Positions 1 through 64,000 of a DNA stretch of 64,000 nt are shown piece by piece. The DNA comes from Rubrobacter calidifluminis (lineage in GTDB: Bacteria; Actinomycetota; Rubrobacteria; Rubrobacterales; Rubrobacteraceae). How positions within the stretch are numbered: the stretch's first letter is position 1; each line of letters opens with the position of its first letter. Where the stretch lies: assembly GCF_028617075.1 (NCBI RefSeq), contig NZ_JAQKGV010000001.1:62001-126000 (forward strand), given 5' to 3'. A model generated the notes under the pieces. The model ran no database searches, was not told where the DNA came from, and saw only the letters and a list, made by a program, of their open reading frames with translations. Both the position numbers and the translations under genes were made by a program.

Positions 1-1
1 C

Positions 2-841
2 GTCTTCGAGTTGTGGATCAACACCGCTCTCTCGCGGGAGAAGTTCGGGTTCGGGTTTCTGTGGTCGCGCGACTTCAACGTCAACGGCGGCCGGATAGGG
101 GCGCTGACGGTCATCTACGGGACGGTGGTGACCGCAGTAATAGCGATAGTGCTCTCCGGGCTGGTGGGTGTGGGGATCGCGGCTTTCCTGGTGGAGGTCG
201 CGCCGCGTCGCCTCAACCGGGTGGTCGGGTTCGTGGTCGAGCTCCTGGCGGCCATCCCCTCGATCGTCTACGGCTTCTGGGGGATATTCGCGCTCGCGCC
301 CTGGCTCGGGCGCTACGTGGTGCCGATTATAAAGGATCTGCTCGCATGGCTTCCGATTTTCTCCGGTCCCTACGTCAACGCGAGCGTGTTCACGGCGTCG
401 ATAGTGCTGGCGATAATGATCCTTCCGACGGTGGCGGCGATCTCGCGGGACGTGATAGAGGCCGTGCCCGACTCCCAGCGAGAGGGGATGCTCGCCCTCG
501 GGGCCACCCGCTGGGAGATGTTCAGCCGGGCGGTTCTGCCTTATGCCAAAAACGGGGTACTCGGTGCGCTGATACTCGGCATGGGTCGGGCTGCGGGAGA
601 GACGATGGCCGTCACGCTCATCATCGGCAACAACGCCCAGCTCTTCACGTCCCTCTTCCAGCAGGGGGCGACGATGGCCAGCGTCATCGCCAACGACTTC
701 GGGGAGGCGCAGGGGTTGTTCCTCTCCGCCCTGCTTGAGATAGGGCTGCTCCTGTTCGCCATCACGTTTTTCATAAACGTTGGGGCGAGGCTTCTGGTGT
801 GGTTCTTCGTCCGTGATCCGAAAGGGGGTGTGAGGGTGTGA
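2..841 (+). CDS. pstC: Phosphate ABC transporter permease PstC (5' end outside window)
   Basis: Inner-membrane permease subunit of the high-affinity phosphate importer, partnering with PstA and PstB. The frame is open from base 2, so the true start and probably the first membrane helix lie upstream; about 280 residues are visible. Several hydrophobic helices are seen, plus the cytoplasmic coupling loop near the C-terminal third (EGMLALGATRWEMFSRAVLP followed by GRAAGETMAV), which contacts the ATPase in this family. The stop overlaps the pstA start by 4 nt, so the two are translationally coupled. The TTG at base 11 is only an internal codon. The solute-binding PstS is presumably upstream of the window. 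Confidence 0.93.
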   Translation, partial: VFELWINTALSREKFGFGFLWSRDFNVNGGRIGALTVIYGTVVTAVIAIVLSGLVGVGIAAFLVEVAPRRLNRVVGFVVELLAAIPSIVYGFWGIFALAPWLGRYVVPIIKDLLAWLPIFSGPYVNASVFTASIVLAIMILPTVAAISRDVIEAVPDSQREGMLALGATRWEMFSRAVLPYAKNGVLGALILGMGRAAGETMAVTLIIGNNAQLFTSLFQQGATMASVIANDFGEAQGLFLSALLEIGLLLFAITFFINVGARLLVWFFVRDPKGGVRV

Positions 842-1707
842 GCACACTCGCCTCCACCACGCCCCGCGACAGACGGCGGCGAAGGATGGATCGTGCGATG
901 CTCTGCCTGGCCTATGCCTGCGTGGTCGTCGCCGTGGTTCCGCTCGCGGCGGTGCTCCTCTACGTGATCGTGAAGGGGGCCGGGGCTTGGGACAGGGAGT
1001 TCTTCACCGGGTTGCCGACCCTCTTCGGCAGCGGTGGCGGCGTGGCGAACGGGATCGTCGGCACCCTGATCACCGTGGCCCTCGCGAGCGCCATCGGGAT
1101 CCCCTTCGGCGTGATGGCCGGCATATACCTCTCCGAATACGGGAGGGGCTGGCTCGGGGCGCTGATCCGCTTCGTCGCCGACACGATGACCGGGATACCG
1201 TCCATCGTCGCGGGGATCTTTGTCTACGGGCTTGTCGTGCTCAACCTGGGCGGCTACAGCGGGTTCGCCGGGGCCCTCTCGCTGGCCATCCTCATGATCC
1301 CCGTCATCGCCCGCTCGACCGAGGGGGTCGTGAGGCTGGTGCCGGACTCGATAAGGGAGGCCTCTCTCGCGCTCGGTGTGCCGAGGTGGAAGACGACGCT
1401 GCGGGTCGTGGTCCCCGCGGCGCTCGGAGGGATACTGACCGGTATCCTGCTTTCAGTGGCCCGCGTCGCGGGTGAGACAGCGCCGCTGCTCTTTACCGCC
1501 TTTGGCAGCGACTACTTCAACCTGGACCCGTTCAAAGGCCCGATGCCGGAACTTCCGATCCAGATCTACAACGCCGCCCGCTCCGCCTACCCGGGCGTTA
1601 TACAGGTCGGCTGGGGTGCGGCGCTCCTGCTGGTCCTGATGGTCCTCGTGGCGAACCTCACCGCCAGAGTGATCTTCCGGGGACGTGGAACCGGGGCGGG
1701 GTTCTGA
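838..1707 (+). CDS. pstA: Phosphate ABC transporter permease PstA
   Basis: Second membrane subunit of the phosphate importer, 289 aa, a normal length for PstA. A short basic N-terminus ([10 protein letters not shown]) precedes the first helix (about residues 20-45). The coupling-loop signature [20 protein letters not shown] and [11 protein letters not shown] lie near residues 175-225. The GTG start at 838 sits in a GTGA overlap with the pstC stop. The order pstC-pstA-pstB-phoU is the usual Pst operon. Confidence 0.94.
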
Positions 1708-1825
1708 GGGGGCGGGAGTCTTTGGCGTCCAACCCAGGAGGTCAGAAGTTTTGGAGAACAGCAGCAACGCCGTTGACAGAAGGACCGCTGCACGCCGTGA
1801 GATCCCGGTTGGCAGGGAGGAAAAG

Positions 1826-2608
1826 ATGAGCGCGCCGCCGGTGATGGAGATCCACGACCTCTCGATGTACTATGGCTCCTTTCAGGCTCTAAAGGAGGTG
1901 AGCCTGAAGGTGACCCGCAACAGGATCACGGCCCTCATCGGGCCCTCCGGGTGCGGCAAGAGCACCTTCCTGCGCAGCCTCAACCGGATGCACGAGGTCG
2001 TGCCGGGAGCCCGCATCGAGGGGCGGGTCCTGCTCGACGGGGAGGACATCTACGCCGAGGGAGTGGACCCGGTGCGCGTGAGGCGCAGGGTGGGGATGGT
2101 ATTCCAGAAGCCGAATCCGTTCCCCACGATGTCCATCTACGACAACGTGGTCGCCGGCCTCAGGCTCGGGGGGCGGCGCAAGAGGAGCGATCTCGACGAG
2201 ATCGTGGAGCGCACTCTGCGTCAGGCTGCTTTGTGGGACGAGGTCAAAGACAAGCTCAAAGACAGCGGGACCTCCCTCTCCGGCGGCCAGCAGCAGCGGT
2301 TGTGCATCGCCCGCACGCTCGCCGTCGAGCCCGAGGTCATCCTCATGGACGAACCTGCGAGCGCCCTCGACCCCATCTCCACCCAGAAGATAGAGGATGC
2401 AATGCAGCAGCTGAAGCGGGACTACACGATCGTGATCGTGACCCACAACATGCAGCAGGCTGCGCGGGCCTCGGACTTCACCGGATTCTTCTTCATCGAG
2501 AAGACCGGAGCTCCCGGCTGCCTCTGGGAGTTCGGGGAGACGGAGAAGATCTTCTCCAACCCCGAGCGGCGGGAGACCGAGGACTATGTGACCGGACGTT
2601 TCGGATAG
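1826..2608 (+). CDS. pstB: Phosphate ABC transporter ATPase PstB
   Basis: ATP-binding subunit energising PstCA, 260 aa from this start. Walker A is GPSGCGKST, the ABC signature is [16 protein letters not shown], Walker B is [13 protein letters not shown], and the switch histidine is in [11 protein letters not shown] chose ATG 1826, which has GGGAGG 5 nt upstream and gives the family length. A TTG at 1751, in frame and with a perfect AGGAGG 9 nt upstream (1736-1741), would add a 25-residue N-terminal tail. Both starts could be used. It follows pstA by about 118 nt and precedes phoU by 5 nt. Confidence 0.93.
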
Positions 2609-2613
2609 CCACC

Positions 2614-3297
2614 ATGCCCAGGGAGATCTTCCAGCGGGAGCTCGACGGCCTCATCGAGGAGGTCATGGAGTTCGGCGACGACGTCTGCGGTTCGCTGGAG
2701 CTGATGGTCCGCTCGATGGAGGACCACGACGCGGGACTGGCCCGCCGGGTGGTCGGCTCGGATGCCCGCTACAAGGCCCGGGGTGCCGAGATAGACGCCG
2801 AGTGTATGGTCCTGCAGGCGCGTCAGGCTCCGGTGGCGAGGGACCTGCGCCTACTGCACACCCTGCAGGGTGTGACGAACCATCTGGTACGCTCCGGGAC
2901 GCTCTGCGAGCACATCTGCGCTGCGCTCGTGGAGACCGAGGGGCACGAGCGTGATCTCGAGCTCGAGAGAACGCTCGTTGAGATGGCCGCCCTCACCCGA
3001 GACCTCCTGCGTGAAGGGCTCGTTGTCTTCCGGGAACGTGAGGTCGACCGGGCCCGCAACCTGCAGGCGACCGACGACCGGGTGGACCTCCTGTATTCGG
3101 AGGCGCTCAACCTCATCGCCAACCCCCCCGAGGACAGGCCTGGCAGCCCGGAATGGCGGATGCGCGCCGCCCTGATCGCCCACTACCTGGAGCGTATCGC
3201 CGATCACGGTGTGGACATCGGTGCGGGGACGGTATTCCTCGTCACCGGGGAGCGCATAGAAGAGGCCGTCAACCAGTACCTCCAGCGCAACGATTGA
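2614..3297 (+). CDS. phoU: Phosphate signalling protein PhoU
   Basis: Cytoplasmic helical protein that in known systems links the Pst transporter to the phosphate-sensing kinase and lowers phosphate uptake. It has 227 aa, typical of the family, with two PhoU repeats: residues 1-110 contain the metal-binding-type E/D pattern in IEEVMEFGDDV, and the C-terminal half contains YLERIADHGVDIG. The start ATG 2614 lies 5 nt after pstB. The stop codon directly abuts the stop codon of the opposite-strand carrier gene, with no spacer. Confidence 0.92.
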   Translation: MPREIFQRELDGLIEEVMEFGDDVCGSLELMVRSMEDHDAGLARRVVGSDARYKARGAEIDAECMVLQARQAPVARDLRLLHTLQGVTNHLVRSGTLCEHICAALVETEGHERDLELERTLVEMAALTRDLLREGLVVFREREVDRARNLQATDDRVDLLYSEALNLIANPPEDRPGSPEWRMRAALIAHYLERIADHGVDIGAGTVFLVTGERIEEAVNQYLQRND

Positions 3298-4212
3298 TCA
3301 GACGCCCATAAAGACGAGCAGAAGCGTCAGGGTGATGAAACTGGCGGCGGTGGAGACGACGACCACGCTGCTCACGAGCTTGGGGCGGACGTCGAACTCT
3401 ATGGACAGTATGGTGATGTTCACCGCGGTCGGCATACTCCCGAGCACCACCGCGAGCCTGGTGGTGAGCGGGCCCATGCCGAGGAGGTGGGCGATGGCGA
3501 AAGCGAGCGGTACGGAGAGTACCAGCCTCATCCCCGCCGCGAGTGCTACCTGCGTGCCTTCGGTGACAACCCTGGTTTCTGCAAGCTGCATGCCCAGTAT
3601 GACAAGCAGGAGCGGAATCGTGGCTTCTGCGAGCAGGTTCACCCCACGCATGAGATCGGCCGCCGCCCCGGCGGTGGGTACCCCCACTTCCCTGAGCGCG
3701 AGCCCTCCGGCCACGGCGTAGATCTGCGGCATCCTGACGAGCCTGCGCAGCCCCTCTCGCCAGCCGCCTCCCCCGGAGCCAGCGATGTACACCGCGAGCG
3801 TCTGCGCCAGGACCGACTGGACGACGAAGAAGACGACGGCCTGCTCGAAGCCGCGCTCCCCGAAGGCGAACCGGGCGAGCGGGAGGCCGTAGTTGCCGGC
3901 GTTCATGAACATCGTGCACAGCATGACCGCCGTCGTGGTGGCGCGATCCTTACGGGTGGCCTTCTCGGCGAGCCAGCTCACCGCGCCGAGCACGACCACC
4001 AGAACCACCATGAAGATGACTATCTTGAACGCCTGCGAGGAACCGGTGCGCATCCTGGCCAGCGAGGAGAAGATGAGGGCCGGGCTCATCAGGTAGATGC
4101 TCACGCGGTTGACCGACTGGATGTCCAGGCTCACCAGCCGGCGTAGTGCATAACCCGCCCCCACCACCACGAGGATGGGAAGCAAAACCTGCATGAAGAC
4201 GCCCGTTATCAT
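3298..4212 (-). CDS. AEC-family (auxin efflux carrier type) transporter
   Basis: Predicted integral membrane carrier of 304 aa with about ten hydrophobic helices in two halves, starting MITGVFMQVLLPILVVVGAGY. AEC-family hallmarks are the N-terminal LLPILVVVGAGYALRR and a late Asn/Gly helix break, MFMNAGNYGLPLARFAFGE. Bacterial homologues move dicarboxylates or similar anions; the substrate here cannot be read. The ATG at 4212 has no clear SD. A weak -10-like TGTAGT lies 6 nt upstream, so a leaderless mRNA is possible. It converges with phoU without a gap or terminator. Confidence 0.85.
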   Translation of the reverse strand: MITGVFMQVLLPILVVVGAGYALRRLVSLDIQSVNRVSIYLMSPALIFSSLARMRTGSSQAFKIVIFMVVLVVVLGAVSWLAEKATRKDRATTTAVMLCTMFMNAGNYGLPLARFAFGERGFEQAVVFFVVQSVLAQTLAVYIAGSGGGGWREGLRRLVRMPQIYAVAGGLALREVGVPTAGAAADLMRGVNLLAEATIPLLLVILGMQLAETRVVTEGTQVALAAGMRLVLSVPLAFAIAHLLGMGPLTTRLAVVLGSMPTAVNITILSIEFDVRPKLVSSVVVVSTAASFITLTLLLVFMGV

Positions 4213-4260
4213 GTCCCGACTACATGTTAGTAGCTCGTCTCTTCTCTTTCTCTTGGTTCT

Positions 4261-4884
4261 TCAGGTGATCGGGACGTCCGAGACCGCCCTGCGGAAGGCT
4301 CTTCTCTCGAGCAGCCGCCCGTACCACTCCTCCACCCCGGGAACCTCCGGGCGCTCAATAGGAAGATTGAACCACCGGTGCGCGCTCACCCCGAGCGGGA
4401 TGTCCGCCGCCGTGAACGAATCTCCGCAGACGTACTCCCTCTCCCGGAGATGCTCGTCCAGCAGGCGCCAGTCCTCCGCGGCCTGCCGGGCGGATTCCTC
4501 GATCAGAGCCTCGTCTCGCTCGGCTTCGGGGGTGCGCACGAGCCCGAGGAAGACGGGCCTGAGGTGTGCCCACACGGTGGTCTGCTGCCAGTCCATCCAG
4601 CGGTCGGCGTCGGCGGCCTCCTGCGGGTCCCAGGGCCAGAGGATGCCGGAGCCGTAGCGACGGGCGAGGTAGCGTACGATCGCGTTCGACTCCCAGAGGG
4701 TGAAGCCGTCCTCCTCGATCGCGGGGACGAGGCCGGTCGGGTTGATCCGGCGGTACTCCGGGGTGTCGGTCCGGCCGAAGGGCCCTCCTGCGTCCACCCG
4801 CTCGTACTCGAGGGAGAGCTCCTCGCAGCACCACAGGACTTTCTGCACGTTGATCGAGTTGTTCCTGCCCCACACCCGGAGCAT
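4261..4884 (-). CDS. Glutathione S-transferase family protein
   Basis: A 207-aa GST-fold protein. The N-terminal thioredoxin-like domain (1-80) carries NPTGLVPAIEEDGFTLWES, the cis-Pro and glutathione gamma-Glu binding region (E-S). The C-terminal helical domain (90-205) contains FTAADIPLGV. The start ATG overlaps the stop of the upstream CoA-transferase gene by one base (ATGA), so it is the last gene of the crotonase-CoA-transferase-GST operon. GSTs in catabolic operons often isomerise or detoxify an intermediate. Few actinobacteria make glutathione, so the thiol used is open. No terminator is visible after it. Confidence 0.85.
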   Translation of the reverse strand: MLRVWGRNNSINVQKVLWCCEELSLEYERVDAGGPFGRTDTPEYRRINPTGLVPAIEEDGFTLWESNAIVRYLARRYGSGILWPWDPQEAADADRWMDWQQTTVWAHLRPVFLGLVRTPEAERDEALIEESARQAAEDWRLLDEHLREREYVCGDSFTAADIPLGVSAHRWFNLPIERPEVPGVEEWYGRLLERRAFRRAVSDVPIT

Positions 4885-6026
4885 CAGTCCTCCTCCTCGT
4901 CCAGCAATGCGTTGTCCTCCCCTAGAAGCGGCGGGGGAGAGGGGGCTCTCCTGCCGGAACGCCCGTAGGAGACGGGGGTGCCGGGGAGCCTTATCTTCCC
5001 GAGTTTCGGATGTTCCACGGTGTCTACCAGACCCAGGTATTCGACCTGCGGTGAGGCGTAGACCTCGTCGAGCGTCCTGATGCGCCCGGCCGGGATGCCC
5101 GCCTCGTCCAGCCTCTCCATCCACTCCTCGACACCCGCCGAGGCGAAGGCGGGGGCCATCTCCTTCTCCAGCTCTTCCACCCTCCTCACCCGGTCCTCGT
5201 TCCTGGCGAAGCGCTCGTCCTCCGGGTCGAGCCCGACGAGGGGGGCGAAGCGCCGCCACAGACCTTCTGAGCCCACGGCGACGTTGATGAGTCCGTCCGC
5301 GCATTCGTACGTGCCGTAGGGGGCTATCGTGGGGTGGCGGTTGCCCTCGGGACCGGGGACCTCCCCGGCGATGAGCCAGCGCGTCCCCTGGAAGGCGTGG
5401 ACCGCGACGATGCCCGCCAAAAGCGAGGTCGTAACCCGCTGCCCCCTGCCGCTCCTCTCGCGCTCGAGGAGCGCCGAGACGACCCCGTAGGCCCCGAACA
5501 TCCCGGCGAGGATGTCCGCGATGGGGGTGCCGACTTTCGTCGGTGGTCCGCCGACGGGACCGGTGAAGCTCATGAGCCCGCCCTCTCCCTGCACGATCTG
5601 GTCGAAGCCGGGCCGGTGCCCCTCAGGACCTCCCTCCCCGAAGCCGGTGATCGAGAGCACCACGAGACGGGGGTTGAGCTTCTCGAGCTCCCCCTGCGAG
5701 AGCCCGAGCTTCTGCATGACCCCGGGCCGGAAGTTCTCGACGAGCACGTCCGAGCCCCGGATGAGCTTCTTGAGCTTCTCGAGGTCCCCGGGATCCTTGA
5801 GGTCCAGCTCCACCGAGCGCTTGTTGCGGTTGACCGAGAGGAAGTAGGTCGACTCCCCCTCGACGAACGGTGGTCCCCACCCGCGGGTGTCGTCTCCGAC
5901 CCCCGGGCGCTCGACCTTTGTGACCTCGGCTCCGGCGTCGGCGAGCATCAAGGTGGCGTAGGGCCCGGCGAGCGCCCGGGTGAGGTCTACGACCTTTATC
6001 CCGGCGAGCGGGCCCTCCTCAGCCAA
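4884..6026 (-). CDS. CaiB/BaiF family (class III) CoA-transferase
   Basis: Transfers CoA between carboxylic acids through enzyme-bound anhydride intermediates; cytosolic. It has 380 aa, normal for the family. The N-terminal signature is GIKVVDLTRALAGPYATLML. The aspartate expected to be the nucleophile is in GTPIADILAGM. The NRNKRSVELDLKDP and ENFRPGVM motifs match family III. The start overlaps the crotonase gene by 8 nt. With the crotonase upstream and GST downstream it probably activates an imported acid as its CoA thioester. The substrate (formyl-, crotonobetainyl-, mesaconyl-type and so on) cannot be assigned from sequence. Confidence 0.9.
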   Translation of the reverse strand: MAEEGPLAGIKVVDLTRALAGPYATLMLADAGAEVTKVERPGVGDDTRGWGPPFVEGESTYFLSVNRNKRSVELDLKDPGDLEKLKKLIRGSDVLVENFRPGVMQKLGLSQGELEKLNPRLVVLSITGFGEGGPEGHRPGFDQIVQGEGGLMSFTGPVGGPPTKVGTPIADILAGMFGAYGVVSALLERERSGRGQRVTTSLLAGIVAVHAFQGTRWLIAGEVPGPEGNRHPTIAPYGTYECADGLINVAVGSEGLWRRFAPLVGLDPEDERFARNEDRVRRVEELEKEMAPAFASAGVEEWMERLDEAGIPAGRIRTLDEVYASPQVEYLGLVDTVEHPKLGKIRLPGTPVSYGRSGRRAPSPPPLLGEDNALLDEEED

Positions 6027-6972
6027 AGCGGGGCGCCCTCTTCTCGAGGAAGGCTTTCACGCCTTCCGGAAAGTCCTCCGGGTCGACGTAACCGTAGGCG
6101 GCGGGCTCCCTGCCGGACGCCGACCCGGCACGGGCCTTGACCGTCCGGAGCGAGGCCTGGGACTGCTCGCGGATGGTCCGGACCATCTCGAACGCCTCGT
6201 GCATCGCCGACTCCCCTTCCGGCACCACCCGGTTGACGAGTCCCCACTCGAGCGCCTCCCGCGCGTCGAGCATCCGCCCGGTGTAGACGAGCTCCTTGGT
6301 CCGTGAGGGGCCGATGAGCGAGGTGAGGCGCTTGATGAAGTTGCGGCTCAGCGTGATCCCTAGCCGGGCGATGGGCATCCCGAGCTTCGCGCCGGGCTCG
6401 GCGACCCGCAGGTCGCACGCCAGCGCGACCTCAAGCCCGGTGCCGAGCGTGTACCCTTTCAGGCATGCTATCGTCGGGAGGGGACACTCCTCGATCGAGG
6501 CCACACACTCCTCCATCTTGTGGAAGATCATCTCGGCCCCCGGGAGCCCGACCTCACCCATCTCCCTGAGGTCGGCCCCCGCCGAGAAGTCCTCGCCCGC
6601 ACCCCGGATCACGAGCACCCTCACCGAACCGTCGGTCGATACCCGCCGTACCTTCTCGAGCAGAGAGTCCCACATCTGCTGGCTTATCGCGTTGCGCTTC
6701 TCCGGACGGCGCAGTGTGATCACCGCCACCCCACCCCCGACGTGGAGCCCGACCGAGCCCGGCCGTTCTTCCCCGCTCTCCTCCCGCTGGTCCTTGCCCC
6801 CACGGATCACCGAAACCAGCGCCCGCGCTCCCCGCGGTACATACCCCACGACCCCGGCACTCCGACGCCACGCGCGAGCCCCACCTTTCCTGCGCGTCCT
6901 GCCAGGTGAGCCCATCGACCGTAACCCCTCCCCGACTCTCGACTCTTCACGCGTCCTGGCCGCTTCTCCCAT
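6019..6972 (-). CDS. Enoyl-CoA hydratase/isomerase (crotonase) family protein with basic N-terminal extension
   Basis: Crotonase-fold enzyme acting on an acyl-CoA. The core begins near residue 75 (VGLHVGGGVAVITLRRPEK). The oxyanion-hole segments are DFSAGADLREM and GYTLGTGLEVALACDLRVAE. The first catalytic Glu (GTGLE) is kept, but the position of the second hydratase Glu reads MPIARLG, so it may be an isomerase or another crotonase activity rather than a true hydratase. ATG 6972 has AAGGAG 7 nt upstream, supporting 317 aa with a roughly 70-residue Arg/Gly-rich extension not usual in the family. First gene of the leftward operon, under the operator at 6988-7002. Confidence 0.85.
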   Translation of the reverse strand: MGEAARTREESRVGEGLRSMGSPGRTRRKGGARAWRRSAGVVGYVPRGARALVSVIRGGKDQREESGEERPGSVGLHVGGGVAVITLRRPEKRNAISQQMWDSLLEKVRRVSTDGSVRVLVIRGAGEDFSAGADLREMGEVGLPGAEMIFHKMEECVASIEECPLPTIACLKGYTLGTGLEVALACDLRVAEPGAKLGMPIARLGITLSRNFIKRLTSLIGPSRTKELVYTGRMLDAREALEWGLVNRVVPEGESAMHEAFEMVRTIREQSQASLRTVKARAGSASGREPAAYGYVDPEDFPEGVKAFLEKRAPRFG

Positions 6973-6982
6973 CGCCGACTCC

Positions 6983-7011
6983 TTGTGTGTCGATTGTCGA
7001 CATCATATAAT
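6983..7011 (+). promoter_or_regulatory. Promoter of the gntR-type gene, overlapping a divergent promoter
   Basis: Rightward -35 TTGTGT (6983-6988), 17-bp spacer, perfect -10 TATAAT (7006-7011), predicted start near 7018. On the opposite strand a -10-like TATGAT (complement of 7002-7007) would start the crotonase operon near 6995. The inverted repeat at 6988-7002 occupies the spacer of one promoter and the -10/+1 of the other. This is the expected geometry for repression of both. Confidence 0.6.
6988..7002. promoter_or_regulatory. Predicted GntR/FadR-type operator 1
   Basis: Inverted repeat with 6-bp perfect arms and a 3-bp centre: TGTCGA-TTG-TCGACA. Its complement TGTCGACAATCGACA matches the element at 7859-7873 at 14 of 15 bases. 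FCD-type GntR regulators bind short palindromes in their own promoter regions. The repressor gene lies just downstream. Confidence 0.65.
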
Positions 7012-7085
7012 GATTATTGCACGTGGATGGATCGGGATCAAGGCCGACTTGTCGGGGGCGGTGGATGGCGTAGTATGGAGCTGTT

Positions 7086-7823
7086 TTGAAGAGGACGGAT
7101 CGGTTCGGGTCGGGTGGGATCTTCGGGTCTGGGGGGAGTTTTGGCGCCTCGCTACCGGAGCAGGTGGCGGATGCGGTCTCTGACTGGATCGTTGAGGGGG
7201 AGCTCGAGCCGGGGAGTCGGCTGCCGGAGACGATGCTCGCGGAGCGGTTCGGGACCAGCCGGGCGCCGGTGCGCGAGGCGATCTACCTGCTCGAGCAGGC
7301 GGGGCTCGTGGAGCGGGTGCCGAGGAAGGGGACGGTCGTCCGGGACCATGACGAGGGGGAGGTCCGGGAGATCTACCGGGTACGTTTCGCGCTCGAGGAG
7401 TTCGCGCTGGAGAGGATCTGCGGGACCGAGCAGGAGCGGAGGCGGGCGGTCGAGGTTCTCTCCGGGCTTCTGGAGCGCATGCGCGAGGCACGCGACGATC
7501 CCCGCCACTACCACGACCTGAACTTCGCCTTCCACAAGGCCCTCATACAGGCCTCCGGCAGCGAACTGCTCGACCGGCTCTACCGGCAGATCGAAGGTCC
7601 GCTGCGCGTGTTTTTGCGCCTCTCCTTCCTCGACCCCGAGGTCGTGGCCGCCTCCACACGGGACCATGCAGAGCTGGTCGAGGCCATCCGCGCGGGGGAC
7701 CTCGAGCGGGCCTCCGGCATACTGCGTGAACACGACGCCCGGGGCATGAAACGGGCCATCGCCCACCTCTACTCCAAGAAGGCCCGCAGCACACACAGCC
7801 CCAAAGCATCGAAGGGGTATTGA
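7086..7823 (+). CDS. GntR family regulator, FadR/FCD subfamily
   Basis: DNA-binding regulator of 245 aa. The N-terminal winged helix (about residues 20-90) includes LAERFGTSRAPVREAIYLLE and the wing RVPRKGTVV. The all-helical FCD effector domain (about 95-225) carries the metal-site pattern D-x3-H (DLNFAFHKALI) and later His residues in TRDHAELVEAI and REHDARGMKRA. TTG 7086 is the start; GGAG lies about 8 nt upstream. It sits between the two copies of the predicted operator and most likely controls both arms and itself. The ligand is probably an acid or CoA ester of the encoded pathway (inference). Confidence 0.9.
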   Translation: MKRTDRFGSGGIFGSGGSFGASLPEQVADAVSDWIVEGELEPGSRLPETMLAERFGTSRAPVREAIYLLEQAGLVERVPRKGTVVRDHDEGEVREIYRVRFALEEFALERICGTEQERRRAVEVLSGLLERMREARDDPRHYHDLNFAFHKALIQASGSELLDRLYRQIEGPLRVFLRLSFLDPEVVAASTRDHAELVEAIRAGDLERASGILREHDARGMKRAIAHLYSKKARSTHSPKASKGY

Positions 7824-7848
7824 CTCACCCCCCAGACGGTGTGAGAAT
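7820..7848 (+). promoter_or_regulatory. Promoter for the alcohol dehydrogenase-permease pair
   Basis: -35 TTGACT (7820-7825, overlapping the gntR stop codon), 17-bp spacer, -10 GAGAAT (7843-7848), predicted start near 7855. The second operator copy begins about 4 nt downstream, so a bound repressor would block initiation or early elongation. Confidence 0.5.
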
Positions 7849-7858
7849 ACACCCAGGT

Positions 7859-7873
7859 TGTCGACAATCGGCA
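7859..7873. promoter_or_regulatory. Predicted GntR/FadR-type operator 2
   Basis: TGTCGACAATCGGCA, one mismatch from operator 1 in the complementary reading. The wider context GGTTG...CAACC makes a longer imperfect dyad. It lies in the 5' leader of the dehydrogenase gene, about 85 nt before its start codon. Confidence 0.62.
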
Positions 7874-7944
7874 ACCCGGGTGGGATGGCGGCGCCGGAGG
7901 CCGTCTGTGAGGTGTAGTCGTGGGGAGAGGGAGGGTTTTCTGCT

Positions 7945-9054
7945 TTGGGTAAAGAGATGCGGGCCCTTGTACTCGAAGCCCCGGGAGGGGGGCTGCGGTT
8001 AGAGGAGGTTCCCGTACCGGAGCCGCGGGACGGGGAGGTTCTGGTGAAGGTCACCTCTTGCGGGGTCTGCCACACGGACCTGCACGTGATCAAGGGTGAG
8101 ACGGCATTCCCGACGCCCGCGGTGCTCGGGCACGAGATATCCGGCGTCGTGGAGAGGTTCGGATCCGGGGTCGAGGGGATAGAGCCGGGCCGGAGGGTGG
8201 TGGCGAGCTTCATCATGCCCTGCGGGAGCTGCCGTTACTGTGTGCGGGGCCGGGATGACGTGTGCGAGAGGTTCTTCTCACTCAACCGGTTGCGCGGGGT
8301 GCTCTACGACGGGGAGAGCCGTCTGCGGCGGGCCGATGGGTCGCCGCTGGCCATGTACTCGATGGGCGGGCTCGCCGAGTATGCCGTGGTGCCGGCCACC
8401 GACGTCTTTCCTCTGCCGGAGGGGCTACCGGCGGAGGAGTCGGCGATACTCGGATGCGCGGTCTTCACCGCCTACGGGGCGGTCAGGCACGGGGCGGACC
8501 TGCGGGCTGGGGAGAGCGTGGCGGTGGTTGCGATGGGTGGGGTGGGGTCGAACATCGTGCACATAGCGAGTGCCTTCGGCGCCTCGCGGGTCATAGCGGT
8601 GGACGTAGTGGGGGAGAAGCTTGAGGGGGCCCGGGAGCTCGGTGCCACCGAGACGGTGAACGCCTCGGAGTCGGATCCCGTGGAACGGGTGCGTGAGATC
8701 ACCGGCGGCGAGGGGGTGGACGTCTCCTTTGAGGCTCTCGGGCGTCCGGAGACCTTCGCGCAGGCCCTGGGGATGATACGCGATGGGGGACGGATGGTCG
8801 CCGTCGGGATAGCGCCGGGCGAGAGTACGGCCGCGGTTCCCATAACGCAGCTCGTGCGCAGGAGCCAGCGGATCGTCGGTTCATACGGGGCCCGTACCCG
8901 GGCGGATTTTCCCGACATACTCGGGCTCGCCGGGCGGGGCTTCATAAACCCCCAGCGGACGGTCACCCGGAAGTACCAGCTGGAGGAGGCCGCCAGGGCG
9001 TACGAAGATCTCGACCGGGGTGAGATCCGGGGCCGGGCGGTGGTCGTCGTCTAG
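7945..9054 (+). CDS. Zinc-dependent alcohol dehydrogenase (MDR superfamily)
   Basis: NAD(P)-linked medium-chain dehydrogenase of 369 aa. Catalytic zinc ligands are in SCGVCHTDLH and VLGHEISG. The four structural-zinc cysteines are in PCGSCRYCVRGRDDVC. The Rossmann segment contains VAVVAMGGVGSNIVHIA and a later acidic VIAVDVVGEK, which favours NAD(H). TTG 7945 has a GAGGGAGG about 10 nt upstream. ATG 7957 (MRALVL, the usual family start) is the alternative. It is followed 39 nt later by the permease. The substrate is probably an alcohol or hydroxyacyl intermediate of the GntR-controlled pathway. Confidence 0.88.
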   Translation: MGKEMRALVLEAPGGGLRLEEVPVPEPRDGEVLVKVTSCGVCHTDLHVIKGETAFPTPAVLGHEISGVVERFGSGVEGIEPGRRVVASFIMPCGSCRYCVRGRDDVCERFFSLNRLRGVLYDGESRLRRADGSPLAMYSMGGLAEYAVVPATDVFPLPEGLPAEESAILGCAVFTAYGAVRHGADLRAGESVAVVAMGGVGSNIVHIASAFGASRVIAVDVVGEKLEGARELGATETVNASESDPVERVREITGGEGVDVSFEALGRPETFAQALGMIRDGGRMVAVGIAPGESTAAVPITQLVRRSQRIVGSYGARTRADFPDILGLAGRGFINPQRTVTRKYQLEEAARAYEDLDRGEIRGRAVVVV

Positions 9055-9093
9055 GAAGGAGTTGCGGGATCTCTGGGAAAGGAGGAGTTTATA

Positions 9094-10449
9094 GTGGATG
9101 CACAGAATGTGGATGATGCAAGACCCCAGGTACAGGTAAGGAGGGCTGCGCTCGCGAGCGTCATCGGTACCACGATCGAGTGGTACGACTTCTTCCTGTA
9201 CGGGACCACGGCGGCGCTCGTCTTCGGGCACGCCTTCTTCCCGGAGCGCAACCCGACCGCGGGGACGCTGGCGGCGTTTGCGACCTTCTTCGTCGGGTTC
9301 GCCGCCCGTCCGATAGGGGCGGCCATCTTCGGGCACTTCGGGGATCGCATCGGGCGCAAGGCCACGCTCATAGCGACGCTGCTCGTCATGGGGATCGCCA
9401 CCTTCCTTATCGGGCTCACGCCCACCTACGGGACGATCGGGGTCTGGGGGGCTATCATCCTGACTGTCCTGCGGGTCTTTCAGGGCATAGGCGTGGGAGG
9501 CGAGTGGGGAGGGTCCGTCCTGCTCGCGATGGAGTGGGGCTCACGCAGGCGGCGCGGTCTCATGGGTAGCTGGGCGCAGATGGGCGTGCCCGTGGGGCTC
9601 TTTCTCTCGACGGTCGTCTTCAGCGCGACGCTCGCGATAACCGGGCAGGACAACTTTGACAGCTGGGGCTGGCGCATACCATTTCTGCTCTCGATAGCGC
9701 TCGTCGGCGTCGGACTCTTCGTCCGGCTCAAGATAGTCGAGACGCCTGCTTTCTCCCGGGTGCTCGAGAGCAGGCAGACGGCTCGGCTGCCGGTAGCGGA
9801 GGTCATCAAGAGCAACTGGCGTGAGATCATTCTCTCAGCCCTGATCCGGATGGCCGAGCAGGCGCCTTTCTACATCTTCACCTCGTTCGTTCTCGCCTAC
9901 GGTACGGGACACCTGCACATGAGCGAGCAGTTCCTGACGAACGCCGTGGCTTTCACGGCTCTTGTGTCCTGCTTTACGGTGCCCCTCTACGGGTGGCTCT
10001 CGGACAGGATCGGGCGCAAGAGGATGTACATGATCGGTGCCTTCGGCATCCTGATCTATGCCTTCATCTACATCGCGCTGCTCAATACCACCGTGCCTGT
10101 GCTGGTGGGTCTGGCGATAGTCCTCTCGATCCAGCCGCACGACATGCTCTACGGCCCGCAGGCCGCCTTCATCGCGGAGAGCTTCTCGACCAAGCTGCGC
10201 TACAGCGGCGCCTCTCTGGGCTACCAGCTCGCCTCGATAATCGCAGGTGGGCCCGCTCCCTTGATCGCCGGGACGCTCCTGGCCTCGACCGGGAGCGGGT
10301 ACGCCATAGCGGCTTACATCGCGTTCTGCGCGGTGGTGACGATCATCTCCACCTCCTTCATGAAGGACCGTACCGGGGTGGACATCGAAGTCGAACAGGT
10401 TGCAGGTCGGCCTGCGGGAGGCGAAGAAGGAGCGCCGAGCCGGGCCTGA
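9094..10449 (+). CDS. MFS permease, metabolite:H+ symporter (MHS) type
   Basis: A 451-aa, 12-helix transporter. The MHS signature region is near the N-terminus: SVIGTTIEWYDFFLYG, then GHFGDRIGRKATL in the loop between helices 2 and 3 and GWLSDRIGRKRMY in the second half. Family members import organic acids, betaine, proline or shikimate with protons. The GTG start has AAAGGAGGAG at ideal spacing. Co-transcribed with the dehydrogenase, it is the likely entry step for the compound processed by the divergent CoA-transferase and crotonase. Relatives of carnitine or dicarboxylate pathways are possible but unproven. Confidence 0.88.
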   Translation: MDAQNVDDARPQVQVRRAALASVIGTTIEWYDFFLYGTTAALVFGHAFFPERNPTAGTLAAFATFFVGFAARPIGAAIFGHFGDRIGRKATLIATLLVMGIATFLIGLTPTYGTIGVWGAIILTVLRVFQGIGVGGEWGGSVLLAMEWGSRRRRGLMGSWAQMGVPVGLFLSTVVFSATLAITGQDNFDSWGWRIPFLLSIALVGVGLFVRLKIVETPAFSRVLESRQTARLPVAEVIKSNWREIILSALIRMAEQAPFYIFTSFVLAYGTGHLHMSEQFLTNAVAFTALVSCFTVPLYGWLSDRIGRKRMYMIGAFGILIYAFIYIALLNTTVPVLVGLAIVLSIQPHDMLYGPQAAFIAESFSTKLRYSGASLGYQLASIIAGGPAPLIAGTLLASTGSGYAIAAYIAFCAVVTIISTSFMKDRTGVDIEVEQVAGRPAGGEEGAPSRA

Positions 10450-10466
10450 GTACGATGCTCCTTCGG

Positions 10467-10498
10467 GGGACCGGGCACCTGTCCTGGCGCCCGGTCCC
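10467..10498 (+). terminator. Stem-loop after the permease gene, weak terminator candidate
   Basis: Perfect 10-bp stem GGGACCGGGC / GCCCGGTCCC with a 12-nt loop, 18 nt after the stop codon. No U-tract follows (GGTCTTCG), so it may end transcription poorly or only protect the 3' end. Confidence 0.4.
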
Positions 10499-10583
10499 GG
10501 TCTTCGCAGTGGTACCCGGTAGCATCCGCGTGCATCTGGTATCATCTGCAAAACAGAGCATTTCTCGAGCAGGTGATGTTCCC

Positions 10584-11042
10584 TTGAGCAGTATCAGGCT
10601 CACCAAGAAGAGCAAATATGCAGTCCGGGCGCTCGTCGAGCTCGTCCTGAACGGCTCGGAGAAGGCGCAGGGCGTGTCAGAGGTGGCCCGTGCCCAGCAC
10701 ATCCCGGAGCGTTTCCTGGAGCAGATCTTCGGGGAGCTCCGGCGCGCGAACATCCTCAAGAGCCACCGGGGTGCCCATGGCGGTTTCTGCTTCGCCGTCC
10801 CACCCGAGGAGATAACCGTCCTGGACATCGTGGAGATCCTCGACGGCGAGGTCAGGCCCGCCCGCTGCTCGGCCGGGGGCTCCTGCTACATAAAGGACGC
10901 CCCGCTGTGCGCCACCAGCCGGGTCTGGGACGAGGCGCGCGTCGCGCTCGAGGAGGTCTTCGGGAAGTACACCATCGCGCAGCTCGCGGCGGCGGAGCGT
11001 GAGATCCAGGCTGGCAACCAGCCGGCCTCCGTGGGCGTCTAG
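10584..11042 (+). CDS. Rrf2 family transcriptional regulator
   Basis: A 152-aa winged-helix regulator. The N-terminal HTH (residues 1-60) contains KKSKYAVRALVEL and RFLEQIFGELRRANIL, followed by the wing HRGAHGGFCF. Three cysteines at 95, 101 and 109 (C-x5-C-x7-C) match the iron-sulfur ligand spacing of IscR-type members, so it probably senses Fe-S or redox state. TTG 10584 has AGGTGA 7 nt upstream. A weak -10 TATCAT at 10540-10545 may serve it. No isc/suf genes are adjacent, so the target is not shown by context. Confidence 0.88.
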   Translation: MSSIRLTKKSKYAVRALVELVLNGSEKAQGVSEVARAQHIPERFLEQIFGELRRANILKSHRGAHGGFCFAVPPEEITVLDIVEILDGEVRPARCSAGGSCYIKDAPLCATSRVWDEARVALEEVFGKYTIAQLAAAEREIQAGNQPASVGV

Positions 11043-11060
11043 GAGGGCTGGCCACCGGGC

Positions 11061-11711
11061 TTGGAGGAGCTACTCTCTCATCTCGGGGGCAGGACCGGGA
11101 TAGAGGAGACGGTCGTTGAGACCGGAAACGGTTGCTACCGCGTGTTGCGCCCCGCCTGTGCGGAGGCGCTGCTCGACGATGCGGATTTCGACCGGGACGA
11201 GAGGATCCCCTACTGGGCCGAGCTGTGGCCGAGCGCGATCGCGCTCGCCGGATGCCTCGGCGGGATGCAGCTTGCGGGCAGGAGCGTGATCGAGCTCGGT
11301 TGCGGGGTCGGGCTCGCGACGGTCGCCGCGCTCGCGAGCGGGGCGGATGTGCTCGCAACCGACTACTACGAGGCCGCCCTCGCCTTCACCCGGGAGAACG
11401 CGCTGAGAAACACCGGGCGCGCCCCGCGGGCCATGCTGCTCGACTGGAGGCGGCCCCCGCGGGATCTGCCGCGCTTCGAAGTGGTCATCGCCGCCGACGT
11501 CCTCTACGAGCGCGAGAACGCCAGGCTTCTGGCCGGGCTCGTCCCCCGGCTCATCGCGTCCGGCGGAGAGGCAATAATCTCCGACCCCGGGCGCAAGAAC
11601 TCGGCGTACTTCCTGGAGGAGATGGATCGGGCGGGGTTCGATCGCGAGACGGACACCCTGGAGGTCGAAGGAGCGGAGATCCTGCTGCACCGCTTCCGGC
11701 GGGCTCCCTGA
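11061..11711 (+). CDS. SAM-dependent methyltransferase, Methyltransf_16 (METTL20/21-like) type
   Basis: A 216-aa class I methyltransferase. The family signature PYWAELWPSAIALAGCL precedes motif I VIELGCGVGLATV (about residues 75-87). The acidic residue binding SAM ribose is in VLATDYYEAAL, and the motif IV position reads VVIAADVLYER. Members of this family usually methylate protein lysines (for example electron-transfer flavoprotein or ribosomal targets); the bacterial substrate is not visible here. TTG 11061 has only a distant AGGAGGG upstream, so the exact start is uncertain. Confidence 0.75.
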   Translation: MEELLSHLGGRTGIEETVVETGNGCYRVLRPACAEALLDDADFDRDERIPYWAELWPSAIALAGCLGGMQLAGRSVIELGCGVGLATVAALASGADVLATDYYEAALAFTRENALRNTGRAPRAMLLDWRRPPRDLPRFEVVIAADVLYERENARLLAGLVPRLIASGGEAIISDPGRKNSAYFLEEMDRAGFDRETDTLEVEGAEILLHRFRRAP

Positions 11712-11741
11712 GCCGGCCTGCCAAGAGGCCGATACCCATCC

Positions 11742-11750
11742 TGATATACT
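11742..11750 (+). promoter_or_regulatory. Extended -10 promoter for a leaderless pcrA transcript
   Basis: TGATATACT forms TGn plus TATACT (11745-11750), and ATG follows 5 nt later at 11756. No SD precedes the ATG, so transcription probably starts at or beside the start codon. Confidence 0.5.
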
Positions 11751-11755
11751 TCGCA

Positions 11756-13867
11756 ATGGTGCTTTTGGACTCGCTAAACCCGACGCAGCGCGAAGCAGCG
11801 ACGCACACGGAGGGACCGCTTCTGATCCTGGCCGGGGCCGGGAGCGGGAAGACCCGGGTGCTCACCCATCGCATAGCCTACATACTCGAGCGCGGGCTGG
11901 CCGGGCCGGAGGAGATCCTGGCCATAACCTTCACCAACAAGGCCGCGAGGGAGATGAAGGAAAGGGTCGCGCTCCTCGTCGGGCCCGAATCACGCAGGAT
12001 GTGGGTCTCGACGTTCCACGCCTTCTGCGCCCGGATCCTGCGGGCCCACGCCGAGAAGCTCGGGTACAAGCGCGAGTTCACCATCTACGATCAGGCGGAC
12101 AGCGTGAGGCTCGTGAAGCGTTGCATCGTCGAGCTCGGCAAGGACCCCAAGCGGTTCAACCCGCGTGCGTTCGCAGCCCAGATCTCCGCGGCCAAGAACC
12201 AGCTCGTGAGCCCCGACGACTTCCTCAAGAGCGCCGAGGGGTACATCGCTGAGAACGTCGCCGAGGTCTACGCGCTCTACCAGGATCGCCTCTACGAGAA
12301 CGACGCGATGGACTTCGACGACCTCATCATGCAGACGGTGGCGCTCATGGAACTCTTTTCGGACATCCGGGAGCGCTACCAGAGCCGCTTCAGGTACATA
12401 AGCGTCGACGAGTACCAGGACACGAACCACGCCCAGTACCGGCTGGTGAACCTCCTCGCCGCCGGGCACCGCAACCTGTGCGTCGTGGGGGACGACGACC
12501 AGTCGGTCTACTCCTGGCGCGGGGCGGACATCCGCAACATCCTGGACTTCGAGCGCGACTACCCGGACGCGCGGGTGATAAAGCTCGAGCAGAACTACCG
12601 CTCGACGCAGACGATCCTCGACGCGGCTAACGCGGTCATCGCCAACAACGCCTCGCGCAAGCCCAAGCGGCTGTGGACCGACGGTGAAGCCGGGGAGAGG
12701 ATAAGGGTCTTCTCAGCCCCCGACGAGCACTCCGAGGCCCGCTTCGTCGCCTCGGAGGTGGACCGGCTGCTCACTTCGGGCGTCTCGCCCTCGGAGGTGG
12801 CCGTCTTCTACCGCACCAACGCCCAGAGCCGGGCGCTCGAGGACGTGCTGGTGCGCGAGGGGATCCCGTACCAGATCGTGGGCGGGGTGCGCTTCTACGA
12901 GCGGGCTGAGGTGAAGGACGCGATGGCCTACCTCGCGGTCATCGCCAACCCGGACGACTCGGTCTCGCTCGAGAGGATCATAAACACCCCCAAGAGGGGT
13001 ATCGGGCAGACCTCGGTGGCGAAGTTGCAGGAGCACGCCGCGCGGGAGGGGATCACGCTCTACGAGGCGCTCGGCGAGGCGGGCCGGGCCGGGCTCTCCG
13101 GCAGGGCTCAGAAGAGCTGCACGGAGCTTCGGGCCCTCTTCGAGGGCTGGCGGACGGCCGCCCGGGAACTCTCCCCCTCGCAGATCATGGAGGCCGTCCT
13201 GGAGGAGTCCGGCTACCGCAGGGAGCTCGAGGCCGAAGGCACCGTCGAGGCCGAGTCCCGGCTGGAGAACCTGGAGGAGCTGGTCGGTGCCGCGCGCGCC
13301 TACGAGGCTGCAGAGCCGGAGGCCACCCTGGAGGGTTTCCTGCAGGAGCAGGCGCTCTACTCGGAGGTGGACGAGGTCGGGTCTGAAGGACGCGTCACGC
13401 TGATGACGCTGCACAACGCCAAAGGGCTCGAGTTCGATCACGTGTTCATCGTCGGGATGGAGGAGGATACCTTCCCGCACGCCCGCTCGATGGACGAGCA
13501 GAACCTCGAGGAGGAGAGGAGGCTCTGCTACGTCGGGATCACGCGGGCGAAGCGGACGCTCACGCTCTCCCACGCCAGGTCGCGCACGAGCTGGGGGGAG
13601 AGGGAGTACAGGATGCCCTCGCGCTTCATCTCGGAGATCCCGGAAGAGTTCAGGACCGGAGGAGCCCCTGGTTTCGTGGCCCGCCGCGGGAGGAGCGAGC
13701 CCGAGCCGGCAGTCGTCACCCCCGGCTACCGGGCCGGTGAGAGGGTCAGGCACGCGAAGTTCGGGCTCGGCGAGGTCGTCGAAGCCCGAGGGGACAGGGT
13801 GGTCGTCAGGTTCGGGACCGAGGAGCGGACCTTCGTCCCGGAGATCGCGCCGCTGAGCAAGGCATGA
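11756..13867 (+). CDS. pcrA: UvrD/PcrA-type ATP-dependent DNA helicase
   Basis: Superfamily 1A 3'-5' helicase, 703 aa, used in repair and replication-fork clearance. It starts MVLLDSLNPTQREAATH (Q motif). Motifs in order: I GAGSGKTRVL, Ia ITFTNKAAREM, II VDEYQDTN, III VVGDDDQSVYSWRGA, IV LEQNYRSTQ, V TLMTLHNAKGLEFDHV, VI YVGITRAKRTL. The C-terminal tail ends with a PcrA-type domain, VRHAKFGLGEVVEARGDRV, which in PcrA binds RNA polymerase. The ORF stays open far upstream, but the helicase homology begins at ATG 11756. It is followed by a 16-nt spacer and the pyrophosphatase gene. Confidence 0.93.
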   Translation: MVLLDSLNPTQREAATHTEGPLLILAGAGSGKTRVLTHRIAYILERGLAGPEEILAITFTNKAAREMKERVALLVGPESRRMWVSTFHAFCARILRAHAEKLGYKREFTIYDQADSVRLVKRCIVELGKDPKRFNPRAFAAQISAAKNQLVSPDDFLKSAEGYIAENVAEVYALYQDRLYENDAMDFDDLIMQTVALMELFSDIRERYQSRFRYISVDEYQDTNHAQYRLVNLLAAGHRNLCVVGDDDQSVYSWRGADIRNILDFERDYPDARVIKLEQNYRSTQTILDAANAVIANNASRKPKRLWTDGEAGERIRVFSAPDEHSEARFVASEVDRLLTSGVSPSEVAVFYRTNAQSRALEDVLVREGIPYQIVGGVRFYERAEVKDAMAYLAVIANPDDSVSLERIINTPKRGIGQTSVAKLQEHAAREGITLYEALGEAGRAGLSGRAQKSCTELRALFEGWRTAARELSPSQIMEAVLEESGYRRELEAEGTVEAESRLENLEELVGAARAYEAAEPEATLEGFLQEQALYSEVDEVGSEGRVTLMTLHNAKGLEFDHVFIVGMEEDTFPHARSMDEQNLEEERRLCYVGITRAKRTLTLSHARSRTSWGEREYRMPSRFISEIPEEFRTGGAPGFVARRGRSEPEPAVVTPGYRAGERVRHAKFGLGEVVEARGDRVVVRFGTEERTFVPEIAPLSKA

Positions 13868-13883
13868 GGAGGAGAGGTACAGG

Positions 13884-15506
13884 ATGGCACACGTCTACGT
13901 GACGGGACATCGCAACCCGGACACCGACACGATAGCCTCCGCCATAGGTTACGCGGAGTACAAGAACCTCGTGGACCCCGACAACACCTACGCCGCGGCC
14001 AGGCTGGGGGAGCCCAACACGCAGACCCGCTGGGTGCTCGAGAAGAGCGGGGCGGAGCCGCCGAAGCTCCTCAAACACATCATGCTCCGGGTCAAGGACG
14101 TGATGAAGACCGACATCGTGGTCGCCAGCCGCGACGATCCTTTACGCAACGTCGGGCTCGCGATGGCGAAGAACGACGTGAGCCAGATCCCGATAGTAGA
14201 CGAGAAGGGAACGCTCATCGGGATCGTGACCGAGCGGAACCTCGCGAGGATGTACATAAGGGAGTCGCGGGAGGCCTCCACCTTCGCCGGCACCCCCGTC
14301 TCGGTCGGCTCGATGGTCGAGGTCCTGGAGGGTGAACTGCTCGCCGGGGAGGACAAGGAGACCTCGGGCAAACTGTGGGTCATCTCTATGAGCGTCGAGT
14401 CGATGGGGGCCTCGATGGAACCCGGGGACATCGTCGTAATCGGCGACCGCAGGGAGGCACAGGAGAAGGCGATAGAGCTCGGGGCCGGGGTCATGGTCGT
14501 CTCGAACGGCCGCCGGCCAGACGACGAGGTTCTCCGGCTCGCCGAGAAGAAAGGGGTCACGGTCATCCTCTCCCCGCTCGACTCCTACGTCACGAGCCGC
14601 ATGATCCAGCTCTCCGTCCCCTGTTGGGAGGTGATGAACCCCGACCCGCTCACGGTCTCGCCGGACGACCTCCTCACCGACATCACCCAGCAGGTGATGG
14701 AGGTCCACTACCGGGCGGCCGTCGCGGTGGACGAGGAGAGGAGGCCGCTCGGGATCGTCACCCGCACCGATCTCTTGAACCCCGAGCCCCGCAGGGTGCT
14801 GCTCGTGGACCACGCCGAGGTCGGCCAGAGCGTACCCGGGGTCGAGAACGCGCAGATCGTCGAGATCCTCGACCACCACCACATCGGGGACATCGAGACG
14901 AGCACCCCGATCTCGGCGACCTTCGACCCGGTGGGCTCGACGGCGACCCTGATCGTCGAGCGCTACAGAAGGAGCGGGCTCGAGCCTGAGAGGTCCACCG
15001 CGATGATGCTCCTCGCCGCCGTTCTCTCGGATACGGTCATCCTCAACTCCCCGACGACGACCGACCGCGACAGGGAGGTTGTGAAGTACCTGGAGGAGCT
15101 GCTCGGGCTCGACGCGGAGAAGTTCGGCATGGAGATGTTCGAGGCTTCCTCGGACGTCTCCGGGCTCTCGGCGGAGCAGATCATCGAACGCGACGCCAAG
15201 GAGTACTCCCTCAAGAACGGGGAGCGAATAAGCATCTCCCAGATAGAGACCGTAGGACCGGGGCTGCTCGCGCGCAAGGACGAGCTCGTGGCCGAGCTCG
15301 AGAAGAAGCGGGAGAACAACGGCTACCTGCTCTCGGCGCTCATGGTCACCGACATAACCCGGGGCGGGACGGAGCTTCTGTGCGTCGGGGAGCGTTCGAT
15401 CGTCGAGCGTGCCTTCGACCGGAAGGCCGAGGACGGCGTGATCGACCTGCCGGGCGTGATGAGCCGCAAGAAGCAGGTCGCCCCGAAGCTGCTGGCGGCT
15501 TTCTAG
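13884..15506 (+). CDS. ppaC: Family II Mn-dependent inorganic pyrophosphatase with CBS and DRTGG regulatory insert
   Basis: Hydrolyses pyrophosphate in the cytosol; 540 aa, longer than the roughly 310-aa plain enzyme because of an insert. The N-terminal DHH segment reads GHRNPDTDTIASAIGYAEY (metal ligands H and D). CBS 1 spans about 65-130 (VKDVM...IGIVTERNL), DRTGG about 130-245 (GDIVVIGDRREAQ), CBS 2 about 250-300 (VMNPDPLTV...LGIVTRTDL). The catalytic half resumes with LLVDHAEVGQ and EILDHHHIGDI. Adenine nucleotides bind CBS pairs in this family and tune activity. The ATG has AGGAGGAG upstream. Confidence 0.93.
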   Translation: MAHVYVTGHRNPDTDTIASAIGYAEYKNLVDPDNTYAAARLGEPNTQTRWVLEKSGAEPPKLLKHIMLRVKDVMKTDIVVASRDDPLRNVGLAMAKNDVSQIPIVDEKGTLIGIVTERNLARMYIRESREASTFAGTPVSVGSMVEVLEGELLAGEDKETSGKLWVISMSVESMGASMEPGDIVVIGDRREAQEKAIELGAGVMVVSNGRRPDDEVLRLAEKKGVTVILSPLDSYVTSRMIQLSVPCWEVMNPDPLTVSPDDLLTDITQQVMEVHYRAAVAVDEERRPLGIVTRTDLLNPEPRRVLLVDHAEVGQSVPGVENAQIVEILDHHHIGDIETSTPISATFDPVGSTATLIVERYRRSGLEPERSTAMMLLAAVLSDTVILNSPTTTDRDREVVKYLEELLGLDAEKFGMEMFEASSDVSGLSAEQIIERDAKEYSLKNGERISISQIETVGPGLLARKDELVAELEKKRENNGYLLSALMVTDITRGGTELLCVGERSIVERAFDRKAEDGVIDLPGVMSRKKQVAPKLLAAF

Positions 15507-15528
15507 AACGAGGCAACGGAGGTTTTGC

Positions 15529-15810
15529 ATGATATCCCGGGATGAGGTGCGCCACGTCGCGGAGCTGGCGCGGCTGGAGCTGACCGACGAGGAGCTGGAG
15601 AGGATCGGCGGCCAGCTCGGCGCGATCCTGCAGAGCATAGAGAAGATCGGAGAGCTCGACCTCTCGGGGGTCCCTCCCACGGCGAACCCGCTCAACCTGA
15701 CCAACGTGCTCAGGCCAGACGAGCCGCAGGAGGAGCTCTCCGTGGAGCAGGCGCTCGCCAACGCGCCGGAGGTCGAGGGCAACCTCTTCGTCGTCCCGAG
15801 GATAGACTGA
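15529..15810 (+). CDS. gatC: Asp-tRNA(Asn)/Glu-tRNA(Gln) amidotransferase subunit GatC
   Basis: Small stabilising subunit of the GatCAB amidotransferase, 93 aa. It has the family N-terminal helix pattern [20 protein letters not shown] and the mid-region [18 protein letters not shown] that wraps GatA. ATG 15529 has GGAGG at good spacing. gatA starts 1 nt after its stop. Confidence 0.93.
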
Positions 15811-15811
15811 G

Positions 15812-17260
15812 GTGGAGGGGCTGCTCGAGCTCTCGGCCTTCGAGCTGGCCGGGAAGATAGCGTCGGGAGAGGTCTCGGCCCGGGAGGCGGCCGAGGCCGC
15901 CAGCGAGCGCGTGGAGGCCGCAGAACCCGAGGTGCACGCCATGATCACGCCGACGCCGGAGCTCGCTCTGGAGCGGGCGGAGCGGGTGGACGAGAGGAGG
16001 GCGCGGGGCGAGGAGCTCGCGCCCTGGGAGGGCGTTCCGATCGCGGTGAAGGACGTGCTCTCCACCCGCGGGGTGCGCACGACCTGCGGTTCGCGGATCC
16101 TGGAGAACTTCGAGCCGGTCTACGAGGCGACGGCGCTAGCGCGTCTGGGGGAGCCGGTAGTCGTGGGCAAGGCGAACATGGACGAGTTCGCGATGGGCTC
16201 CTCGACCGAGAACTCGGCCTTCGGCCCGACCCGCAACCCGTGGGATCTCTCGCGGGTCCCGGGGGGCTCCTCGGGCGGCTCGGCCGCGGCGGTCGCCGCC
16301 GGGGAGGGCTGGTGGGCCCTGGGGACCGACACCGGTGGCTCGGTGCGCCAGCCCGCCGCCCTCTGCGGGATCGTCGGGCTCAAGCCGACCTACGGGCGCG
16401 TCTCGCGCTACGGGCTCGTCGCCTTCGCCTCCTCGCTGGATCAGATCGGACCGATGACCCGCGACGTGCGCGACGCGGCGCTGCTCCTCTCGGCGATCGC
16501 AGGCCGCGACCCGCGCGACTCGACGAGCGCGAGCGCGGAGGTTCCCGACTACCTGGCGGAGCTCGATCGCGGGGTGGAAGGCCTTCGGGTCGGCATCATC
16601 GGCGAGATGATGGGGGAGGGGATAGAGCCAGGGGTGCGCGAGGTCGTCGAGCGGGCGGCGAGGAGCCTCGAAGAGGCTGGGGCCGAGGTCGGCGAGGCGC
16701 ACCTGCCGCACCAGGAGTACGCGCTCGCGGCCTACTACATCATCGCCCCGGCGGAGGTCTCCTCGAATTTGGCCCGCTTCGACGGGGTGCGCTACGGGAT
16801 GCGGGTCGAGGCAGAGGGGGTGCACGAGATGTTCCGCAGAACCCGCGGGCGTGGCTTCGGGGACGAGGCCAAGCGGCGCATCATGCTCGGCACCTACGCG
16901 CTCTCCTCCGGCTACTACGAGGCGTACTACGCCCAGGCGCAGAAGGTGAGGACCAGGATCATCGAGGACTTCAGGGCGGCCTTCTCCCGCTTCGACGTCC
17001 TGCTCTCCCCGACCTCGCCGACGGTCGCCTTCGGGCTCGGCGAGAAGGTGGAGGACCCGCTCGCGATGTACGCGCAGGATATCTGCTCTATCCCGGCGAA
17101 TCTGGCCGGCATCCCCGCCATCAGCGTCCCGGGGGGACTCTCGGAGGGGCTCCCGGTCGGGGTGCAGCTCATGGGGAACCACTTCGCCGAGGCGACGCTG
17201 CTGCGGGCCGCACGCACCGTCGAGGAGGCGTCGGGGTTCAGGTTCGAGATGAGGCCGTAG
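15812..17260 (+). CDS. gatA: Asp-tRNA(Asn)/Glu-tRNA(Gln) amidotransferase subunit GatA
   Basis: Glutamine/asparagine amidase subunit that releases ammonia for GatB; 482 aa, normal length. Amidase-signature residues are visible: catalytic Lys in [10 protein letters not shown], and the Ser-cisSer pair in [16 protein letters not shown] and [19 protein letters not shown]. The GTG start lies one base after the gatC stop, implying translational coupling. Presence of gatCAB implies that Asn-tRNA and/or Gln-tRNA are made indirectly. Confidence 0.94.
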
Positions 17261-17266
17261 GGCCGG

Positions 17267-17275
17267 TGCTAGAAT
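17267..17275 (+). promoter_or_regulatory. Extended -10 element upstream of gatB
   Basis: TGCTAGAAT (TGn plus TAGAAT) just after the gatA stop, predicted start near 17282. It would give gatB and the genes after it their own transcript. A 10-codon ORF with GTG start (17284-17316) begins at that transcript's 5' end. Confidence 0.4.
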
Positions 17276-17323
17276 GGCCCGAGGTGAGGTTGCTGGCAGG
17301 AAAGTTCGAGGTGTAGCGACGCT

Positions 17324-18781
17324 TTGGAGGTAAAGGAGAGAGAGGCTTACCAGGCGGTCATCGGGCTCGAGTTCCACGCCCACATCGCCACCCGCACGAA
17401 GATGTTCTGCGGCTGTCGGGTCTCCTACGGGGACGAGCCGAACACCCACACCTGCCCGGTGTGCCTGGGGCACCCGGGGGCCCTTCCGGTGGCGAACGAG
17501 CGGGCGGTCGAGCTCGGGGTGATGGCGGGGCTCGCGATGGGGTGCGAGGTGGCCCCGCGGGCCGTCTTCGCCCGCAAGAACTACTTCTACCCGGACCTGC
17601 CCAAGGGGTATCAGATCTCTCAGTACGAGGAGCCGATCTGCACCGGCGGGCACATAGACGTGCAGACCTCCTCGGGCACCGTGCGGGTGCGCATTCGCCG
17701 GCTGCACCTGGAGGAGGACACCGCCAAGAACGTCCACGTCGGCACCAGCGGCAGGATGCACGGCTCCACGGCCTCGCTCATAGACTTCAACCGCAGCGGC
17801 ACCCCGCTGATGGAGATCGTCACCGAGCCCGACATCCCCTCGGCCGAGGCCGCGCGCGAGACCGCGCTGCGCCTGAGGGACATCCTGCGGGCCGTCGGCG
17901 CCTCCGAGGCGGACATGGAGAAGGGGCAGCTCCGCTGCGAGGCGAACGTCTCGATCCGCAACCCCGACGGCTCTCTCGGTACGCGCACCGAGCTGAAGAA
18001 CATAAACTCGTTCCGCTTCATGGAGCGGGCGATAGAGCGCGAGCTCCGGCGCCAGCGCGAGATCGTCGCCTCCGGCGGGACGGTACGCCAGACCACCATC
18101 CACTACGACCCCGAAGACGACGAGGTCTACGAGACCCGCAGCAAGGAGTACGCCGAGGACTACCGCTACTTCCCCGAGCCGGATCTGCTCCCGCTGCAGT
18201 TGAGCGAGGAATGGGTCGAGGGGTTGCGCGCCCGGCTGCCCGAGCTGCCCGAGGCGATGCGCGCCCGGTTCATCAAGCAGTACGGGCTCTCCGAAGAGGC
18301 CGCGGGCGTGCTCACCGTCGAGAGGGAGCTCGCCGCCTACTACGAGGAGGTCGCTGCGCAGGTCGACCCGAGGCAGGCGGCCAACTGGATCTCGGGTGAC
18401 CTGAGGGCGCTGCTGAACGAATCGGGGCTTTCGATCTCGGAGTGCAAAATCCTCCCCGGGCACATGGCCGAGCTGATCGGGCTCGTCCAGAGCGGTGATC
18501 TCTCGCGCTCGGCGGCCAAGGAGGTGCTCGAAAGGAGCTTCGAGACCGGCGAGCGACCACAGGAGATAGTCGAGCGCGAGGGGCTCGGAACCGTCGGCGG
18601 TGACGAGCTCTCCGGGATCGTCGAGCGGGTTATCTCCTCGAACCCCGAGGAAGCGCGGAGGGTGCGCGAGGGGGACAGGAAGGTCGTCGGGTTCCTGATC
18701 GGACAGGTCATGCGCGAGACCCGCGGCAACGCCGACGGTGGGAAGGTGCGCGAGATCCTGATGGAGAAGCTCGGATCCTGA
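17324..18781 (+). CDS. gatB: Asp-tRNA(Asn)/Glu-tRNA(Gln) amidotransferase subunit GatB
   Basis: tRNA-binding and kinase/transamidase subunit, 485 aa. The cradle domain starts AVIGLEFHAHIATRTKMFC. Zinc-type cysteines occur in FCGCRVSY and HTCPVCLGHPG. The signatures NYFYPDLPKGYQISQYE and DFNRSGTPLMEIVTEPD are typical. The C-terminal YqeY-like helical domain (about 335-485) contacts the tRNA. The TTG start has GAGGTG roughly 11 nt upstream. The ilvD-like gene follows after 8 nt. Confidence 0.93.
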   Translation: MEVKEREAYQAVIGLEFHAHIATRTKMFCGCRVSYGDEPNTHTCPVCLGHPGALPVANERAVELGVMAGLAMGCEVAPRAVFARKNYFYPDLPKGYQISQYEEPICTGGHIDVQTSSGTVRVRIRRLHLEEDTAKNVHVGTSGRMHGSTASLIDFNRSGTPLMEIVTEPDIPSAEAARETALRLRDILRAVGASEADMEKGQLRCEANVSIRNPDGSLGTRTELKNINSFRFMERAIERELRRQREIVASGGTVRQTTIHYDPEDDEVYETRSKEYAEDYRYFPEPDLLPLQLSEEWVEGLRARLPELPEAMRARFIKQYGLSEEAAGVLTVERELAAYYEEVAAQVDPRQAANWISGDLRALLNESGLSISECKILPGHMAELIGLVQSGDLSRSAAKEVLERSFETGERPQEIVEREGLGTVGGDELSGIVERVISSNPEEARRVREGDRKVVGFLIGQVMRETRGNADGGKVREILMEKLGS

Positions 18782-18789
18782 GCCCGAAG

Positions 18790-19998
18790 ATGCGCATCGG
18801 CGTGCCGGGCCCGGAGGATTCCGGGCTCTCCGAGGCGGTCGCGGAGGCCGGCGGGGAGCCCGTCCCCGTATCGCTGCCCTCATTCTCTCCCCGGGGAGGC
18901 GTCGCGCTCCGGCGCGAGTGGGTGGCAGACTCCGTGGAGGTCGCCTGCGAGGCGCTCCGGGTGGAGGCGCTCCTGCTGGAGGCAGCAAGGAGCGAAGATC
19001 TGGCGGGGCTTCTGCTCGCGGCGCTGCGCCTGGACGTCCCGGCCGTGCTCGCCTCGCCCCCCTCGACCCCGCTCTCGGCGGCGCTCGCCGCGCTCGGGTT
19101 CTGGACTTTCGGGGGCGAGCCGGTCGGGGCGTTGCTCTCGGACCCTCCGCGCTCGCGCGGGCTCGTCGACAGCTTCTCGCTCTCCAACGCACTGCACGCC
19201 GGGCTAGCCCTCGGGGGCGGGCCGGAGATGCTGGTGCACCTCGCCGCCTTCGCCAACGAGACAGACTCCTACGGCTTCTCCCAGATGGCGCGCGTGCTCG
19301 CCCCGGAGAGACCCGCCATCGCCGACACGAGGTCGAGCTGGTTCCGCGAGCACGGCCTCGGCGGGGTGCTCGCCCTGCTCGACGACATCCACGACGTGAG
19401 CACCCTGGGGGGCGACCTGAAGACGCTCCTGCCCGATCCTGCCCCGCACGCTCCGCCGGGGCGCACCTCACCGCGGATACTGTTCGTCTCCGCCCGCGGT
19501 TCGGGGACAGAGACCGTCGCGCTGGTGCCGAAGGAGAGGGACGAGGTGCTCGGCTGGTGCAGGACATTCACCTCCGAGGAGGCGGCGGCCGCGGCGGTGC
19601 GCGATGGGGAGCTCGAGGAGGGGGACATCCTGGTCGTGCAGGGGTGTGGACCGCACGGAGGGCCCGGTCTCCTGCGGCTGGACGAGCTTGGGCGGGCCAT
19701 AGAGGAGAGCGGTGAGGAGGTACCGGTCTTCACCGATGGGCTGCCGCCCGAGGGAGCCGGTCCACTCTGGTTCTCGCTCACCACGCCGGAGGCTTCCGAG
19801 GAGGGCATGATCGGCCATTTGCAGGACGGCGACTACATACGCTTCGACCTGCGCGAGGAGCGCATCCGCGTCGGGGTGAAGGCCCACGACCTCGAGCTGC
19901 GCACCAGCCCGGTCGAGTCCTGGATGACAGGCAGCGGTTACGCCGCGCGCTACTCCCGCTCGGCGCTCCCGCCGCTCGAAGGGGCAGGATTTGATTAG
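18790..19998 (+). CDS. Degenerate IlvD/Edd (dihydroxy-acid dehydratase family) protein lacking Fe-S cysteines
   Basis: At 402 aa it is shorter than the 550-600 aa of active dehydratases. Co-linear similarity is visible: RREWVADSVEVA (family SRE-IADSVE), LAGLLLAALRLDVPAVLA (family LPG-LMAA-RLNIPA), NALHAGLALGGGPEMLVHLAAFANE (family NA-ALGGSTN-LHL-AIA-E), GDILVVQGCGPHGGPGL, and DGDYIRFDLREERIRV. The Cys-bearing CDKT site reads ARSED. The GxCGGMYTANTM segment with two more ligands is deleted. The GRFSG serine loop reads GLPPEG. By family knowledge it should not bind the cluster or dehydrate. Tight packing between gatB (8 nt) and folP (8-nt overlap) indicates it is expressed. Function unknown. 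Confidence 0.75.
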   Translation: MRIGVPGPEDSGLSEAVAEAGGEPVPVSLPSFSPRGGVALRREWVADSVEVACEALRVEALLLEAARSEDLAGLLLAALRLDVPAVLASPPSTPLSAALAALGFWTFGGEPVGALLSDPPRSRGLVDSFSLSNALHAGLALGGGPEMLVHLAAFANETDSYGFSQMARVLAPERPAIADTRSSWFREHGLGGVLALLDDIHDVSTLGGDLKTLLPDPAPHAPPGRTSPRILFVSARGSGTETVALVPKERDEVLGWCRTFTSEEAAAAAVRDGELEEGDILVVQGCGPHGGPGLLRLDELGRAIEESGEEVPVFTDGLPPEGAGPLWFSLTTPEASEEGMIGHLQDGDYIRFDLREERIRVGVKAHDLELRTSPVESWMTGSGYAARYSRSALPPLEGAGFD

Positions 19999-20878
19999 CC
20001 GGCGGTTCCTGGAGGGGGGGGCCGGGGTGGACGGGAAGGTGGGGCCCGCACCCGGGGAGAGAGTGCACGGAGAGGCGGGGCGCGCGGCGATCATGGGCAT
20101 CCTCAACGCCACCCCGGATTCGTTCTACGACAGGGGCCGCTACTACGGGCTCGAGAAAGGGGTCGAGCGGGCGCGCCAGCTCGTCGCCGAAGGGGCGGAC
20201 ATCCTGGACATCGGCGGGGTTAAGGCCGCGGCGGGACCCCCGCTCCCGGTCGAGGAGGAGCTGCGGCGGGTCGTCCCGCTCGTCGAGCGGGTGCGCGAGA
20301 TCAGCCCGGTCCCCATCTCCATCGACACCTTCACGCCGGAGGTCGCGCGCGAGGCGCTCAAGCGCGGGGCGGACATCATCAACGACACCTCGGGGCTCGC
20401 CGACCCGCGCCTGGTGGAGGTGGTGGCGGAGGCCGGGGCGAGGGTCGTCATCATGCACCGGGCGAGCCCGCCGCGGGTCAAGATGCCGCTGCCGCGCTAC
20501 GGTGACGTGGTCCGGGAGGTCGTCGAGTTCCTGCGCGGCCGGATCGAGGTGGCGCTCGCCGGCGGCATCACCCGGGAGAACATCATCGTCGACCCCGGGC
20601 TGGACTTCGACAAGAGCGCCCACCACTCGCTCGAGCTCCTGCGCCGGTTGCCGGAGATAAAGGCGCTGGGATACCCGGTGCTCCTCGCCGTGAGCCGCAA
20701 GGACTTCATCGGGGAGGTGCTCGGGGTGCCGGTCGAGGAGCGGCTCGCGGGGACGGCCGCCGTGACCGCGCTCTCGGTCGCTGCGAGGGCCGACATCGTA
20801 CGGGTGCACGACGTGGGCTTCATGCGTCAGGTGGCGCGCATGGCCGAGGCGATAGTGGGAGCGGGGGGCGATCGGTGA
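19991..20878 (+). CDS. folP: Dihydropteroate synthase
   Basis: Condenses p-aminobenzoate with dihydropterin pyrophosphate in folate synthesis; TIM barrel. Motifs are IMGILNATPDSFYDRG (pterin pyrophosphate loop), ILDIGGVKAAAG in place of the usual GGESTRPG, PISIDTFTPEVA, DIINDTSGLADP and VSRKDFIGEVLG. The GGVKAAAG variant of loop 2 is unusual: the STRP residues that bind p-aminobenzoate in most enzymes are absent. TTG 19991 overlaps the upstream gene by 8 nt. GTG 20027 is another possible start, because the first 30 residues look non-conserved. Confidence 0.85.
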   Translation: MISRRFLEGGAGVDGKVGPAPGERVHGEAGRAAIMGILNATPDSFYDRGRYYGLEKGVERARQLVAEGADILDIGGVKAAAGPPLPVEEELRRVVPLVERVREISPVPISIDTFTPEVAREALKRGADIINDTSGLADPRLVEVVAEAGARVVIMHRASPPRVKMPLPRYGDVVREVVEFLRGRIEVALAGGITRENIIVDPGLDFDKSAHHSLELLRRLPEIKALGYPVLLAVSRKDFIGEVLGVPVEERLAGTAAVTALSVAARADIVRVHDVGFMRQVARMAEAIVGAGGDR

Positions 20879-21654
20879 GGGGGCCGGCCCTGCGGCTTTA
20901 CCCGGCGCCCGGCGGGGAGGTGGACCCCGGGAGCATCTACGCGGACCTCGATCTCCCCGCGGGAGACCCCTACCTGGTCTTCACGATGGTCAGCACCGTC
21001 GACGGCAAGGCCGCCCAGGGAGGGAGGGCCAACCCGATCGGGTCCGACCTGGACCATCTGCTCATGCGGCGTATCCGCTCGGCGGTGGACGCGGTGATGA
21101 GCGGAGCCGGGACGCTGCGTGCCGAGGGCGTGGACCTCGGCGTGCCGGAGGAGATGGCCCGGAAGAGGGTTTCCTCGGGGCTCCGCGAGCAGCCGCTGCA
21201 GGTGATCGTCACGGGCAGCGGCGAGCTGCCGCTCGAGCGCAGGATTTTTCGGGAGGCCGGAGACGACCTCCTCGTCATCGTCTCGGAGGCGACCCCTGAG
21301 GAGAAGGTCAGGGAGATCTCACGCCGGACGACCGTCCGCCGCGTGGCGGGGGATCCCGAGCCCGAGGTGCAGGAGGTGGTGGGGCTTCTCCGCCACGAGT
21401 TCGGTGTCCGGCGGCTCGCCGTCGAGGGGGGCCCGCGCCTCAACCACTCGCTCGTCGCGGCGGGGCTCGCCGACGAGCTCTTCCTCACTCTCGCGCCGAA
21501 GGTGATAGGGGGATCCTCGGTTCCCACCATCGTCGCGGGGGAGGAGTTGCCTGAGGATGAGGTCGCCCGCCTTCGGCTCCTCTCGGCCTACCTGCAGGGC
21601 AGCGAGCTCTACCTCCGCTACCGCTTCACGGGGCGAGAAGGAAACAGCTTGTAG
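20875..21654 (+). CDS. RibD C-terminal (DHFR-like) domain reductase
   Basis: Stand-alone reductase-fold protein of 259 aa without the deaminase domain of RibD. Motifs are FTMVSTVDGKAAQGG, RIRSAVDAVMSGAGTLRAEGVDL, VRRLAVEGGPRLNHSLVAAGLADELFLTLAPKV (broken: LAVEGGPRLNHSLV then LADELFLTLAPK) and GGSSVP. Such proteins reduce pyrimidine riboflavin precursors or, in some organisms, may act on dihydrofolate. The GTG start overlaps the folP stop by 4 nt. Coupling to folP and absence of riboflavin genes nearby make a folate role plausible, but this is inference. Confidence 0.8.
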   Translation: MRGPALRLYPAPGGEVDPGSIYADLDLPAGDPYLVFTMVSTVDGKAAQGGRANPIGSDLDHLLMRRIRSAVDAVMSGAGTLRAEGVDLGVPEEMARKRVSSGLREQPLQVIVTGSGELPLERRIFREAGDDLLVIVSEATPEEKVREISRRTTVRRVAGDPEPEVQEVVGLLRHEFGVRRLAVEGGPRLNHSLVAAGLADELFLTLAPKVIGGSSVPTIVAGEELPEDEVARLRLLSAYLQGSELYLRYRFTGREGNSL

Positions 21655-21695
21655 AGAGCCTGATCCATTATGTAGCTTTCGGAGGAGGTTGTGTC

Positions 21696-21701
21696 TAAAA
21701 T
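21696..21701 (+). promoter_or_regulatory. Possible -10 box before the aminotransferase-serA pair
   Basis: TAAAAT (5 of 6 consensus) 45 nt before the start codon, in the 91-nt gap after the reductase gene. The -35 region (near 21673, AGCTTT) is poor. Confidence 0.3.
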
Positions 21702-21745
21702 AGCCGTCGAGGAAGTCGCGGCAGAGAGAGGAGCCTTCGAAGACC

Positions 21746-22903
21746 ATGATGAGCAAGTACCGCCTGATGTCACCCGGTCCCACCCCGATCCCGCCGGAGG
21801 TCTCCGCGACGGGTGCGCTGCCGATCATCCACCACCGCACCCCGGAGTTCGGTGAGGTCTTCACCCGCGTCGGCGAGAACCTCAAGCGGGTGTTCATGAC
21901 CAGGAACGACATCTTCGTCTACGCCGCGAGCGGCACCGGGGCGTTCGAGGGGGCGCTGCAGAACCTGTTTTCTCCCGGCGACAAGGTTCTTGTCGTCAAC
22001 AACGGCAACTTCGGGGAGCGCTGGGCCAAGATGGGACGGGCCTTCGGTCTGGAGGTGACCGAGCTCGTCTACGAGTGGGGGCAGAAGGCGGACAACGCCG
22101 AGGTGGCCGACGCCCTCTCCGCGGACCCGGGGATAAAGGCCGCCGTCTGCGTCCTCTCCGAGACCTCGACCGGGACCGTCAACGACATCGAGGGCTTCGC
22201 GAAGGCCACCGAGAACGTCGTCACGATCGTCGACGCCGTCTCGGGGCTCGGGGCGTGCGAGCTCAGGACCGACGAGTGGGGCGTCGACGTGGTGGTGGCG
22301 GGCAGCCAGAAGGCGCTCATGACCCCGCCGGGGCTCGGGTTCGTGAGCGTCTCCGAGCGGGCGTGGCGGGCACACCAGGAGGCTGCGATGCCGCGCTTCT
22401 ACTTCGACTGGACCCAGGCGAAGAAGGCCTCCCAGAAGAACCCGCCGCAGACCCCCTGGACTCCCCCGGTGAGCCTGGTGATGCAGCTCGACGTGGCGCT
22501 CGGGCAGATCCTGGATGAGGGCCTCGAGAACGTCCTCGAACGTCACGTGCTGCTCGGCCGGGCGGCCCGCGCCGGCGTCAAGGGGATGGGGCTCAGGCTC
22601 TTCGGCCCCGACGAGGACATGAACACCGCGGTGACCGCCGCGTGGGTGCCGGATGAAATCGACGGCAAGCGCTTCGTCAACACCCTCTTCCAGGAGCACG
22701 GCGTGCAGGTCGCCGGGGGGCAGGGCAAGATGAGCGGCAAGATCTTCCGCATCGGGCACTGCGGCTACTTCGACGCCTACGACATCATCGCGACGATCGC
22801 CGCGGCCGAGCTCACGCTTGAGTCCCTCGGGTATCCCGTCGAGCTCGGGAAGGGCGTCGCGGCGGCCCAGCGGGTGTTCTCGAAGAGCGGGGTGGCCGCT
22901 TGA
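21746..22903 (+). CDS. Class V PLP aminotransferase (serine-pyruvate/alanine-glyoxylate type), probable SerC role
   Basis: A 385-aa aminotransferase. The N-terminus MSPGPTPIPPEV and FVYAASGTGAFEGALQNLF are typical of small-subunit class V enzymes. The PLP-binding Asp is in TIVDAVSGLGACEL and the Schiff-base Lys in VVVAGSQKALMTPPGL. Because serA overlaps its stop by 4 nt, it probably transaminates 3-phosphohydroxypyruvate in serine synthesis. Archaea and some other lineages use such enzymes in place of classical SerC. Sequence alone does not exclude alanine-glyoxylate or serine-pyruvate activity. Two tandem ATGs (21746, 21749) are possible starts. Confidence 0.85.
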   Translation: MMSKYRLMSPGPTPIPPEVSATGALPIIHHRTPEFGEVFTRVGENLKRVFMTRNDIFVYAASGTGAFEGALQNLFSPGDKVLVVNNGNFGERWAKMGRAFGLEVTELVYEWGQKADNAEVADALSADPGIKAAVCVLSETSTGTVNDIEGFAKATENVVTIVDAVSGLGACELRTDEWGVDVVVAGSQKALMTPPGLGFVSVSERAWRAHQEAAMPRFYFDWTQAKKASQKNPPQTPWTPPVSLVMQLDVALGQILDEGLENVLERHVLLGRAARAGVKGMGLRLFGPDEDMNTAVTAAWVPDEIDGKRFVNTLFQEHGVQVAGGQGKMSGKIFRIGHCGYFDAYDIIATIAAAELTLESLGYPVELGKGVAAAQRVFSKSGVAA

Positions 22904-24480
22904 GGGTACTGGTAACCGAGAAGATCTCCGAGAGCGGCGTCGAGCTCCTGAAGCGGGAGTTCGACGTCGACGTGGCGCTCGGGCTCTCCCCGCAGGAGCT
23001 CTTGGAGAAGATAGGCGGCTACGACGGCCTCATCGTGCGCAGCGCGACGAAGGTTACGGCGGAGGTCATCGAGGCCGCGGGGAACCTCAAGGCGATAGGG
23101 CGCGCCGGGATCGGGGTGGACAACATAGACGTCGAGGCCGCGACCAAGCGCGGCATCCTGGTGGCCAACGCCCCGGAGAGCAATACCGTCGCCGCCGCCG
23201 AGCACACTTTAGGGATGATGCTCGCGGTCGCCCGGCGCATCCCGGCCGCCGACGCCTCGCTGAGGCGGGGGGAGTGGAACCGGGGGGCGTTCAAGGGGGT
23301 CGAGGTCGCCAGGAAGACGCTCGGGCTCATCGGGCTCGGGCACGTCGGTTCGATCGTCGCGCGCGGCGCTTTGGGGATGGGGATGGAGGTCCTCGCCTAC
23401 GACCCCTACGTCTCCGGGGAGAGGATGCGGGACATGGGCGTCGGGCGGGCGGAGAGCGTGGAGGAGGTGCTCGAGAAGGCGGACTTCGTCTCGCTGCACG
23501 TCCCCCGTACACCGCAGACGACCGGCATGATAGACGCGGAGGCGCTCGGTCGGATGAAGAGGAGTGCCTACCTGATAAACGTCGCCCGCGGCGGGATCGT
23601 GGACGAGCAGGCACTCTATCAGGCCCTCAAGGAGGGGAAGATAGCCGGGGCCGCGCTCGACGTGTTCACCGAGGAGCCGCCCGCGGGGTCTCCTCTTCTC
23701 GAGCTGCCGAACACGGTGCTCACCCCACACCTGGGGGCGAGCACCGCCGAGGCGCAGGACCGGGCCGGCCTCACCGCCGCCGAGCAGGTGGCGGCGGCGC
23801 TCAGGGGGGAGGTCCCGGTGCACGCGATCAACGCGCCGGTGCCCTCCGGCGAGGGTGCAGAGTTCGTCTCCCAGTTCTCCGGGCTGTGCGAGACGCTCGG
23901 GAGGCTCCTGTATCAGCTCACCGACCATCCGGGCAACCTGCTCAGGATCGAGTACCACGGCGAGGTCGCCCGCTACGACACCCGGCTTCTGGACGTCTCG
24001 GCGCAGAAGGGGCTCCTGGAGCCGATGGTCCACGAGCCGCTGAACTTCGTGAACACCCCGATCATCGCCCGCGAGAAGGGGTTCAAGGTGGAGACCTCGC
24101 GATCGCCGGAGAGCGCGGACTACACGAGCCTGGTGGTGCTCCGGCTCTCGAACGAGAGGGAGAGCGTGGTGAGCGGGACGCTAGTCGGCCCGCGCATGCG
24201 TCCGCGCCTGGTCGGAGTTTTGGGCTTAGACGTGGACATAGAGCCCGAGCGGTACATGCTCTTCATCCGCAACGAGGACGTGCCCGGCATGATCGGCAAG
24301 GTCGGGACCGCCCTCGGCGGCCACGGCATCAACATCGGCAACATGGCCGTCGGGCGCGGGGAGCCGGGCTCGCGGGCGGTCATGGCGGTGACCGTGGACG
24401 ACCCGGTGCCTCAGGAGGTGATAGAGGATCTGCTCAAGATCCCGGGTTTCAAGGAGGCCCGTCCGGTGACGCTCTGGTGA
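22900..24480 (+). CDS. serA: D-3-phosphoglycerate dehydrogenase
   Basis: First enzyme of phosphorylated serine synthesis, NAD-linked, 526 aa (long, type I form). The Rossmann motif is GLIGLGHVGSIVARGALGMG with a downstream acidic region. The catalytic Arg is in VNVARGGIVDEQAL, and Glu/His lie in the FTEEPP and LTPHLGASTAEAQ segments. The intervening ASB domain spans about 320-450. The C-terminal ACT domain (about 453-526) reads MLFIRNEDVPGMIGKVG and NIGNMAVGR and allows serine feedback. The TTG start overlaps the aminotransferase stop (TTGA). Confidence 0.95.
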   Translation: MRVLVTEKISESGVELLKREFDVDVALGLSPQELLEKIGGYDGLIVRSATKVTAEVIEAAGNLKAIGRAGIGVDNIDVEAATKRGILVANAPESNTVAAAEHTLGMMLAVARRIPAADASLRRGEWNRGAFKGVEVARKTLGLIGLGHVGSIVARGALGMGMEVLAYDPYVSGERMRDMGVGRAESVEEVLEKADFVSLHVPRTPQTTGMIDAEALGRMKRSAYLINVARGGIVDEQALYQALKEGKIAGAALDVFTEEPPAGSPLLELPNTVLTPHLGASTAEAQDRAGLTAAEQVAAALRGEVPVHAINAPVPSGEGAEFVSQFSGLCETLGRLLYQLTDHPGNLLRIEYHGEVARYDTRLLDVSAQKGLLEPMVHEPLNFVNTPIIAREKGFKVETSRSPESADYTSLVVLRLSNERESVVSGTLVGPRMRPRLVGVLGLDVDIEPERYMLFIRNEDVPGMIGKVGTALGGHGINIGNMAVGRGEPGSRAVMAVTVDDPVPQEVIEDLLKIPGFKEARPVTLW

Positions 24481-24487
24481 GGTTTTC

Positions 24488-24703
24488 ATGTCTGAGGTCG
24501 TAGAGGAGATACTGAAGCGCTACAGGCCCTCAGCCCCCACCTACCGCCCCGGGGAGAAGGCTCCTTTCTCGGGCACCTTCGTCTGCGATCGGGGCACGAT
24601 GCGGCCCCCGGTCTACGTGCAGCTCTCCCGCGGGGAGGAGTTCCCGGAGGCGGAGGGTATGGGGCACCACACGCTCTGGCGCTCGACGAACATCCAGGCC
24701 TGA
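24488..24703 (+). CDS. Small conserved-looking protein downstream of serA
   Basis: A 71-aa cytosolic protein beginning MSEVVEEILKRYRPSAPTYR. The central PGEKAPFSGTFVC and the later VQLSRGEEFPEAEG resemble, by eye, the short YjzC-like pattern (P-G-x-K-A-P-x-S-G and G-x-x-F-P). It lacks clear catalytic motifs and contains one Cys. ATG 24488 lies 7 nt after serA with GAGG upstream, so it is in the serine operon. Function unknown. Confidence 0.65.
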   Translation: MSEVVEEILKRYRPSAPTYRPGEKAPFSGTFVCDRGTMRPPVYVQLSRGEEFPEAEGMGHHTLWRSTNIQA

Positions 24704-24713
24704 TGGGTGGGCT

Positions 24714-25217
24714 CTAGCCCCTGCGCCCGATTATATAGAGGGCGAGGCTGACGAGCAGGATGGCCCCGGCCAAGTAGAGCAGTTCGAGGGCGCTGGCGTA
24801 GCTGAGGTTCACGGCCTGCTTGAAGAACTCAACCGCGAGTATGACGACGAGGAGTTTTGCTACCTTCTGCTTGAGGTCTTCGAGGCTCTCGATCTTCAAC
24901 AGGCGGGGGGCAACCTCCGAACGCTCGGCAGCCTCTATCTTCCCCACGAACAGCTCGTAGAGTCCGAAGGCCGCAACGATGAGCACGGAAGCCACAAGGA
25001 AGGCGTCGAGCGCCCCCACGATTCCGGCCAGGGCCTTGCCGCGGACGGCAGAGCGGGCTGTAGAGAGCTGGTGCCAGCTTCCGTAGAGGTCCACGAGCCC
25101 CATGTATATCGCGCAGAGGGCCATCGCGACGCACGCCACCACCGGGACGATGATCATGAGCCGTGCCGCCCACAGCAGACGCTCGAAGAGATGGCCAGAA
25201 GAGCCACGTCGCTTCAT
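24714..25217 (-). CDS. UPF0114 (YqhA) family membrane protein
   Basis: A 167-aa protein with about four hydrophobic helices (near residues 12-42, 65-90, 115-135, 140-162). The family pattern FGLYELFVGKIEAAE and LLKIESLEDLKQKVAKLLVVI is clear. Function of the family is unknown. ATG 25217 has no SD; the -10-like TATAGT (complement of 25224-25229) lies 6 nt upstream, suggesting a leaderless transcript. It converges with the small serA-linked gene, 10 nt away. Confidence 0.85.
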   Translation of the reverse strand: MKRRGSSGHLFERLLWAARLMIIVPVVACVAMALCAIYMGLVDLYGSWHQLSTARSAVRGKALAGIVGALDAFLVASVLIVAAFGLYELFVGKIEAAERSEVAPRLLKIESLEDLKQKVAKLLVVILAVEFFKQAVNLSYASALELLYLAGAILLVSLALYIIGRRG

Positions 25218-25223
25218 GAACCA

Positions 25224-25243
25224 ACTATAGCTTAGCGTATAAT
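25224..25243. promoter_or_regulatory. Divergent -10 boxes between the UPF0114 gene and the next gene
   Basis: Leftward TATAGT (complement of 25224-25229) lies 6 nt before the UPF0114 ATG. Rightward perfect TATAAT (25238-25243) lies 34 nt before ATG 25278. Both -35 regions are weak. Confidence 0.45.
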
Positions 25244-25277
25244 GGCCCGCCGGGCATGCTCGAACGTGGAGGTGTAG

Positions 25278-25769
25278 ATGATCTTCTTGCGAGCCGTGCC
25301 AGAGGGCTGGTCTTTCCGCAGGTTCGAGGTCCGCGGCGGGGACGGTGCGGTCGTGGGGAGCGTCGATCTCTCGAACTGGCGCGAGAGCGCGGAGATCGAG
25401 GTGGGTGGCGGGCGCTACCGGGCCGTCCACGGGGCACTCCGAAAGGATTTCGTGCTCTCGCGCGAGGATGGCGGAGTCGTCCTCGCGGTTGAGAAACCTT
25501 CGGCCTTCAGGGACCGCTTCTACTTCGAGCACGACGGTCACTACGAGTTGAGGAAGGAATCGGCCTGGGGGCGCGCCTTCGAGCTCCGGCGCGACGGGAC
25601 CGGCGCGGTCGGCAGCCTGAGACCCGAGGGGATGTTCAGGCGTTCGTGGACGGCGGAACTGCCCGACGACCTGTCGCCAGAGGTCTGTGTGTTCCTGATC
25701 TGGCTGGCCATCTTGCTGGACAGGCGGGCCGCAGCGGGGGGAGCGGCCGCGGTATCCGCAGGGTTTTAG
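25278..25769 (+). CDS. Hypothetical protein, possible LURP/scramblase-like beta fold
   Basis: A 163-aa protein with short alternating strands rich in R, G, E and aromatic residues. VPEGWSFRRFEVRGGDGAV, FYFEHDGHYELRKESAW and RRDGTGAVGSL resemble repeats of the tubby/LURP-one-like fold, only as a pattern. A hydrophobic helix near the C-terminus (VCVFLIWLAILLD) may anchor it to the membrane. ATG 25278 has GGAGG 5 nt upstream. A perfect TATAAT lies 34 nt upstream of the start. No partner is suggested by context. Confidence 0.6.
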   Translation: MIFLRAVPEGWSFRRFEVRGGDGAVVGSVDLSNWRESAEIEVGGGRYRAVHGALRKDFVLSREDGGVVLAVEKPSAFRDRFYFEHDGHYELRKESAWGRAFELRRDGTGAVGSLRPEGMFRRSWTAELPDDLSPEVCVFLIWLAILLDRRAAAGGAAAVSAGF

Positions 25770-25809
25770 CACCTCTTCCACGTGGCAGGAGTGCTCGGGG
25801 GATTCCCGG

Positions 25810-26562
25810 CTACCTGCCGTGCTCCCGGATGAAGTCCGCCGCAAGCTCCGCTATGCGGGGTGCGTCGTTGTCCAGGGTGGCGACGTGGTAGGAGTCCTCG
25901 AGCCGGACCAGCTCCTTGTGCTCGCTGCCGACCTTCTCCAGAAAGTATGGGCCGTTGTCGGGTGGGACGACGTGGTCCTCGGTCGACTGCAGGATGAGCG
26001 CCGGGCAGCGCACCTCCGGCAGCAGGTCGTCGGTTGCGCGCATGAGCGCCATGAGCTCCTTCATCGCCGGGACGGGCATCTCGTCGTAGACGAGCTCCTC
26101 CACCCCCGCCTTCTTTATGTCCGAGCCCACCCCCGGCAGCGTCGGCGGGGCGTCGGGGGAGAGGACGATCCTGGCAAGCTCGGGGTTTCCGAGGAAGACG
26201 CAGCCGTTTATCGGGATCACGCCGCGCACCACCTCGGGGTGCGTCGCGCCGAGGTAGAGCGAGAGCGTCCCGCCCATCGAGAGCCCGCAGACGAAGACCG
26301 CACGGGTACGCTCCTCCATCCAGGCCAGGCCTTCCTCAAGCGAAGAGATCCAATCCTGCGCCGTACTTTCTGCCATCTCCGAGACGCTCGTCCCGTGACC
26401 GGCGAGCCGCGGTCCCTCGACCGTGAATCCCTCGCGGGCGAGGGCCTCCCCGAGCGGGCGGACGCTCTGGGTCGTTCCGGTGAACCCGTGCGAGACGAGG
26501 ACGCCGACATCGCCACCCTCGAAGCGGAAGGGCTCCGCACCTTCCATGACCCTTTCGGACAT
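25810..26562 (-). CDS. Alpha/beta hydrolase, carboxylesterase/monoacylglycerol lipase type
   Basis: A 250-aa cytosolic hydrolase. The oxyanion region is VLVSHGFTGTTQS and the nucleophile elbow FVCGLSMGGTLSLYL. The acid is in ALILQSTEDHVVPP and the His in DSYHVATLDNDA. This arrangement matches Est30-like carboxylesterases. ATG 26562 has GAGGAGG 6 nt upstream. It lies 11 nt after the metE-like gene, so it is the last gene of the riboswitch-led operon. No role in methionine metabolism is known for this family. Confidence 0.85.
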   Translation of the reverse strand: MSERVMEGAEPFRFEGGDVGVLVSHGFTGTTQSVRPLGEALAREGFTVEGPRLAGHGTSVSEMAESTAQDWISSLEEGLAWMEERTRAVFVCGLSMGGTLSLYLGATHPEVVRGVIPINGCVFLGNPELARIVLSPDAPPTLPGVGSDIKKAGVEELVYDEMPVPAMKELMALMRATDDLLPEVRCPALILQSTEDHVVPPDNGPYFLEKVGSEHKELVRLEDSYHVATLDNDAPRIAELAADFIREHGR

Positions 26563-26573
26563 TTGTTCCCTCC

Positions 26574-27728
26574 TCAGGAGCCGTTTATCGCGCGCTCGGC
26601 GAGCCGGGCGCCTTCGACCATGTTGGAGAGCTTCTCGTAGGCCACCTCCCAGGTGCGGGTCCTGAGGCCGCAGTCGGGGTTGACCTCGATGCGCTCCGGG
26701 CCGAGGACGTCGGCGGCGTGGAGGATGCGGTCGCGCACGAGCTCCGCAGGCTCGATGAAGTTCGTGTGGATGTCCAGGACCCCTAGCCCGATCCTGCCAT
26801 CCCAGGCACTCTCGGCGAACTTCTCCAGGATGGCGTAGCCGGGTCTGTCTTCTTGTTTCCTGCCCGGCTCGCGCGAGTCGCGGTTTGCGAACTCGAGCTG
26901 CAGCTCGTAGCAGTCCACGAGATCCTCGATATGAGGGAAGAGGCAGGCGTAGTCCGAGAAGCAGATGTGCATGCTCGTCCGGGCGTCTATCCCCTCGCGG
27001 GTCGCGTTGAAGGTCTCCACGACGAGCGGGACCTCCTCCGGGCGGGTGGTGGCGGCGGGCTCGTCTATCTGCACCCACCCCGCTCCGGCCTCGACGAGCC
27101 CCTCGACGTTGGGCCGTATCACCTCGCGCGCGACGTCGAGCCCGAACGCCCGGCGCGCCTCGGCCCGCCGGCTGGCGGAGGCCCCGAGCATGCTGCCCGC
27201 GGCGTAGTACTCGTCGTAGGACCAGTCCAGGATGGTGTAAGCCCCGGTGAAGGGTACCTTGACCACCCTGTCGGTGTGCTCGCGCACGAAGAGGAACTCC
27301 TCCAGGTCGTAGGGGGATTCCACCCTCGGGCGCTCGACGACGGCGGCCTTGGTGTAGTACTTGTTGTCGAAGGAGCGGACCGTGCCCCGGCTCTCGAAGC
27401 CGCGGGCGTGGCGCGCGACGTGGTCGTACATCTCGCTGCGGCGCTGCTCGCCGTCGTAGACGACGTCGAGACCCGCGCTCTCAAGCAGCCGTATCGCGTA
27501 CAGCGCGGCGAAGTCCTGTATCTCGGCCCTCTCCTCTTTGGTGAAGCCCTCACCCTTCGCGAGGAGTTCGAACAGGCGCTCCCGCCCCTCGACCCCGAGG
27601 CGTTCCCCCCACCGGCGGGCCTCCTCGACGTCTTCGCTCCCGACCGGACGGCCGGAGACGGACTTCACCCGCCAGCCCGGCTTGGCGAGGCTCCCTATCT
27701 CGCGGGTGGTGAAGCGGATCTCGCTCAT
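26574..27728 (-). CDS. Cobalamin-independent methionine synthase catalytic domain protein (core MetE)
   Basis: A 384-aa protein equivalent to the C-terminal half of MetE, without the usual N-terminal domain. The zinc ligands expected to bind homocysteine thiolate are present: His and Cys in SMHICFSDY, Glu in ELQLEFANRD, Cys in VNPDCGLRTR. Also seen are VVYDGEQRRSEMYDH, VPFTGAYTILDW and WVQIDEPAATT. It starts 4 nt after the second MetE-like gene, with SD-like AGGA in that gene's end. Core MetE proteins of known families take methyl groups from corrinoids or other donors. The donor here is unresolved. Confidence 0.88.
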   Translation of the reverse strand: MSEIRFTTREIGSLAKPGWRVKSVSGRPVGSEDVEEARRWGERLGVEGRERLFELLAKGEGFTKEERAEIQDFAALYAIRLLESAGLDVVYDGEQRRSEMYDHVARHARGFESRGTVRSFDNKYYTKAAVVERPRVESPYDLEEFLFVREHTDRVVKVPFTGAYTILDWSYDEYYAAGSMLGASASRRAEARRAFGLDVAREVIRPNVEGLVEAGAGWVQIDEPAATTRPEEVPLVVETFNATREGIDARTSMHICFSDYACLFPHIEDLVDCYELQLEFANRDSREPGRKQEDRPGYAILEKFAESAWDGRIGLGVLDIHTNFIEPAELVRDRILHAADVLGPERIEVNPDCGLRTRTWEVAYEKLSNMVEGARLAERAINGS

Positions 27729-27732
27729 CTTC

Positions 27733-28668
27733 CTAACGTTCCTCCTTCGTGATCCTCGCGGCCTCTCCGAGGAGGGCCAGCTTCTGGCGGGCGATCTTCT
27801 CCGGCACGAACTGCAGGTCCCCGTTCGGGACCAGGTGCAGCTCCGCCCCTTCCTCCAGCTCTCCGAGCAGCTCCGCGGCGAACCGGGCGATCTCCTGCGG
27901 CTTCTCCAGGAGCGAGTTGCGGGAGTCTATGACCCCGGCCAAGAGCGTCTTCGGGAACGGGCGCGGCAGCGCCTCGACGTCGGTCGCGTAGAAATCCACC
28001 CCGATCGCGGCGACATCGAGCTCCACCAGCTCGCCGAGAACCTCCCCCGCGTCCCCGAACGGGAGCTGCAGCGCGAGCGGCAGGGGGCTCTCGAGGGCGT
28101 CCAGCGCCCGGCTCAGGGGGGAGACGTCGACGTTCCCGCCGAAGAGCGCGGCCTCCTGCAGCACGACGAGCGCGCATCCCCTCTGCGCGAGGTGCCTGAT
28201 CTGGGGCCCTATGACGTTCGCCGCGATCTCCTCGGCCTCGATCCCCCCCGTGGAGAGGGCGGCGAAGGAGTGGGGGGAGGGGAGCGTCGCCACCCATTCC
28301 CCGGCGGGGAGCCTGGAGAACGCGAAGTAGGGCTCGCCGAGCGGCTCGGCGAGGCGCACCCTGCCGCCGGCGGGAGAGGGTGCTCGGAAGAACGTGTTGG
28401 TGTTCAGGAAACGGGTGAGGGGACCCGGCTCGATACCCTCCGAGGCCTCGGCGAACGGGCGGAAGATGTCCTGCCAGACGAGGAGCCCGTCCGAGACGTA
28501 GTCCAGCCCGGCCTCCCGCTGCGCCTCGAGGAGGCGCCCGAGGTCTTCTTCCCTCCTTCTCTCTACCTCTTTCTCCGTCGTCCGCTTCCTCTCCAGATCC
28601 CGGGTGGCCTGCACCAGCTCCTCGGAGCGGGCGTAGATCCCGGGCGCGTAGGCTTTCGTCTGCGGCAT
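27733..28668 (-). CDS. Second MetE-like TIM-barrel protein lacking zinc ligands
   Basis: A 311-aa protein with MetE-type barrel landmarks: AQREAGLDYVSDGLLVWQDI, RFLNTNTFFRAP, TLPSPHSFAALSTGG, ALVVLQEAALFGG, AGVIDSRNSLLEKP and LVPNGDLQFVPEKIARQKL. The zinc sites of active MetE are not preserved: the H-x-C strand reads LALQLPFGD and the final NPDCGL site reads VPNGDLQF. It therefore resembles the catalytically silent N-terminal half of full MetE, which helps bind folate. ATG 28668 has AAGGAGAGGAG upstream. Adjacent to core metE, so the two may work as one split enzyme (inference). Confidence 0.72.
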   Translation of the reverse strand: MPQTKAYAPGIYARSEELVQATRDLERKRTTEKEVERRREEDLGRLLEAQREAGLDYVSDGLLVWQDIFRPFAEASEGIEPGPLTRFLNTNTFFRAPSPAGGRVRLAEPLGEPYFAFSRLPAGEWVATLPSPHSFAALSTGGIEAEEIAANVIGPQIRHLAQRGCALVVLQEAALFGGNVDVSPLSRALDALESPLPLALQLPFGDAGEVLGELVELDVAAIGVDFYATDVEALPRPFPKTLLAGVIDSRNSLLEKPQEIARFAAELLGELEEGAELHLVPNGDLQFVPEKIARQKLALLGEAARITKEER

Positions 28669-28686
28669 CTCCTCTCCTTCCCTTTT

Positions 28687-30537
28687 CTAACTGCGCGAGT
28701 GGGGCCTCTGTGCGGCCTCCATGACCGCCGCGGCGAGCTCCGGCGCGCCCGCCGGGGGCATTATGTACGCTCCGGAGACGAGATGCTGCGTCCGGGAGAG
28801 GATCTCCTGCGCGACCTCGACCCCGTAGAGCGGGGCATCCTCGGGGGAGAGGTCCGCCAGGCGGCGGCGGATGCGTTCGGGGATGCTGATGCCCGGCACC
28901 TCGTGGTGCAAGAACTCCGCCTGCCGGGCGCTCCTCAGCGGCAGGAGCCCGAGGAGGAGCCTCACCCTCTCGTCCCCTATCTCCTCCAGCGCCCGCTCGA
29001 GCGCCCCGACCTCGAAGACCGGCTGGGTCCAGAAGGCGTGCGCCCCCGCCTCGAGCTTGCGCCGGAGCCGCTCGACCTCCGAGCGCAGATCCTCCGCCGT
29101 CGGGTTGAAGGCCGCCCCGATGAGGAAGCCCGGCGCCCGTCCGACCGAGTTGCCCGCGAGATCCTCCCCCGCGTTCATCCTGGAGAGGATGTGGATCAGG
29201 CCGATCGAATCCGTGTCGAAGACGCTCGTGGCTTCGGGGTAGTCCCCGATCTGGGCCGGGTCACCCGTGACGGCGAGGATGTTCTTCACCCCGAGGGCAG
29301 CGGCCCCGAGCAGGTCGGCCTGCAGCCCGAGGATGTTGCGGTCGCGGCAGGAGATGTGCGCGACGACCTCTATGCCGGCCTCCTCCTGCACCACCTTCGC
29401 CGCCGCCACCGGGTGCATCCTCAGGCGCGCCCGGGCCCCGTCGGAGATGTCTATCGCGTCCGCCCCCCTCTCCTTCAGGAGGCGAGCGGCCTCGACGACG
29501 CCGGAGACGTCGTTCCCGCGCGGGAGGTCGACCTCGACGGCGATCGCGAAGCCTTCTTCCAGCCTCTCGGCGAGCCGGGTGGCTGGCCCCGATCTCACCG
29601 TCCCGTCGTCGGACCTCTTCGCCGCGGCCTGCGGGCGGGTCGTCCTACGCTCCGGTACGAAGTCTTCGAGCGCCCGGGCTAGGGCGGCTATGTGCTTCGG
29701 GGTGGTGCCGCAGCAGCCACCGATGAGGCGGGCCCCGGCGGCGGCGAGGGTCAGCCCGCGGGCGGCGAAGTGCTCGACGTCTTGGGTGTAGCGCACCCGG
29801 CCGTCGACGAGCTGCGGCAGTCCGGGGGTGGGGTAGGCGGCGATCGGGCCGGCGACGGCGGACATCTGCTCGACGATCCCGGCCATCCGCTGCGGGCCGA
29901 CGGTGCAGTTGGCCCCGACGAGGTCCACCCCCCACGAAGAGAGCTCGCGCGCGACCCGCTCGGGGAGTCCTTCGGCGAGCGTCTCCCCGTCCTCGACGAA
30001 GGTCTTGGAGGCGATGATGGGAACGCCGAAGGCGCGGATCGCCTCGTAGGCCAGGCGCAGCTCCCGCAGGTCGGTGAAGGTCTCCAGGATCAGGGCGTCC
30101 GCCCCTCCTTCGAGGAGCGCCTCGGCCTGCTCGGCGAACGTCTCCCTGGCCTCCTCCGGAGTCAGGCTCCCCACCGGAGCGAGCGGCCTCCCGAGCGGGC
30201 CTATCGCGCCGAGTACCAGCACCTCTGTGGAGGTCTCTCCGGCGGCCTCTTTCGCGAGAGCGGCCCCGGAGGTGTTTATCTCGCGCACCCTGTCCTCCAG
30301 GGCGTGCTCGGCGAGCTTGAGACGGCTCGCGGCGAACGTGTTCGTCTCTATCGCCCGGGCCCCGGCGCGCACGTACTCCTCGTGCGCCCTTCGGACGAGA
30401 TCCGGATGTGTGAGGTTCGCCCGGGCGTAGGGATGCCCGTAGCCCACGCCACGTTCCGCCAGAAGGGTCCCCATCGCGCCGTCGCCGACGAGGACCCGAC
30501 CGTCGAGATACTCTCTGAGGTTCTTATCCAAATCCAC
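28687..30537 (-). CDS. Bifunctional homocysteine S-methyltransferase / 5,10-methylene-THF reductase
   Basis: A 616-aa fusion, as in YitJ-type proteins. The N-terminal Hcy-methyltransferase barrel (about 1-290) starts VLVGDGAMGTLLAERG. Its zinc cysteines are in LVGANCTVGP and LIGGCCGTTPKHIA. The C-terminal MTHFR barrel (about 320-600) contains AIAVEVDLPRGNDVSG, DAIDISDGARARLR and VAHISCRDRNILGLQADLLGA (broken: VAHISCRDRN, ILGLQADLLG), then ILAVTGDP. It could make methyl-THF and methylate homocysteine from a small methyl donor such as S-methylmethionine. GTG 30537 follows AGAGG. First gene of the SAM-riboswitch operon. Confidence 0.9.
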   Translation of the reverse strand: MDLDKNLREYLDGRVLVGDGAMGTLLAERGVGYGHPYARANLTHPDLVRRAHEEYVRAGARAIETNTFAASRLKLAEHALEDRVREINTSGAALAKEAAGETSTEVLVLGAIGPLGRPLAPVGSLTPEEARETFAEQAEALLEGGADALILETFTDLRELRLAYEAIRAFGVPIIASKTFVEDGETLAEGLPERVARELSSWGVDLVGANCTVGPQRMAGIVEQMSAVAGPIAAYPTPGLPQLVDGRVRYTQDVEHFAARGLTLAAAGARLIGGCCGTTPKHIAALARALEDFVPERRTTRPQAAAKRSDDGTVRSGPATRLAERLEEGFAIAVEVDLPRGNDVSGVVEAARLLKERGADAIDISDGARARLRMHPVAAAKVVQEEAGIEVVAHISCRDRNILGLQADLLGAAALGVKNILAVTGDPAQIGDYPEATSVFDTDSIGLIHILSRMNAGEDLAGNSVGRAPGFLIGAAFNPTAEDLRSEVERLRRKLEAGAHAFWTQPVFEVGALERALEEIGDERVRLLLGLLPLRSARQAEFLHHEVPGISIPERIRRRLADLSPEDAPLYGVEVAQEILSRTQHLVSGAYIMPPAGAPELAAAVMEAAQRPHSRS

Positions 30538-30596
30538 CAGCCTCTCTCCGCTCCGTCGATCTTCGCGCGGAGGAGAGGCCGCGGAAAGCTCTGCGG

Positions 30597-30703
30597 CCCA
30601 TCTCTCGGAGGCTCCTCCGCGGGAATTGGCACCTGGCGCGGGACTTTCCGCCCGCCGGTTGCCGCGGCTTCACAGGGCCCGTCCCTCCACCGCTCTGGAT
30701 GGG
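30597..30703 (-). ncRNA. SAM-I (S-box) riboswitch
   Basis: Read on the minus strand, conserved S-box segments occur in order: CCAGAGCGGTGGAGGGAC, GGGCCCTGTGAAGCC, CGGCAACC, AGGTGCCAATTCC and a closing GAGAGATGGG that pairs with CCCATCC to form P1. Binding of S-adenosylmethionine should turn the operon off. Downstream, CCTCTCCTCCGC can pair with GCGGAGAGAGG (one bulged C), and the latter holds the SD of the methyltransferase/MTHFR gene. No U-tract follows, so control is probably translational. Boundaries are by eye. Confidence 0.92.
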
Positions 30704-30712
30704 CTGGCGGGA

Positions 30713-30741
30713 ATTACACCACGATCATGATGGCGTTGCAA
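30713..30741 (-). promoter_or_regulatory. Promoter of the SAM-riboswitch operon
   Basis: On the minus strand: -35 TTGCAA (complement of 30736-30741), 17-bp spacer, -10 TGTAAT (complement of 30713-30718). The predicted start near 30706 falls 3 nt before the riboswitch. The -35 box lies inside the 3' end of crtB. Confidence 0.6.
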
Positions 30742-31681
30742 TCGCCGCGCCGCCGGGCAACGGGAGGCGGGCGACGAGCTCGGAGGGGTTGCGGGCGGCG
30801 CAGGAGGCGGCAACGGCGAGCTTGCGGGGGAGCGGGGTGTCGGGCCGGCGGGAGAAGACGTCGTAGCCGGCCTCCTCTATCCGCTCCAGGATCTCCGAAT
30901 AGAGCCTGCGGGCGACGATGACCGGGAAGCGGCTGCCGCGGGGTATGTAGCGCATCCCCTCGTCGGCGAGGGCGTAGATGCGCCGGGTGCGTCCTATCTC
31001 GAAGCGCATGAGCGCCACGAAACGCTCGTCGATCACGCCGCGGGCGAGGTCGTCCTCCGTGTATCCGAAGCGCTCGAGGTCTTCGAGGGGGATGTAGATC
31101 CTGCCCCGTTCCCAGTCCTCCCCGATGTCGCGCAGGAAGTTCGAGAGTTGCATCGCCACCCCGAGCGCACCGGCCGGCCGGCGCGCCCGCCCGTCGACCA
31201 CGCCCATGATGCGGCACATCATGAGCCCGACGACCGCGGCGCTCCCGTAGACGTACTCTTCGAGGGCTTCGTAGGTCGGGTAGCGGGAGATGCTGGTGTC
31301 CATCTTCATGCTCTTCATGAAAGATCCCACGTCGGCGGTATCTATGCCGCAGCACCTCGCCGTGTCCGCGAAGGCTCTGATTACGGGATCCCCGGTACCT
31401 CCGCCACAGATGGCATCGAGCGTCTCCCGCTCGAGATCCTCCAGCGCGGCGAGCTGCTCCTGTGGGGTGCTTTTGCCGGGGTTGTCCACGATCTCGTCGG
31501 CGCAGCGCATGAACGCGTAGAGGGCCTGCACCCGCGGGCGCACCTCCCGCGGGAACAGGCGGGTCGAGACGTAGTAGGTCTTGCTGTAGGCCTTCTGTAT
31601 CCTGCGGCAGAGTTCGTAGCAGGCGTCCAGGTCGTCGAGGCCGCCGGCGTCCATGCCGTAGCTCTCAGGATCGATCCTCAC
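30725..31681 (-). CDS. crtB: Phytoene synthase
   Basis: Head-to-head condensation of two geranylgeranyl diphosphates to phytoene, the first committed carotenoid step; 318 aa. The two Asp-rich Mg sites are in MRCADEIVDNPG and NFLRDIGEDWERGR. KAYSKTYYVSTRLFP near the N-terminus and GVAMQLSNFLRDIGED are typical. The GTG start overlaps the crtI stop by 4 nt. The 3' end contains the -35 element of the downstream methionine operon. Confidence 0.94.
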   Translation of the reverse strand: MRIDPESYGMDAGGLDDLDACYELCRRIQKAYSKTYYVSTRLFPREVRPRVQALYAFMRCADEIVDNPGKSTPQEQLAALEDLERETLDAICGGGTGDPVIRAFADTARCCGIDTADVGSFMKSMKMDTSISRYPTYEALEEYVYGSAAVVGLMMCRIMGVVDGRARRPAGALGVAMQLSNFLRDIGEDWERGRIYIPLEDLERFGYTEDDLARGVIDERFVALMRFEIGRTRRIYALADEGMRYIPRGSRFPVIVARRLYSEILERIEEAGYDVFSRRPDTPLPRKLAVAASCAARNPSELVARLPLPGGAAIATPS

Positions 31682-33183
31682 GAGAGATCCTCCAGGATCT
31701 TCTCCGAGGCGAGCCGGGCTCCGATCACGACGAGGGGAACACCGGTCCCGGGGTGGGTGCTCGCGCCGACGAAGTAGAGCCCCTTTGTGCCCTTCGAGGC
31801 GATGGGCGGCCGGAAGTAGCCCACCTGCAGGATGCCGTGCCCGAGCCCGAAGGCTGCTCCCATCTCGAGGTTGTACTCCTCACGCCAGTCCCGCGGGGTC
31901 CTGACCTCCTCGAAGAGGACGTCCGACCAATGTATCCCGCACCGCTCCTCGAGCAGCGAGTAGACCTTCCCCCGGAATGCCTCACCCTCTCTCTCCCAGT
32001 CCACCCGGCCGCCGAGGTGCGGTACGGGGACGAGCACGAAGAGGCTCTCCATCCCCTCCGGGGCCATCGCGGGTTCGGTGCGCGAGGGGACGACCGCGTA
32101 GAAAGAGGGATCGTCGGGCAGCACGCCCTCTTCGAAGATCTGCTCGAAGTTCTCCCGGTAGCGACCGGAGAGGTAGAAGTTGTGGTGGAGCATGTGGTCG
32201 AGCTTCCTGCCGACGCCGAGGTAGAGCATGAACGCCGAGGCGGTGTACCGGAGTTTCTGCCTGCTCCTCCTGGGCATCCCGAAGTCCCCGTCGGCCCGGC
32301 CTCCGAGGAGCTCGCGGTAGACGTAGGGGAGGTCCGCGTTGGCGAGGACGGCATCGGCGTGGATCCCCTCTCCGCCGGCCCTGACCCCGACCGCCCGGCC
32401 CTTGCGCACGAGTATCTCCTCGACCGGACACCCGAGGTGGAAGTCGACCCCGAGCTCTCTGGCGAGCGTCTCCATCGCCCGGACCAGCTCGTACATCCCC
32501 CCGCGCGGGAACCACAGCCCGTCCTCGGCGATCTCAGTGTAGGGTAGCAGCGAGTAGACCGCCGGGGCCTCGAAGGGGGAGAGCCCCAGGTACATGGTCT
32601 GCAGGCTGAACGCCTGACGCAGCTTCTCGGTGCGGAAGAAGCGCGAGACGGAGCGGTAGTAGTTGCCGAGCGCACCCGTCTTTGCGAGAAGCCGCAGGTT
32701 GCGCGTGCTGAAGAACTCTCCGGCGCTCTCGAAGTCGCGCTCGACGAACTCGCTGCGCCCGAGCCTGTAACGGTGGCAGGAGGTTTCGAGGAAGCGGTAG
32801 AAGCGGGGGGTCACGCCCGGTTCGATGCGCTCCAGCTCGCGGATCATCTCTGGCAAAGTCCGACGCATCGTGATCGAATCACCATCCCCGAAGACGACCC
32901 GGTAGCGGGAGTCGAGGGGGAGAAGCTCGACGTAATCTTCGAGGCTCTCCCCGACCGAGCGGAACAGATCCCGGTAGACGTCGGTCATCAGCAGGAGCGA
33001 GGGCCCGGTGTCGAAGACGAACCCACCCCCCTCCAGCCGCCCCATGCGCCCGCCACTCCGGAGGTTCTTCTCGAAGACCTCGACCTCGAGCCCGCTCCCC
33101 GCGAGCCTTATCGCGGAAGCGAGCCCTCCGACCCCCGCCCCCACGATGAGCACCCTCTTGCCGGACAACCCGCCTCCTACCAT
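31678..33183 (-). CDS. crtI: Phytoene desaturase (CrtI family)
   Basis: FAD-dependent carotenoid desaturase/isomerase, 501 aa. The N-terminal dinucleotide fold reads VLIVGAGVGGLASAIRLAG with the acidic VEVFEKN. Substrate-region motifs RFFRTEKLRQAFSLQTMYLG and the C-terminal GLYFVGASTHPGTGVP are characteristic. The listed start is ATG 33183. An in-frame TTG at 33168 has AGGAGG directly upstream (cggg spacer) and may be the real one, removing five residues. Upstream sequence has a TCGTACGA palindrome (33211-33218) and an ATGTAA direct repeat, possible operators of a pigment regulator. Confidence 0.92.
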   Translation of the reverse strand: MVGGGLSGKRVLIVGAGVGGLASAIRLAGSGLEVEVFEKNLRSGGRMGRLEGGGFVFDTGPSLLLMTDVYRDLFRSVGESLEDYVELLPLDSRYRVVFGDGDSITMRRTLPEMIRELERIEPGVTPRFYRFLETSCHRYRLGRSEFVERDFESAGEFFSTRNLRLLAKTGALGNYYRSVSRFFRTEKLRQAFSLQTMYLGLSPFEAPAVYSLLPYTEIAEDGLWFPRGGMYELVRAMETLARELGVDFHLGCPVEEILVRKGRAVGVRAGGEGIHADAVLANADLPYVYRELLGGRADGDFGMPRRSRQKLRYTASAFMLYLGVGRKLDHMLHHNFYLSGRYRENFEQIFEEGVLPDDPSFYAVVPSRTEPAMAPEGMESLFVLVPVPHLGGRVDWEREGEAFRGKVYSLLEERCGIHWSDVLFEEVRTPRDWREEYNLEMGAAFGLGHGILQVGYFRPPIASKGTKGLYFVGASTHPGTGVPLVVIGARLASEKILEDLS

Positions 33184-33334
33184 GTAAATGTAACTGTTGT
33201 TCTCATATCTCGTACGATACTAACAGGGACGCTGGAAGATACGGTAAGCGCCCTTACAGCCGGCCTCCGGCGGTGGCCGGGGCCCTTGCTGTTGCGCCCC
33301 AACTGTGAGTACGAGGGAGGGGGAAGCTTGGATC
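33184..33334. promoter_or_regulatory. Control region upstream of crtI
   Basis: A 151-bp gap on the crtI side of the hydrolase gene, with an AT-rich patch at 33184-33235. It contains TATCTCGTACGATA (33208-33221), whose centre TCGTACGA is a perfect 8-bp palindrome, and ATGTAAATGTAAC next to the start codon. Minus-strand TATGAG could be a -10. No light- or B12-dependent repressor gene is nearby. Confidence 0.35.
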
Positions 33335-34801
33335 TCAGGAGAGGGATTCCAGGAATCCCATGGCCGAGAGGGTGGCGTGGAGCCGGTCGCGGATCTCCTG
33401 GTGGTTCAGGAAGGCCTGGTGGCCGCCCTCGTACCAGGTGATTTCGGGCCTGCCCCAGTGGCGCCACAGACTCTCGGGTTGAGAGGGGGGGACTACCCGG
33501 TCGGCGTTGCCGGCGAAGATGGCGAGCCTCTCCGGGGGGAGGCGGGGTTCGAGGGCGAGAGGGGAGATGACGCGGCTCAGCAACGCCAGTTTCCGCTCGT
33601 CAAGGCCGGAAGATTTCAAGCAGCTTACCACGGAGCCCGGGGCGTTGTTCCAGAACATGGTCGGATAGTCGGAGGGCGGGTTGCACACCACGACGCAGTC
33701 GAGGTCACGTTCGAGGCCGCACAGGAGCGCGGCGACGTATCCTCCGAGCGAGTGGCCGAGGACGCCTACCGCCGGGGCGCCCTCCAGGCGCAGCCGGGAT
33801 GTCATCCTGCGGATGTCCCAGAGTGCCTGGGAGGCTGCGTGCAGCGTGTCCATCATCTCCCCTGAGAGCACCAGGTCTCCGCTTACGGGCCCAACCCTGC
33901 GCGGGCCGTGGGTCGGAAGCACCGGGATGAGGAGGTTGAGCCCCAGCTCGCGGTGCAGGTATCCGGGCCGGAAGAGGGAGAGGTCGAGCCTGGGTGAGCC
34001 CATGCGGATGCCTGGTATGCACACGAGCCAGGGACGAGGTCCTCCGGCGTGCCGCAGCATCCAGGCACAGGCCGTGCGGTTGCGTTCGTGGGAGAGCCAG
34101 CGTTCGCGGCCCGGCTCCGCGGGGTGCGGCTCGTACCTGCTCTCGAAGGTTATCTGCTCGAAAGAGATGCCCCGGACGCTGCGCTTCCTCAGCCGAATCT
34201 CGTTCACCGGTGGTGGTGTCCGGTGGTAGGCGACCGGATGCGAGAGCCACCCCTTCTCGTCGAAGAGCGCGAGCGCCTCATCCACCTCCTCAGAGACCCT
34301 CCTGGCCTGCTCCCCGAGCGTCAGCGGCCACGTCGTGAGCATGAGGTAGCACATCGAAGCCTCGTCCTGCGCGGCGCGGGCGGCCGGCTTCAGGCCCATC
34401 TGGGGCGCGGGGACCCCCTCGGGCAGCCTCCCGCGCGCGAGCGAGGCGTGGCCGGTCAGGACGAAGTTCAGGGCGGAGGAGACGAGCAGTGCCGCCGCGG
34501 CCGGCCCCGCGAGTGCGAAGTAGGGGATGGACAGGGCCGCACCGATCAGGGATCCGAAGGCCGTGAAGTGCCGGATGCGGGCGTCTCCCGGCCAGAGGAG
34601 GCCCGAGATGCCGGACGCGAACAAAAGCGCCCCCGGAGGCCATCCCAGGAGCACGCCCCACACTCCCTCCCGCGCGCCGCTCCAGAGCCAGGCACCGCCC
34701 AGCACGACCGGCCAGAGGGCGGAGAGGAGCAGGATCAGGTGCCGCCTTCTGGTGCCCTCCCGAAGGTTCTCGCCGTGTTCCTTCTCCCTATCTTGCGACA
34801 T
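33335..34801 (-). CDS. Membrane-anchored alpha/beta hydrolase
   Basis: A 488-aa protein. Residues about 20-120 form around four hydrophobic helices (RHLILLLSALWPVVLGGAWL, then three more). The C-terminal hydrolase domain (about 250-485) carries the nucleophile elbow VGVLGHSLGGYVAAL, acid in IFAGNADRVVPP and His in WYEGGHQAFLNHQ. The middle section includes WLSHERNRTACAWMLRHAGG. The substrate is unknown; a lipid or ester at the membrane is plausible. It starts 39 nt after the FtsX-like permease gene, so it may share that transcript. Confidence 0.75.
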   Translation of the reverse strand: MSQDREKEHGENLREGTRRRHLILLLSALWPVVLGGAWLWSGAREGVWGVLLGWPPGALLFASGISGLLWPGDARIRHFTAFGSLIGAALSIPYFALAGPAAAALLVSSALNFVLTGHASLARGRLPEGVPAPQMGLKPAARAAQDEASMCYLMLTTWPLTLGEQARRVSEEVDEALALFDEKGWLSHPVAYHRTPPPVNEIRLRKRSVRGISFEQITFESRYEPHPAEPGRERWLSHERNRTACAWMLRHAGGPRPWLVCIPGIRMGSPRLDLSLFRPGYLHRELGLNLLIPVLPTHGPRRVGPVSGDLVLSGEMMDTLHAASQALWDIRRMTSRLRLEGAPAVGVLGHSLGGYVAALLCGLERDLDCVVVCNPPSDYPTMFWNNAPGSVVSCLKSSGLDERKLALLSRVISPLALEPRLPPERLAIFAGNADRVVPPSQPESLWRHWGRPEITWYEGGHQAFLNHQEIRDRLHATLSAMGFLESLS

Positions 34802-34840
34802 CAGGGTCGTCCCCGGTGTTTGACAGCAGGACGCAACGAG

Positions 34841-37405
34841 CTACTCGTACTGTACAGCCTCCACGATGTCCTTTCTCGCCGCCGTCCGGGCCGGAAGGAG
34901 CCCGGCGAGCACCCCGATCACGAGCCCCGAGAGGATCGCGTAGAGGGCCGGGAGCGTCGGGTAGTAGAAGGAGATGTCGAAGCCGTTCGCCCCGGTCCCG
35001 CGCACGAAGAGGTACCCCAGGAAGGAGCCCAGCGCCACCCCCAGCACGCAGCCGATCACGCTTATCACGACCCCCTCGTCCACGATCAGACGCCCCACCT
35101 GCAGCCTGGTGGAGCCGATGGCCCGGAGGATGCCTATCTCCCGCGTGCGCTCGAAGACGCTCATCGAGAGGGTGTTTATCACCCCGAAGGCCGAGACCGC
35201 CACCGAGACGCCCATGATCGCGTAGAAGAACGCGTACTGCTGCTCGAAGCTGCGCTCTATCGAGGCCTTCCACTCGGCGTTGGAGTAGAGCGTGAGCTGG
35301 GGGTAGTCTTTGATTACCTCTTTTATCCTGTGTGCGATCGCTGCCCGATCGGAGCCGGGAGAGACCTTTATCGCGAGGAAGCCGTCCCCGCCCACACCGA
35401 AGTCCCGCTCGATCGTTTTCTTCGAGACGTAGACTCCGGTGCCGCCGCCGAGGATGTCGTTGTCCACTATCCCCGCGACCCTGTAATGCCTGATGCCCCT
35501 GGGGCTCGGCACGGAGACCTCGGAGCCGATCGTGAGGTGCTGGGAGCGGGCGAGCTGCTTGCCGATGATCGTCTGGCCGCGCTGGAGCTTAGAGAAAGCC
35601 TCCCTGCCCACACCCCTGCCGGAGGCGTAGTTGATCCTGAAGATGTCCGTATAGTTTCTTTCCAGCCCGAAGACGAAGTAGATCCGGCTACCCATACTCT
35701 GAACGGTGGAGGAAATACCGGTAGTCTCCTCCACACCGGGGATCCTCTCCACCCGGTGGGCTATCCCGGGTGAGAAGGTGATGCTCGAGTTCTGGGTCGT
35801 GGGTTCGATCACGTAGTCGCTGCCGAGGGAGCCTTCCAGGTAGGTCCGGATCGAGCCGAGCACGCTCCCTCCGAGTGTGGCGAAGGTTATGACGAGGGCG
35901 ATGCCGATCATGAGCGCCGAGGCCGTGAGCGATGTCCTGCCCGGGTTGCGCGTGGCGTTGGCCGAGGCCATCCTCCCCTCTACGCCGAAGAGCAGGCGCA
36001 GGATGGGGGAGAGTCCAGCGGCCATCGGCCGGATGAGCGTGGGGACCAGGAGCGAGATGCCCAGGAAGATCGCGATGACTCCTGCCATGCCGGAGGCGTA
36101 GACGAGCCCCTGCAGCTGGGCCGAGAGGTGCTTCGCCAGGTAGTAGGTCCAGGGGATGCCCCCTCCGGCGAGGACCACACTGGCGAGGGGCGAGAGCCGG
36201 GCGGCGCGGCCGCGCCGCCCCTCCCCGGTGGGAGCGCTGCGGGAGCGCATCGCCTCCACCGGGCTCACCCGGCCCGCGCGCAGCGCCGGGTAGAGTGCGG
36301 CGAGCACCGTGATCACTATCCCCACGGCCACCGCCGAGGCGAGCGCGAACGGCGAGACGTCCACCCGCTCTATCTGGAAGTGGAAGGCCCGGCCGAAGAG
36401 GTAGGAGAGACCTCGGGCCATCAGGTAACCGAACGCGAGCCCCGTGACAGACCCCGCCAGCCCCAGCGCGGCAGCCTCGATTATGACCGAGCGGGCGATC
36501 ATCGAACGCGTCGCACCGAGCGCCCGGAGCATCCCGAGCTCCCTGGTCCGCTCCAGGACGGTCATCGAGAGCGCGTTGAAGACCAGAAAAGCTCCGACGA
36601 AAAGGGAGGTCCCGGCGAAGAACAGGAGCGCGAGCTCGAAACCCTGGAACTGGCTGTTCGCCTCGCGGGTGCGGGTCGAGGAGAGCTGGGCCGTGAGCCC
36701 TCTGCCGAGCGAGGAGTCGAGCTCCTTCCTGAGCCGTTCGACCGGCACCCCCTTCGCCGCCTGCACGGCCACACCCGAGATCCTGTGCGGGTAGCCGAAC
36801 TCCTTCTGGACGAAGCGCAGCGGGGCCATGCCGAAGGCGATCCCTCCGAAGGAGCCACCCGGCGTCCTGAGCGTACCCACCAGATTCATCCGCACCACGC
36901 CGCCCGGCGTCCCCACGCGCACCTTCTGTCCTACCCTGAGCCCCGCGGCCTTCGCGGTGCCGGCGTCGAGCATCAGCTCGGCCCCGCTCCTCGGGTAGCG
37001 CCCCCTCGCCAGGCTGAAGCCGGTGGCGAAGGCGGCGCTCTTCGGCTCCACCCCGAACAGGCGCATGCTCTCCACCCGCGGGTGCCCTCCCTTGCCGCCG
37101 AGGATGAGCGAGGAGGGTACCGAGAGCCGGGGGGCCGCCGAGCCCACGTCGGGGTTCGAGCGGATCTCGCCGAGCCTGGATTCTTCGAAGGTGCCGTTTC
37201 CGCCCTGCGCGGTGACGGTTATCTCCGCCGCACCGTAGGCCTTCGAGTAGAGTTCGGTGAACGTCTTCGACATCGTGTTGGAGAGCGTGATCACGCCGAA
37301 GACTATCCCCACGCCGAGGACGATACCTATCGCCGTGAGAGCGGTCCTCTGCGGCCGCGCACCGAGGTTGCGGACGCTCATCTGCGAGAAACGCCTGAGC
37401 CTCAA
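34841..37405 (-). CDS. FtsX-like (MacB type) ABC transporter permease
   Basis: An 854-aa permease with duplicated FtsX domains. An N-terminal helix (near 20-40) is followed by an extracytoplasmic domain (about 45-255), a helix cluster near 265-390 with TVLERTRELGMLRALGATRSM, a second single helix near 500, another extracytoplasmic domain, and a last helix cluster near 735-840 with SVFERTREIGILRAIGSTRL. The repeated ERTRE-G-LRA-GA/STR loop marks this family, which drives mechanotransmission or lipoprotein/peptide export. TTG 37405 has AAGGAG 8 nt upstream, inside the end of the ATPase gene. Confidence 0.9.
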   Translation of the reverse strand: MRLRRFSQMSVRNLGARPQRTALTAIGIVLGVGIVFGVITLSNTMSKTFTELYSKAYGAAEITVTAQGGNGTFEESRLGEIRSNPDVGSAAPRLSVPSSLILGGKGGHPRVESMRLFGVEPKSAAFATGFSLARGRYPRSGAELMLDAGTAKAAGLRVGQKVRVGTPGGVVRMNLVGTLRTPGGSFGGIAFGMAPLRFVQKEFGYPHRISGVAVQAAKGVPVERLRKELDSSLGRGLTAQLSSTRTREANSQFQGFELALLFFAGTSLFVGAFLVFNALSMTVLERTRELGMLRALGATRSMIARSVIIEAAALGLAGSVTGLAFGYLMARGLSYLFGRAFHFQIERVDVSPFALASAVAVGIVITVLAALYPALRAGRVSPVEAMRSRSAPTGEGRRGRAARLSPLASVVLAGGGIPWTYYLAKHLSAQLQGLVYASGMAGVIAIFLGISLLVPTLIRPMAAGLSPILRLLFGVEGRMASANATRNPGRTSLTASALMIGIALVITFATLGGSVLGSIRTYLEGSLGSDYVIEPTTQNSSITFSPGIAHRVERIPGVEETTGISSTVQSMGSRIYFVFGLERNYTDIFRINYASGRGVGREAFSKLQRGQTIIGKQLARSQHLTIGSEVSVPSPRGIRHYRVAGIVDNDILGGGTGVYVSKKTIERDFGVGGDGFLAIKVSPGSDRAAIAHRIKEVIKDYPQLTLYSNAEWKASIERSFEQQYAFFYAIMGVSVAVSAFGVINTLSMSVFERTREIGILRAIGSTRLQVGRLIVDEGVVISVIGCVLGVALGSFLGYLFVRGTGANGFDISFYYPTLPALYAILSGLVIGVLAGLLPARTAARKDIVEAVQYE

Positions 37406-37410
37406 AGGTC

Positions 37411-38163
<753 letters not shown>

Positions 38164-38169
38164 ACGACG

Positions 38170-38175
38170 AGTATA
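38170..38175 (-). promoter_or_regulatory. -10 box for the ABC exporter operon
   Basis: Minus-strand TATACT (5 of 6 consensus) with the GTG start codon 6 nt downstream and no SD between. The -35 region is not recognisable. Confidence 0.45.
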
Positions 38176-38199
38176 CCCTCGTCGGACGCGAGACGTCTT

Positions 38200-38218
38200 G
38201 TAGCACAGCTGCTACAAT
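38200..38218. promoter_or_regulatory. Inverted repeat and -10 box before rpsF
   Basis: GTAGCA-CAGC-TGCTAC (38200-38215), 6-bp arms, overlaps a rightward -10 TACAAT (38213-38218). It lies in the divergent gap between the ABC exporter and rpsF and could be an operator for either. Confidence 0.35.
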
Positions 38219-38238
38219 AACCCTGACCGAGACCTTCT

Positions 38239-38280
38239 GCTTCCCGCGCGGAGCGGGAAGCCGCCCTGTAAGACCACAGG
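38239..38280 (+). promoter_or_regulatory. Two hairpins in the rpsF leader
   Basis: Hairpin 1: perfect 9-bp stem GCTTCCCGC / GCGGGAAGC with a 5-nt loop (38239-38261). Hairpin 2: CCTGT / ACAGG with a 6-nt loop (38265-38280); its 3' arm contains the first bases of the SD AGGAGG (38278-38283). This suits translational autocontrol, but the known S6:S18-binding leader motif is not clearly matched. Confidence 0.45.
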
Positions 38281-38292
38281 AGGTATGAGACT

Positions 38293-38631
38293 TTGGAGAA
38301 CGCCTACGAGGTCATGCTCATCGTGATCCCCGAGCTCGACGAGGAGCAGGTCGAGAGCACGGTCGGCCGCTTCCGCACGATCATCGAGCGCACCGGCGGG
38401 GAGGTGCTCAACGTCGACCTGTGGGGCAAGAGACGGCTCGCCTACGAGATAGACCACCGCTCCGAGGCCTACTACGCGGTGATACACTTTACGGTCGGCG
38501 AGAGGACCCTCGTCGAGCTCAAGCGTATCCTGCGCGTCTCCGACGACGTTCTGCGGCACATGATCGTGAAGCTCCCTCCCGACTACGCGGGATCGCTGCG
38601 CGAGGAAGAGAGCGTCGAGGCGGCAGGCTAA
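38293..38631 (+). CDS. rpsF: Ribosomal protein bS6
   Basis: 30S subunit protein that pairs with bS18 on 16S rRNA; 112 aa. Typical start YEVMLIVIPELDEEQVE, then VDLWGKRRLAYEIDHRSEAYYAVIHF. TTG 38293 has AGGAGG 9 nt upstream. An ATG at 38285 is out of frame. First gene of rpsF-rpsR-rplI. Confidence 0.95.
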   Translation: MENAYEVMLIVIPELDEEQVESTVGRFRTIIERTGGEVLNVDLWGKRRLAYEIDHRSEAYYAVIHFTVGERTLVELKRILRVSDDVLRHMIVKLPPDYAGSLREEESVEAAG

Positions 38632-38661
38632 AAGTGGATCGCGAGGAGGTAGCATAGAAAA

Positions 38662-38910
38662 GTGAGCAGCAAGAGCAAGGGATCCGGCGGCGGGCGCTCC
38701 GGCAAGAACAAGCCGTGCGTCTTCTGCAAGGAGAACGTCACCTACGTAGACTACAAGGACTACAACACCCTCAGGCGCTTCATCTCCGACCGGGCCAAGA
38801 TCCGGGCGCGCCGCGTCACGGGGCTGTGCCCCAAGCACCAGCGGGAGACCGCCCGGGCGATAAAGCGGGCCCGGGAGATGGCGCTGCTTCCCTACATCGC
38901 CGGACGTTAG
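38662..38910 (+). CDS. rpsR: Ribosomal protein bS18, zinc-type
   Basis: An 82-aa 30S protein. Core [25 protein letters not shown] is clear. Cysteines in [10 protein letters not shown] and GLCPKHQ give a CxxC...CxxH set, the zinc-binding version of bS18. The GTG start lies 30 nt after rpsF. The ssb gene that usually sits between rpsF and rpsR is absent. Confidence 0.95.
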
Positions 38911-38926
38911 AGGGGGCTTCTCTGAG

Positions 38927-39376
38927 ATGCAGGTGATACTCACACAGGACGTCGAGAAGGTCGGGAACCGGGGCGAGATCGTCGACGTGAGCCGCGGCTA
39001 CGTCCGCAACTTCCTGGTGCCGCGCGGGCTCGCGGAGGTGGCGACCCCCGCGAAGCTCGAGGAGGCCCGCAGGAGGATGCAGGAGGCCGCCGAACGCGAG
39101 CGGCGGCTCGCCGAGCGGGCCGTCGAGATCGCCGAGACGCTCAACAAGAGCGTCATCACGATAGAGGCCCGCACCGGCGAGGACGAGCGGCTCTTCGGTT
39201 CGATCACCGCGGCGAACATCGCCGAGGCCATAGAGCAGGCGCGCGGCATCCACCTCGACCGCCGCAAGATACGCCTCGAGGAGCCGATAAGGTCGCTCGG
39301 GACGCACCAGGTCCCCGTGCAGGTGCACGGGGACGTCGAGGCCAGCGTCAAGGTCATCGTCGTTCCGAAGCTCTAG
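38927..39376 (+). CDS. rplI: Ribosomal protein bL9
   Basis: A 149-aa 50S protein. The N-terminal domain reads MQVILTQDVEKVGNRGEIVD then VSRGYVRNFLVPRGLA. A long central helix spans about 45-75, and the C-terminal domain contains LFGSITAANIAEAIEQARG. ATG 38927 follows rpsR by 16 nt. An intrinsic terminator lies 28 nt after the stop codon. Confidence 0.95.
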   Translation: MQVILTQDVEKVGNRGEIVDVSRGYVRNFLVPRGLAEVATPAKLEEARRRMQEAAERERRLAERAVEIAETLNKSVITIEARTGEDERLFGSITAANIAEAIEQARGIHLDRRKIRLEEPIRSLGTHQVPVQVHGDVEASVKVIVVPKL

Positions 39377-39403
39377 GGCTTCAACCTCGATCTCAGGATG
39401 AGG

Positions 39404-39430
39404 CGGGCCGCTTGTAAGCGGCCCGTTTTT
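39404..39430 (+). terminator. Rho-independent terminator after rplI
   Basis: Perfect 9-bp stem CGGGCCGCT / AGCGGCCCG with a TGTA loop, followed by TTTTT (39426-39430). It ends the ribosomal operon only 16 bp before the dnaB start codon. Confidence 0.85.
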
Positions 39431-39446
39431 GATTCATCCTTGGGGC

Positions 39447-42095
39447 ATGGAACGGCGGGGGAGGATAAGGAGCGTCGGTGCCGGGCCGGAGGCGGCCCGC
39501 GTACCACCGCACGACCTGGAGGCCGAGCGGGCCGTGATCGGGGCGATGCTCGTCTCGGAGGCTGCGGTCTCCACCGTCGCCGAGAAGCTCGCCGCCGAGG
39601 ACTTCTACTCGGAGACGCACCGCATCATCTACTCGGCGATGATGCGGCTCTACTCCCGCGGGGACCCCATAGACCAGCTCACGCTCACCAACGAGCTGCG
39701 TGGCAGCGGCGAGTTCGACAAGGTCGGCGGACGGGCTTACATCTTCGAGATCGTCGAGAGCGTCCCGACGACGGCGAACGTCTCCCGCTACGCCGACATA
39801 GTGCGCTCGAAGGCGATCCTCAGGGCCGTGATAGACGCCTCGAGCCGCATCGCCGAGGACGCCTTCCGGGAACCGGAGGACGTGGGGGAGGCGCTCGATG
39901 CCGCCGAGCAACTCATCTACAGCATCTCCAACCGGCGTCTCAAGGAGCAGCTCTCCCCGGTCTCCGAGCTCGCGCCGGGGGCGCTGGAGATGATCCAGCA
40001 GCTCTACGAGTCCGAGGGGGAGGTGACCGGGGTCGAGACCGGCTTCGAGGACCTCGACCGCCTGACGACGGGCTTCCACAAGAGCGACCTCATCATCCTC
40101 GCCGCCCGGCCCGCGATGGGGAAGTGCGTGAAGTGGGACAACCTGGTCGTAGACCCGGAGAGCGGCGAGAGGTTGACGATCGAGGAGTGCGTTAAGCGCC
40201 GGCTGCCCCGCGTATCGAACGTCTCCGAAGCCGGAGAGCTGCAGACTACCGACATCTCGGACTGGATAGACAGCGGCGTGAAGCCGTGCTACCGCGTCGT
40301 CACCCGTACCGGTCGCAGCGTCGAGGTCACCGGTCACCACCCGTTTCTGACGGTGAAGGGATGGACGCCGCTGCACGACCTCGAGGTAGGCGACAGCATC
40401 GCCGTGCCGCGCGGGTTGCCGGTGTTCGGGAGCGACGAGACGTGGCCCCTGGACCTGGTCCGGTTGCTCGCTTACTTCATCGCCGAGGGTGGACCGACCC
40501 GCGAATGTCCGAAGTGGACGAACGCGGATCCCCAGCTCGTAGAGGACTTCCGCCGGTGCATCGGGGAGCAGTTCCCCGACGCGGTCGTGACGAAGGAGCC
40601 CCATCGCCCGTACGACTACAAGGTCGTGGGCAATGGAGAGCGGCGAGGGATGAACAGTAATCCCGTCACCGCCTGGCTGAGAGAGCTTGGCCTCATGGGC
40701 AAGTATGCCGGGGACAAATCGTTCCCTTCGCTCGTCTGGCGGTGGAGCCGGCGCTACCTGGCCGAGTTCCTGCGCGTGCTGTTCAGTTGCGACGGGACCA
40801 TCTACGGGTTGGGGAAGCATCCGCGCATCGAGTTCAGCGTCGGCTCCGAACGGCTCGCCCGCGACGTCCACCACGCCCTCCTGCGCTTCGGCATCGTCGC
40901 CAAGCTCTGGCGAAAGAAGGAGCGGTGCTGGAGGGTTGAGATCACCGCCCCCGACTCCGTGTTGCGCTACCAGGCGGAGATCGGCTGGATCGGGGAGAAG
41001 GCCCTCCGGTTTGCGGGCGGGGCTTTCGCGGAGCGCGAGCTGCCGAAGCGCGTTCCCAACTACGGCCACCCCCCAAGGGAGGTCTGGGAGCTGGTGCGCG
41101 AGGCCGCCGCGCGGCGGGGCCTGAGCCTCTCGGAGCTGGGACGGCGCGCTCGAGAGATGGAGAGGCATGGCAGGCGCGCCGGCTACAACCCGCACACCAA
41201 CAGGAACCTGCCCGCCTATCGGCTGGCGCGGTATGCAGAGGTTCTGAACGATGAAAGACTTGCGCGCATAGCCAGCCCGGATCTCTTTTGGGACGAGATC
41301 GTCTCCATAGAGTACGTGGGAGAACACCGGGTCTACGACCTGACCGTGCCCGAAGGGGCCAACTTCGTCGCCCAGGACATCTTCGTGCACAACACCGCCT
41401 TCGCGCTGAACGCCATCTGGCACGCCGCCGGGGTGCAGAAGAAGCCGGTCGCGATCTTCTCGCTGGAGATGAGCAAGGAGCAGCTCGTCCAGCGTCTGAT
41501 CTCCCAGACCACCCGCATAAGGGCGCAGGATCTCAGGAGCGGCAACGTGAAACCCGAGGACTGGCCGAAGCTCGTGCGGGGGGTGGCCGAGGTCTCGGGG
41601 GCCCCCATCTGGATAGACGACACCGCCGGCATCTCGCTGATGGAGATGCGGGCCAAGGTCAGGCGCCTCTCCAGCCGCCTGTTGGCCCAGGAAGGACGCC
41701 CGCTCGCGCTCGTCGTCGTGGACTACCTCCAGCTCATGGTCGGGCAGAACCGCGAGAACCGCCAGCAGGAGATCGCCGAGATCAGCCGCGGCCTCAAGGT
41801 CCTCGCCCGCGACCTGGACGTGCCCGTCCTGGCGATAGCCCAGCTCTCCCGCGCCGTCGAGCAGCGCCACGACAAACGCCCGCTGCTCTCGGATTTGCGC
41901 GACTCGGGGGCCATCGAGCAGGACGCCGACCTAGTGATGTTCCTCTACCGCGACGAGTACTACAACCCCGACTCCGACGACAAAGGCATCGCCGAGGTCA
42001 TCGTCGGCAAGCACCGCAACGGGCCCACCGGCAAGGTTCAGCTCGCCTGGATGGAGCAGTACACCAAGTTCGCCTCGCTCGCGAAGGGGCTCTGA
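39447..42095 (+). CDS. dnaB: Replicative DNA helicase DnaB, interrupted by an intein
   Basis: The hexameric replication-fork helicase. The full reading frame is 882 residues; removing the intein (residues 227-649) leaves a 459-residue DnaB, the normal size. The N-terminal domain starts VPPHDLEAERAVIGAML. The RecA-like domain has Walker A ARPAMGK split just before its Thr, then IFSLEMSKEQLVQRLISQTT, LVVVDYLQLM, the QEIAEISRGLKVLARDL loop and LSDLRDSGAIEQDADLVMFL. ATG 39447 is supported by homology. It has no good SD and lies 16 bp after a terminator, so its promoter probably overlaps the rplI end. Confidence 0.95.
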   Translation: MERRGRIRSVGAGPEAARVPPHDLEAERAVIGAMLVSEAAVSTVAEKLAAEDFYSETHRIIYSAMMRLYSRGDPIDQLTLTNELRGSGEFDKVGGRAYIFEIVESVPTTANVSRYADIVRSKAILRAVIDASSRIAEDAFREPEDVGEALDAAEQLIYSISNRRLKEQLSPVSELAPGALEMIQQLYESEGEVTGVETGFEDLDRLTTGFHKSDLIILAARPAMGKCVKWDNLVVDPESGERLTIEECVKRRLPRVSNVSEAGELQTTDISDWIDSGVKPCYRVVTRTGRSVEVTGHHPFLTVKGWTPLHDLEVGDSIAVPRGLPVFGSDETWPLDLVRLLAYFIAEGGPTRECPKWTNADPQLVEDFRRCIGEQFPDAVVTKEPHRPYDYKVVGNGERRGMNSNPVTAWLRELGLMGKYAGDKSFPSLVWRWSRRYLAEFLRVLFSCDGTIYGLGKHPRIEFSVGSERLARDVHHALLRFGIVAKLWRKKERCWRVEITAPDSVLRYQAEIGWIGEKALRFAGGAFAERELPKRVPNYGHPPREVWELVREAAARRGLSLSELGRRAREMERHGRRAGYNPHTNRNLPAYRLARYAEVLNDERLARIASPDLFWDEIVSIEYVGEHRVYDLTVPEGANFVAQDIFVHNTAFALNAIWHAAGVQKKPVAIFSLEMSKEQLVQRLISQTTRIRAQDLRSGNVKPEDWPKLVRGVAEVSGAPIWIDDTAGISLMEMRAKVRRLSSRLLAQEGRPLALVVVDYLQLMVGQNRENRQQEIAEISRGLKVLARDLDVPVLAIAQLSRAVEQRHDKRPLLSDLRDSGAIEQDADLVMFLYRDEYYNPDSDDKGIAEVIVGKHRNGPTGKVQLAWMEQYTKFASLAKGL
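40125..41393 (+). mobile_element. DnaB intein with LAGLIDADG homing endonuclease
   Basis: A 423-residue in-frame insertion at the Walker A lysine, between GK and T of AMGK-TAF. The N-terminal splice residue is Cys (CVKWDNLVVD). Block B reads VEVTGHHPFLTV. LAGLIDADG motif 1 is LVRLLAYFIAEGG and motif 2 LAEFLRVLFSCDGTI, each with its acidic residue. Block F reads YDLTVPEGANFVAQDIF, ending VHN with Thr as the +1 residue. All residues needed for splicing are present, and the endonuclease looks intact. A segment near the C-terminal third (EAAARRGLSLSELGRRA) resembles a helix-turn-helix. Confidence 0.93.
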
Positions 42096-42098
42096 GGG

Positions 42099-42878
42099 CT
42101 ACCTTATGTCCGTACCCATCGCGTGGTAGCCGCCGTCGACGTGGACTATCTCGCCCGTCGTCGCCGGCCACCAGTCGGAGAGCAGGCTCACCACCGCCCG
42201 GCCCACCGGCTCGGGGTCGTTCGCCTTCCAGCCCAGAGGCGCCCTCTTGTCCCACACTCCCTCTATCTCCGAAAAACCGCTTATGCCACTCGCCGCGAGC
42301 GTCTTCAGAGGGCCGGCCGAGACCAGGTTCACCCGGATGCCCCGCTCGCCGAGGTCTCGCGCCAGGTAGCGCGCGGTCGACTCCAGGGCGGCCTTCGCCA
42401 CCCCCATCCAGTCGTACGCCGGCCACGCCACGCTCGCGTCGAAGTCGAGCCCGACGACCGAGGAGCCTTCGGGCATGATCCCGGCGAGCCCGGCGGCTAT
42501 CGCCTTTAGCGAGTAAGCCGAGGTCTGGAGCGCCGTCGCGACCGAGGGCCAGCCGGCGTTGAGGAAGTTGCCGCCGAGCGCGTCCTCCGGGGCGAAGGCG
42601 ATGGCGTGCACCACCCCGTCCACCTCCCCCCAGCACTCCCCCAGCTCGCGGGCGACGTTCTCTATGTCTTCCGGCTTGTTCGCGTCCAGCTCCAGCACCG
42701 GGGGCTCCGGGTCCATCCTGCGCGCCGTGCGCCGGGTAAGGCTCGCCGCGCGCCCGAAGCTGGACAGCGCTATCTCGGCCCCCTGCTCCTGGGCTATCCT
42801 CGCCACAGTGTAGGCTATCGAGCGCCGGTCGAGCACCCCGGTAACCAGCACCTTCTTGCCCTGCAGTATGCCGCCCAT
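42099..42878 (-). CDS. fabI: Enoyl-[acyl-carrier-protein] reductase (FabI/InhA type)
   Basis: Last reductive step of fatty-acid elongation, NADH-dependent, 259 aa. It begins MGGILQGKKVLVTGVLDRRS with the FabI-type G-x5-SIA nucleotide loop. VVHAIAFAPEDALGGNF and the active-site YDWMGVAKAALES (Tyr-x6-Lys), then IRVNLVSAGPLKTLAASGI, are diagnostic. ATG 42878 has GAGGAGGAAG upstream. It converges with dnaB with 3 bp between stops. A promoter lies 60-90 bp upstream. Confidence 0.93.
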   Translation of the reverse strand: MGGILQGKKVLVTGVLDRRSIAYTVARIAQEQGAEIALSSFGRAASLTRRTARRMDPEPPVLELDANKPEDIENVARELGECWGEVDGVVHAIAFAPEDALGGNFLNAGWPSVATALQTSAYSLKAIAAGLAGIMPEGSSVVGLDFDASVAWPAYDWMGVAKAALESTARYLARDLGERGIRVNLVSAGPLKTLAASGISGFSEIEGVWDKRAPLGWKANDPEPVGRAVVSLLSDWWPATTGEIVHVDGGYHAMGTDIR

Positions 42879-42937
42879 TCTCTTCCTCCTCAAAACATGA
42901 TCGTTCGTGCTCGGGGGTCTCCCGACCCGGGACAGAC

Positions 42938-42967
42938 AGTCTAGGTGATGCGGCACCCGTGTGCCAA
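42938..42967 (-). promoter_or_regulatory. fabI promoter with embedded inverted repeat
   Basis: Minus-strand -35 TTGGCA (complement of 42962-42967), 18-bp spacer, -10 TAGACT (complement of 42938-42943). GGCAC-CCGT-GTGCC (42952-42965) overlaps the -35 and spacer and could bind a fatty-acid repressor. Confidence 0.5.
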
Positions 42968-43017
42968 AGGTGCCCTTTCTTGAGGCCTGTTGGTTACAAT
43001 CATCCACAGATGTAGTT

Positions 43018-43023
43018 TAGAAT
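43018..43023 (+). promoter_or_regulatory. -10 box of a leaderless DUF2723 transcript
   Basis: TAGAAT 7 nt before GTG 43031, with no SD in between. Confidence 0.45.
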
Positions 43024-43030
43024 CGTCGCC

Positions 43031-44593
43031 GTGAAGAAGCTGCGCGCAGGGCTCGAGCATTCCTTGGCCGGGAGGGTTGCCCTCCTTCTCGGCGTACTGG
43101 TGTTCGTGGTCGCATTCAGCCTCTACCTCGCCACGCTCGCCCCGACCGTGCTGCCGCGTGACGTGAGCGCCGGGCTGGCCGATGCCGGGCTCTTCCAGGT
43201 AAGGGTTTACATACTCGGCATCCCGAACCCCACCGGTTATCCGACATACCTGCTCCTGAGCAAGCTCTTCACCTACCTGCCGGTCGGGGATATCGGCTAT
43301 CGGGTCAACCTGGCTTCGGCTGTCTACGCCGCTGTGGCGGTGCTCCTGTTGTTCTCGATGCTGCGGGTGCTGACGGGGAGGGTCGTTCCCTCCGCCGCCG
43401 CCGCGCTGCTTTTCGGAGTCTCGCGCGCCTTCTGGAGCCAGGCGGTCATCGCCGAGGTCTACACGCTCAACGTGATGTTCGTCTGCCTGCTCTGCCTGAT
43501 GTTCATGCTCTGGAGGGTGCGCCGGCGGGATCGCTACCTGCTGCTCGCCGCGCTATTCATGGGGCTCTCGCTCACCAACCACCTGACGAGCGGGCTGCTC
43601 ATCCCGGCCGGTCTGGTCTTCGTGGGCCTGACCGACTGGAGGAAGCTGCTCGACTGGCGGCTGGTCCTCAAGTCTGCCGGGCTGTTCGTCGCCGGCCTCC
43701 TCCCCTACGTGTACCTGCCGGTCCGGGCTATGGCGCACCCACCGCTGAGCGGCTACCATCTGACCTCTCTGAAGGGGTTCTTCTCCTTTGTGACCGGGAG
43801 CAGCTTCCAGGGGCAGATGTTCGTTTACAGCTTCTCCCAGCTCCCCTGGCGGCTGGAGTTCTACCTCGGTCATCTGCTGGACCAGTTCTCTCCGGCCTTC
43901 CTGGTGGTGGCCGCGTTCGGGTTCTGGTACATGATCTTCACCGACCGGGCGGCGGCCGCCTTCTTCGGCATCCTGTATGCTGGCTGGCTCGCCTTTGCCC
44001 TCGAGTACGCAATTCCGGACGTCTGGGTATATTTCATCCCGACCTACCTGATCGTCTGTGTCTTCGTCGCCTCTGGGCTCGTGGCGCTCTTCGAGGGGGG
44101 CGGGTACCTGGTCCGGCGCTGGCGGCTGACCGAGCACCTTTCTGCCGCGCAGCGTCTGGCCGCGGCCGGAGCCATCGGTTTGCTGGCGCTCGCCGCCCCG
44201 CTCGCTGGTGTGCACGATACCTATCGGGTGGTTGATCACAGCGACTACTATCAGGCCAGGAAGACCATAAATCTTGTGGCCAGGGGCGTGCCGCGCGGGG
44301 CCACGGTTGTCACCAACGGCAGCAGCCTGTGGTACATGAAGCTGGTCGAGCATCGAAGGTCAGACCTGAAGATAGTTTCGCCGTTTTTGAACCCCGAGGA
44401 GTGGAGCCAGCAGGCCAAACCCTGGGTAAGGCTCTCCAGGAAGTATCTGCGGGAGGGAGACAGGGTGTACGTGCTCCTGCCCGGGGGACGCGACGATTAC
44501 TATAGAGGCTACTTCGAGCGGTCCGGCCTGAGGCTGGTCTCGCACGATGGTGGCGTCTTCTACAGGGTCGAGGAGAGCGGCGGAGGAGGCTGA
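43031..44593 (+). CDS. DUF2723 family membrane protein
   Basis: A 520-aa polytopic protein with about ten helices. The N-terminal half carries the DUF2723 hallmark: LPRDVSAGLADAGLFQVRV, LGIPNPTGYPTYLLLSKLFT, and FWSQAVIAEVYTLNVMFVC then SLTNHLTSGLL. The fold is that of GT-C glycosyltransferases/TMEM260-like O-mannosyltransferases. The conserved acidic residue of the first external loop (here D in SAGLADAG) is the candidate catalytic site. A soluble C-terminal tail (about 400-520) includes VVTNGSSLWYMKLVEHRRSD. Leaderless GTG start likely. A TPR-like gene follows by 39 nt. Confidence 0.85.
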   Translation: MKKLRAGLEHSLAGRVALLLGVLVFVVAFSLYLATLAPTVLPRDVSAGLADAGLFQVRVYILGIPNPTGYPTYLLLSKLFTYLPVGDIGYRVNLASAVYAAVAVLLLFSMLRVLTGRVVPSAAAALLFGVSRAFWSQAVIAEVYTLNVMFVCLLCLMFMLWRVRRRDRYLLLAALFMGLSLTNHLTSGLLIPAGLVFVGLTDWRKLLDWRLVLKSAGLFVAGLLPYVYLPVRAMAHPPLSGYHLTSLKGFFSFVTGSSFQGQMFVYSFSQLPWRLEFYLGHLLDQFSPAFLVVAAFGFWYMIFTDRAAAAFFGILYAGWLAFALEYAIPDVWVYFIPTYLIVCVFVASGLVALFEGGGYLVRRWRLTEHLSAAQRLAAAGAIGLLALAAPLAGVHDTYRVVDHSDYYQARKTINLVARGVPRGATVVTNGSSLWYMKLVEHRRSDLKIVSPFLNPEEWSQQAKPWVRLSRKYLREGDRVYVLLPGGRDDYYRGYFERSGLRLVSHDGGVFYRVEESGGGG

Positions 44594-44632
44594 GTCTGGC
44601 ATGCTGGTGGCAGTACTGAGCCGGAGGTTGGT

Positions 44633-45187
44633 TTGAGCGACTGGGAAGATCTCGCCGGCTACGTGGCCTCGCTTCCTCCCGAAGAGCAGGCCTCCTTCTC
44701 CCGGCACGCCGGGATGGACCTCACCGGCGGGCAGGAAGCTGCCGCGAGGACGCTACGCGCCTACGCCGCCGGGAACCCCGGTGTGAGCCCCTCCTCGTTT
44801 CTCTCATCGGTCTGCTCTCAGGCGGCCTTCGCCTGCGATACCGGGATGGCCCGCCGCGCGGGGGAGGCCGCCCTGCAGCTCGCCCAGAGCGGGGAGGATC
44901 GTCAGCTCGCCCATGTCGCGCTCGCGCAGCTCCACTTCCAGAACCGGAGGGATAAAGGCGAGCTTGATGCCTTCGAGCGGCACTGTCTGGAGGCCGTACG
45001 CCTCGGGCACGCCGGGACCTTCTGCTACGAACGGCTCACCACCCTCTACGAGTACCGGGGACAGACCGGGAAGGCCAGAGAAATCTGCTCCCGGGCCATT
45101 GAGGTCCTCGAAGGCGCCGGGGATACATCCTCGGCCGACCGCTTCCGCAGGCGGCTCGAGCGCTTCTCCGCCCGCGGTGGAAGGTGA
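44633..45187 (+). CDS. Hypothetical TPR-like helical protein
   Basis: A 184-aa soluble protein rich in Ala/Glu/Arg helices. The C-terminal half has TPR-type spacing (AHVALAQLHFQNR, CYERLTTLYEYRGQTGKAREI). No signal peptide and no catalytic motif. TTG 44633 has CCGGAGG about 8 nt upstream. It follows the DUF2723 gene by 39 nt and may be co-transcribed, so a helper role for that glycosyltransferase-like protein is conceivable. Confidence 0.7.
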   Translation: MSDWEDLAGYVASLPPEEQASFSRHAGMDLTGGQEAAARTLRAYAAGNPGVSPSSFLSSVCSQAAFACDTGMARRAGEAALQLAQSGEDRQLAHVALAQLHFQNRRDKGELDAFERHCLEAVRLGHAGTFCYERLTTLYEYRGQTGKAREICSRAIEVLEGAGDTSSADRFRRRLERFSARGGR

Positions 45188-45276
45188 AACCCTGCGGAGG
45201 GAGCGGCGTATATCCGTAGTAGAATAATGCGTAGCAAGAAGTGTGATGTCGTATACCGAAAGGACGGTGAGATGAG

Positions 45277-45966
45277 GTGGGTGGCTATTTCGGCTACTTC
45301 ATGGTACTGATCCTGGGGGCTATTATCTCCGGTGGCGCCGCGTTGTGGGTGAGAAGCTCCTACGCGCGTTACTCGGGCCAGAGGAGCATGAGCGGCCTGA
45401 GCGGAGCGCAGGTGGCGCGCATGATCCTGGACCGCAACGGGCTATATGACGTCAGGGTCGAGCCCGTCGCAGGACAGCTGACCGACCACTACGACCCGGG
45501 GGCCAAGGTTGTCCGGCTCTCCGAGGGCAACTTCACCAAAAGCTCGATCGCGGCGGTCAGCGTAGCGGCGCACGAGTGCGGGCACGCCATCCAGGACGCC
45601 AGAGGATACCTGCCGATGAAGTTCAGGAGCGGGATGTTCCCGATAGTGAGCTTCAGCAGCCAGATCTGGCCTCTGGCGTTCTTCGCGGCGATAATCATGG
45701 GGGTGGGTACAGCGCTGGGCTCACTGCTCATCCAGATAGCGGTCATACTCTTCTTGGCCGTCCTGGCCTTCCATGTGGTGACGCTGCCGGTGGAGATAAA
45801 CGCCTCGACCCGCGCCTACGGGCTCTTGAAGAGCTACGGTGTACTCTCCAGCCAGGAGGTGGCTGGGACCCGCCGGGTGCTCACGGCGGCGGCTTTCACC
45901 TACATCGCCGCGGCGCTCACGGCGCTTCTGACCTTCCTCTACCTCCTGTTCGTCAGCAGGCAGTAG
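45277..45966 (+). CDS. Membrane zinc metallopeptidase, YugP type
   Basis: A 229-aa protein with an N-terminal helix (residues 5-26), a zincin-like site VAAHECGHAIQDARGY (HExxH-like, here H-E-C-G-H) near residue 104, then helices at about 125-145, 150-170 and 205-226. Family members are uncharacterised membrane proteases of the Peptidase_Mx type. The GTG start is preceded by AGGACGGTGAG. A -10-like TAGAAT lies at 45220-45225. An intrinsic terminator follows 29 nt after the stop. Confidence 0.88.
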   Translation: MGGYFGYFMVLILGAIISGGAALWVRSSYARYSGQRSMSGLSGAQVARMILDRNGLYDVRVEPVAGQLTDHYDPGAKVVRLSEGNFTKSSIAAVSVAAHECGHAIQDARGYLPMKFRSGMFPIVSFSSQIWPLAFFAAIIMGVGTALGSLLIQIAVILFLAVLAFHVVTLPVEINASTRAYGLLKSYGVLSSQEVAGTRRVLTAAAFTYIAAALTALLTFLYLLFVSRQ

Positions 45967-45994
45967 GGTAGAGAGAGCGAGAGTGAAGCTTTCG

Positions 45995-46016
45995 GGGGCG
46001 GGTCACCGCCCCTTTT
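45995..46016 (+). terminator. Rho-independent terminator after the YugP-type gene
   Basis: Stem GGGGCGG / CCGCCCC, loop GTCA, then TTTTCGTT. Confidence 0.75.
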
Positions 46017-46054
46017 CGTTCTCCGGATCTCTGGCCGTTTGAGGCGCGCTGCGA

Positions 46055-46063
46055 TGCTAGAAT
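46055..46063 (+). promoter_or_regulatory. Extended -10 promoter of the following gene
   Basis: TGCTAGAAT, with in-frame GTG 46072 8 nt downstream and no SD, implying a leaderless transcript. Confidence 0.5.
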
Positions 46064-46071
46064 GCCGCTTG

Positions 46072-46692
46072 GTGGAAGGTATAGAGCACATAAGCAGGCG
46101 CCGCCGCAGGGTACGCGGCCTCGGGGAGCCACACCCCTGGGAGCCGCGTCACATGCGGCTCATGAACGCGCGCTTCGCTGAGGCTGTCGGAGATCCGGCC
46201 GGGGCGCGCAACATAACCCTCGGGGTGATAAAGCACCTGTGGAGATCTCCCGTCCCGTTCGTCGGGTTCTATCCCCCGGAGGGCGTGCCGGTAACCGGCA
46301 GGCGACCCTACTCTCCGGCGCCGCCGCGTCTGGTGGAAGACGCCGAGTACCTCGCCGGGGTCGAGGAGCACAAGCGGGCCTTCGCCCGACGGTTGCAGGA
46401 GACCATGGTCTGCGGCGGGGAACTCTCCGGGTATTTCTGTGCCCCGACCGAGTCCGGCTGGACGATGACCCTGGATCTCGTCGATCGGGTGCTCGACCTC
46501 TACGATGCCACTGGAGAGCACAGTCGGCATGAGCTCTCGGGGGATATAGCGCCGTTCGTGTGGGCCTACCGCAACTGCGGGTTCTGTGTGATCTCGATCT
46601 ACGACAAGGACATACAGGCCCTGCGGGACGACCTGCTCTTCTTCGCCAAGCGCGAAGGGGTGGAGCTCCGGTGGCGCACCAACGCCGCCTGA
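46072..46692 (+). CDS. Hypothetical protein, unrecognised
   Basis: A 206-aa soluble protein from GTG 46072; an upstream in-frame start at 46039 would precede the predicted promoter. The N-terminus is basic (EGIEHISRRRRRVRG). Other traits: LWRSPVPFVGFYPPEGVP, TMVCGGELSGYFCAPTESGW, and a C-terminal FVWAYRNCGFCVISIYDKD with a CxxC pair. Four cysteines in total could bind a metal or form disulfides. No family recognised. It lies alone between a terminator and the crp-type gene. Confidence 0.6.
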   Translation: MEGIEHISRRRRRVRGLGEPHPWEPRHMRLMNARFAEAVGDPAGARNITLGVIKHLWRSPVPFVGFYPPEGVPVTGRRPYSPAPPRLVEDAEYLAGVEEHKRAFARRLQETMVCGGELSGYFCAPTESGWTMTLDLVDRVLDLYDATGEHSRHELSGDIAPFVWAYRNCGFCVISIYDKDIQALRDDLLFFAKREGVELRWRTNAA

Positions 46693-46713
46693 TGCCGTTC
46701 GGGGGTCGACGGG

Positions 46714-46750
46714 TATAATCAGGGTATCCGGCGGGGGCGTGCCCCGCCGG
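46714..46750 (+). promoter_or_regulatory. Promoter and 5'-terminal hairpin of the Crp/Fnr gene
   Basis: Perfect -10 TATAAT (46714-46719), predicted start near 46726. The first transcribed bases form a perfect 9-bp stem CCGGCGGGG / CCCCGCCGG with loop GCGTG (46728-46750). A hairpin at the very 5' end usually protects mRNA. The -35 is weak. Confidence 0.5.
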
Positions 46751-46795
46751 TGTGGCTGGCAACCACAGAGAAAGAAAAGCGGAGACGGAGAGAAA

Positions 46796-47524
46796 ATGCC
46801 TTTCAGGCGCAGCACCGGCGGTTTCGCGGCCCTCAGCGCGCCCGAGGGTTTCACACGGCGGGATTTCGAGGAGGCCGGGGTCAGGTTCGTCGAACGCAGC
46901 TACCAGGCAAAGGAGACGATCTTCGCCCCTGGAGACCCCGACGACCAGCTCTACTTCCTGCTCGAGGGTACGATAAGGCTCTACCGGCTCTACGACGGCT
47001 ACAAGGAAGCCACCACGGCCATCCTCAAGGACGGGGGTATCTTCGGAAAGCTGAGCCTCGTGGAGGGGCGCTGGCAAAATGTCTTCGCCGAGGCAGTGAC
47101 CGACGTGCGGGTGGCTGGGGTGCCGAAGAGTTCGCTGGAGCAGGTGGTGAAGAACAACCCCGAGTTCGCGCTCAAGCTCTTCTCCTCGCTCTCCGAGCGC
47201 CTCAGGCAGTCGGACGAGGTGATAGAGCGGCTGCTGCACCGTGAGGTCTCCACCCGGCTGGCCGCGCTCCTGCTCAACCTTTCCGAGAGGCTGGGGAACG
47301 GGGACGGGGAAGGAGCGGTGATAGACCTCAGGCTCACCCACCGGGATCTGGCCAACATGATCGCATCCACCCGGGAGGCTGTCTCGAAGGTGATGAGCGA
47401 GTTCCAGCGCGAGGGGTACATAAAGGTGCTCAACCGGCGCATTGTGATCGCCGACCGCGCGGCGCTCGAGGAGCAGGCATCGAAGATCTCGGGGCTTCAG
47501 GTGGACGGCCAGCAGCCCATATAA
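46796..47524 (+). CDS. Crp/Fnr family regulator, NtcA-like
   Basis: A 242-aa regulator. The cyclic-nucleotide-binding-fold domain (about 20-140) reads DDQLYFLLEGTIRLYRL and GGIFGKLSLVEGRWQNVFAEA. The cAMP-contacting GE...R(S/T) residues of true Crp are absent, and FGxLSL-x-G is closer to NtcA, a 2-oxoglutarate sensor. The C-terminal HTH is LTHRDLANMIASTREAVSKV. No N-terminal Fe-S cysteines as in Fnr. ATG 46796 has GGAGAG 5 nt upstream. Effector and targets are not shown by context. Confidence 0.85.
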   Translation: MPFRRSTGGFAALSAPEGFTRRDFEEAGVRFVERSYQAKETIFAPGDPDDQLYFLLEGTIRLYRLYDGYKEATTAILKDGGIFGKLSLVEGRWQNVFAEAVTDVRVAGVPKSSLEQVVKNNPEFALKLFSSLSERLRQSDEVIERLLHREVSTRLAALLLNLSERLGNGDGEGAVIDLRLTHRDLANMIASTREAVSKVMSEFQREGYIKVLNRRIVIADRAALEEQASKISGLQVDGQQPI

Positions 47525-47550
47525 GGGTATAAGGGGACGCACGGGGGTGC

Positions 47551-47580
47551 GAAACCCCGCATACCTGCACGTCGTATACT
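47551..47580 (+). promoter_or_regulatory. Probable autoregulated ECF promoter
   Basis: GAAAC (47551-47555) is separated by 17 nt from CGTA (47573-47576), resembling the TGAAAC-N16-CGTA promoters of SigW-type sigma factors. TATACT (47575-47580) could also serve the housekeeping sigma. ATG 47590 follows closely without an SD. Confidence 0.5.
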
Positions 47581-47589
47581 GAGGATGTC

Positions 47590-48204
47590 ATGGGTTACAC
47601 CTCCGCAGCGGAACTGGCCAGATGGCGCGAGAGGCTCGGCCGGCTCTCGCTCGACAGGACGAAGCTCGAGGATGACGAGCTGGTCGAGCGTACTCTTGCC
47701 GGGGACTTGCGTTCCTACGAGGAGCTGGTCCGGAGGTACGAGAGGCTCGTCTGGAGGGTGCTCTATCCTTACTCCAGGCGTGAGGTATCGGCCGAGGATC
47801 TCGTACAGGAGACGTTCTTGAGGGCCTACGACAGGCTCGAATCCTTCAACCCCCAGTACAGGTTCAAGACCTGGCTGCTCGCGATCGCCAACAACCTCGG
47901 CGTGGACACGCTCAGGAGAAGGAAAGAGACCATCGAGTTCATCCCGGAGGTGCATTCGGGGCACGAATCCAGCGGGCCCGAGGACGAGGCCGTCGAGGCC
48001 GACCGCTCGCGCAGCATCCAGAGGATGGTTGTGGACCTGCCGGAATCCTACAGCGTACCGCTGATCCTGCGCTACGCCGAAGGGCTCAGCTACGCGGAGA
48101 TCTCCGAGGTTCTCGGAATCTCGGTACCGGCTGTCAAGAGCAGGCTCTTTCGGGCCCGCAACATGCTTGCGAACCGGCTGGAGGAATCCGGAGAGGTCCT
48201 GTGA
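47590..48204 (+). CDS. ECF-type RNA polymerase sigma factor
   Basis: A 204-aa sigma-70 family protein with regions 2 and 4 only. Region 2: SYEELVRRYERLVWRVLYP, SAEDLVQETFLRAYDRLESF, FKTWLLAIANNLGVDTLRR. Region 4: LPESYSVPLILRYAEGLSYAE and LGISVPAVKSRLFRARNML. An N-terminal extension of about 30 residues precedes region 2. Its stop overlaps the anti-sigma gene by 4 nt. The upstream promoter resembles ECF-type elements, so autoregulation is likely. Confidence 0.92.
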   Translation: MGYTSAAELARWRERLGRLSLDRTKLEDDELVERTLAGDLRSYEELVRRYERLVWRVLYPYSRREVSAEDLVQETFLRAYDRLESFNPQYRFKTWLLAIANNLGVDTLRRRKETIEFIPEVHSGHESSGPEDEAVEADRSRSIQRMVVDLPESYSVPLILRYAEGLSYAEISEVLGISVPAVKSRLFRARNMLANRLEESGEVL

Positions 48205-48722
48205 GGTGTCAGGATGGAAGGACCGGATGCGATCCCACGCGTGTCTTCGAGTTTGCGGAGGGTTCGCTAGATCCCCGGGAGGAGAGGGAGGTGCGCGAGC
48301 ATCTGTCGTGCTGCCCGGAGTGCCGGCGGCTCTACGAGCGGGAGTCTGGGCTGAGCTCTTTCCTCGCGGGGAGCATGGGCCGCTGCGTCCCGGTGGAGAG
48401 GAGCTCCATAAGCCGGGGCGTGGTGATGGCCCTGCCCACCCGATCGGCGAAGGTCCGGGCCGCTTGGTGCGCCCTGGCGATCGTGCTGTTCGTCGCCGCA
48501 CTGCTGGATCTGGAGCGTACGGGGGGGGTAGAACTGGTGGGCGCTTTCGCCGGGGCGTTCAACGAGCTCTCCGGGCTCATTTCGGGGGTTGCGGAGGCCG
48601 TGCACACTGGGATCTCGGTAGCCGCTTGGCCGCTTCTTCTGATCCTCGGGGTCGGGACCTTCGTGGACGCCGTCATAGCGGTGGTCGTGGTGGCTGCCGT
48701 CCGCCGCTCGCGGCGGGCATGA
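48201..48722 (+). CDS. Zinc-finger (ZAS) transmembrane anti-sigma factor
   Basis: A 173-aa membrane protein. The N-terminal cytosolic domain contains the anti-sigma zinc motif EVREHLSCCPECRRLYERE (H-x3-C-x2-C form). Two hydrophobic helices follow (near 90-108 and 138-165), with a short external loop between. It should hold the ECF sigma factor until a signal is sensed. The GTG start overlaps the sigma stop, and its own stop overlaps the next start. Confidence 0.88.
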   Translation: MRCQDGRTGCDPTRVFEFAEGSLDPREEREVREHLSCCPECRRLYERESGLSSFLAGSMGRCVPVERSSISRGVVMALPTRSAKVRAAWCALAIVLFVAALLDLERTGGVELVGAFAGAFNELSGLISGVAEAVHTGISVAAWPLLLILGVGTFVDAVIAVVVVAAVRRSRRA

Positions 48723-49735
48723 GGGCGGCACCGACCCTACCGCTCTCGCGTTCCGTTCGCCTTCTGGCATTGCTCGCGTTTGGGCTTTTCGTGCTTGCTC
48801 CTGCCCAGCCGGCACGGGCATTCGTGGACCGGGCGATCGGGGATGTGGTGGTGCGCGACGGGCAGACCGTGGACTCGGCCACTACCGCCATAGGCGACGT
48901 CACGGTCGAGCCCGGGGCCCGTGTCAGGGGGGACGTAAGCTCCGGGATGGGGAACATACTCGTTGAGGGCCGGGTGGGTGGGAACGTGAACTCCGGCTCC
49001 GGGGACGTCCGCATAATGGGGCCGGTCGCCGGTGGGGTCAAGGCCGGAAACGGCAACGTCTACATAGACGCCCCGGTGGGCGGAGATGTAGACGTGGGAC
49101 ATGGGAGCATTCACAACGGCCCCCGCGCCTGGTTCGGCGGGAGCATAATATGTCGCAGCTGCAGCATGCCCGAGGAGAGCCGGCAGATGAGCGCGAGGCC
49201 CGAGGTGACGGGGGTGGCCTTCCAGAACAGCGGGCTGCGGGGTACGGATCCCGGAGGGACGGATGGTGGGGGAAGTTTGATCGGCTGGGGGCTTGGGACG
49301 CTCGCGTTCGTCGCCTGCAGCGTCCTTCTGACTATGGTGATGCCGCGCCCGCTGGCTTCGGCGGCCAGGAGCATAGAGTGGTATCCGGGGCGTTCGCTAC
49401 TCGTGGGGGTTGCTTCGGTACCGCTGTTCGTGGTGCTCGGGGTCGTGCTCGCGGTCTCGGTCGTCGGTGGGCCGGTGCTAGTTTTGCTGGTCCCTGCTTA
49501 CTTCGGGCTCGCGCTCTTCGGGACGGTGGCCACGGCGTACTTCCTCGGGCGCAGGACGCTTTTCGCCACCGGGCGTTACAGGAGCGGCAACGCCGCGGCG
49601 GCCATAGTCGGGGCGGTTCTCGTCGCCATCTCGGCGCTGGTGCCGATGGTGGGAACCTTCTTGCTCTGCGGGCTGGTGCTGCTCGGGCTTGGGGCCACTG
49701 TGCTGGCGGTGCTTTCCAGGAGGCGCGGTCTATAG
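48719..49735 (+). CDS. Secreted bactofilin-like domain with C-terminal membrane helices
   Basis: A 338-aa protein. The signal peptide (residues about 1-36) ends APAQPARA-F. A beta-helix-like polymer-forming domain (about 37-135) has the repeats VDSATTAIGDVTVEPGARV, VSSGMGNILVEGRVGGNV and VKAGNGNVYIDAPVGGDVDV. A linker with two cysteines (CRSCSM) and a Gly-rich stretch precede four C-terminal helices (about 205-335). The ATGA overlap with the anti-sigma gene shows it belongs to the ECF operon. Probably the stress-sensing or responding envelope component. Confidence 0.8.
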   Translation: MRAAPTLPLSRSVRLLALLAFGLFVLAPAQPARAFVDRAIGDVVVRDGQTVDSATTAIGDVTVEPGARVRGDVSSGMGNILVEGRVGGNVNSGSGDVRIMGPVAGGVKAGNGNVYIDAPVGGDVDVGHGSIHNGPRAWFGGSIICRSCSMPEESRQMSARPEVTGVAFQNSGLRGTDPGGTDGGGSLIGWGLGTLAFVACSVLLTMVMPRPLASAARSIEWYPGRSLLVGVASVPLFVVLGVVLAVSVVGGPVLVLLVPAYFGLALFGTVATAYFLGRRTLFATGRYRSGNAAAAIVGAVLVAISALVPMVGTFLLCGLVLLGLGATVLAVLSRRRGL

Positions 49736-49743
49736 GGCGGTAT

Positions 49744-49783
49744 TTTCTTGACTTTCTCCTCCGCCGGGAGTAGTTTCTTGACT
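49744..49783 (+). repeat. Direct repeat TTTCTTGACT before dppC-like gene
   Basis: Identical 10-mers at 49744-49753 and 49774-49783, start-to-start 30 bp (about three helical turns). Each contains TTGACT, a good -35 box. A weak -10 GATCAT (49802-49807) is 18 bp after the second copy. Confidence 0.45.
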
Positions 49784-49809
49784 GGTTATACAGCGCGCAC
49801 GGATCATCC

Positions 49810-50772
49810 GTGATGCCCGCGGCACCGAGCGTGAAGAAAGGAGGCTCCAAGCTGACAGTATCCCCGGATAGGCTAGCGACCTCGCAACAGGAGGCGGGGG
49901 GATCGCTACGGGGTATAAAGAGCCGGTCCCCGCGGGAGGAGGCCCTGCGGCGTTTCCTCGCCAGCAAGAGCGCCCTCGTGGGGCTTGCGATATTCCTGAT
50001 CATGATACTCGTTGCGATCCTCGCGCCCGTGCTGGCGCGATACAATCCCAACATCCAGTTCCGAAACGGCCTTACGGCCACCGGAAGCCCGCTACCACCC
50101 TCCGGTAAGTTCTGGCTCGGCACCGACCCCCTCGGGCGCGACCTGTATTCCAGGCTCATCTACGGGGCGCGCACCTCGATGGAGGTCGCCATCCTGGCGA
50201 ACATAATCTCCACGATAATAGGCGTCGCCATAGGTGCGGTGGCCGGGTTTTTCGGTGGGATCATTGATACGCTGCTCATGCGCTTCACCGACGTGATGAT
50301 GAGCTTCCCGGTCCTGCTTTTCGCTGCCTTCCTTTCGGTGGCGCTCAAACCGGGTCTCAAGGTCGTCATCTTCGTCATCGGGTTCGTGAGCTGGTTCTAC
50401 CTCGCCCGGATCGTGCGCGGTGAGATCCTCTCGGTGAAGAACCGCGACTATGTGGACGCGGCGCGAAGTATCGGGGTGAGCCGGTTCCGGATCCTGATCC
50501 GGCACCTTCTGCCGCAGGTCTACGGTCAGATCATCGTCTACGTCACGCTCGGGTTCTCGACCACCGTGCTCTACGAAGCGATCCTCTCGTTCCTCGGCAT
50601 CGGCGTTCAGCCGCCGACCCCGAGCTGGGGGAACCTGATAAGCGACGGTGACCAGTATCTCACCTCGGCTCCCTGGATAGCGGTCTTCCCTGGTCTAGCG
50701 GTTGCGATCACGGTCCTCGGGCTCAACCTGCTGGGCGACGGGCTCAGAGATGCGCTAGACCCGAGAAAGTAG
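49810..50772 (+). CDS. Peptide ABC transporter permease (DppC type), set 1
   Basis: Membrane permease, 320 aa from GTG 49810, about six helices. It has the N-terminal OppC segment with EEALRRFLASKSALVGLAIF and LGTDPLGRDLYSRLIYGART. The coupling loop is DYVDAARSIGVSRFRILIRHLLP, and GVQPPTPSWGNLISDG is typical. The start is uncertain: GTG/ATG 49810/49813 lack an SD, while AAAGGAGG at 49837-49844 lies 7 nt before an in-frame CTG (49852). Placing the permease ahead of its binding protein is unusual. Confidence 0.88.
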   Translation: MMPAAPSVKKGGSKLTVSPDRLATSQQEAGGSLRGIKSRSPREEALRRFLASKSALVGLAIFLIMILVAILAPVLARYNPNIQFRNGLTATGSPLPPSGKFWLGTDPLGRDLYSRLIYGARTSMEVAILANIISTIIGVAIGAVAGFFGGIIDTLLMRFTDVMMSFPVLLFAAFLSVALKPGLKVVIFVIGFVSWFYLARIVRGEILSVKNRDYVDAARSIGVSRFRILIRHLLPQVYGQIIVYVTLGFSTTVLYEAILSFLGIGVQPPTPSWGNLISDGDQYLTSAPWIAVFPGLAVAITVLGLNLLGDGLRDALDPRK

Positions 50773-50833
50773 TTTTGAAGGAGTGGTGCTGCCGGAGGGT
50801 CCGGCGGGACGTGAAGGAAGGAAGGAGGAGATG

Positions 50834-52519
50834 ATGACAAGGAAGAGAGGCGAGGACGAGGCCAACCCGTACACCTCCGGCGGCCGGAGGCGGGTCAGCC
50901 GCCGCGATTTCCTGAAGGCGGGGGGAGCGAGCCTAGCCGGGGCCGCCCTGCTCGGGGCCGCCGGATGTGGTGGAGGACAGGGTGGCTCGAGCGGTGGCGG
51001 CGGGAGCGCCAGCCGACCCATACAGGTCACTACCCAGCAGGACATCCCGCACACCGATCCGGCTCTGGGTTACGACACGCTCAGCTGGCCGGTGATCCAC
51101 GCGACCTTCGTGACGCTCATCACCTACAACAAGAGTGGAGAGGGCTTCGTGCCATGGGCCGCGACCGAGGTGCCCAAGCCAGAGAACGGCGGGCACAAGT
51201 ACGTCTTCAATATACACAAGGGGCTGAAGTTTACCGACGGAGAGCCGGTGAATGCGCAGGCGTTCAAGTACGCGATAGAGCGCGTCCTTGACCCGAAGAC
51301 CAAGAGCCCGGTAGCGGACTTCTACACCAACATCGTCGGCGGAGCGGCTTACCGCAAGAACCCCAAGGGGGACGTCAAGGGCATCAAGGTGCTCTCTCCT
51401 TACAGGATAGAGTTCGACCTGGAGAAGCCCGACCAGACCTTCCTGCAGACCATGGCGATACCACCGGCCTCGGCGGTGCCACAGAAGGCGGTCGAGAAGG
51501 CGGGCCCGAACTTCGACACCCACCCGGTCGGGAGCGGACCTTTCATGGTCAAGCAGTTCAGTCACGGATCGAAGCTCATCCTGGTTAAGAACAAGAGCTA
51601 CAAGAACCCGAGCGGCTCGCCCGAGACCACCGAAGCCAAGTCCAACGAGATAGACATCACCATCGGGATAAGTCCGACGACCGAGATCCAGCGGGTCGAA
51701 TCGGGCCAGAACGACTACGCTTTCGACTTTCCGTCCGCACAGTACAACCAGGTAAAGAACAACCCCAAGTACAAGAGCTACATCAAGAGCGCGGTCTCGA
51801 ACACGCTCTGGTACCTCTTCTACAACACCCAGCAGAAGCCCTTCACCGACCCCAAGGTGCGCCTCGCCTTCCAGTATGCGATAGACAAGAAGCGTATCGC
51901 CCAGGTTCTCGCGGGGCTGGTCGTACCGACGAACCAGATTCTGCCGCCCCACATGCCGGGCTACGACCCGAGCATAAAGGGCTATCCATACGATCCGGAG
52001 AAGGCGAGGTCGCTCCTGAAGGAGGCCGGCTACGGCAACGGCTTCCACATCGAGTTCTGGGACCAGAATACCTCGGACGAGCCGAAGGTGGACCAGGTCA
52101 TACAGAACAACCTGTCCCAGATAGGGATAAAGATGACGCTGCACAGCATCTCGTTCAGCGAGTGGATCAGCAAGATCGAGTCCGGTTCGGCCCAGGCCGG
52201 CGTCGGCGCCTGGAGCCAGGACTTCCCGGACCCCTCCGACTTCCTGGACGTCCTGTTCAACTCGAACCAGATCCCGACCAACAACCAGTCGCACTACTCG
52301 AACAAGACCGTCGACAAGGAGCTGGCGCAGGCCCTGATCGAGACGAACCACAAGAAGCGCCTGGCGATGTACCAGAAGATTCAGCGCCAAATCCTGGCAG
52401 ACAACCCGATAGTGCCGCTCTACAACCAGAAGGCGGTCTACTTCGTCAACCCGAAGCTCAAGGGGACGGACATACACCCGGTCTTCTACCAGATCTACCA
52501 GCAGTGGTACCTGACGTGA
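50834..52519 (+). CDS. Peptide ABC transporter substrate-binding lipoprotein, set 1
   Basis: SBP_bac_5 family, 561 aa. Twin-arginine motif RRRVSRRDFLKAGG leads a Tat signal with lipobox LLGAAGC, then a Gly/Ser linker. The mature domain contains PWAATEVPKPENGGHKYVFN and GLKFTDGEPVNAQAFKYAIE, typical of Dpp/Opp binding proteins. ATG 50834 has AAGGAGG 5 nt upstream; ATG 50831 is also possible. It probably binds oligopeptides; specificity is not readable. Confidence 0.92.
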   Translation: MTRKRGEDEANPYTSGGRRRVSRRDFLKAGGASLAGAALLGAAGCGGGQGGSSGGGGSASRPIQVTTQQDIPHTDPALGYDTLSWPVIHATFVTLITYNKSGEGFVPWAATEVPKPENGGHKYVFNIHKGLKFTDGEPVNAQAFKYAIERVLDPKTKSPVADFYTNIVGGAAYRKNPKGDVKGIKVLSPYRIEFDLEKPDQTFLQTMAIPPASAVPQKAVEKAGPNFDTHPVGSGPFMVKQFSHGSKLILVKNKSYKNPSGSPETTEAKSNEIDITIGISPTTEIQRVESGQNDYAFDFPSAQYNQVKNNPKYKSYIKSAVSNTLWYLFYNTQQKPFTDPKVRLAFQYAIDKKRIAQVLAGLVVPTNQILPPHMPGYDPSIKGYPYDPEKARSLLKEAGYGNGFHIEFWDQNTSDEPKVDQVIQNNLSQIGIKMTLHSISFSEWISKIESGSAQAGVGAWSQDFPDPSDFLDVLFNSNQIPTNNQSHYSNKTVDKELAQALIETNHKKRLAMYQKIQRQILADNPIVPLYNQKAVYFVNPKLKGTDIHPVFYQIYQQWYLT

Positions 52520-52540
52520 TCGGGGCAGTGGGGGTTTAGG

Positions 52541-53458
52541 ATGGCTGCATACGCGCTGCGCAGGATAGCGTGGGTCGTCTTCACGCTGTTTCTGGTCTCG
52601 GTCATAACTTTCCTCATCGCGTTCGTCGTGCCGGTCAACCCGGCGCGGGTCGTAGCCGGCCCGAACGCCCCGCAGTCGGTGGTCAACAGCATCTATCATC
52701 AGCTCGGGTTGGACAGGCCGCTCTACGACCAGTACCTGAGCTTCGTGGACCGGGCGGTCCACGGCGACTTCGGGCGCTCCTATCGGACCCAGGAGGAGGT
52801 TCTGCCCACGATCCTGCAGCGGTTCCCGTACACGGCCGAGCTGGCGGTGGCCGGGGTGATCGTCGAACTGGTGATAGGCGTGACGACCGGCATCGTCGTC
52901 GCCGTCAAGCGGGGGTTTGTCGAGGGAATCTCGAACCTGTTCGTCCTCATCGGGCTGGCGATCCCGCAGTTCTGGCTCGGGATAATTCTGCTCTTCTTCC
53001 TGGCGTACAAGATCCCGCTCTTCCCGCTCGGTGGCACGGGGGGCTTGAAGGCGCTCATCCTGCCGGCCCTCACCTTCGGTATAACGGGTGCTGCGTTCTA
53101 CACCCGGATGACCCGGGCAGGAATGCTCGAGGTCCTGAACGAGGACTACATCCGCACCGCGAAGGCCAAGGGCCTCAGTCAGAGCGCCGTCATCCTCAAG
53201 CACGCGTTCCGTAACGCGATGCGGGTCGTGGTGACGATGTTCGGGATGGACCTGGGCTACGCCCTCGGTGGCCTGCTGGTCATAGAGGAGGTCTTCGGCT
53301 GGCCGGGGATCGGTACGCTCGCTTGGCAGGCGGTGCAGAACCAGGACATACCCATGATCATGGGGACGGTGCTCTTCGCGAGCTTCCTGATCGTCGCGGC
53401 GAACCTGGTCATAGACCTGCTCTACCCGCTCCTCGATCCGCGGGTGGCCTACGACTGA
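52541..53458 (+). CDS. Peptide ABC transporter permease (DppB type), set 1
   Basis: A 305-aa permease, six helices, partner of the set 1 DppC. It has the start YALRRIAWVVFTLFLVSVIT and HGDFGRSYRTQEEV. The coupling loop is DYIRTAKAKGLSQSAVILKH, then AFRNAM and EEVFGWPGIGTLAWQAV. No ATPase gene follows; an intrinsic terminator comes next. It must borrow ATPases, most simply the DppDF pair at 60957-63025. Confidence 0.92.
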   Translation: MAAYALRRIAWVVFTLFLVSVITFLIAFVVPVNPARVVAGPNAPQSVVNSIYHQLGLDRPLYDQYLSFVDRAVHGDFGRSYRTQEEVLPTILQRFPYTAELAVAGVIVELVIGVTTGIVVAVKRGFVEGISNLFVLIGLAIPQFWLGIILLFFLAYKIPLFPLGGTGGLKALILPALTFGITGAAFYTRMTRAGMLEVLNEDYIRTAKAKGLSQSAVILKHAFRNAMRVVVTMFGMDLGYALGGLLVIEEVFGWPGIGTLAWQAVQNQDIPMIMGTVLFASFLIVAANLVIDLLYPLLDPRVAYD

Positions 53459-53474
53459 GACGTGTGGCTTCAGG

Positions 53475-53507
53475 AAAGGGGGCCGGGACTGCCGGTCCCC
53501 TTTTTCT
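53475..53507 (+). terminator. Rho-independent terminator after peptide ABC set 1
   Basis: Stem AAAGGGGGCCGG / CCGGTCCCCTTT (one G-U pair), loop GACTG, ending in a T-run TTTTTCTTT. Confidence 0.85.
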
Positions 53508-53590
53508 TTGTAAGGATAAGATAGAGTAGATACGAGACCCGGAGATTCGATTGAGAAATCCGATTGTGCTTTCCGAGGGGCCGCGGTTTG

Positions 53591-53692
53591 CTGACGAGTC
53601 TAGAGAAGTGGCAGACGAATTACCTGACGGTCTAGGCCGTGTGGGCGGCGATCGTCGTGCTCATCTTCCCGCCGGGTTTCGGGTACGTTTGA
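53591..53692 (+). pseudogene. Possible remnant of a membrane-protein gene
   Basis: One frame reads LTSLEKWQTNYLTV, stop (TAG 53633), AVWAAIVVLIFPPGFGYV, stop. The hydrophobic run with FPPGFG resembles the first helix of a carrier protein. It is short, has an in-frame stop, and lies in otherwise non-coding DNA, so it may be a decayed fragment or chance. Confidence 0.25.
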
Positions 53693-53710
53693 GTCACCGC
53701 CAGGGTAGTC

Positions 53711-54289
53711 CTACGAGGTTTCCTGCTCCCCAGGGAGCAGGGAGAAGATCAGGGTGTCCCGCAGGCTGCCGTCCGGGGCCACCTGTGCATTGCGCAGTTC
53801 ACCTTCGAGCCTGAAGCCGCATCTCCTTATGACCCGGTGGCTACGCTCGTTGCGGGGGTCGCAGCGGACCTCGACGCGGCGTGCTCCGAGGTACTCGAAG
53901 GCGAAGGCCGTTATGCCGCGGACCGCCTCGGTGACGTAGCCCTGCCCGGTGAAGCTGCTGCGGCACCAGTACCCGATCTCGAACCTGGGAACCGACCAGT
54001 CTATCCGGTGCAGGCCACTCGACCCAACGAGCGTTCCGGTGTCCTTCATGAAAAGGTGCAGGCGCAGGTCGGACCTCTCCAGGAAACGGACCCTCGCCCG
54101 CCGCACGCTCTCCTCGGAGTCCTCGACGGTCTCGTGCTCGCGCACCCACGGCATCCAGGGCTCGAGCTCGCGGTAGGACTCCCGCACCGCCGCGTGAAGC
54201 TCCGCGCCGTCGCCGGGCATCGGGGAGCGGATCAGGAGCCGCGCTGTTTCGAAGGAATCCGGGAAGTCCCTGAGTATCGGCGGGAGCAT
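53711..54289 (-). CDS. GNAT acetyltransferase, RimJ/RimL type
   Basis: A 192-aa acetyl-CoA-dependent N-acetyltransferase. The N-terminus FETARLLIRSPMPGDGAELH and the acetyl-CoA loop FTGQGYVTEAVRGITAFAF, with RVEVRCDPRNERSHRVIRR and GFRLEGELRNA, mark the RimJ/RimL group. The target may be a protein N-terminus or a small amine. ATG 54289 lacks an SD; TAGAAT on the same strand (complement of 54297-54302) lies 7 nt upstream, so it is probably leaderless. Divergent from the NlpC/P60 gene. Confidence 0.88.
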   Translation of the reverse strand: MLPPILRDFPDSFETARLLIRSPMPGDGAELHAAVRESYRELEPWMPWVREHETVEDSEESVRRARVRFLERSDLRLHLFMKDTGTLVGSSGLHRIDWSVPRFEIGYWCRSSFTGQGYVTEAVRGITAFAFEYLGARRVEVRCDPRNERSHRVIRRCGFRLEGELRNAQVAPDGSLRDTLIFSLLPGEQETS

Positions 54290-54296
54290 ACAAAGT

Positions 54297-54341
54297 ATTC
54301 TACAGTAGGACTTGACGCGGCTCACGCACCCGGATTTCAAT
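54297..54341. promoter_or_regulatory. Divergent promoters between GNAT and NlpC/P60 genes
   Basis: Leftward -10 TAGAAT (complement of 54297-54302), 7 nt before the GNAT ATG. Rightward -35 TTGACG (54312-54317), 18-bp spacer, -10 TTCAAT (54336-54341), 7 nt before ATG 54349. Both genes lack an SD, so both transcripts are probably leaderless. Confidence 0.5.
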
Positions 54342-54348
54342 AGATTCT

Positions 54349-55080
54349 ATGTCTAACCTTGTAGCACCCCGGTCTGCCGCCGTACGCGCCGCTCCAGAAG
54401 GCGGAGCGGAGATGGTCACGGAGGTCGTCGCCGGGGAGCGGGTGGAGGTTCTCGAGGAGTCCGGCGGCTGGCTGCGGGTGGTCGTGCCGGATCACCGCTC
54501 GCACCTGGATCCGCGGGGGTATCCCGGTTGGGTGCGCGATGATGGGTCGCTGGTCGAGAACGGCTCCTGGAGCCCCGACCTCGTGGTCGTGAGGAACAAT
54601 CGGGCCGGGCTGCCGCTCGGGGCTCTGCTCGGGGAGGATAAGGGGAGGGCGGTGCTCCCGGACGGGAGGCCGGTGGATGTCGAGGCCGGGGTCCTGCGGC
54701 GGGTCGGGGACCCGATCGAGATCGGGGGCCACCATCTCTGTCTGCGGCTTCTCGGGCTGCCGTACCGGTGGGGTGGCACCGACTCGACGCGCGGGATGGA
54801 CTGCTCGGGGCTGGTGCTGCGGGTGATGCAGATCAGAGGCATCGCGGTGCCGCGCGACGCGGAGGATCAGTTCGCGAGCGCACCCTTCAGGAGCGAGGAG
54901 GGCTGGGAGCGGGCCCGCGCGGGGGACCTCGTCTTCTTCGGGGAGGGCGGGATAACGCACGTCGGATTCTACCTCGGGGATGGGGATTACGTTTCGGCCA
55001 AGGGCGAGGACGGCGGGGTCTCGGTGCGAAAGGTTTCGGAGGATGGGTACGTCGGCTTCGCGCGTTACGGACGGGGATGA
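54349..55080 (+). CDS. NlpC/P60 family cysteine peptidase with SH3-like N-terminal domains
   Basis: A 243-aa protein. Residues 1-125 form SH3b-like modules (MVTEVVAGERVEVLEESGGW, then GYPGWVRDDGSLVENG). The C-terminal NlpC/P60 domain (about 130-243) has the nucleophile in RGMDCSGLVLRVMQI and the His in GITHVGFYLGDGDYV. The architecture matches YkfC-type gamma-D-Glu-diamino acid endopeptidases that split muropeptides. No signal peptide, so it would act in the cytosol on imported peptides. GTG of the next gene follows the stop directly. Confidence 0.87.
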   Translation: MSNLVAPRSAAVRAAPEGGAEMVTEVVAGERVEVLEESGGWLRVVVPDHRSHLDPRGYPGWVRDDGSLVENGSWSPDLVVVRNNRAGLPLGALLGEDKGRAVLPDGRPVDVEAGVLRRVGDPIEIGGHHLCLRLLGLPYRWGGTDSTRGMDCSGLVLRVMQIRGIAVPRDAEDQFASAPFRSEEGWERARAGDLVFFGEGGITHVGFYLGDGDYVSAKGEDGGVSVRKVSEDGYVGFARYGRG

Positions 55081-55866
55081 GTGAACCTGGGATTGCTCGC
55101 TGATCTCGGCGTGGTCCCGGGTTGCAGGGTCGGGCTCTATGCGCTCGGGCTGGAGGGACCGCTCGCCGGCAAGAGCTTCGGTGTTCGTGAGGACGAGGTC
55201 TTCCGGAGCGCGAGCCTGATAAAGCTCTTCGTCCTGGCGGCGCTTCTCGCCGAGGTGGAGGGAGGCGGGGTGTCGCTCGAGGAGTCGCTCGAAATCCGCG
55301 CGGAAGACCTCGTCGCGTATTCGCCGGAGGTCAGCACGCCGGGTGTTTTTACGGTCAGAGGGCTTGCGTGGGCCATGATCACCGCGAGTGACAACACGGC
55401 GGCCAACGCCCTGATCCGGCGCCTCGGCATGGACGTTGTCAACCGCCTCGCCCGTTCCCTGGGCCTGCGGCACACGGTACTCGCGCGTGAGATGATGGAC
55501 TCTCGGGCTTCGGAGCGCGGGGAGGAGAACCTCACCTCGCCCCGTGACGTCGTGGGGCTCCTCTGCGCGGTGTGGCGCAGCGGGCTACTCTCCGAGCCGC
55601 ATCGCCGTCTCTTTCTGGAGATGCTCCGTCGGCAGCGCATCGAGCCCCCGCTCCCCGTGCGGCTGCCGGACGGGGCCACGCTGGCCCACAAAACCGGCGA
55701 TCTCGAGGGGATGGCGGGCGACGCCGGGTTCGTCGTTCTGCCAGGTTACGCCTACGCTCTCTGCGTGATCGCGGAGGGTGATCTCAGGGCCGCCGGGGAG
55801 CCGGTGGGACACGCGACCGCGGTCCTGGCGGAACTCTTTCTGCAGGGCCACCGTTCGGGTGCGTGA
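55081..55866 (+). CDS. Serine hydrolase of the class A beta-lactamase fold
   Basis: A 261-aa penicillin-recognising-fold protein. The nucleophile motif is FRSASLIKLFVLA (SxxK), the second motif ITASDNTAANAL (SDN), the third LAHKTGDLEG (KTG). The omega-loop reads SRASERGEENLTSP; the deacylating Glu of true class A enzymes is not clearly placed. No signal peptide is present, unlike secreted lactamases. The GTG start directly follows the NlpC/P60 stop, so the two form an operon and may both process wall peptides in the cytosol. A lactamase or D-amino-peptidase role is undecided. Confidence 0.82.
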   Translation: MNLGLLADLGVVPGCRVGLYALGLEGPLAGKSFGVREDEVFRSASLIKLFVLAALLAEVEGGGVSLEESLEIRAEDLVAYSPEVSTPGVFTVRGLAWAMITASDNTAANALIRRLGMDVVNRLARSLGLRHTVLAREMMDSRASERGEENLTSPRDVVGLLCAVWRSGLLSEPHRRLFLEMLRRQRIEPPLPVRLPDGATLAHKTGDLEGMAGDAGFVVLPGYAYALCVIAEGDLRAAGEPVGHATAVLAELFLQGHRSGA

Positions 55867-56243
55867 TCATGCCCCGCCTCCGGCGGGTGCGTCTGCGCCG
55901 TGCACCTCGTGGGATTTCAGGAGATGCTGATGGCAAAAATCATCCAGAGGTCCGAACATCTCGTCAAAAGGCCACGAAGGCTTTGTTTCCAGGGCTGAAG
56001 AGCGGGTCGGTGGCTTTCCCTTAGACTTCCGGCGACGGGAGGCCTCCCGGGTGGAGTCGGTGACCCGGATGGTTGGGTGAGCCGGGTGCGTGACAAGAGG
56101 CCGGGATCTCTGAGAAACTTCCTGTCGTTGAAGATGGGACCGACCCGGCGGTCGGCGGGTGTGGAGGTTGGGTCTTTCCAGGATGAGGGCGGAAGCAGTG
56201 ATCGGCGACAAAGCGATCAGGATACCTGGGAGAGGAGGAATTC
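55867..56243. other. 377-bp gap without a recognisable gene
   Basis: Contains a short stem CCCGCC-TCC-GGCGGG (55873-55887) just after the upstream stop, without a U-tract. An opposite-strand ORF here (55867-56211) is Pro/Arg/Ser-rich with no coding signature and is not called. Strong SD GAGAGGAGGAATTC precedes the next ATG. No clear promoter or riboswitch seen. Confidence 0.5.
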
Positions 56244-57134
56244 ATGGACTCTTTCCCGGAGAGGCTGCCCCTCGTAGCCACTTTCTCCATAGTCGGATGC
56301 GATGCTGAGAGCGGGGAGCTCGGCGTCGCCGTGCAGTCCAAGTTCCTGGCAGTCGGTGCGGTCGTCCCGTGGGCTAGGGCCGGCGTCGGGGCCGTGGCGA
56401 CCCAGGCCATGGCCAACACCACCTACGGTCCACGGGGGCTGGAGATGATGTCCGAGGGGAAGAGCGCGCGGGAGACCATCGCCGAGCTGGTGGCCTCCGA
56501 CCCCGAGAGCGCCCACCGGCAGGTGGGGGTGGTAGACGCGACGGGGCAGAGCGCAACGTTCACCGGGGACGAATGCATGGAGTGGGCTGGCGGGGTCGCC
56601 GGGGAGGAATTCGCCGCCCAGGGCAACATCCTCGTCGGCGGTGAGACGGTAGAGGCCATGGCCAGGACTTTCCAGGCTTCGGAGGGACCTCTGGCCGGGA
56701 AGTTATTGTCGGCCCTGCGGGCCGGGCAGGAGGCCGGTGGGGACCGGCGGGGCAGACAGTCGGCCGCCCTGCTCGTGGTCTGTGAGGGTGGGGGATACGG
56801 CGGGTTCGACGACCGGGCGGTCGATCTGCGGGTCGACGACCATCCGGAGCCCATTGAGGAGCTTGTCCGGCTCTACGGGCTGCACCGGCTCTACTTCGGG
56901 AGGAGTTCTCCGGAGGACGTTATCGCGATCGAAGGGGAGGTCCGGGATGAGGTGGTGCGCTGTCTCGCCCGGCTCGGTTACCTGCGGGGGGCAGAGGTCT
57001 CCGACGACGATCTCCACCCGGCACTCGAGGCGTTCGTACGCACTGAGAACTTCGAAGAGCGTGAGCAGGAGAGGGGCTACATAGACCGCGCCGTGCTCGG
57101 GTTTTTGAGGGAACGTGCTGGCGGGGGGGCATAG
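56244..57134 (+). CDS. DUF1028 family protein
   Basis: A 296-aa Ntn-hydrolase-like protein. The N-terminal core (about 10-215) has VATFSIVGCDAESGELGVAV, then QSKFLAVGAVVPWARAGVGA and AVATQAMANTTYGPRGLEMM, the DUF1028 hallmark. Thr in VATFS is the candidate nucleophile of an Ntn fold if processed. The C-terminal 70 residues form a small helical domain often described as putative peptidoglycan binding. ATG 56244 has GAGAGGAGG at ideal spacing. It lies between muropeptide-type hydrolases and a peptide ABC operon, consistent with peptide breakdown (inference). Confidence 0.88.
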   Translation: MDSFPERLPLVATFSIVGCDAESGELGVAVQSKFLAVGAVVPWARAGVGAVATQAMANTTYGPRGLEMMSEGKSARETIAELVASDPESAHRQVGVVDATGQSATFTGDECMEWAGGVAGEEFAAQGNILVGGETVEAMARTFQASEGPLAGKLLSALRAGQEAGGDRRGRQSAALLVVCEGGGYGGFDDRAVDLRVDDHPEPIEELVRLYGLHRLYFGRSSPEDVIAIEGEVRDEVVRCLARLGYLRGAEVSDDDLHPALEAFVRTENFEEREQERGYIDRAVLGFLRERAGGGA

Positions 57135-57137
57135 AGG

Positions 57138-57165
57138 TTGCGTATTTTTCACGGGTCGGTATACT
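57138..57165 (+). promoter_or_regulatory. Promoter of peptide ABC set 2
   Basis: -35-like TTGCGT (57138-57143), 16-bp spacer, -10 TATACT (57160-57165). The roughly 135-nt leader before GTG 57310 contains a GTTC-N7-GAAC dyad and a GAACGTTC palindrome. Confidence 0.45.
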
Positions 57166-57309
57166 GCATTTGCGAAAAGGCGTGCTGCTTTGTGCAGGCG
57201 CGGGGGAAAGGGTGTTCTTCAGAGGAACCTGGTTGGTAGAAGAATATCGACACGAGAGCAAAAGCCTTGATGCTGAACGTTCTTCATGTACGCAAGGGAG
57301 GAGGAGCAC

Positions 57310-58974
57310 GTGACGAGCAAAAGAAAAAAGGATGCAAAGAAGCCCGGCAATGGAATCAGCCGCCGCGACTTCCTCAAGGTCGGGGGTGCCGGTCTAGCCG
57401 GGGTAAGCGTACTGGGCGCCGCCGGATGCGGCGGCGGGGGAAACCAGGGAGGTTCCAGTGGCGGTGGCGGCAGCGCTGGTGGAGGCAAGGCGAAGAAGGG
57501 GAGCAACAACCAGCTGATAATCGGCTACGACCAGGAGCCGAACATCCTGAACAACTACGTGACGGGCGGTGATCTGCAGGCCACCCAGGACACCACCGTA
57601 GGCATACTGCAGAGCCCGCTCAAGATCATGCCGGATCTGTCCTTCGCGCCCGAGCTCGCCGACGGGATGCCGAAGATCCTCAAGAAGAATCCGCTCACCA
57701 TCGAGTACAGGCTCAAAGACGGGGTGACCTGGTCCGACGGCAAACCGCTCACCAGCGAGGATGCCCGCTGGACCTTCGAGCAGGTGATGAACAAGAAGAA
57801 CCACATCATCACCCGCTTCGGGTGGGACAAGATCTCCAAGTTCGAGACCCCGGACAAGCGCACCGTCAGGATGACATTCAAGGAGCCCTTCGCCCCCTGG
57901 ATGACGCTGCTCGGTGGATCGGAAACCCAGATCCTCCCGAAGCACATCTACCAGAACAAGAACTTCAATACCGCGCTCAACAACTCCATCGTTGGGAGCG
58001 GCCCGTACAAGTTCGACACCTGGAAGAAAGGCGAATACTTAAGCTGGGTACGCAACGACAACTACTGGGGTGACAAGCCGGCCATAGAGAAGGTGACCTT
58101 TCGCTGGATCCCGGACACAAACACCCTGGTCAATTCGCTCAGCAACGGTGAGGTGCAGTTCATCAACCCTCCGCCCAACATCGGTCTGTTCCAGAAGCTC
58201 AAGGCCATAAACGGGGCGAAGGTGCAGAGCAAAGCCGGAACGGTCTGGGAGCACATAGCCTTCAACCTCGAAAAGGTGCCGGATCTGAACCTGAGGAGAG
58301 CCATAGCCTACGGTATCGACCGCAAGCAGGTCATAAACAAGCTACTCAAGGGGCAGGTCAACCCGTTGCAGAGCGTGCTGGTTCCCGATCAGAAGCCGTA
58401 CTACACGTCGGCCTGGCAGGAGTACTCGCATGATCTCGCCAGGGCCAAACAGTACGCGCAGAAAGCCAAGTCCGCCGGTGCGAACATGAACATCACCTTC
58501 TCAACCACGGCGGATGACGCCCTGCGTGAGACGCTGCAGCAGATAATCCAGCAGCAGCTCAAGCAGATAGGCATCAACGTGAGCATAAAGAACACCGCCG
58601 CCGAGACCTTCTTCGGTCAGTGGACCCCGAAAGGGAACTTCGAGATGGGTGAATGGGCCTGGCTGGCGAGCCCCGACCCCTCGATAACCACGCTCTTCTC
58701 GGCCGACCAGATCCCGCCGAACGGGCAGAACTACTACCGCTACAAGAACCAGCAGGTCACCAAGTGGCTGCACGAGTCGGACAAGACGGTTGACGTGAAC
58801 CAGCGGGCCGCGCTGCTCAGGAAGGCGCAGGATCAGATGGCCAAAGATCTGCCGCTCATACCGATGTACCAGCGGCCGGTCTACATCGCCTACGTGGACA
58901 ACCTGCAGGGCCCGAAGGTCAACCCGACGCTGGCCGGCGTCTTCTGGAACATCGGCGAGTGGAAGTTCGTCTAG
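57310..58974 (+). CDS. Peptide ABC transporter substrate-binding lipoprotein, set 2
   Basis: SBP_bac_5 family, 554 aa. It has the Tat motif GISRRDFLKVGG and lipobox VLGAAGC, then a Gly/Ser linker. Mature part: EYRLKDGVTWSDGKPLTSED, VGSGPYKFDTWKKGEYLSW and NLRRAIAYGIDRKQVINKLL, typical of peptide-binding proteins. GTG 57310 has AGGGAGGAGGAG upstream; a start at 57286 is less likely. It heads a five-gene operon. It shares leader design with the set 1 lipoprotein but is clearly diverged in the mature domain. Confidence 0.92.
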   Translation: MTSKRKKDAKKPGNGISRRDFLKVGGAGLAGVSVLGAAGCGGGGNQGGSSGGGGSAGGGKAKKGSNNQLIIGYDQEPNILNNYVTGGDLQATQDTTVGILQSPLKIMPDLSFAPELADGMPKILKKNPLTIEYRLKDGVTWSDGKPLTSEDARWTFEQVMNKKNHIITRFGWDKISKFETPDKRTVRMTFKEPFAPWMTLLGGSETQILPKHIYQNKNFNTALNNSIVGSGPYKFDTWKKGEYLSWVRNDNYWGDKPAIEKVTFRWIPDTNTLVNSLSNGEVQFINPPPNIGLFQKLKAINGAKVQSKAGTVWEHIAFNLEKVPDLNLRRAIAYGIDRKQVINKLLKGQVNPLQSVLVPDQKPYYTSAWQEYSHDLARAKQYAQKAKSAGANMNITFSTTADDALRETLQQIIQQQLKQIGINVSIKNTAAETFFGQWTPKGNFEMGEWAWLASPDPSITTLFSADQIPPNGQNYYRYKNQQVTKWLHESDKTVDVNQRAALLRKAQDQMAKDLPLIPMYQRPVYIAYVDNLQGPKVNPTLAGVFWNIGEWKFV

Positions 58975-58988
58975 CCAGGATGCGGGAT

Positions 58989-59018
58989 CCGATGGGCCGG
59001 ATGACCCCGGCCCATCGG
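58989..59018 (+). other. Intercistronic hairpin after the lipoprotein gene
   Basis: Perfect 12-bp stem CCGATGGGCCGG / CCGGCCCATCGG with a 6-nt loop, no U-tract. Such structures often protect the 3' end of the abundant binding-protein message or reduce read-through into the permeases. Confidence 0.6.
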
Positions 59019-59058
59019 GGTCCGGTCGAGCCATCCAGCGGGAGGTGCTAGCCGGAGA

Positions 59059-60030
59059 ATGTATGCTTATGTGATAAGGAGGCTTCTTTTCGGCCTCGTG
59101 ATCCTCTTTCTGGCGAGCATCACGATCTTCTGGCTGGTGAGCCTCTCCGGGAACCCGCTGACGCAGCTCAAGCTCAGCAATCCCAGGATAAGCCCGCAGG
59201 ATCTGCAGAGGATAAGCCATCAGTACGGGCTCGACAGGCCGATGGTGGTGCAGTATCTGATCTGGATCCGGGACATCGTGCTGCACGGCAACTTCGGGCT
59301 GAGCTTCAAGCAGAACACCTCTGTAAACAACATCATCATACCCAGGATCTGGCCCACGGTGCTGCTGCTGGGCTCGGCGCTCATCGTCTCGGCTCTGATA
59401 GGGATACCCTTTGGGATCTACTCGGCGATAAGGCGCTACAGCACCTTCGACAAGGTGGGGACTTTCTTCACCTTCGTGGGCTACAGCATGCCGGACTTCT
59501 GGCTCGGGCTCATCCTGCAGCTCCTCCTCGGAGTCTACCTCGCCAGGTGGGCCGGGACGCACGTCTTTGCGATCTCCGGCATACACAGCCCGGGACAGAA
59601 CGGGGTGGTGGATCTCCTGCAGCATCTGGCCTTGCCCGTGATAACGCTTTCGGTTATCCAAATAGCAAATTACAGTCGCTTCCAGCGCAGCGCGATGCTC
59701 GACGTGCTCGACTCGGACTACCTGAGAACCGCGCGGGCCAAGGGGCTCCGGGCGAGATCGGTCTACCTCAAGCACGCCCTGAGGAACGCCCTGATCCCCA
59801 CGGTGACGATCCTGGCGCTCAACATAGCGTACATCGCTGGTGGGGCGCCGGTGGCGGAGACGATCTTCTCCTGGCCTGGGCTCGGGTTTCTTCTGGTCGA
59901 CTCGATCTACAAGGGCGACTACAACGTGGCGCGGGCGCTTTTGCTCATCTTTGCGGTGCTCGTGGTGCTCTTCAACCTGATCGCGGACATAGTCTACGCG
60001 ATGGTCGACCCGCGGGTGAGCTACAGCTGA
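59059..60030 (+). CDS. dppB: Peptide ABC transporter permease (DppB type), set 2
   Basis: A 323-aa, six-helix permease. It starts MYAYVIRRLLFGLVILFLAS, with LHGNFGLSFKQNTSVNNI, coupling loop DYLRTARAKGLRARSVYLKH and APVAETIFSWPGLGFLLVDSI (broken: APVAETIFSW, PGLGFLLVDS). ATG 59059 has GGAG upstream. It follows the SBP gene by 84 nt, including the hairpin, and is followed 14 nt later by dppC. Confidence 0.93.
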   Translation: MYAYVIRRLLFGLVILFLASITIFWLVSLSGNPLTQLKLSNPRISPQDLQRISHQYGLDRPMVVQYLIWIRDIVLHGNFGLSFKQNTSVNNIIIPRIWPTVLLLGSALIVSALIGIPFGIYSAIRRYSTFDKVGTFFTFVGYSMPDFWLGLILQLLLGVYLARWAGTHVFAISGIHSPGQNGVVDLLQHLALPVITLSVIQIANYSRFQRSAMLDVLDSDYLRTARAKGLRARSVYLKHALRNALIPTVTILALNIAYIAGGAPVAETIFSWPGLGFLLVDSIYKGDYNVARALLLIFAVLVVLFNLIADIVYAMVDPRVSYS

Positions 60031-60044
60031 AGGGGGGTAGTAGG

Positions 60045-60950
60045 ATGATGGAGCAGGGCACCGGTGTCACGGAGCTGAGGCAGCCCGGTGTCACGGGGCA
60101 GGCGAAGGCACGCAGCCAGCGCGAGATCATCTGGCGCCGCTTCAGGCGGCACAAGCTGGCCATCGCGGGTGGGGTGGTGCTGATCCTGCTGTACGTGGTG
60201 GCCATACTGACGCCGTTCATCGCACCCTACGGCTACGCCGAGATAGACCTGAACGCGCTCGCGCAACCGCCGAGTCTCGACCATCCGATGGGCACCGACC
60301 AGATAGGTCGAGACGAGCTCACGCGGGTGCTCTACGGTGGGAGAGTCTCGCTCTTCCTCGGACTCGGGGTGGGGATAATCTCCACGATCTTCGGGGCCGC
60401 CCTCGGGATAGTCTCAGGTTTCTACGGCAGGTTCATCGACAGCGGGATCATGGGGCTCACCGACTACGTGCTCACGCTGCCGCTCCTGCCGCTTCTCATC
60501 GTCATCGGCAGCATCTTCCAGTTCAGTGCCTTCACGATAACCTGGGTGCTGGCGATCCTTCTGTGGCCCACGCTGGCGCGCATCGTGCGCGGGCAGGTGC
60601 TCACGTTGCGCGACCAGGACTTCGTGCAGGCCGCCAGGGCGATCGGCGTCTCCAACGCGAAGATCATGCTGCGGCACATCCTGCCCAACGTGGTCGGCGT
60701 GATGGTCGTGCAGGCGACGCTCACCGTCGGGCTCGCGATCCTCTACGAAAGCGCGCTCTCGTTCCTCGGCGTCGGCATCCAGCCGCCGACGCCATCCTGG
60801 GGCAACCTGCTGCAGGATGCCCGGACCACGATGACGCAGAACTGGTGGCTCGCGGTCTTCCCCGGTGTGATGATAGTCATAACCGTGCTTGCGGTTAACT
60901 TCCTCGGGGATGGGCTGCGGGACGCCCTCGACCCGAAGGCGGTAGAATAA
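60045..60950 (+). CDS. dppC: Peptide ABC transporter permease (DppC type), set 2
   Basis: A 301-aa, six-helix permease. It has IIWRRFRRHKLAIAGGVVLI near the N-terminus, HPMGTDQIGRDELTRVLYGG, coupling loop DFVQAARAIGVSNAKIMLRH and GVGIQPPTPSWGNLLQDA. ATG 60045 (or 60048) follows an AGGGGGG/TAGG purine tract. The stop TAA overlaps a TAGAAT box that may start the next transcript. Confidence 0.93.
   Translation: MMEQGTGVTELRQPGVTGQAKARSQREIIWRRFRRHKLAIAGGVVLILLYVVAILTPFIAPYGYAEIDLNALAQPPSLDHPMGTDQIGRDELTRVLYGGRVSLFLGLGVGIISTIFGAALGIVSGFYGRFIDSGIMGLTDYVLTLPLLPLLIVIGSIFQFSAFTITWVLAILLWPTLARIVRGQVLTLRDQDFVQAARAIGVSNAKIMLRHILPNVVGVMVVQATLTVGLAILYESALSFLGVGIQPPTPSWGNLLQDARTTMTQNWWLAVFPGVMIVITVLAVNFLGDGLRDALDPKAVE
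60943..60948 (+). promoter_or_regulatory. Internal -10 box before dppD
   Basis: TAGAAT overlapping the dppC stop codon, 8 nt before ATG 60957, with no SD between. It may give a leaderless dppDF mRNA, letting the ATPases be made for both transporter sets. Confidence 0.35.
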
Positions 60951-60956
60951 ACGATC

Positions 60957-61976
60957 ATGGCTATGCTAGAGGTAAACAACCTGAAGACTTACTTCAACAC
61001 CCCTGATGGGGTGGTGAAGGCCGTAGACGGAGTAAGCTTCTCGCTCGAGCCGGGGGAGACGCTCGGCATCGTCGGCGAGTCGGGGAGCGGCAAGAGCGTG
61101 ACGGCGCTCTCGATCATGCAGCTCAACCCCAGGCCGCCGGCGGAGTACCCCGAGGGCGAGATCCTCTTCGAGGGGCGCAACCTGCTCGATCTGCCCGAGA
61201 AGGAGATGCAGAAGATCCGGGGCAACGACATCGCGATGATCTTCCAGGATCCGATGTCCAGCCTCAACCCGGTCTTCACGGTGGGCAACCAGATCATGGA
61301 GGCCATCCGCATCCACCAGAAAGTCTCCAAGAAGGAGGCCTGGGAGAAGACCGTGCAGGTCCTGAGGGACGTCGGGATACCGAACCCCGAGCAGCGGGCG
61401 AAGGACTATCCCCACCAGTTCTCCGGCGGGATGCGCCAGCGGGCGATGATCGCGATGGCGCTCGCGTGCAACCCGAAGGTGCTCATCGCCGACGAGCCGA
61501 CCACCGCGCTCGACGTCACGATCCAGGCTCAGATCCTGGAGCTGATGGTCGACCTGCAGGAGAAGTACGGCACGGCGATCATCATGATCACGCACGATCT
61601 CGGCGTGGTGGCGCAGATCTCGGACAAGATCATGGTGATGTACGCCGGGAGGGCGGTCGAGACGGGCACCACCGAGCAGATCTTCTACGACTCGCTCATG
61701 CCCTACACCTGGTCGCTTTTGCGCTCCATCCCGCGCCTGGACACCGCCGGCGAGGTGAGGCTCCTCCCGATAAAGGGCCAGCCGCCGAGCCTGATCTTCC
61801 TGCCCGAAGGATGCAATTTCAGCCCGCGCTGCCCGTTCGTCAAGGACGAGTGCTACGAGACCGACCCCAAACTCGAGGAGAAGAAACCCGGGCATCAGGC
61901 GGCGTGCATACTCTCGGTGCAGGAGCTGCAGGCCCGCAAGAACAAGGTCGACCAGGAGCTTGGAGTAGAGGGATGA
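60957..61976 (+). CDS. dppD: Peptide ABC transporter ATP-binding protein DppD
   Basis: A 339-aa ATPase. Walker [14 protein letters not shown] loop [18 protein letters not shown], signature [19 protein letters not shown], Walker [15 protein letters not shown], switch His [10 protein letters not shown]. The C-terminal oligopeptide-ABC tail carries cysteines in [16 protein letters not shown] and AAC, a proposed Fe-S or metal site in this family. No SD is seen at ATG 60957. The stop overlaps dppF by 4 nt. Confidence 0.94.
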
Positions 61977-63025
61977 GCGAGAACGCAAGGAAGAACTCCG
62001 AGTATCTGCTAGAGGTGAACGACCTGAAGATGCATTTCCCCATCAGGGCGGGCATCTTCAAGCGCACAGTGGGGTACGTGAAGGCCGTCGACGGAGTGAA
62101 CCTGAAGGTGAAGCGGGGCGAGACGCTCGGGCTCGTCGGCGAGTCCGGCTGCGGGAAGAGCACGCTCGCCCGCTGCATACTCAGGCTTCTCGAGCCCACG
62201 GATGGCGAGGTTGTCTTCGAGGGGGAGAACATCCTCCAGTTCGACCGCCGGCGGATGCTGCGCGTCCGCCGGGACATGCAGATCATCTTCCAGGACCCCT
62301 ACGCCTCGCTCAACCCCAGGATGACCGTCGGCAGCATCATCGCCGAGCCGCTGAAGACGCACAAAGTCGAAGGCGACCACAAGAAACAGGTTCAGGAGCT
62401 CCTGGAGATGGTCGGGCTCTCCCCGGAGCACTACAACCGCTACCCGCACGAGTTCTCTGGCGGACAGCGGCAGAGGATAGGCGTGGCCCGCGCCATAGCC
62501 CTGCGTCCGAAGCTGATCATCTGCGACGAGCCGGTCAGCGCGCTCGACGTCTCGATCCAGGCCCAGATCATAAACCTTCTCGAGGATCTGCAGAAGGAGC
62601 TCGACCTGACCTACATCTTCATCGCCCACGACCTCTCCGTCGTCAAGCACATCTCGGACCGGGTGGCGGTGATGTACCTGGGCCGGGTCGTCGAGACCGG
62701 CAGCCGCCGGGATATCTACGACTCACCGCGACACCCCTACACGAGCTCGCTGCTCTCGGCCATACCGATTCCGGACCCGGAGAAGGAGCGCGAGAGGCGG
62801 CGCATAGTCCTGACGGGCGACGTCCCCTCTCCGGCGAACCCTCCTTCAGGGTGCACCTTCCACACCCGCTGCCCGCGCGCCCGCGACTACTGCGCGGAGC
62901 ACGTCCCCACGCTGGAACCGCAGGACAACGAGGAGCATCTCGCCTCCTGCTTCTTCCCGGTCAGGCAGGGCCAGCGGATAGAGGAGAAGGTCGAGAGCAC
63001 GCCCTACCGGGTGGGAGGGGAGTAG
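61973..63025 (+). CDS. dppF: Peptide ABC transporter ATP-binding protein DppF
   Basis: A 350-aa ATPase partner of DppD. Walker [15 protein letters not shown] loop [16 protein letters not shown], signature [15 protein letters not shown], Walker [14 protein letters not shown], switch His FIAHDLSV. The C-terminal tail has [18 protein letters not shown] and HLASC. ATG 61973 overlaps the dppD stop (ATGA). With dppD, these are the only peptide-type ATPases in the window, serving set 2 and probably set 1. Confidence 0.94.
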
Positions 63026-63062
63026 CCGCGCGGGGGCCTCTCCGCCCGCCAACCAGGGAAGA

Positions 63063-63068
63063 TAGAAT
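63063..63068 (+). promoter_or_regulatory. -10 box of a leaderless S41 peptidase transcript
   Basis: TAGAAT 6 nt before GTG 63075; only a weak AGGG intervenes. Confidence 0.45.
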
Positions 63069-63074
63069 CAGGGT

Positions 63075-64000
63075 GTGAGAGGCAAATTCCGGACTGGCTC
63101 GCGGCGCCGCCTTCCCGTGCGGTACGTCGTGCTGGTCCTTTTTTTCACCGCCGCGGTGGCTGGCGCCTACCTCTACGGGCGTTCCCAGAGCCCGGCGGGG
63201 ATGGGCCCCGGGGAGCAGAACAGCGTGAAGCTCTACGCCCAGGCGCTCAACATCGTCCGCAACCACTACGTCGAGCAGAGCGCGATAAAGCCGAAAAAGA
63301 TGACCTACGCGGCCATCCAGGCGATGCTCAACACGCTCGGCGACAGGGGACACACCCGCTTTCTCACCCCCGAAGAGGTGAAGAGCAACCAACAGGAGCT
63401 CTCCGGGAAGTACGTCGGCGTCGGCATCCAGCTCGAGCAGAGGGGCGACCGGGCGGTTATCGTCGCCCCGATAGACGGCTCGCCGGCGGCGAAAGCGGGC
63501 ATACGACCGGGGGACGTGATCGTGGCCGTGAACGGTGCGAGCGTCCGCGGGGAGGACATCTCGAAGGTGGCGAGGAGAGTTCGGGGGCCGAAGGGGACGA
63601 CCGTGAGGATCACCGTGAAGCGCGGGGGTGGGTTGCACACCTACGTCCTGCGGCGTGAGGAGGTCAACGTTCCGGCGGCTTCCTGGGCGCTGCTCGGAGA
63701 CCACGTCGCCGACGTGAGGCTCTCGTCGTTCTCCAGGGACAGCGCTTCACAGCTGAGGAAGGCCGTCCAGGCGGCGAGAGCGGCGGGGGCGAGGCGTTTC
63801 ATCCTTGACCTGCGGGACAATCCGGGCGGAGAGGTGGACCAGGCGGTGCAGGCGGCGGGCGTCTTTCTAGAACCCGGGCGGGTCGTCTACATCCGCAGGG
63901 ATTCTTCCGGGGCCCGCCAGAAGATCCGGGTGCCCGACGACGCGCACCCCGTGAAGGCGCCGCTGGCGGTTCTGGTGAATCACGGCACCGCCTCGAGTGC
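63075..64000 (+). CDS. S41 family C-terminal processing peptidase (3' end outside window)
   Basis: Membrane-anchored serine protease. 308 codons are visible before the window ends. Basic N-terminus and one helix (YVVLVLFFTAAVAGAYLYG, residues about 17-35). Then an N-terminal domain with LGDRGHTRFLTPEEV, a PDZ domain (about 110-195; VGVGIQLEQRGDRAVIVAPI, AGIRPGDVIVAVNG) and the start of the protease domain with FILDLRDNPGGEV. The sequence stops within NHGTASSA, where the catalytic Ser of CtpA-type enzymes lies; the catalytic Lys is beyond the edge. Probably leaderless GTG start. Confidence 0.9.
   Translation, partial: MRGKFRTGSRRRLPVRYVVLVLFFTAAVAGAYLYGRSQSPAGMGPGEQNSVKLYAQALNIVRNHYVEQSAIKPKKMTYAAIQAMLNTLGDRGHTRFLTPEEVKSNQQELSGKYVGVGIQLEQRGDRAVIVAPIDGSPAAKAGIRPGDVIVAVNGASVRGEDISKVARRVRGPKGTTVRITVKRGGGLHTYVLRREEVNVPAASWALLGDHVADVRLSSFSRDSASQLRKAVQAARAAGARRFILDLRDNPGGEVDQAVQAAGVFLEPGRVVYIRRDSSGARQKIRVPDDAHPVKAPLAVLVNHGTASS

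Follow-up and report, generated by a model that had tools for sequence, protein, structure and literature searches.

Gene X of Rubrobacter calidifluminis, located directly behind gatB in the window (the whole stretch of 64,000 nucleotides analyzed here), encoded a protein of a new, catalytically stripped subfamily of the known IlvD/Edd fold, and was most likely reused for a new, non-dehydratase job. IlvD/Edd proteins are standard Fe-S dehydratases, and Rubrobacteraceae keep one without any catalytic residue beside a normal IlvD. No paper combining dihydroxy-acid dehydratase (DHAD) with pseudoenzyme, or gatB with ilvD and Rubrobacter, was found in the open literature (subscription literature was outside the scope). 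The ORF of X was intact, with an ATG start and 402 aa, in agreement with a first-pass annotation of the sequence, in which an intact gene of approximately 400 codons was described. The gene was also said to be embedded between gatB and folP and to overlap its neighbors: gatB was indeed a constant neighbor, but folP adjoined X solely in the window's genus, and the overlap held for folP (8 nt, provided that TTG 19991 is the start of folP), but not for gatB, the stop of which was separated from the X start by a gap of 8 nt. The genes concerned are as follows.

15812..17260, + strand: gatA (reading, and phmmer hits located where gatA lies in relatives).
17324..18781, + strand: gatB, the constant upstream neighbor, with its stop 8 nt before the X start (Pfam, synteny).
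18790..19998, + strand: gene X, a 402-aa IlvD/Edd-fold protein without catalytic residues (ORF, Pfam, AlphaFold/Foldseek, family orthologues).
19991..20878, + strand: folP (dihydropteroate synthase), putative start TTG 19991, neighbor of X in the window's genus only (Pfam, NCBIfam, synteny).
21746..22903, + strand: class-V aminotransferase (serC-like), 3' of X in many relatives (Pfam, synteny).
22900..24480, + strand: serA-like 2-hydroxyacid dehydrogenase (reading, and matches in relatives).

A RibD_C/DHFR-like protein, possibly a folate or flavin reductase (Pfam), was encoded at positions 20875-21654 of the window and overlapped the end of folP.

Both IlvD/Edd Pfam domains were matched by X above their cut-offs, ILV_EDD_C with 4.1e-21 and 75.7 bits (cut-off, 27.7) and ILVD_EDD_N with 1.2e-9 and 38.2 bits (cut-off, 27), and also by 29/29 X orthologues. 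Among the NCBIfam models, those of DHAD ranked first, with a TIGR00110 score of 93.1 bits, far under the equivalog cut-off of 618; PRK00911 was the best model in hmmscan, and the sequence matched solved DHAD structures (6ovt, 1.5e-18). The rank of PRK00911 indicated that X was derived from DHAD, and not from sugar-acid dehydratases. An AlphaFold model built from 29 orthologues (pLDDT 89.4, pTM 0.92) matched 6NTE in Foldseek with 6.6e-25 (TMq 0.79), the top 25 PDB matches were all IlvD/Edd with DHADs ranking best, and the TM-score against DHAD (by X length) was 0.79-0.83 over the whole X chain. The profile search and structure prediction, which the first-pass annotation had proposed as checks, both led to IlvD/Edd. 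On the other hand, its statement that the whole dehydratase chain could be followed was too strong because X was approximately 160 residues shorter than the canonical IlvD of the same genome (402 versus 561), with the IlvD N-terminus and the stretch surrounding the final Cys ligand both missing.

The known ligands of the dehydratases are two or three Fe-S cysteines and Asp, Asp, Lys, and Glu for Mg2+, with Ser as the base (PMC9543379); in L-arabinonate dehydratase, the corresponding list includes Glu91, Asp128, carboxy-Lys129, and Glu453 (PMC11316719). The active site was compared in an alignment of 32 X sequences and 57 canonical IlvD, and the following sites were located in X.

18988..18996, + strand: residues 67-69 (R-S-E) at the C-D-K of IlvD (Fe-S Cys, Mg2+ Asp, and Mg2+ carboxy-Lys; alignment, roles from PMC9543379 and PMC11316719).
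19675..19677, + strand: Arg296 at the position of the Mg2+-ligand Glu (E447, Arg in 25/32; alignment, equivalent to Glu446 in the PMC9543379 alignment).
19732..19755, + strand: TDGLPPEG loop, in which the catalytic Ser of TDGRFSG is replaced by Pro320 (Pro in 32/32; alignment).

The LVGCDKT of IlvD corresponded to LEAARSED in the X of the window, and C-D-K was mostly (E/S/R/H)-P-(E/A) across the orthologues (C125 to E/S/R/H, D126 to P, and K127 to E/A). The C-P-x-x-G-A-C segment containing the last Cys was deleted, with the C197 position gone in 31/32 orthologues, as was the N-terminal region carrying the other Fe-S Cys, and the first Mg2+ Asp (D84) was mostly replaced by G/W. The three features read earlier from the window, ARSED in the CDKT cysteine region, the deletion of the second Cys-bearing segment, and GLPPEG in the serine loop, were all borne out. 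Structural columns were retained: R42, E43, D47, R80, N133, H150, T315-D316-G317, G287, G293, P333, and D348. Since the metal ligands and catalytic base are all gone, X cannot act as a dehydratase of the IlvD-type mechanism. The Cys and Ser loop were absent in every orthologue, so that the X of the window was not a lone decayed copy, and stripping was ancestral to Rubrobacteraceae.

Besides these losses, 41 of the IlvD-invariant columns differed in X, and 10 of them were fixed (≥90%) to another residue. Switched and fixed columns (IlvD to X) were S273 to G144, N275 to E146, A388 to S238, P389 to G239, G391 to E241, A408 to C257, and S473 to P320. W44, F129, W184, R236, Y384, R387, and F401 were fixed in X alone, and E146, R236, S238, G239, E241, C257, and P320 were new fixed residues at which IlvD differs. 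Two X-specific cysteines were located as follows.

19558..19560, + strand: Cys257, in 29/32 orthologues (Ala in IlvD; alignment).
19645..19647, + strand: Cys286 in GCGPxGGPG, in 26/32 (Glu in the YEGPKGGPG of IlvD; alignment).

Among 29 X sequences, 35 positions were invariant and 42 were nearly invariant. The conserved replacements (E146, S238-G239-x-E241, C257, and P320) point to a rewritten, conserved site, and not to free drift.

X was present in 38 of the 40 Rubrobacteraceae genomes searched, including that of the window, and formed one clade with full support in the tree. The remaining two genomes, which were 60% and 79% complete, lacked a gatB match as well, and, therefore, the X-gatB region was probably merely missing from them. 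Outside Rubrobacteraceae, a search of approximately 357 further genomes from the phylum revealed no X, and its matches were IlvD of canonical length (≤136 bits), besides one short fragment in G319. When genome contigs were searched for related loci, the sole return was a MAG of the same genus (JAIMBO010000058.1, 'Rubrobacteraceae bacterium'), with an X that was 97% identical. Where a contig covered the gene, nearly all genomes carried a full-length open frame, even with proteins as low as 43% identical to that of the window. In one two-contig assembly (G023; L038, G023:C1:2784000-2797000), X, serC, and serA were all split by frameshifts; since serC and serA were split as well, the split X was probably an assembly error. 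A canonical ilvD was found elsewhere in 26/26 Rubrobacteraceae genomes examined, and that of the window's own genome, the existence of which the first-pass annotation had wished to see confirmed together with conservation and selection, was located near ruvAB (G000:C10). Pairwise dN/dS values (Nei-Gojobori), for which dS was probably underestimated at this GC content, were 0.12-0.35 for X; in the same pairs, gatB had values of 0.06-0.19 and ilvD of 0.08-0.24, with those of X being 1.5-5 times those of gatB. Since the X values were well below 1, X is under purifying selection. The earlier proposal of a maintained pseudoenzyme or new activity, rather than decay, was supported by the fold match, family-wide stripping, dN/dS below 1, and canonical ilvD elsewhere.

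X was located directly behind gatB wherever the contig reached that far. gatB was its sole constant neighbor, while gatA (sometimes kilobases from X in relatives), folP, serC, and serA came and went. The likely start of X was ≤18 nt from the gatB stop in 25/33 loci, with weak GTG/TTG starts being common, and this spacing suggests that X is translationally coupled to gatB; however, it can also be mere operon economy. An apparent GatB-X fusion in G010 (912-aa open frame) was rejected, as gatB ends at a TAG of its own and the frame of X is merely open upstream. A folate link was also rejected, with folP next to X being incidental to one genus. Thirteen outgroup genomes, representing several families of the phylum, carried ilvD on the gatB strand at a distance of 1.6-8 kb downstream of gatB, and in one of them (L085), the gene behind gatB was a divergent IlvD/Edd member. 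The order in L073 was gatA-gatB-...-leuC-leuB-ilvD-ilvB-ilvN-ilvC-serC-serA, and gatB of G052 was directly followed by ilvN-ilvC-serA; gat-ilv-ser is a recurring cluster in the phylum. The ilvB-C-E-leuA genes of the window's own genome were located away from X (G000:C5). Since X lies between gatB and serC/serA, it looks like an ancestral ilvD locus stripped in place, and we consider it fairly probable that X is the in-place descendant of an ilvD that belonged to an ancestral gat-leu-ilv-ser cluster, with a second, canonical ilvD elsewhere having taken over valine/isoleucine synthesis. An alternative origin, in which the present canonical ilvD was duplicated within the family and the copy landed behind gatB, is doubtful: a clade joining X with Rubrobacteraceae IlvD was not rejected by the AU test (p 0.114), whereas the best tree set X outside Rubrobacteraceae IlvD, on a very long branch, too long to place X among IlvDs, and the spot between gatB and serC/serA matches the ilvD-holding cluster of other families. 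Because the AU test does not reject X as a sister of Rubrobacteraceae IlvD, the in-place origin rests on synteny. The location of X, previously regarded as unexplained, is now largely explained on the gatB side by the gat-ilv-ser cluster.

Between ilvB and ilvC, at the expected place of ilvN, a 151-aa protein was encoded (L141:8397-8852; G000:C5:15396-15851). It was conserved in 37/40 Rubrobacteraceae genomes, Pfam ALS_ss_C (AHAS small subunit) gave no match in the 9 Rubrobacteraceae genomes tested, and the predicted fold of the protein matched AHAS regulatory subunits (2f1f, E 1.4e-4); it is probably a strongly diverged IlvN. Given the diverged IlvN of the ilv operon, X need not fill a gap left by a missing AHAS small subunit, and this candidate role was rejected. 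A second ketol-acid reductoisomerase homologue was located at L142:7300-8301 (G000:C2), away from the ilv operon (KARI_C, 81 bits versus 215).

Three other functions of X were weighed. A new enzymatic activity of X, independent of Fe-S and housed in the rewritten IlvD pocket, is rather unlikely; the formerly invariant IlvD columns were not all drifting (10/41 switched columns fixed), but no recognizable new catalytic or cofactor motif was found, C286 and C257 were absent in 6/32 and 3/32 orthologues, respectively, and the neighbors past gatB varied by genus, and, thus, indicated no pathway. Active enzymes are often regulated by their pseudoenzyme paralogues, and X, derived as it appears to be from DHAD (PRK00911 best), could control the synthesis of branched-chain amino acids, for instance through heteromers with the canonical IlvD or by sensing dihydroxy- or keto-acids; the divergence of the Rubrobacteraceae AHAS small subunit past Pfam recognition, which makes pathway regulation unusual here, is consistent with such a role. 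Nevertheless, we regard it as unlikely: X is not near ilvD or ilvBC in its own genome and is behind gatB in others, the canonical IlvD of Rubrobacteraceae showed 0/157 fixed switches where a new interface might leave some, and the IlvD N-terminus is missing from X; in L-arabinonate dehydratase, an N-terminal helix builds the active site of the partner (PMC11316719).

A slowly eroding relic, retained mainly via translation with gatB or transcript stabilization, is improbable. The dN/dS of X was above that of gatB and mostly above that of ilvD, and X contained Ala/Pro/Gly-rich stretches and a variable middle segment; however, the nearly ubiquitous full-length frames at such low identities, the invariant and nearly invariant positions (35 and 42, respectively), and dN/dS of ≤0.35 in near pairs all argue against erosion.

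The best overall explanation, which we put forward tentatively, is a non-dehydratase X that descended in place from ilvD and serves as a non-catalytic partner of GatB/GatCAB; the partnership, taken by itself, is possible, but somewhat doubtful. Translation of X would reinitiate immediately after GatB, the rewritten former pocket of X would bind a small ligand or surface, and X would tune or stabilize the tRNA amidotransferase, much as HisZ serves HisG. The constant place of X behind gatB speaks for this explanation; its dN/dS, higher than that of gatB, speaks against it. As a gauge of possible co-adaptation of GatB, fixed changes at conserved columns were counted, with 7-8/~130 in GatB, 1/162 in GatA, 0/157 in IlvD, and 5/105 in serA; the frequency in GatB exceeded those in GatA and IlvD, but not that in serA, and one of the GatB changes is shared with Aquifex. 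In Rubrobacteraceae GatB (window 17324-18781), F35Y, G134A, I145M, D195E, S202Q, and G215D were fixed against other genomes of the phylum, with S202Q also occurring in Aquifex GatB. A further step, that X is a clade-specific regulatory subunit of tRNA-dependent amidotransferase that arose from a stripped branched-chain enzyme and may sense an intermediate of the branched-chain pathway, is unlikely, but would, if true, link amino-acid supply to Asn/Gln-tRNA formation.

X is a clean natural case of the reuse of an enzyme fold, tied to a core translation gene, in which the likely ancestral gene position is still readable, and genes of this type call for caution against the annotation of ilvD by profile match. 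Compared with DHAD IlvD (PF00920 and PF24877; TIGR00110; PDB 6OVT and 6NTE), X shares the fold, both Pfam domains, and the scaffolding motifs TDG, GPxGGPG, and RE-x-x-x-D, and differs in the absence of Fe-S Cys, Mg2+ ligands, and catalytic Ser and in the two deleted segments. AstD (PDB 9IX7), a fungal DHAD homologue that ranked with the top structural hits of X, is, like X, a DHAD paralogue with a role of its own; AstD is an active, inhibitor-resistant DHAD. HisZ, a catalytically dead paralogue of HisRS, is the regulatory subunit of HisG. It resembles X only in the way it works, as a paralogue without catalysis retained as a helper of a neighboring process, and differs from X in its fold and family, with the partnership of X being a putative one.
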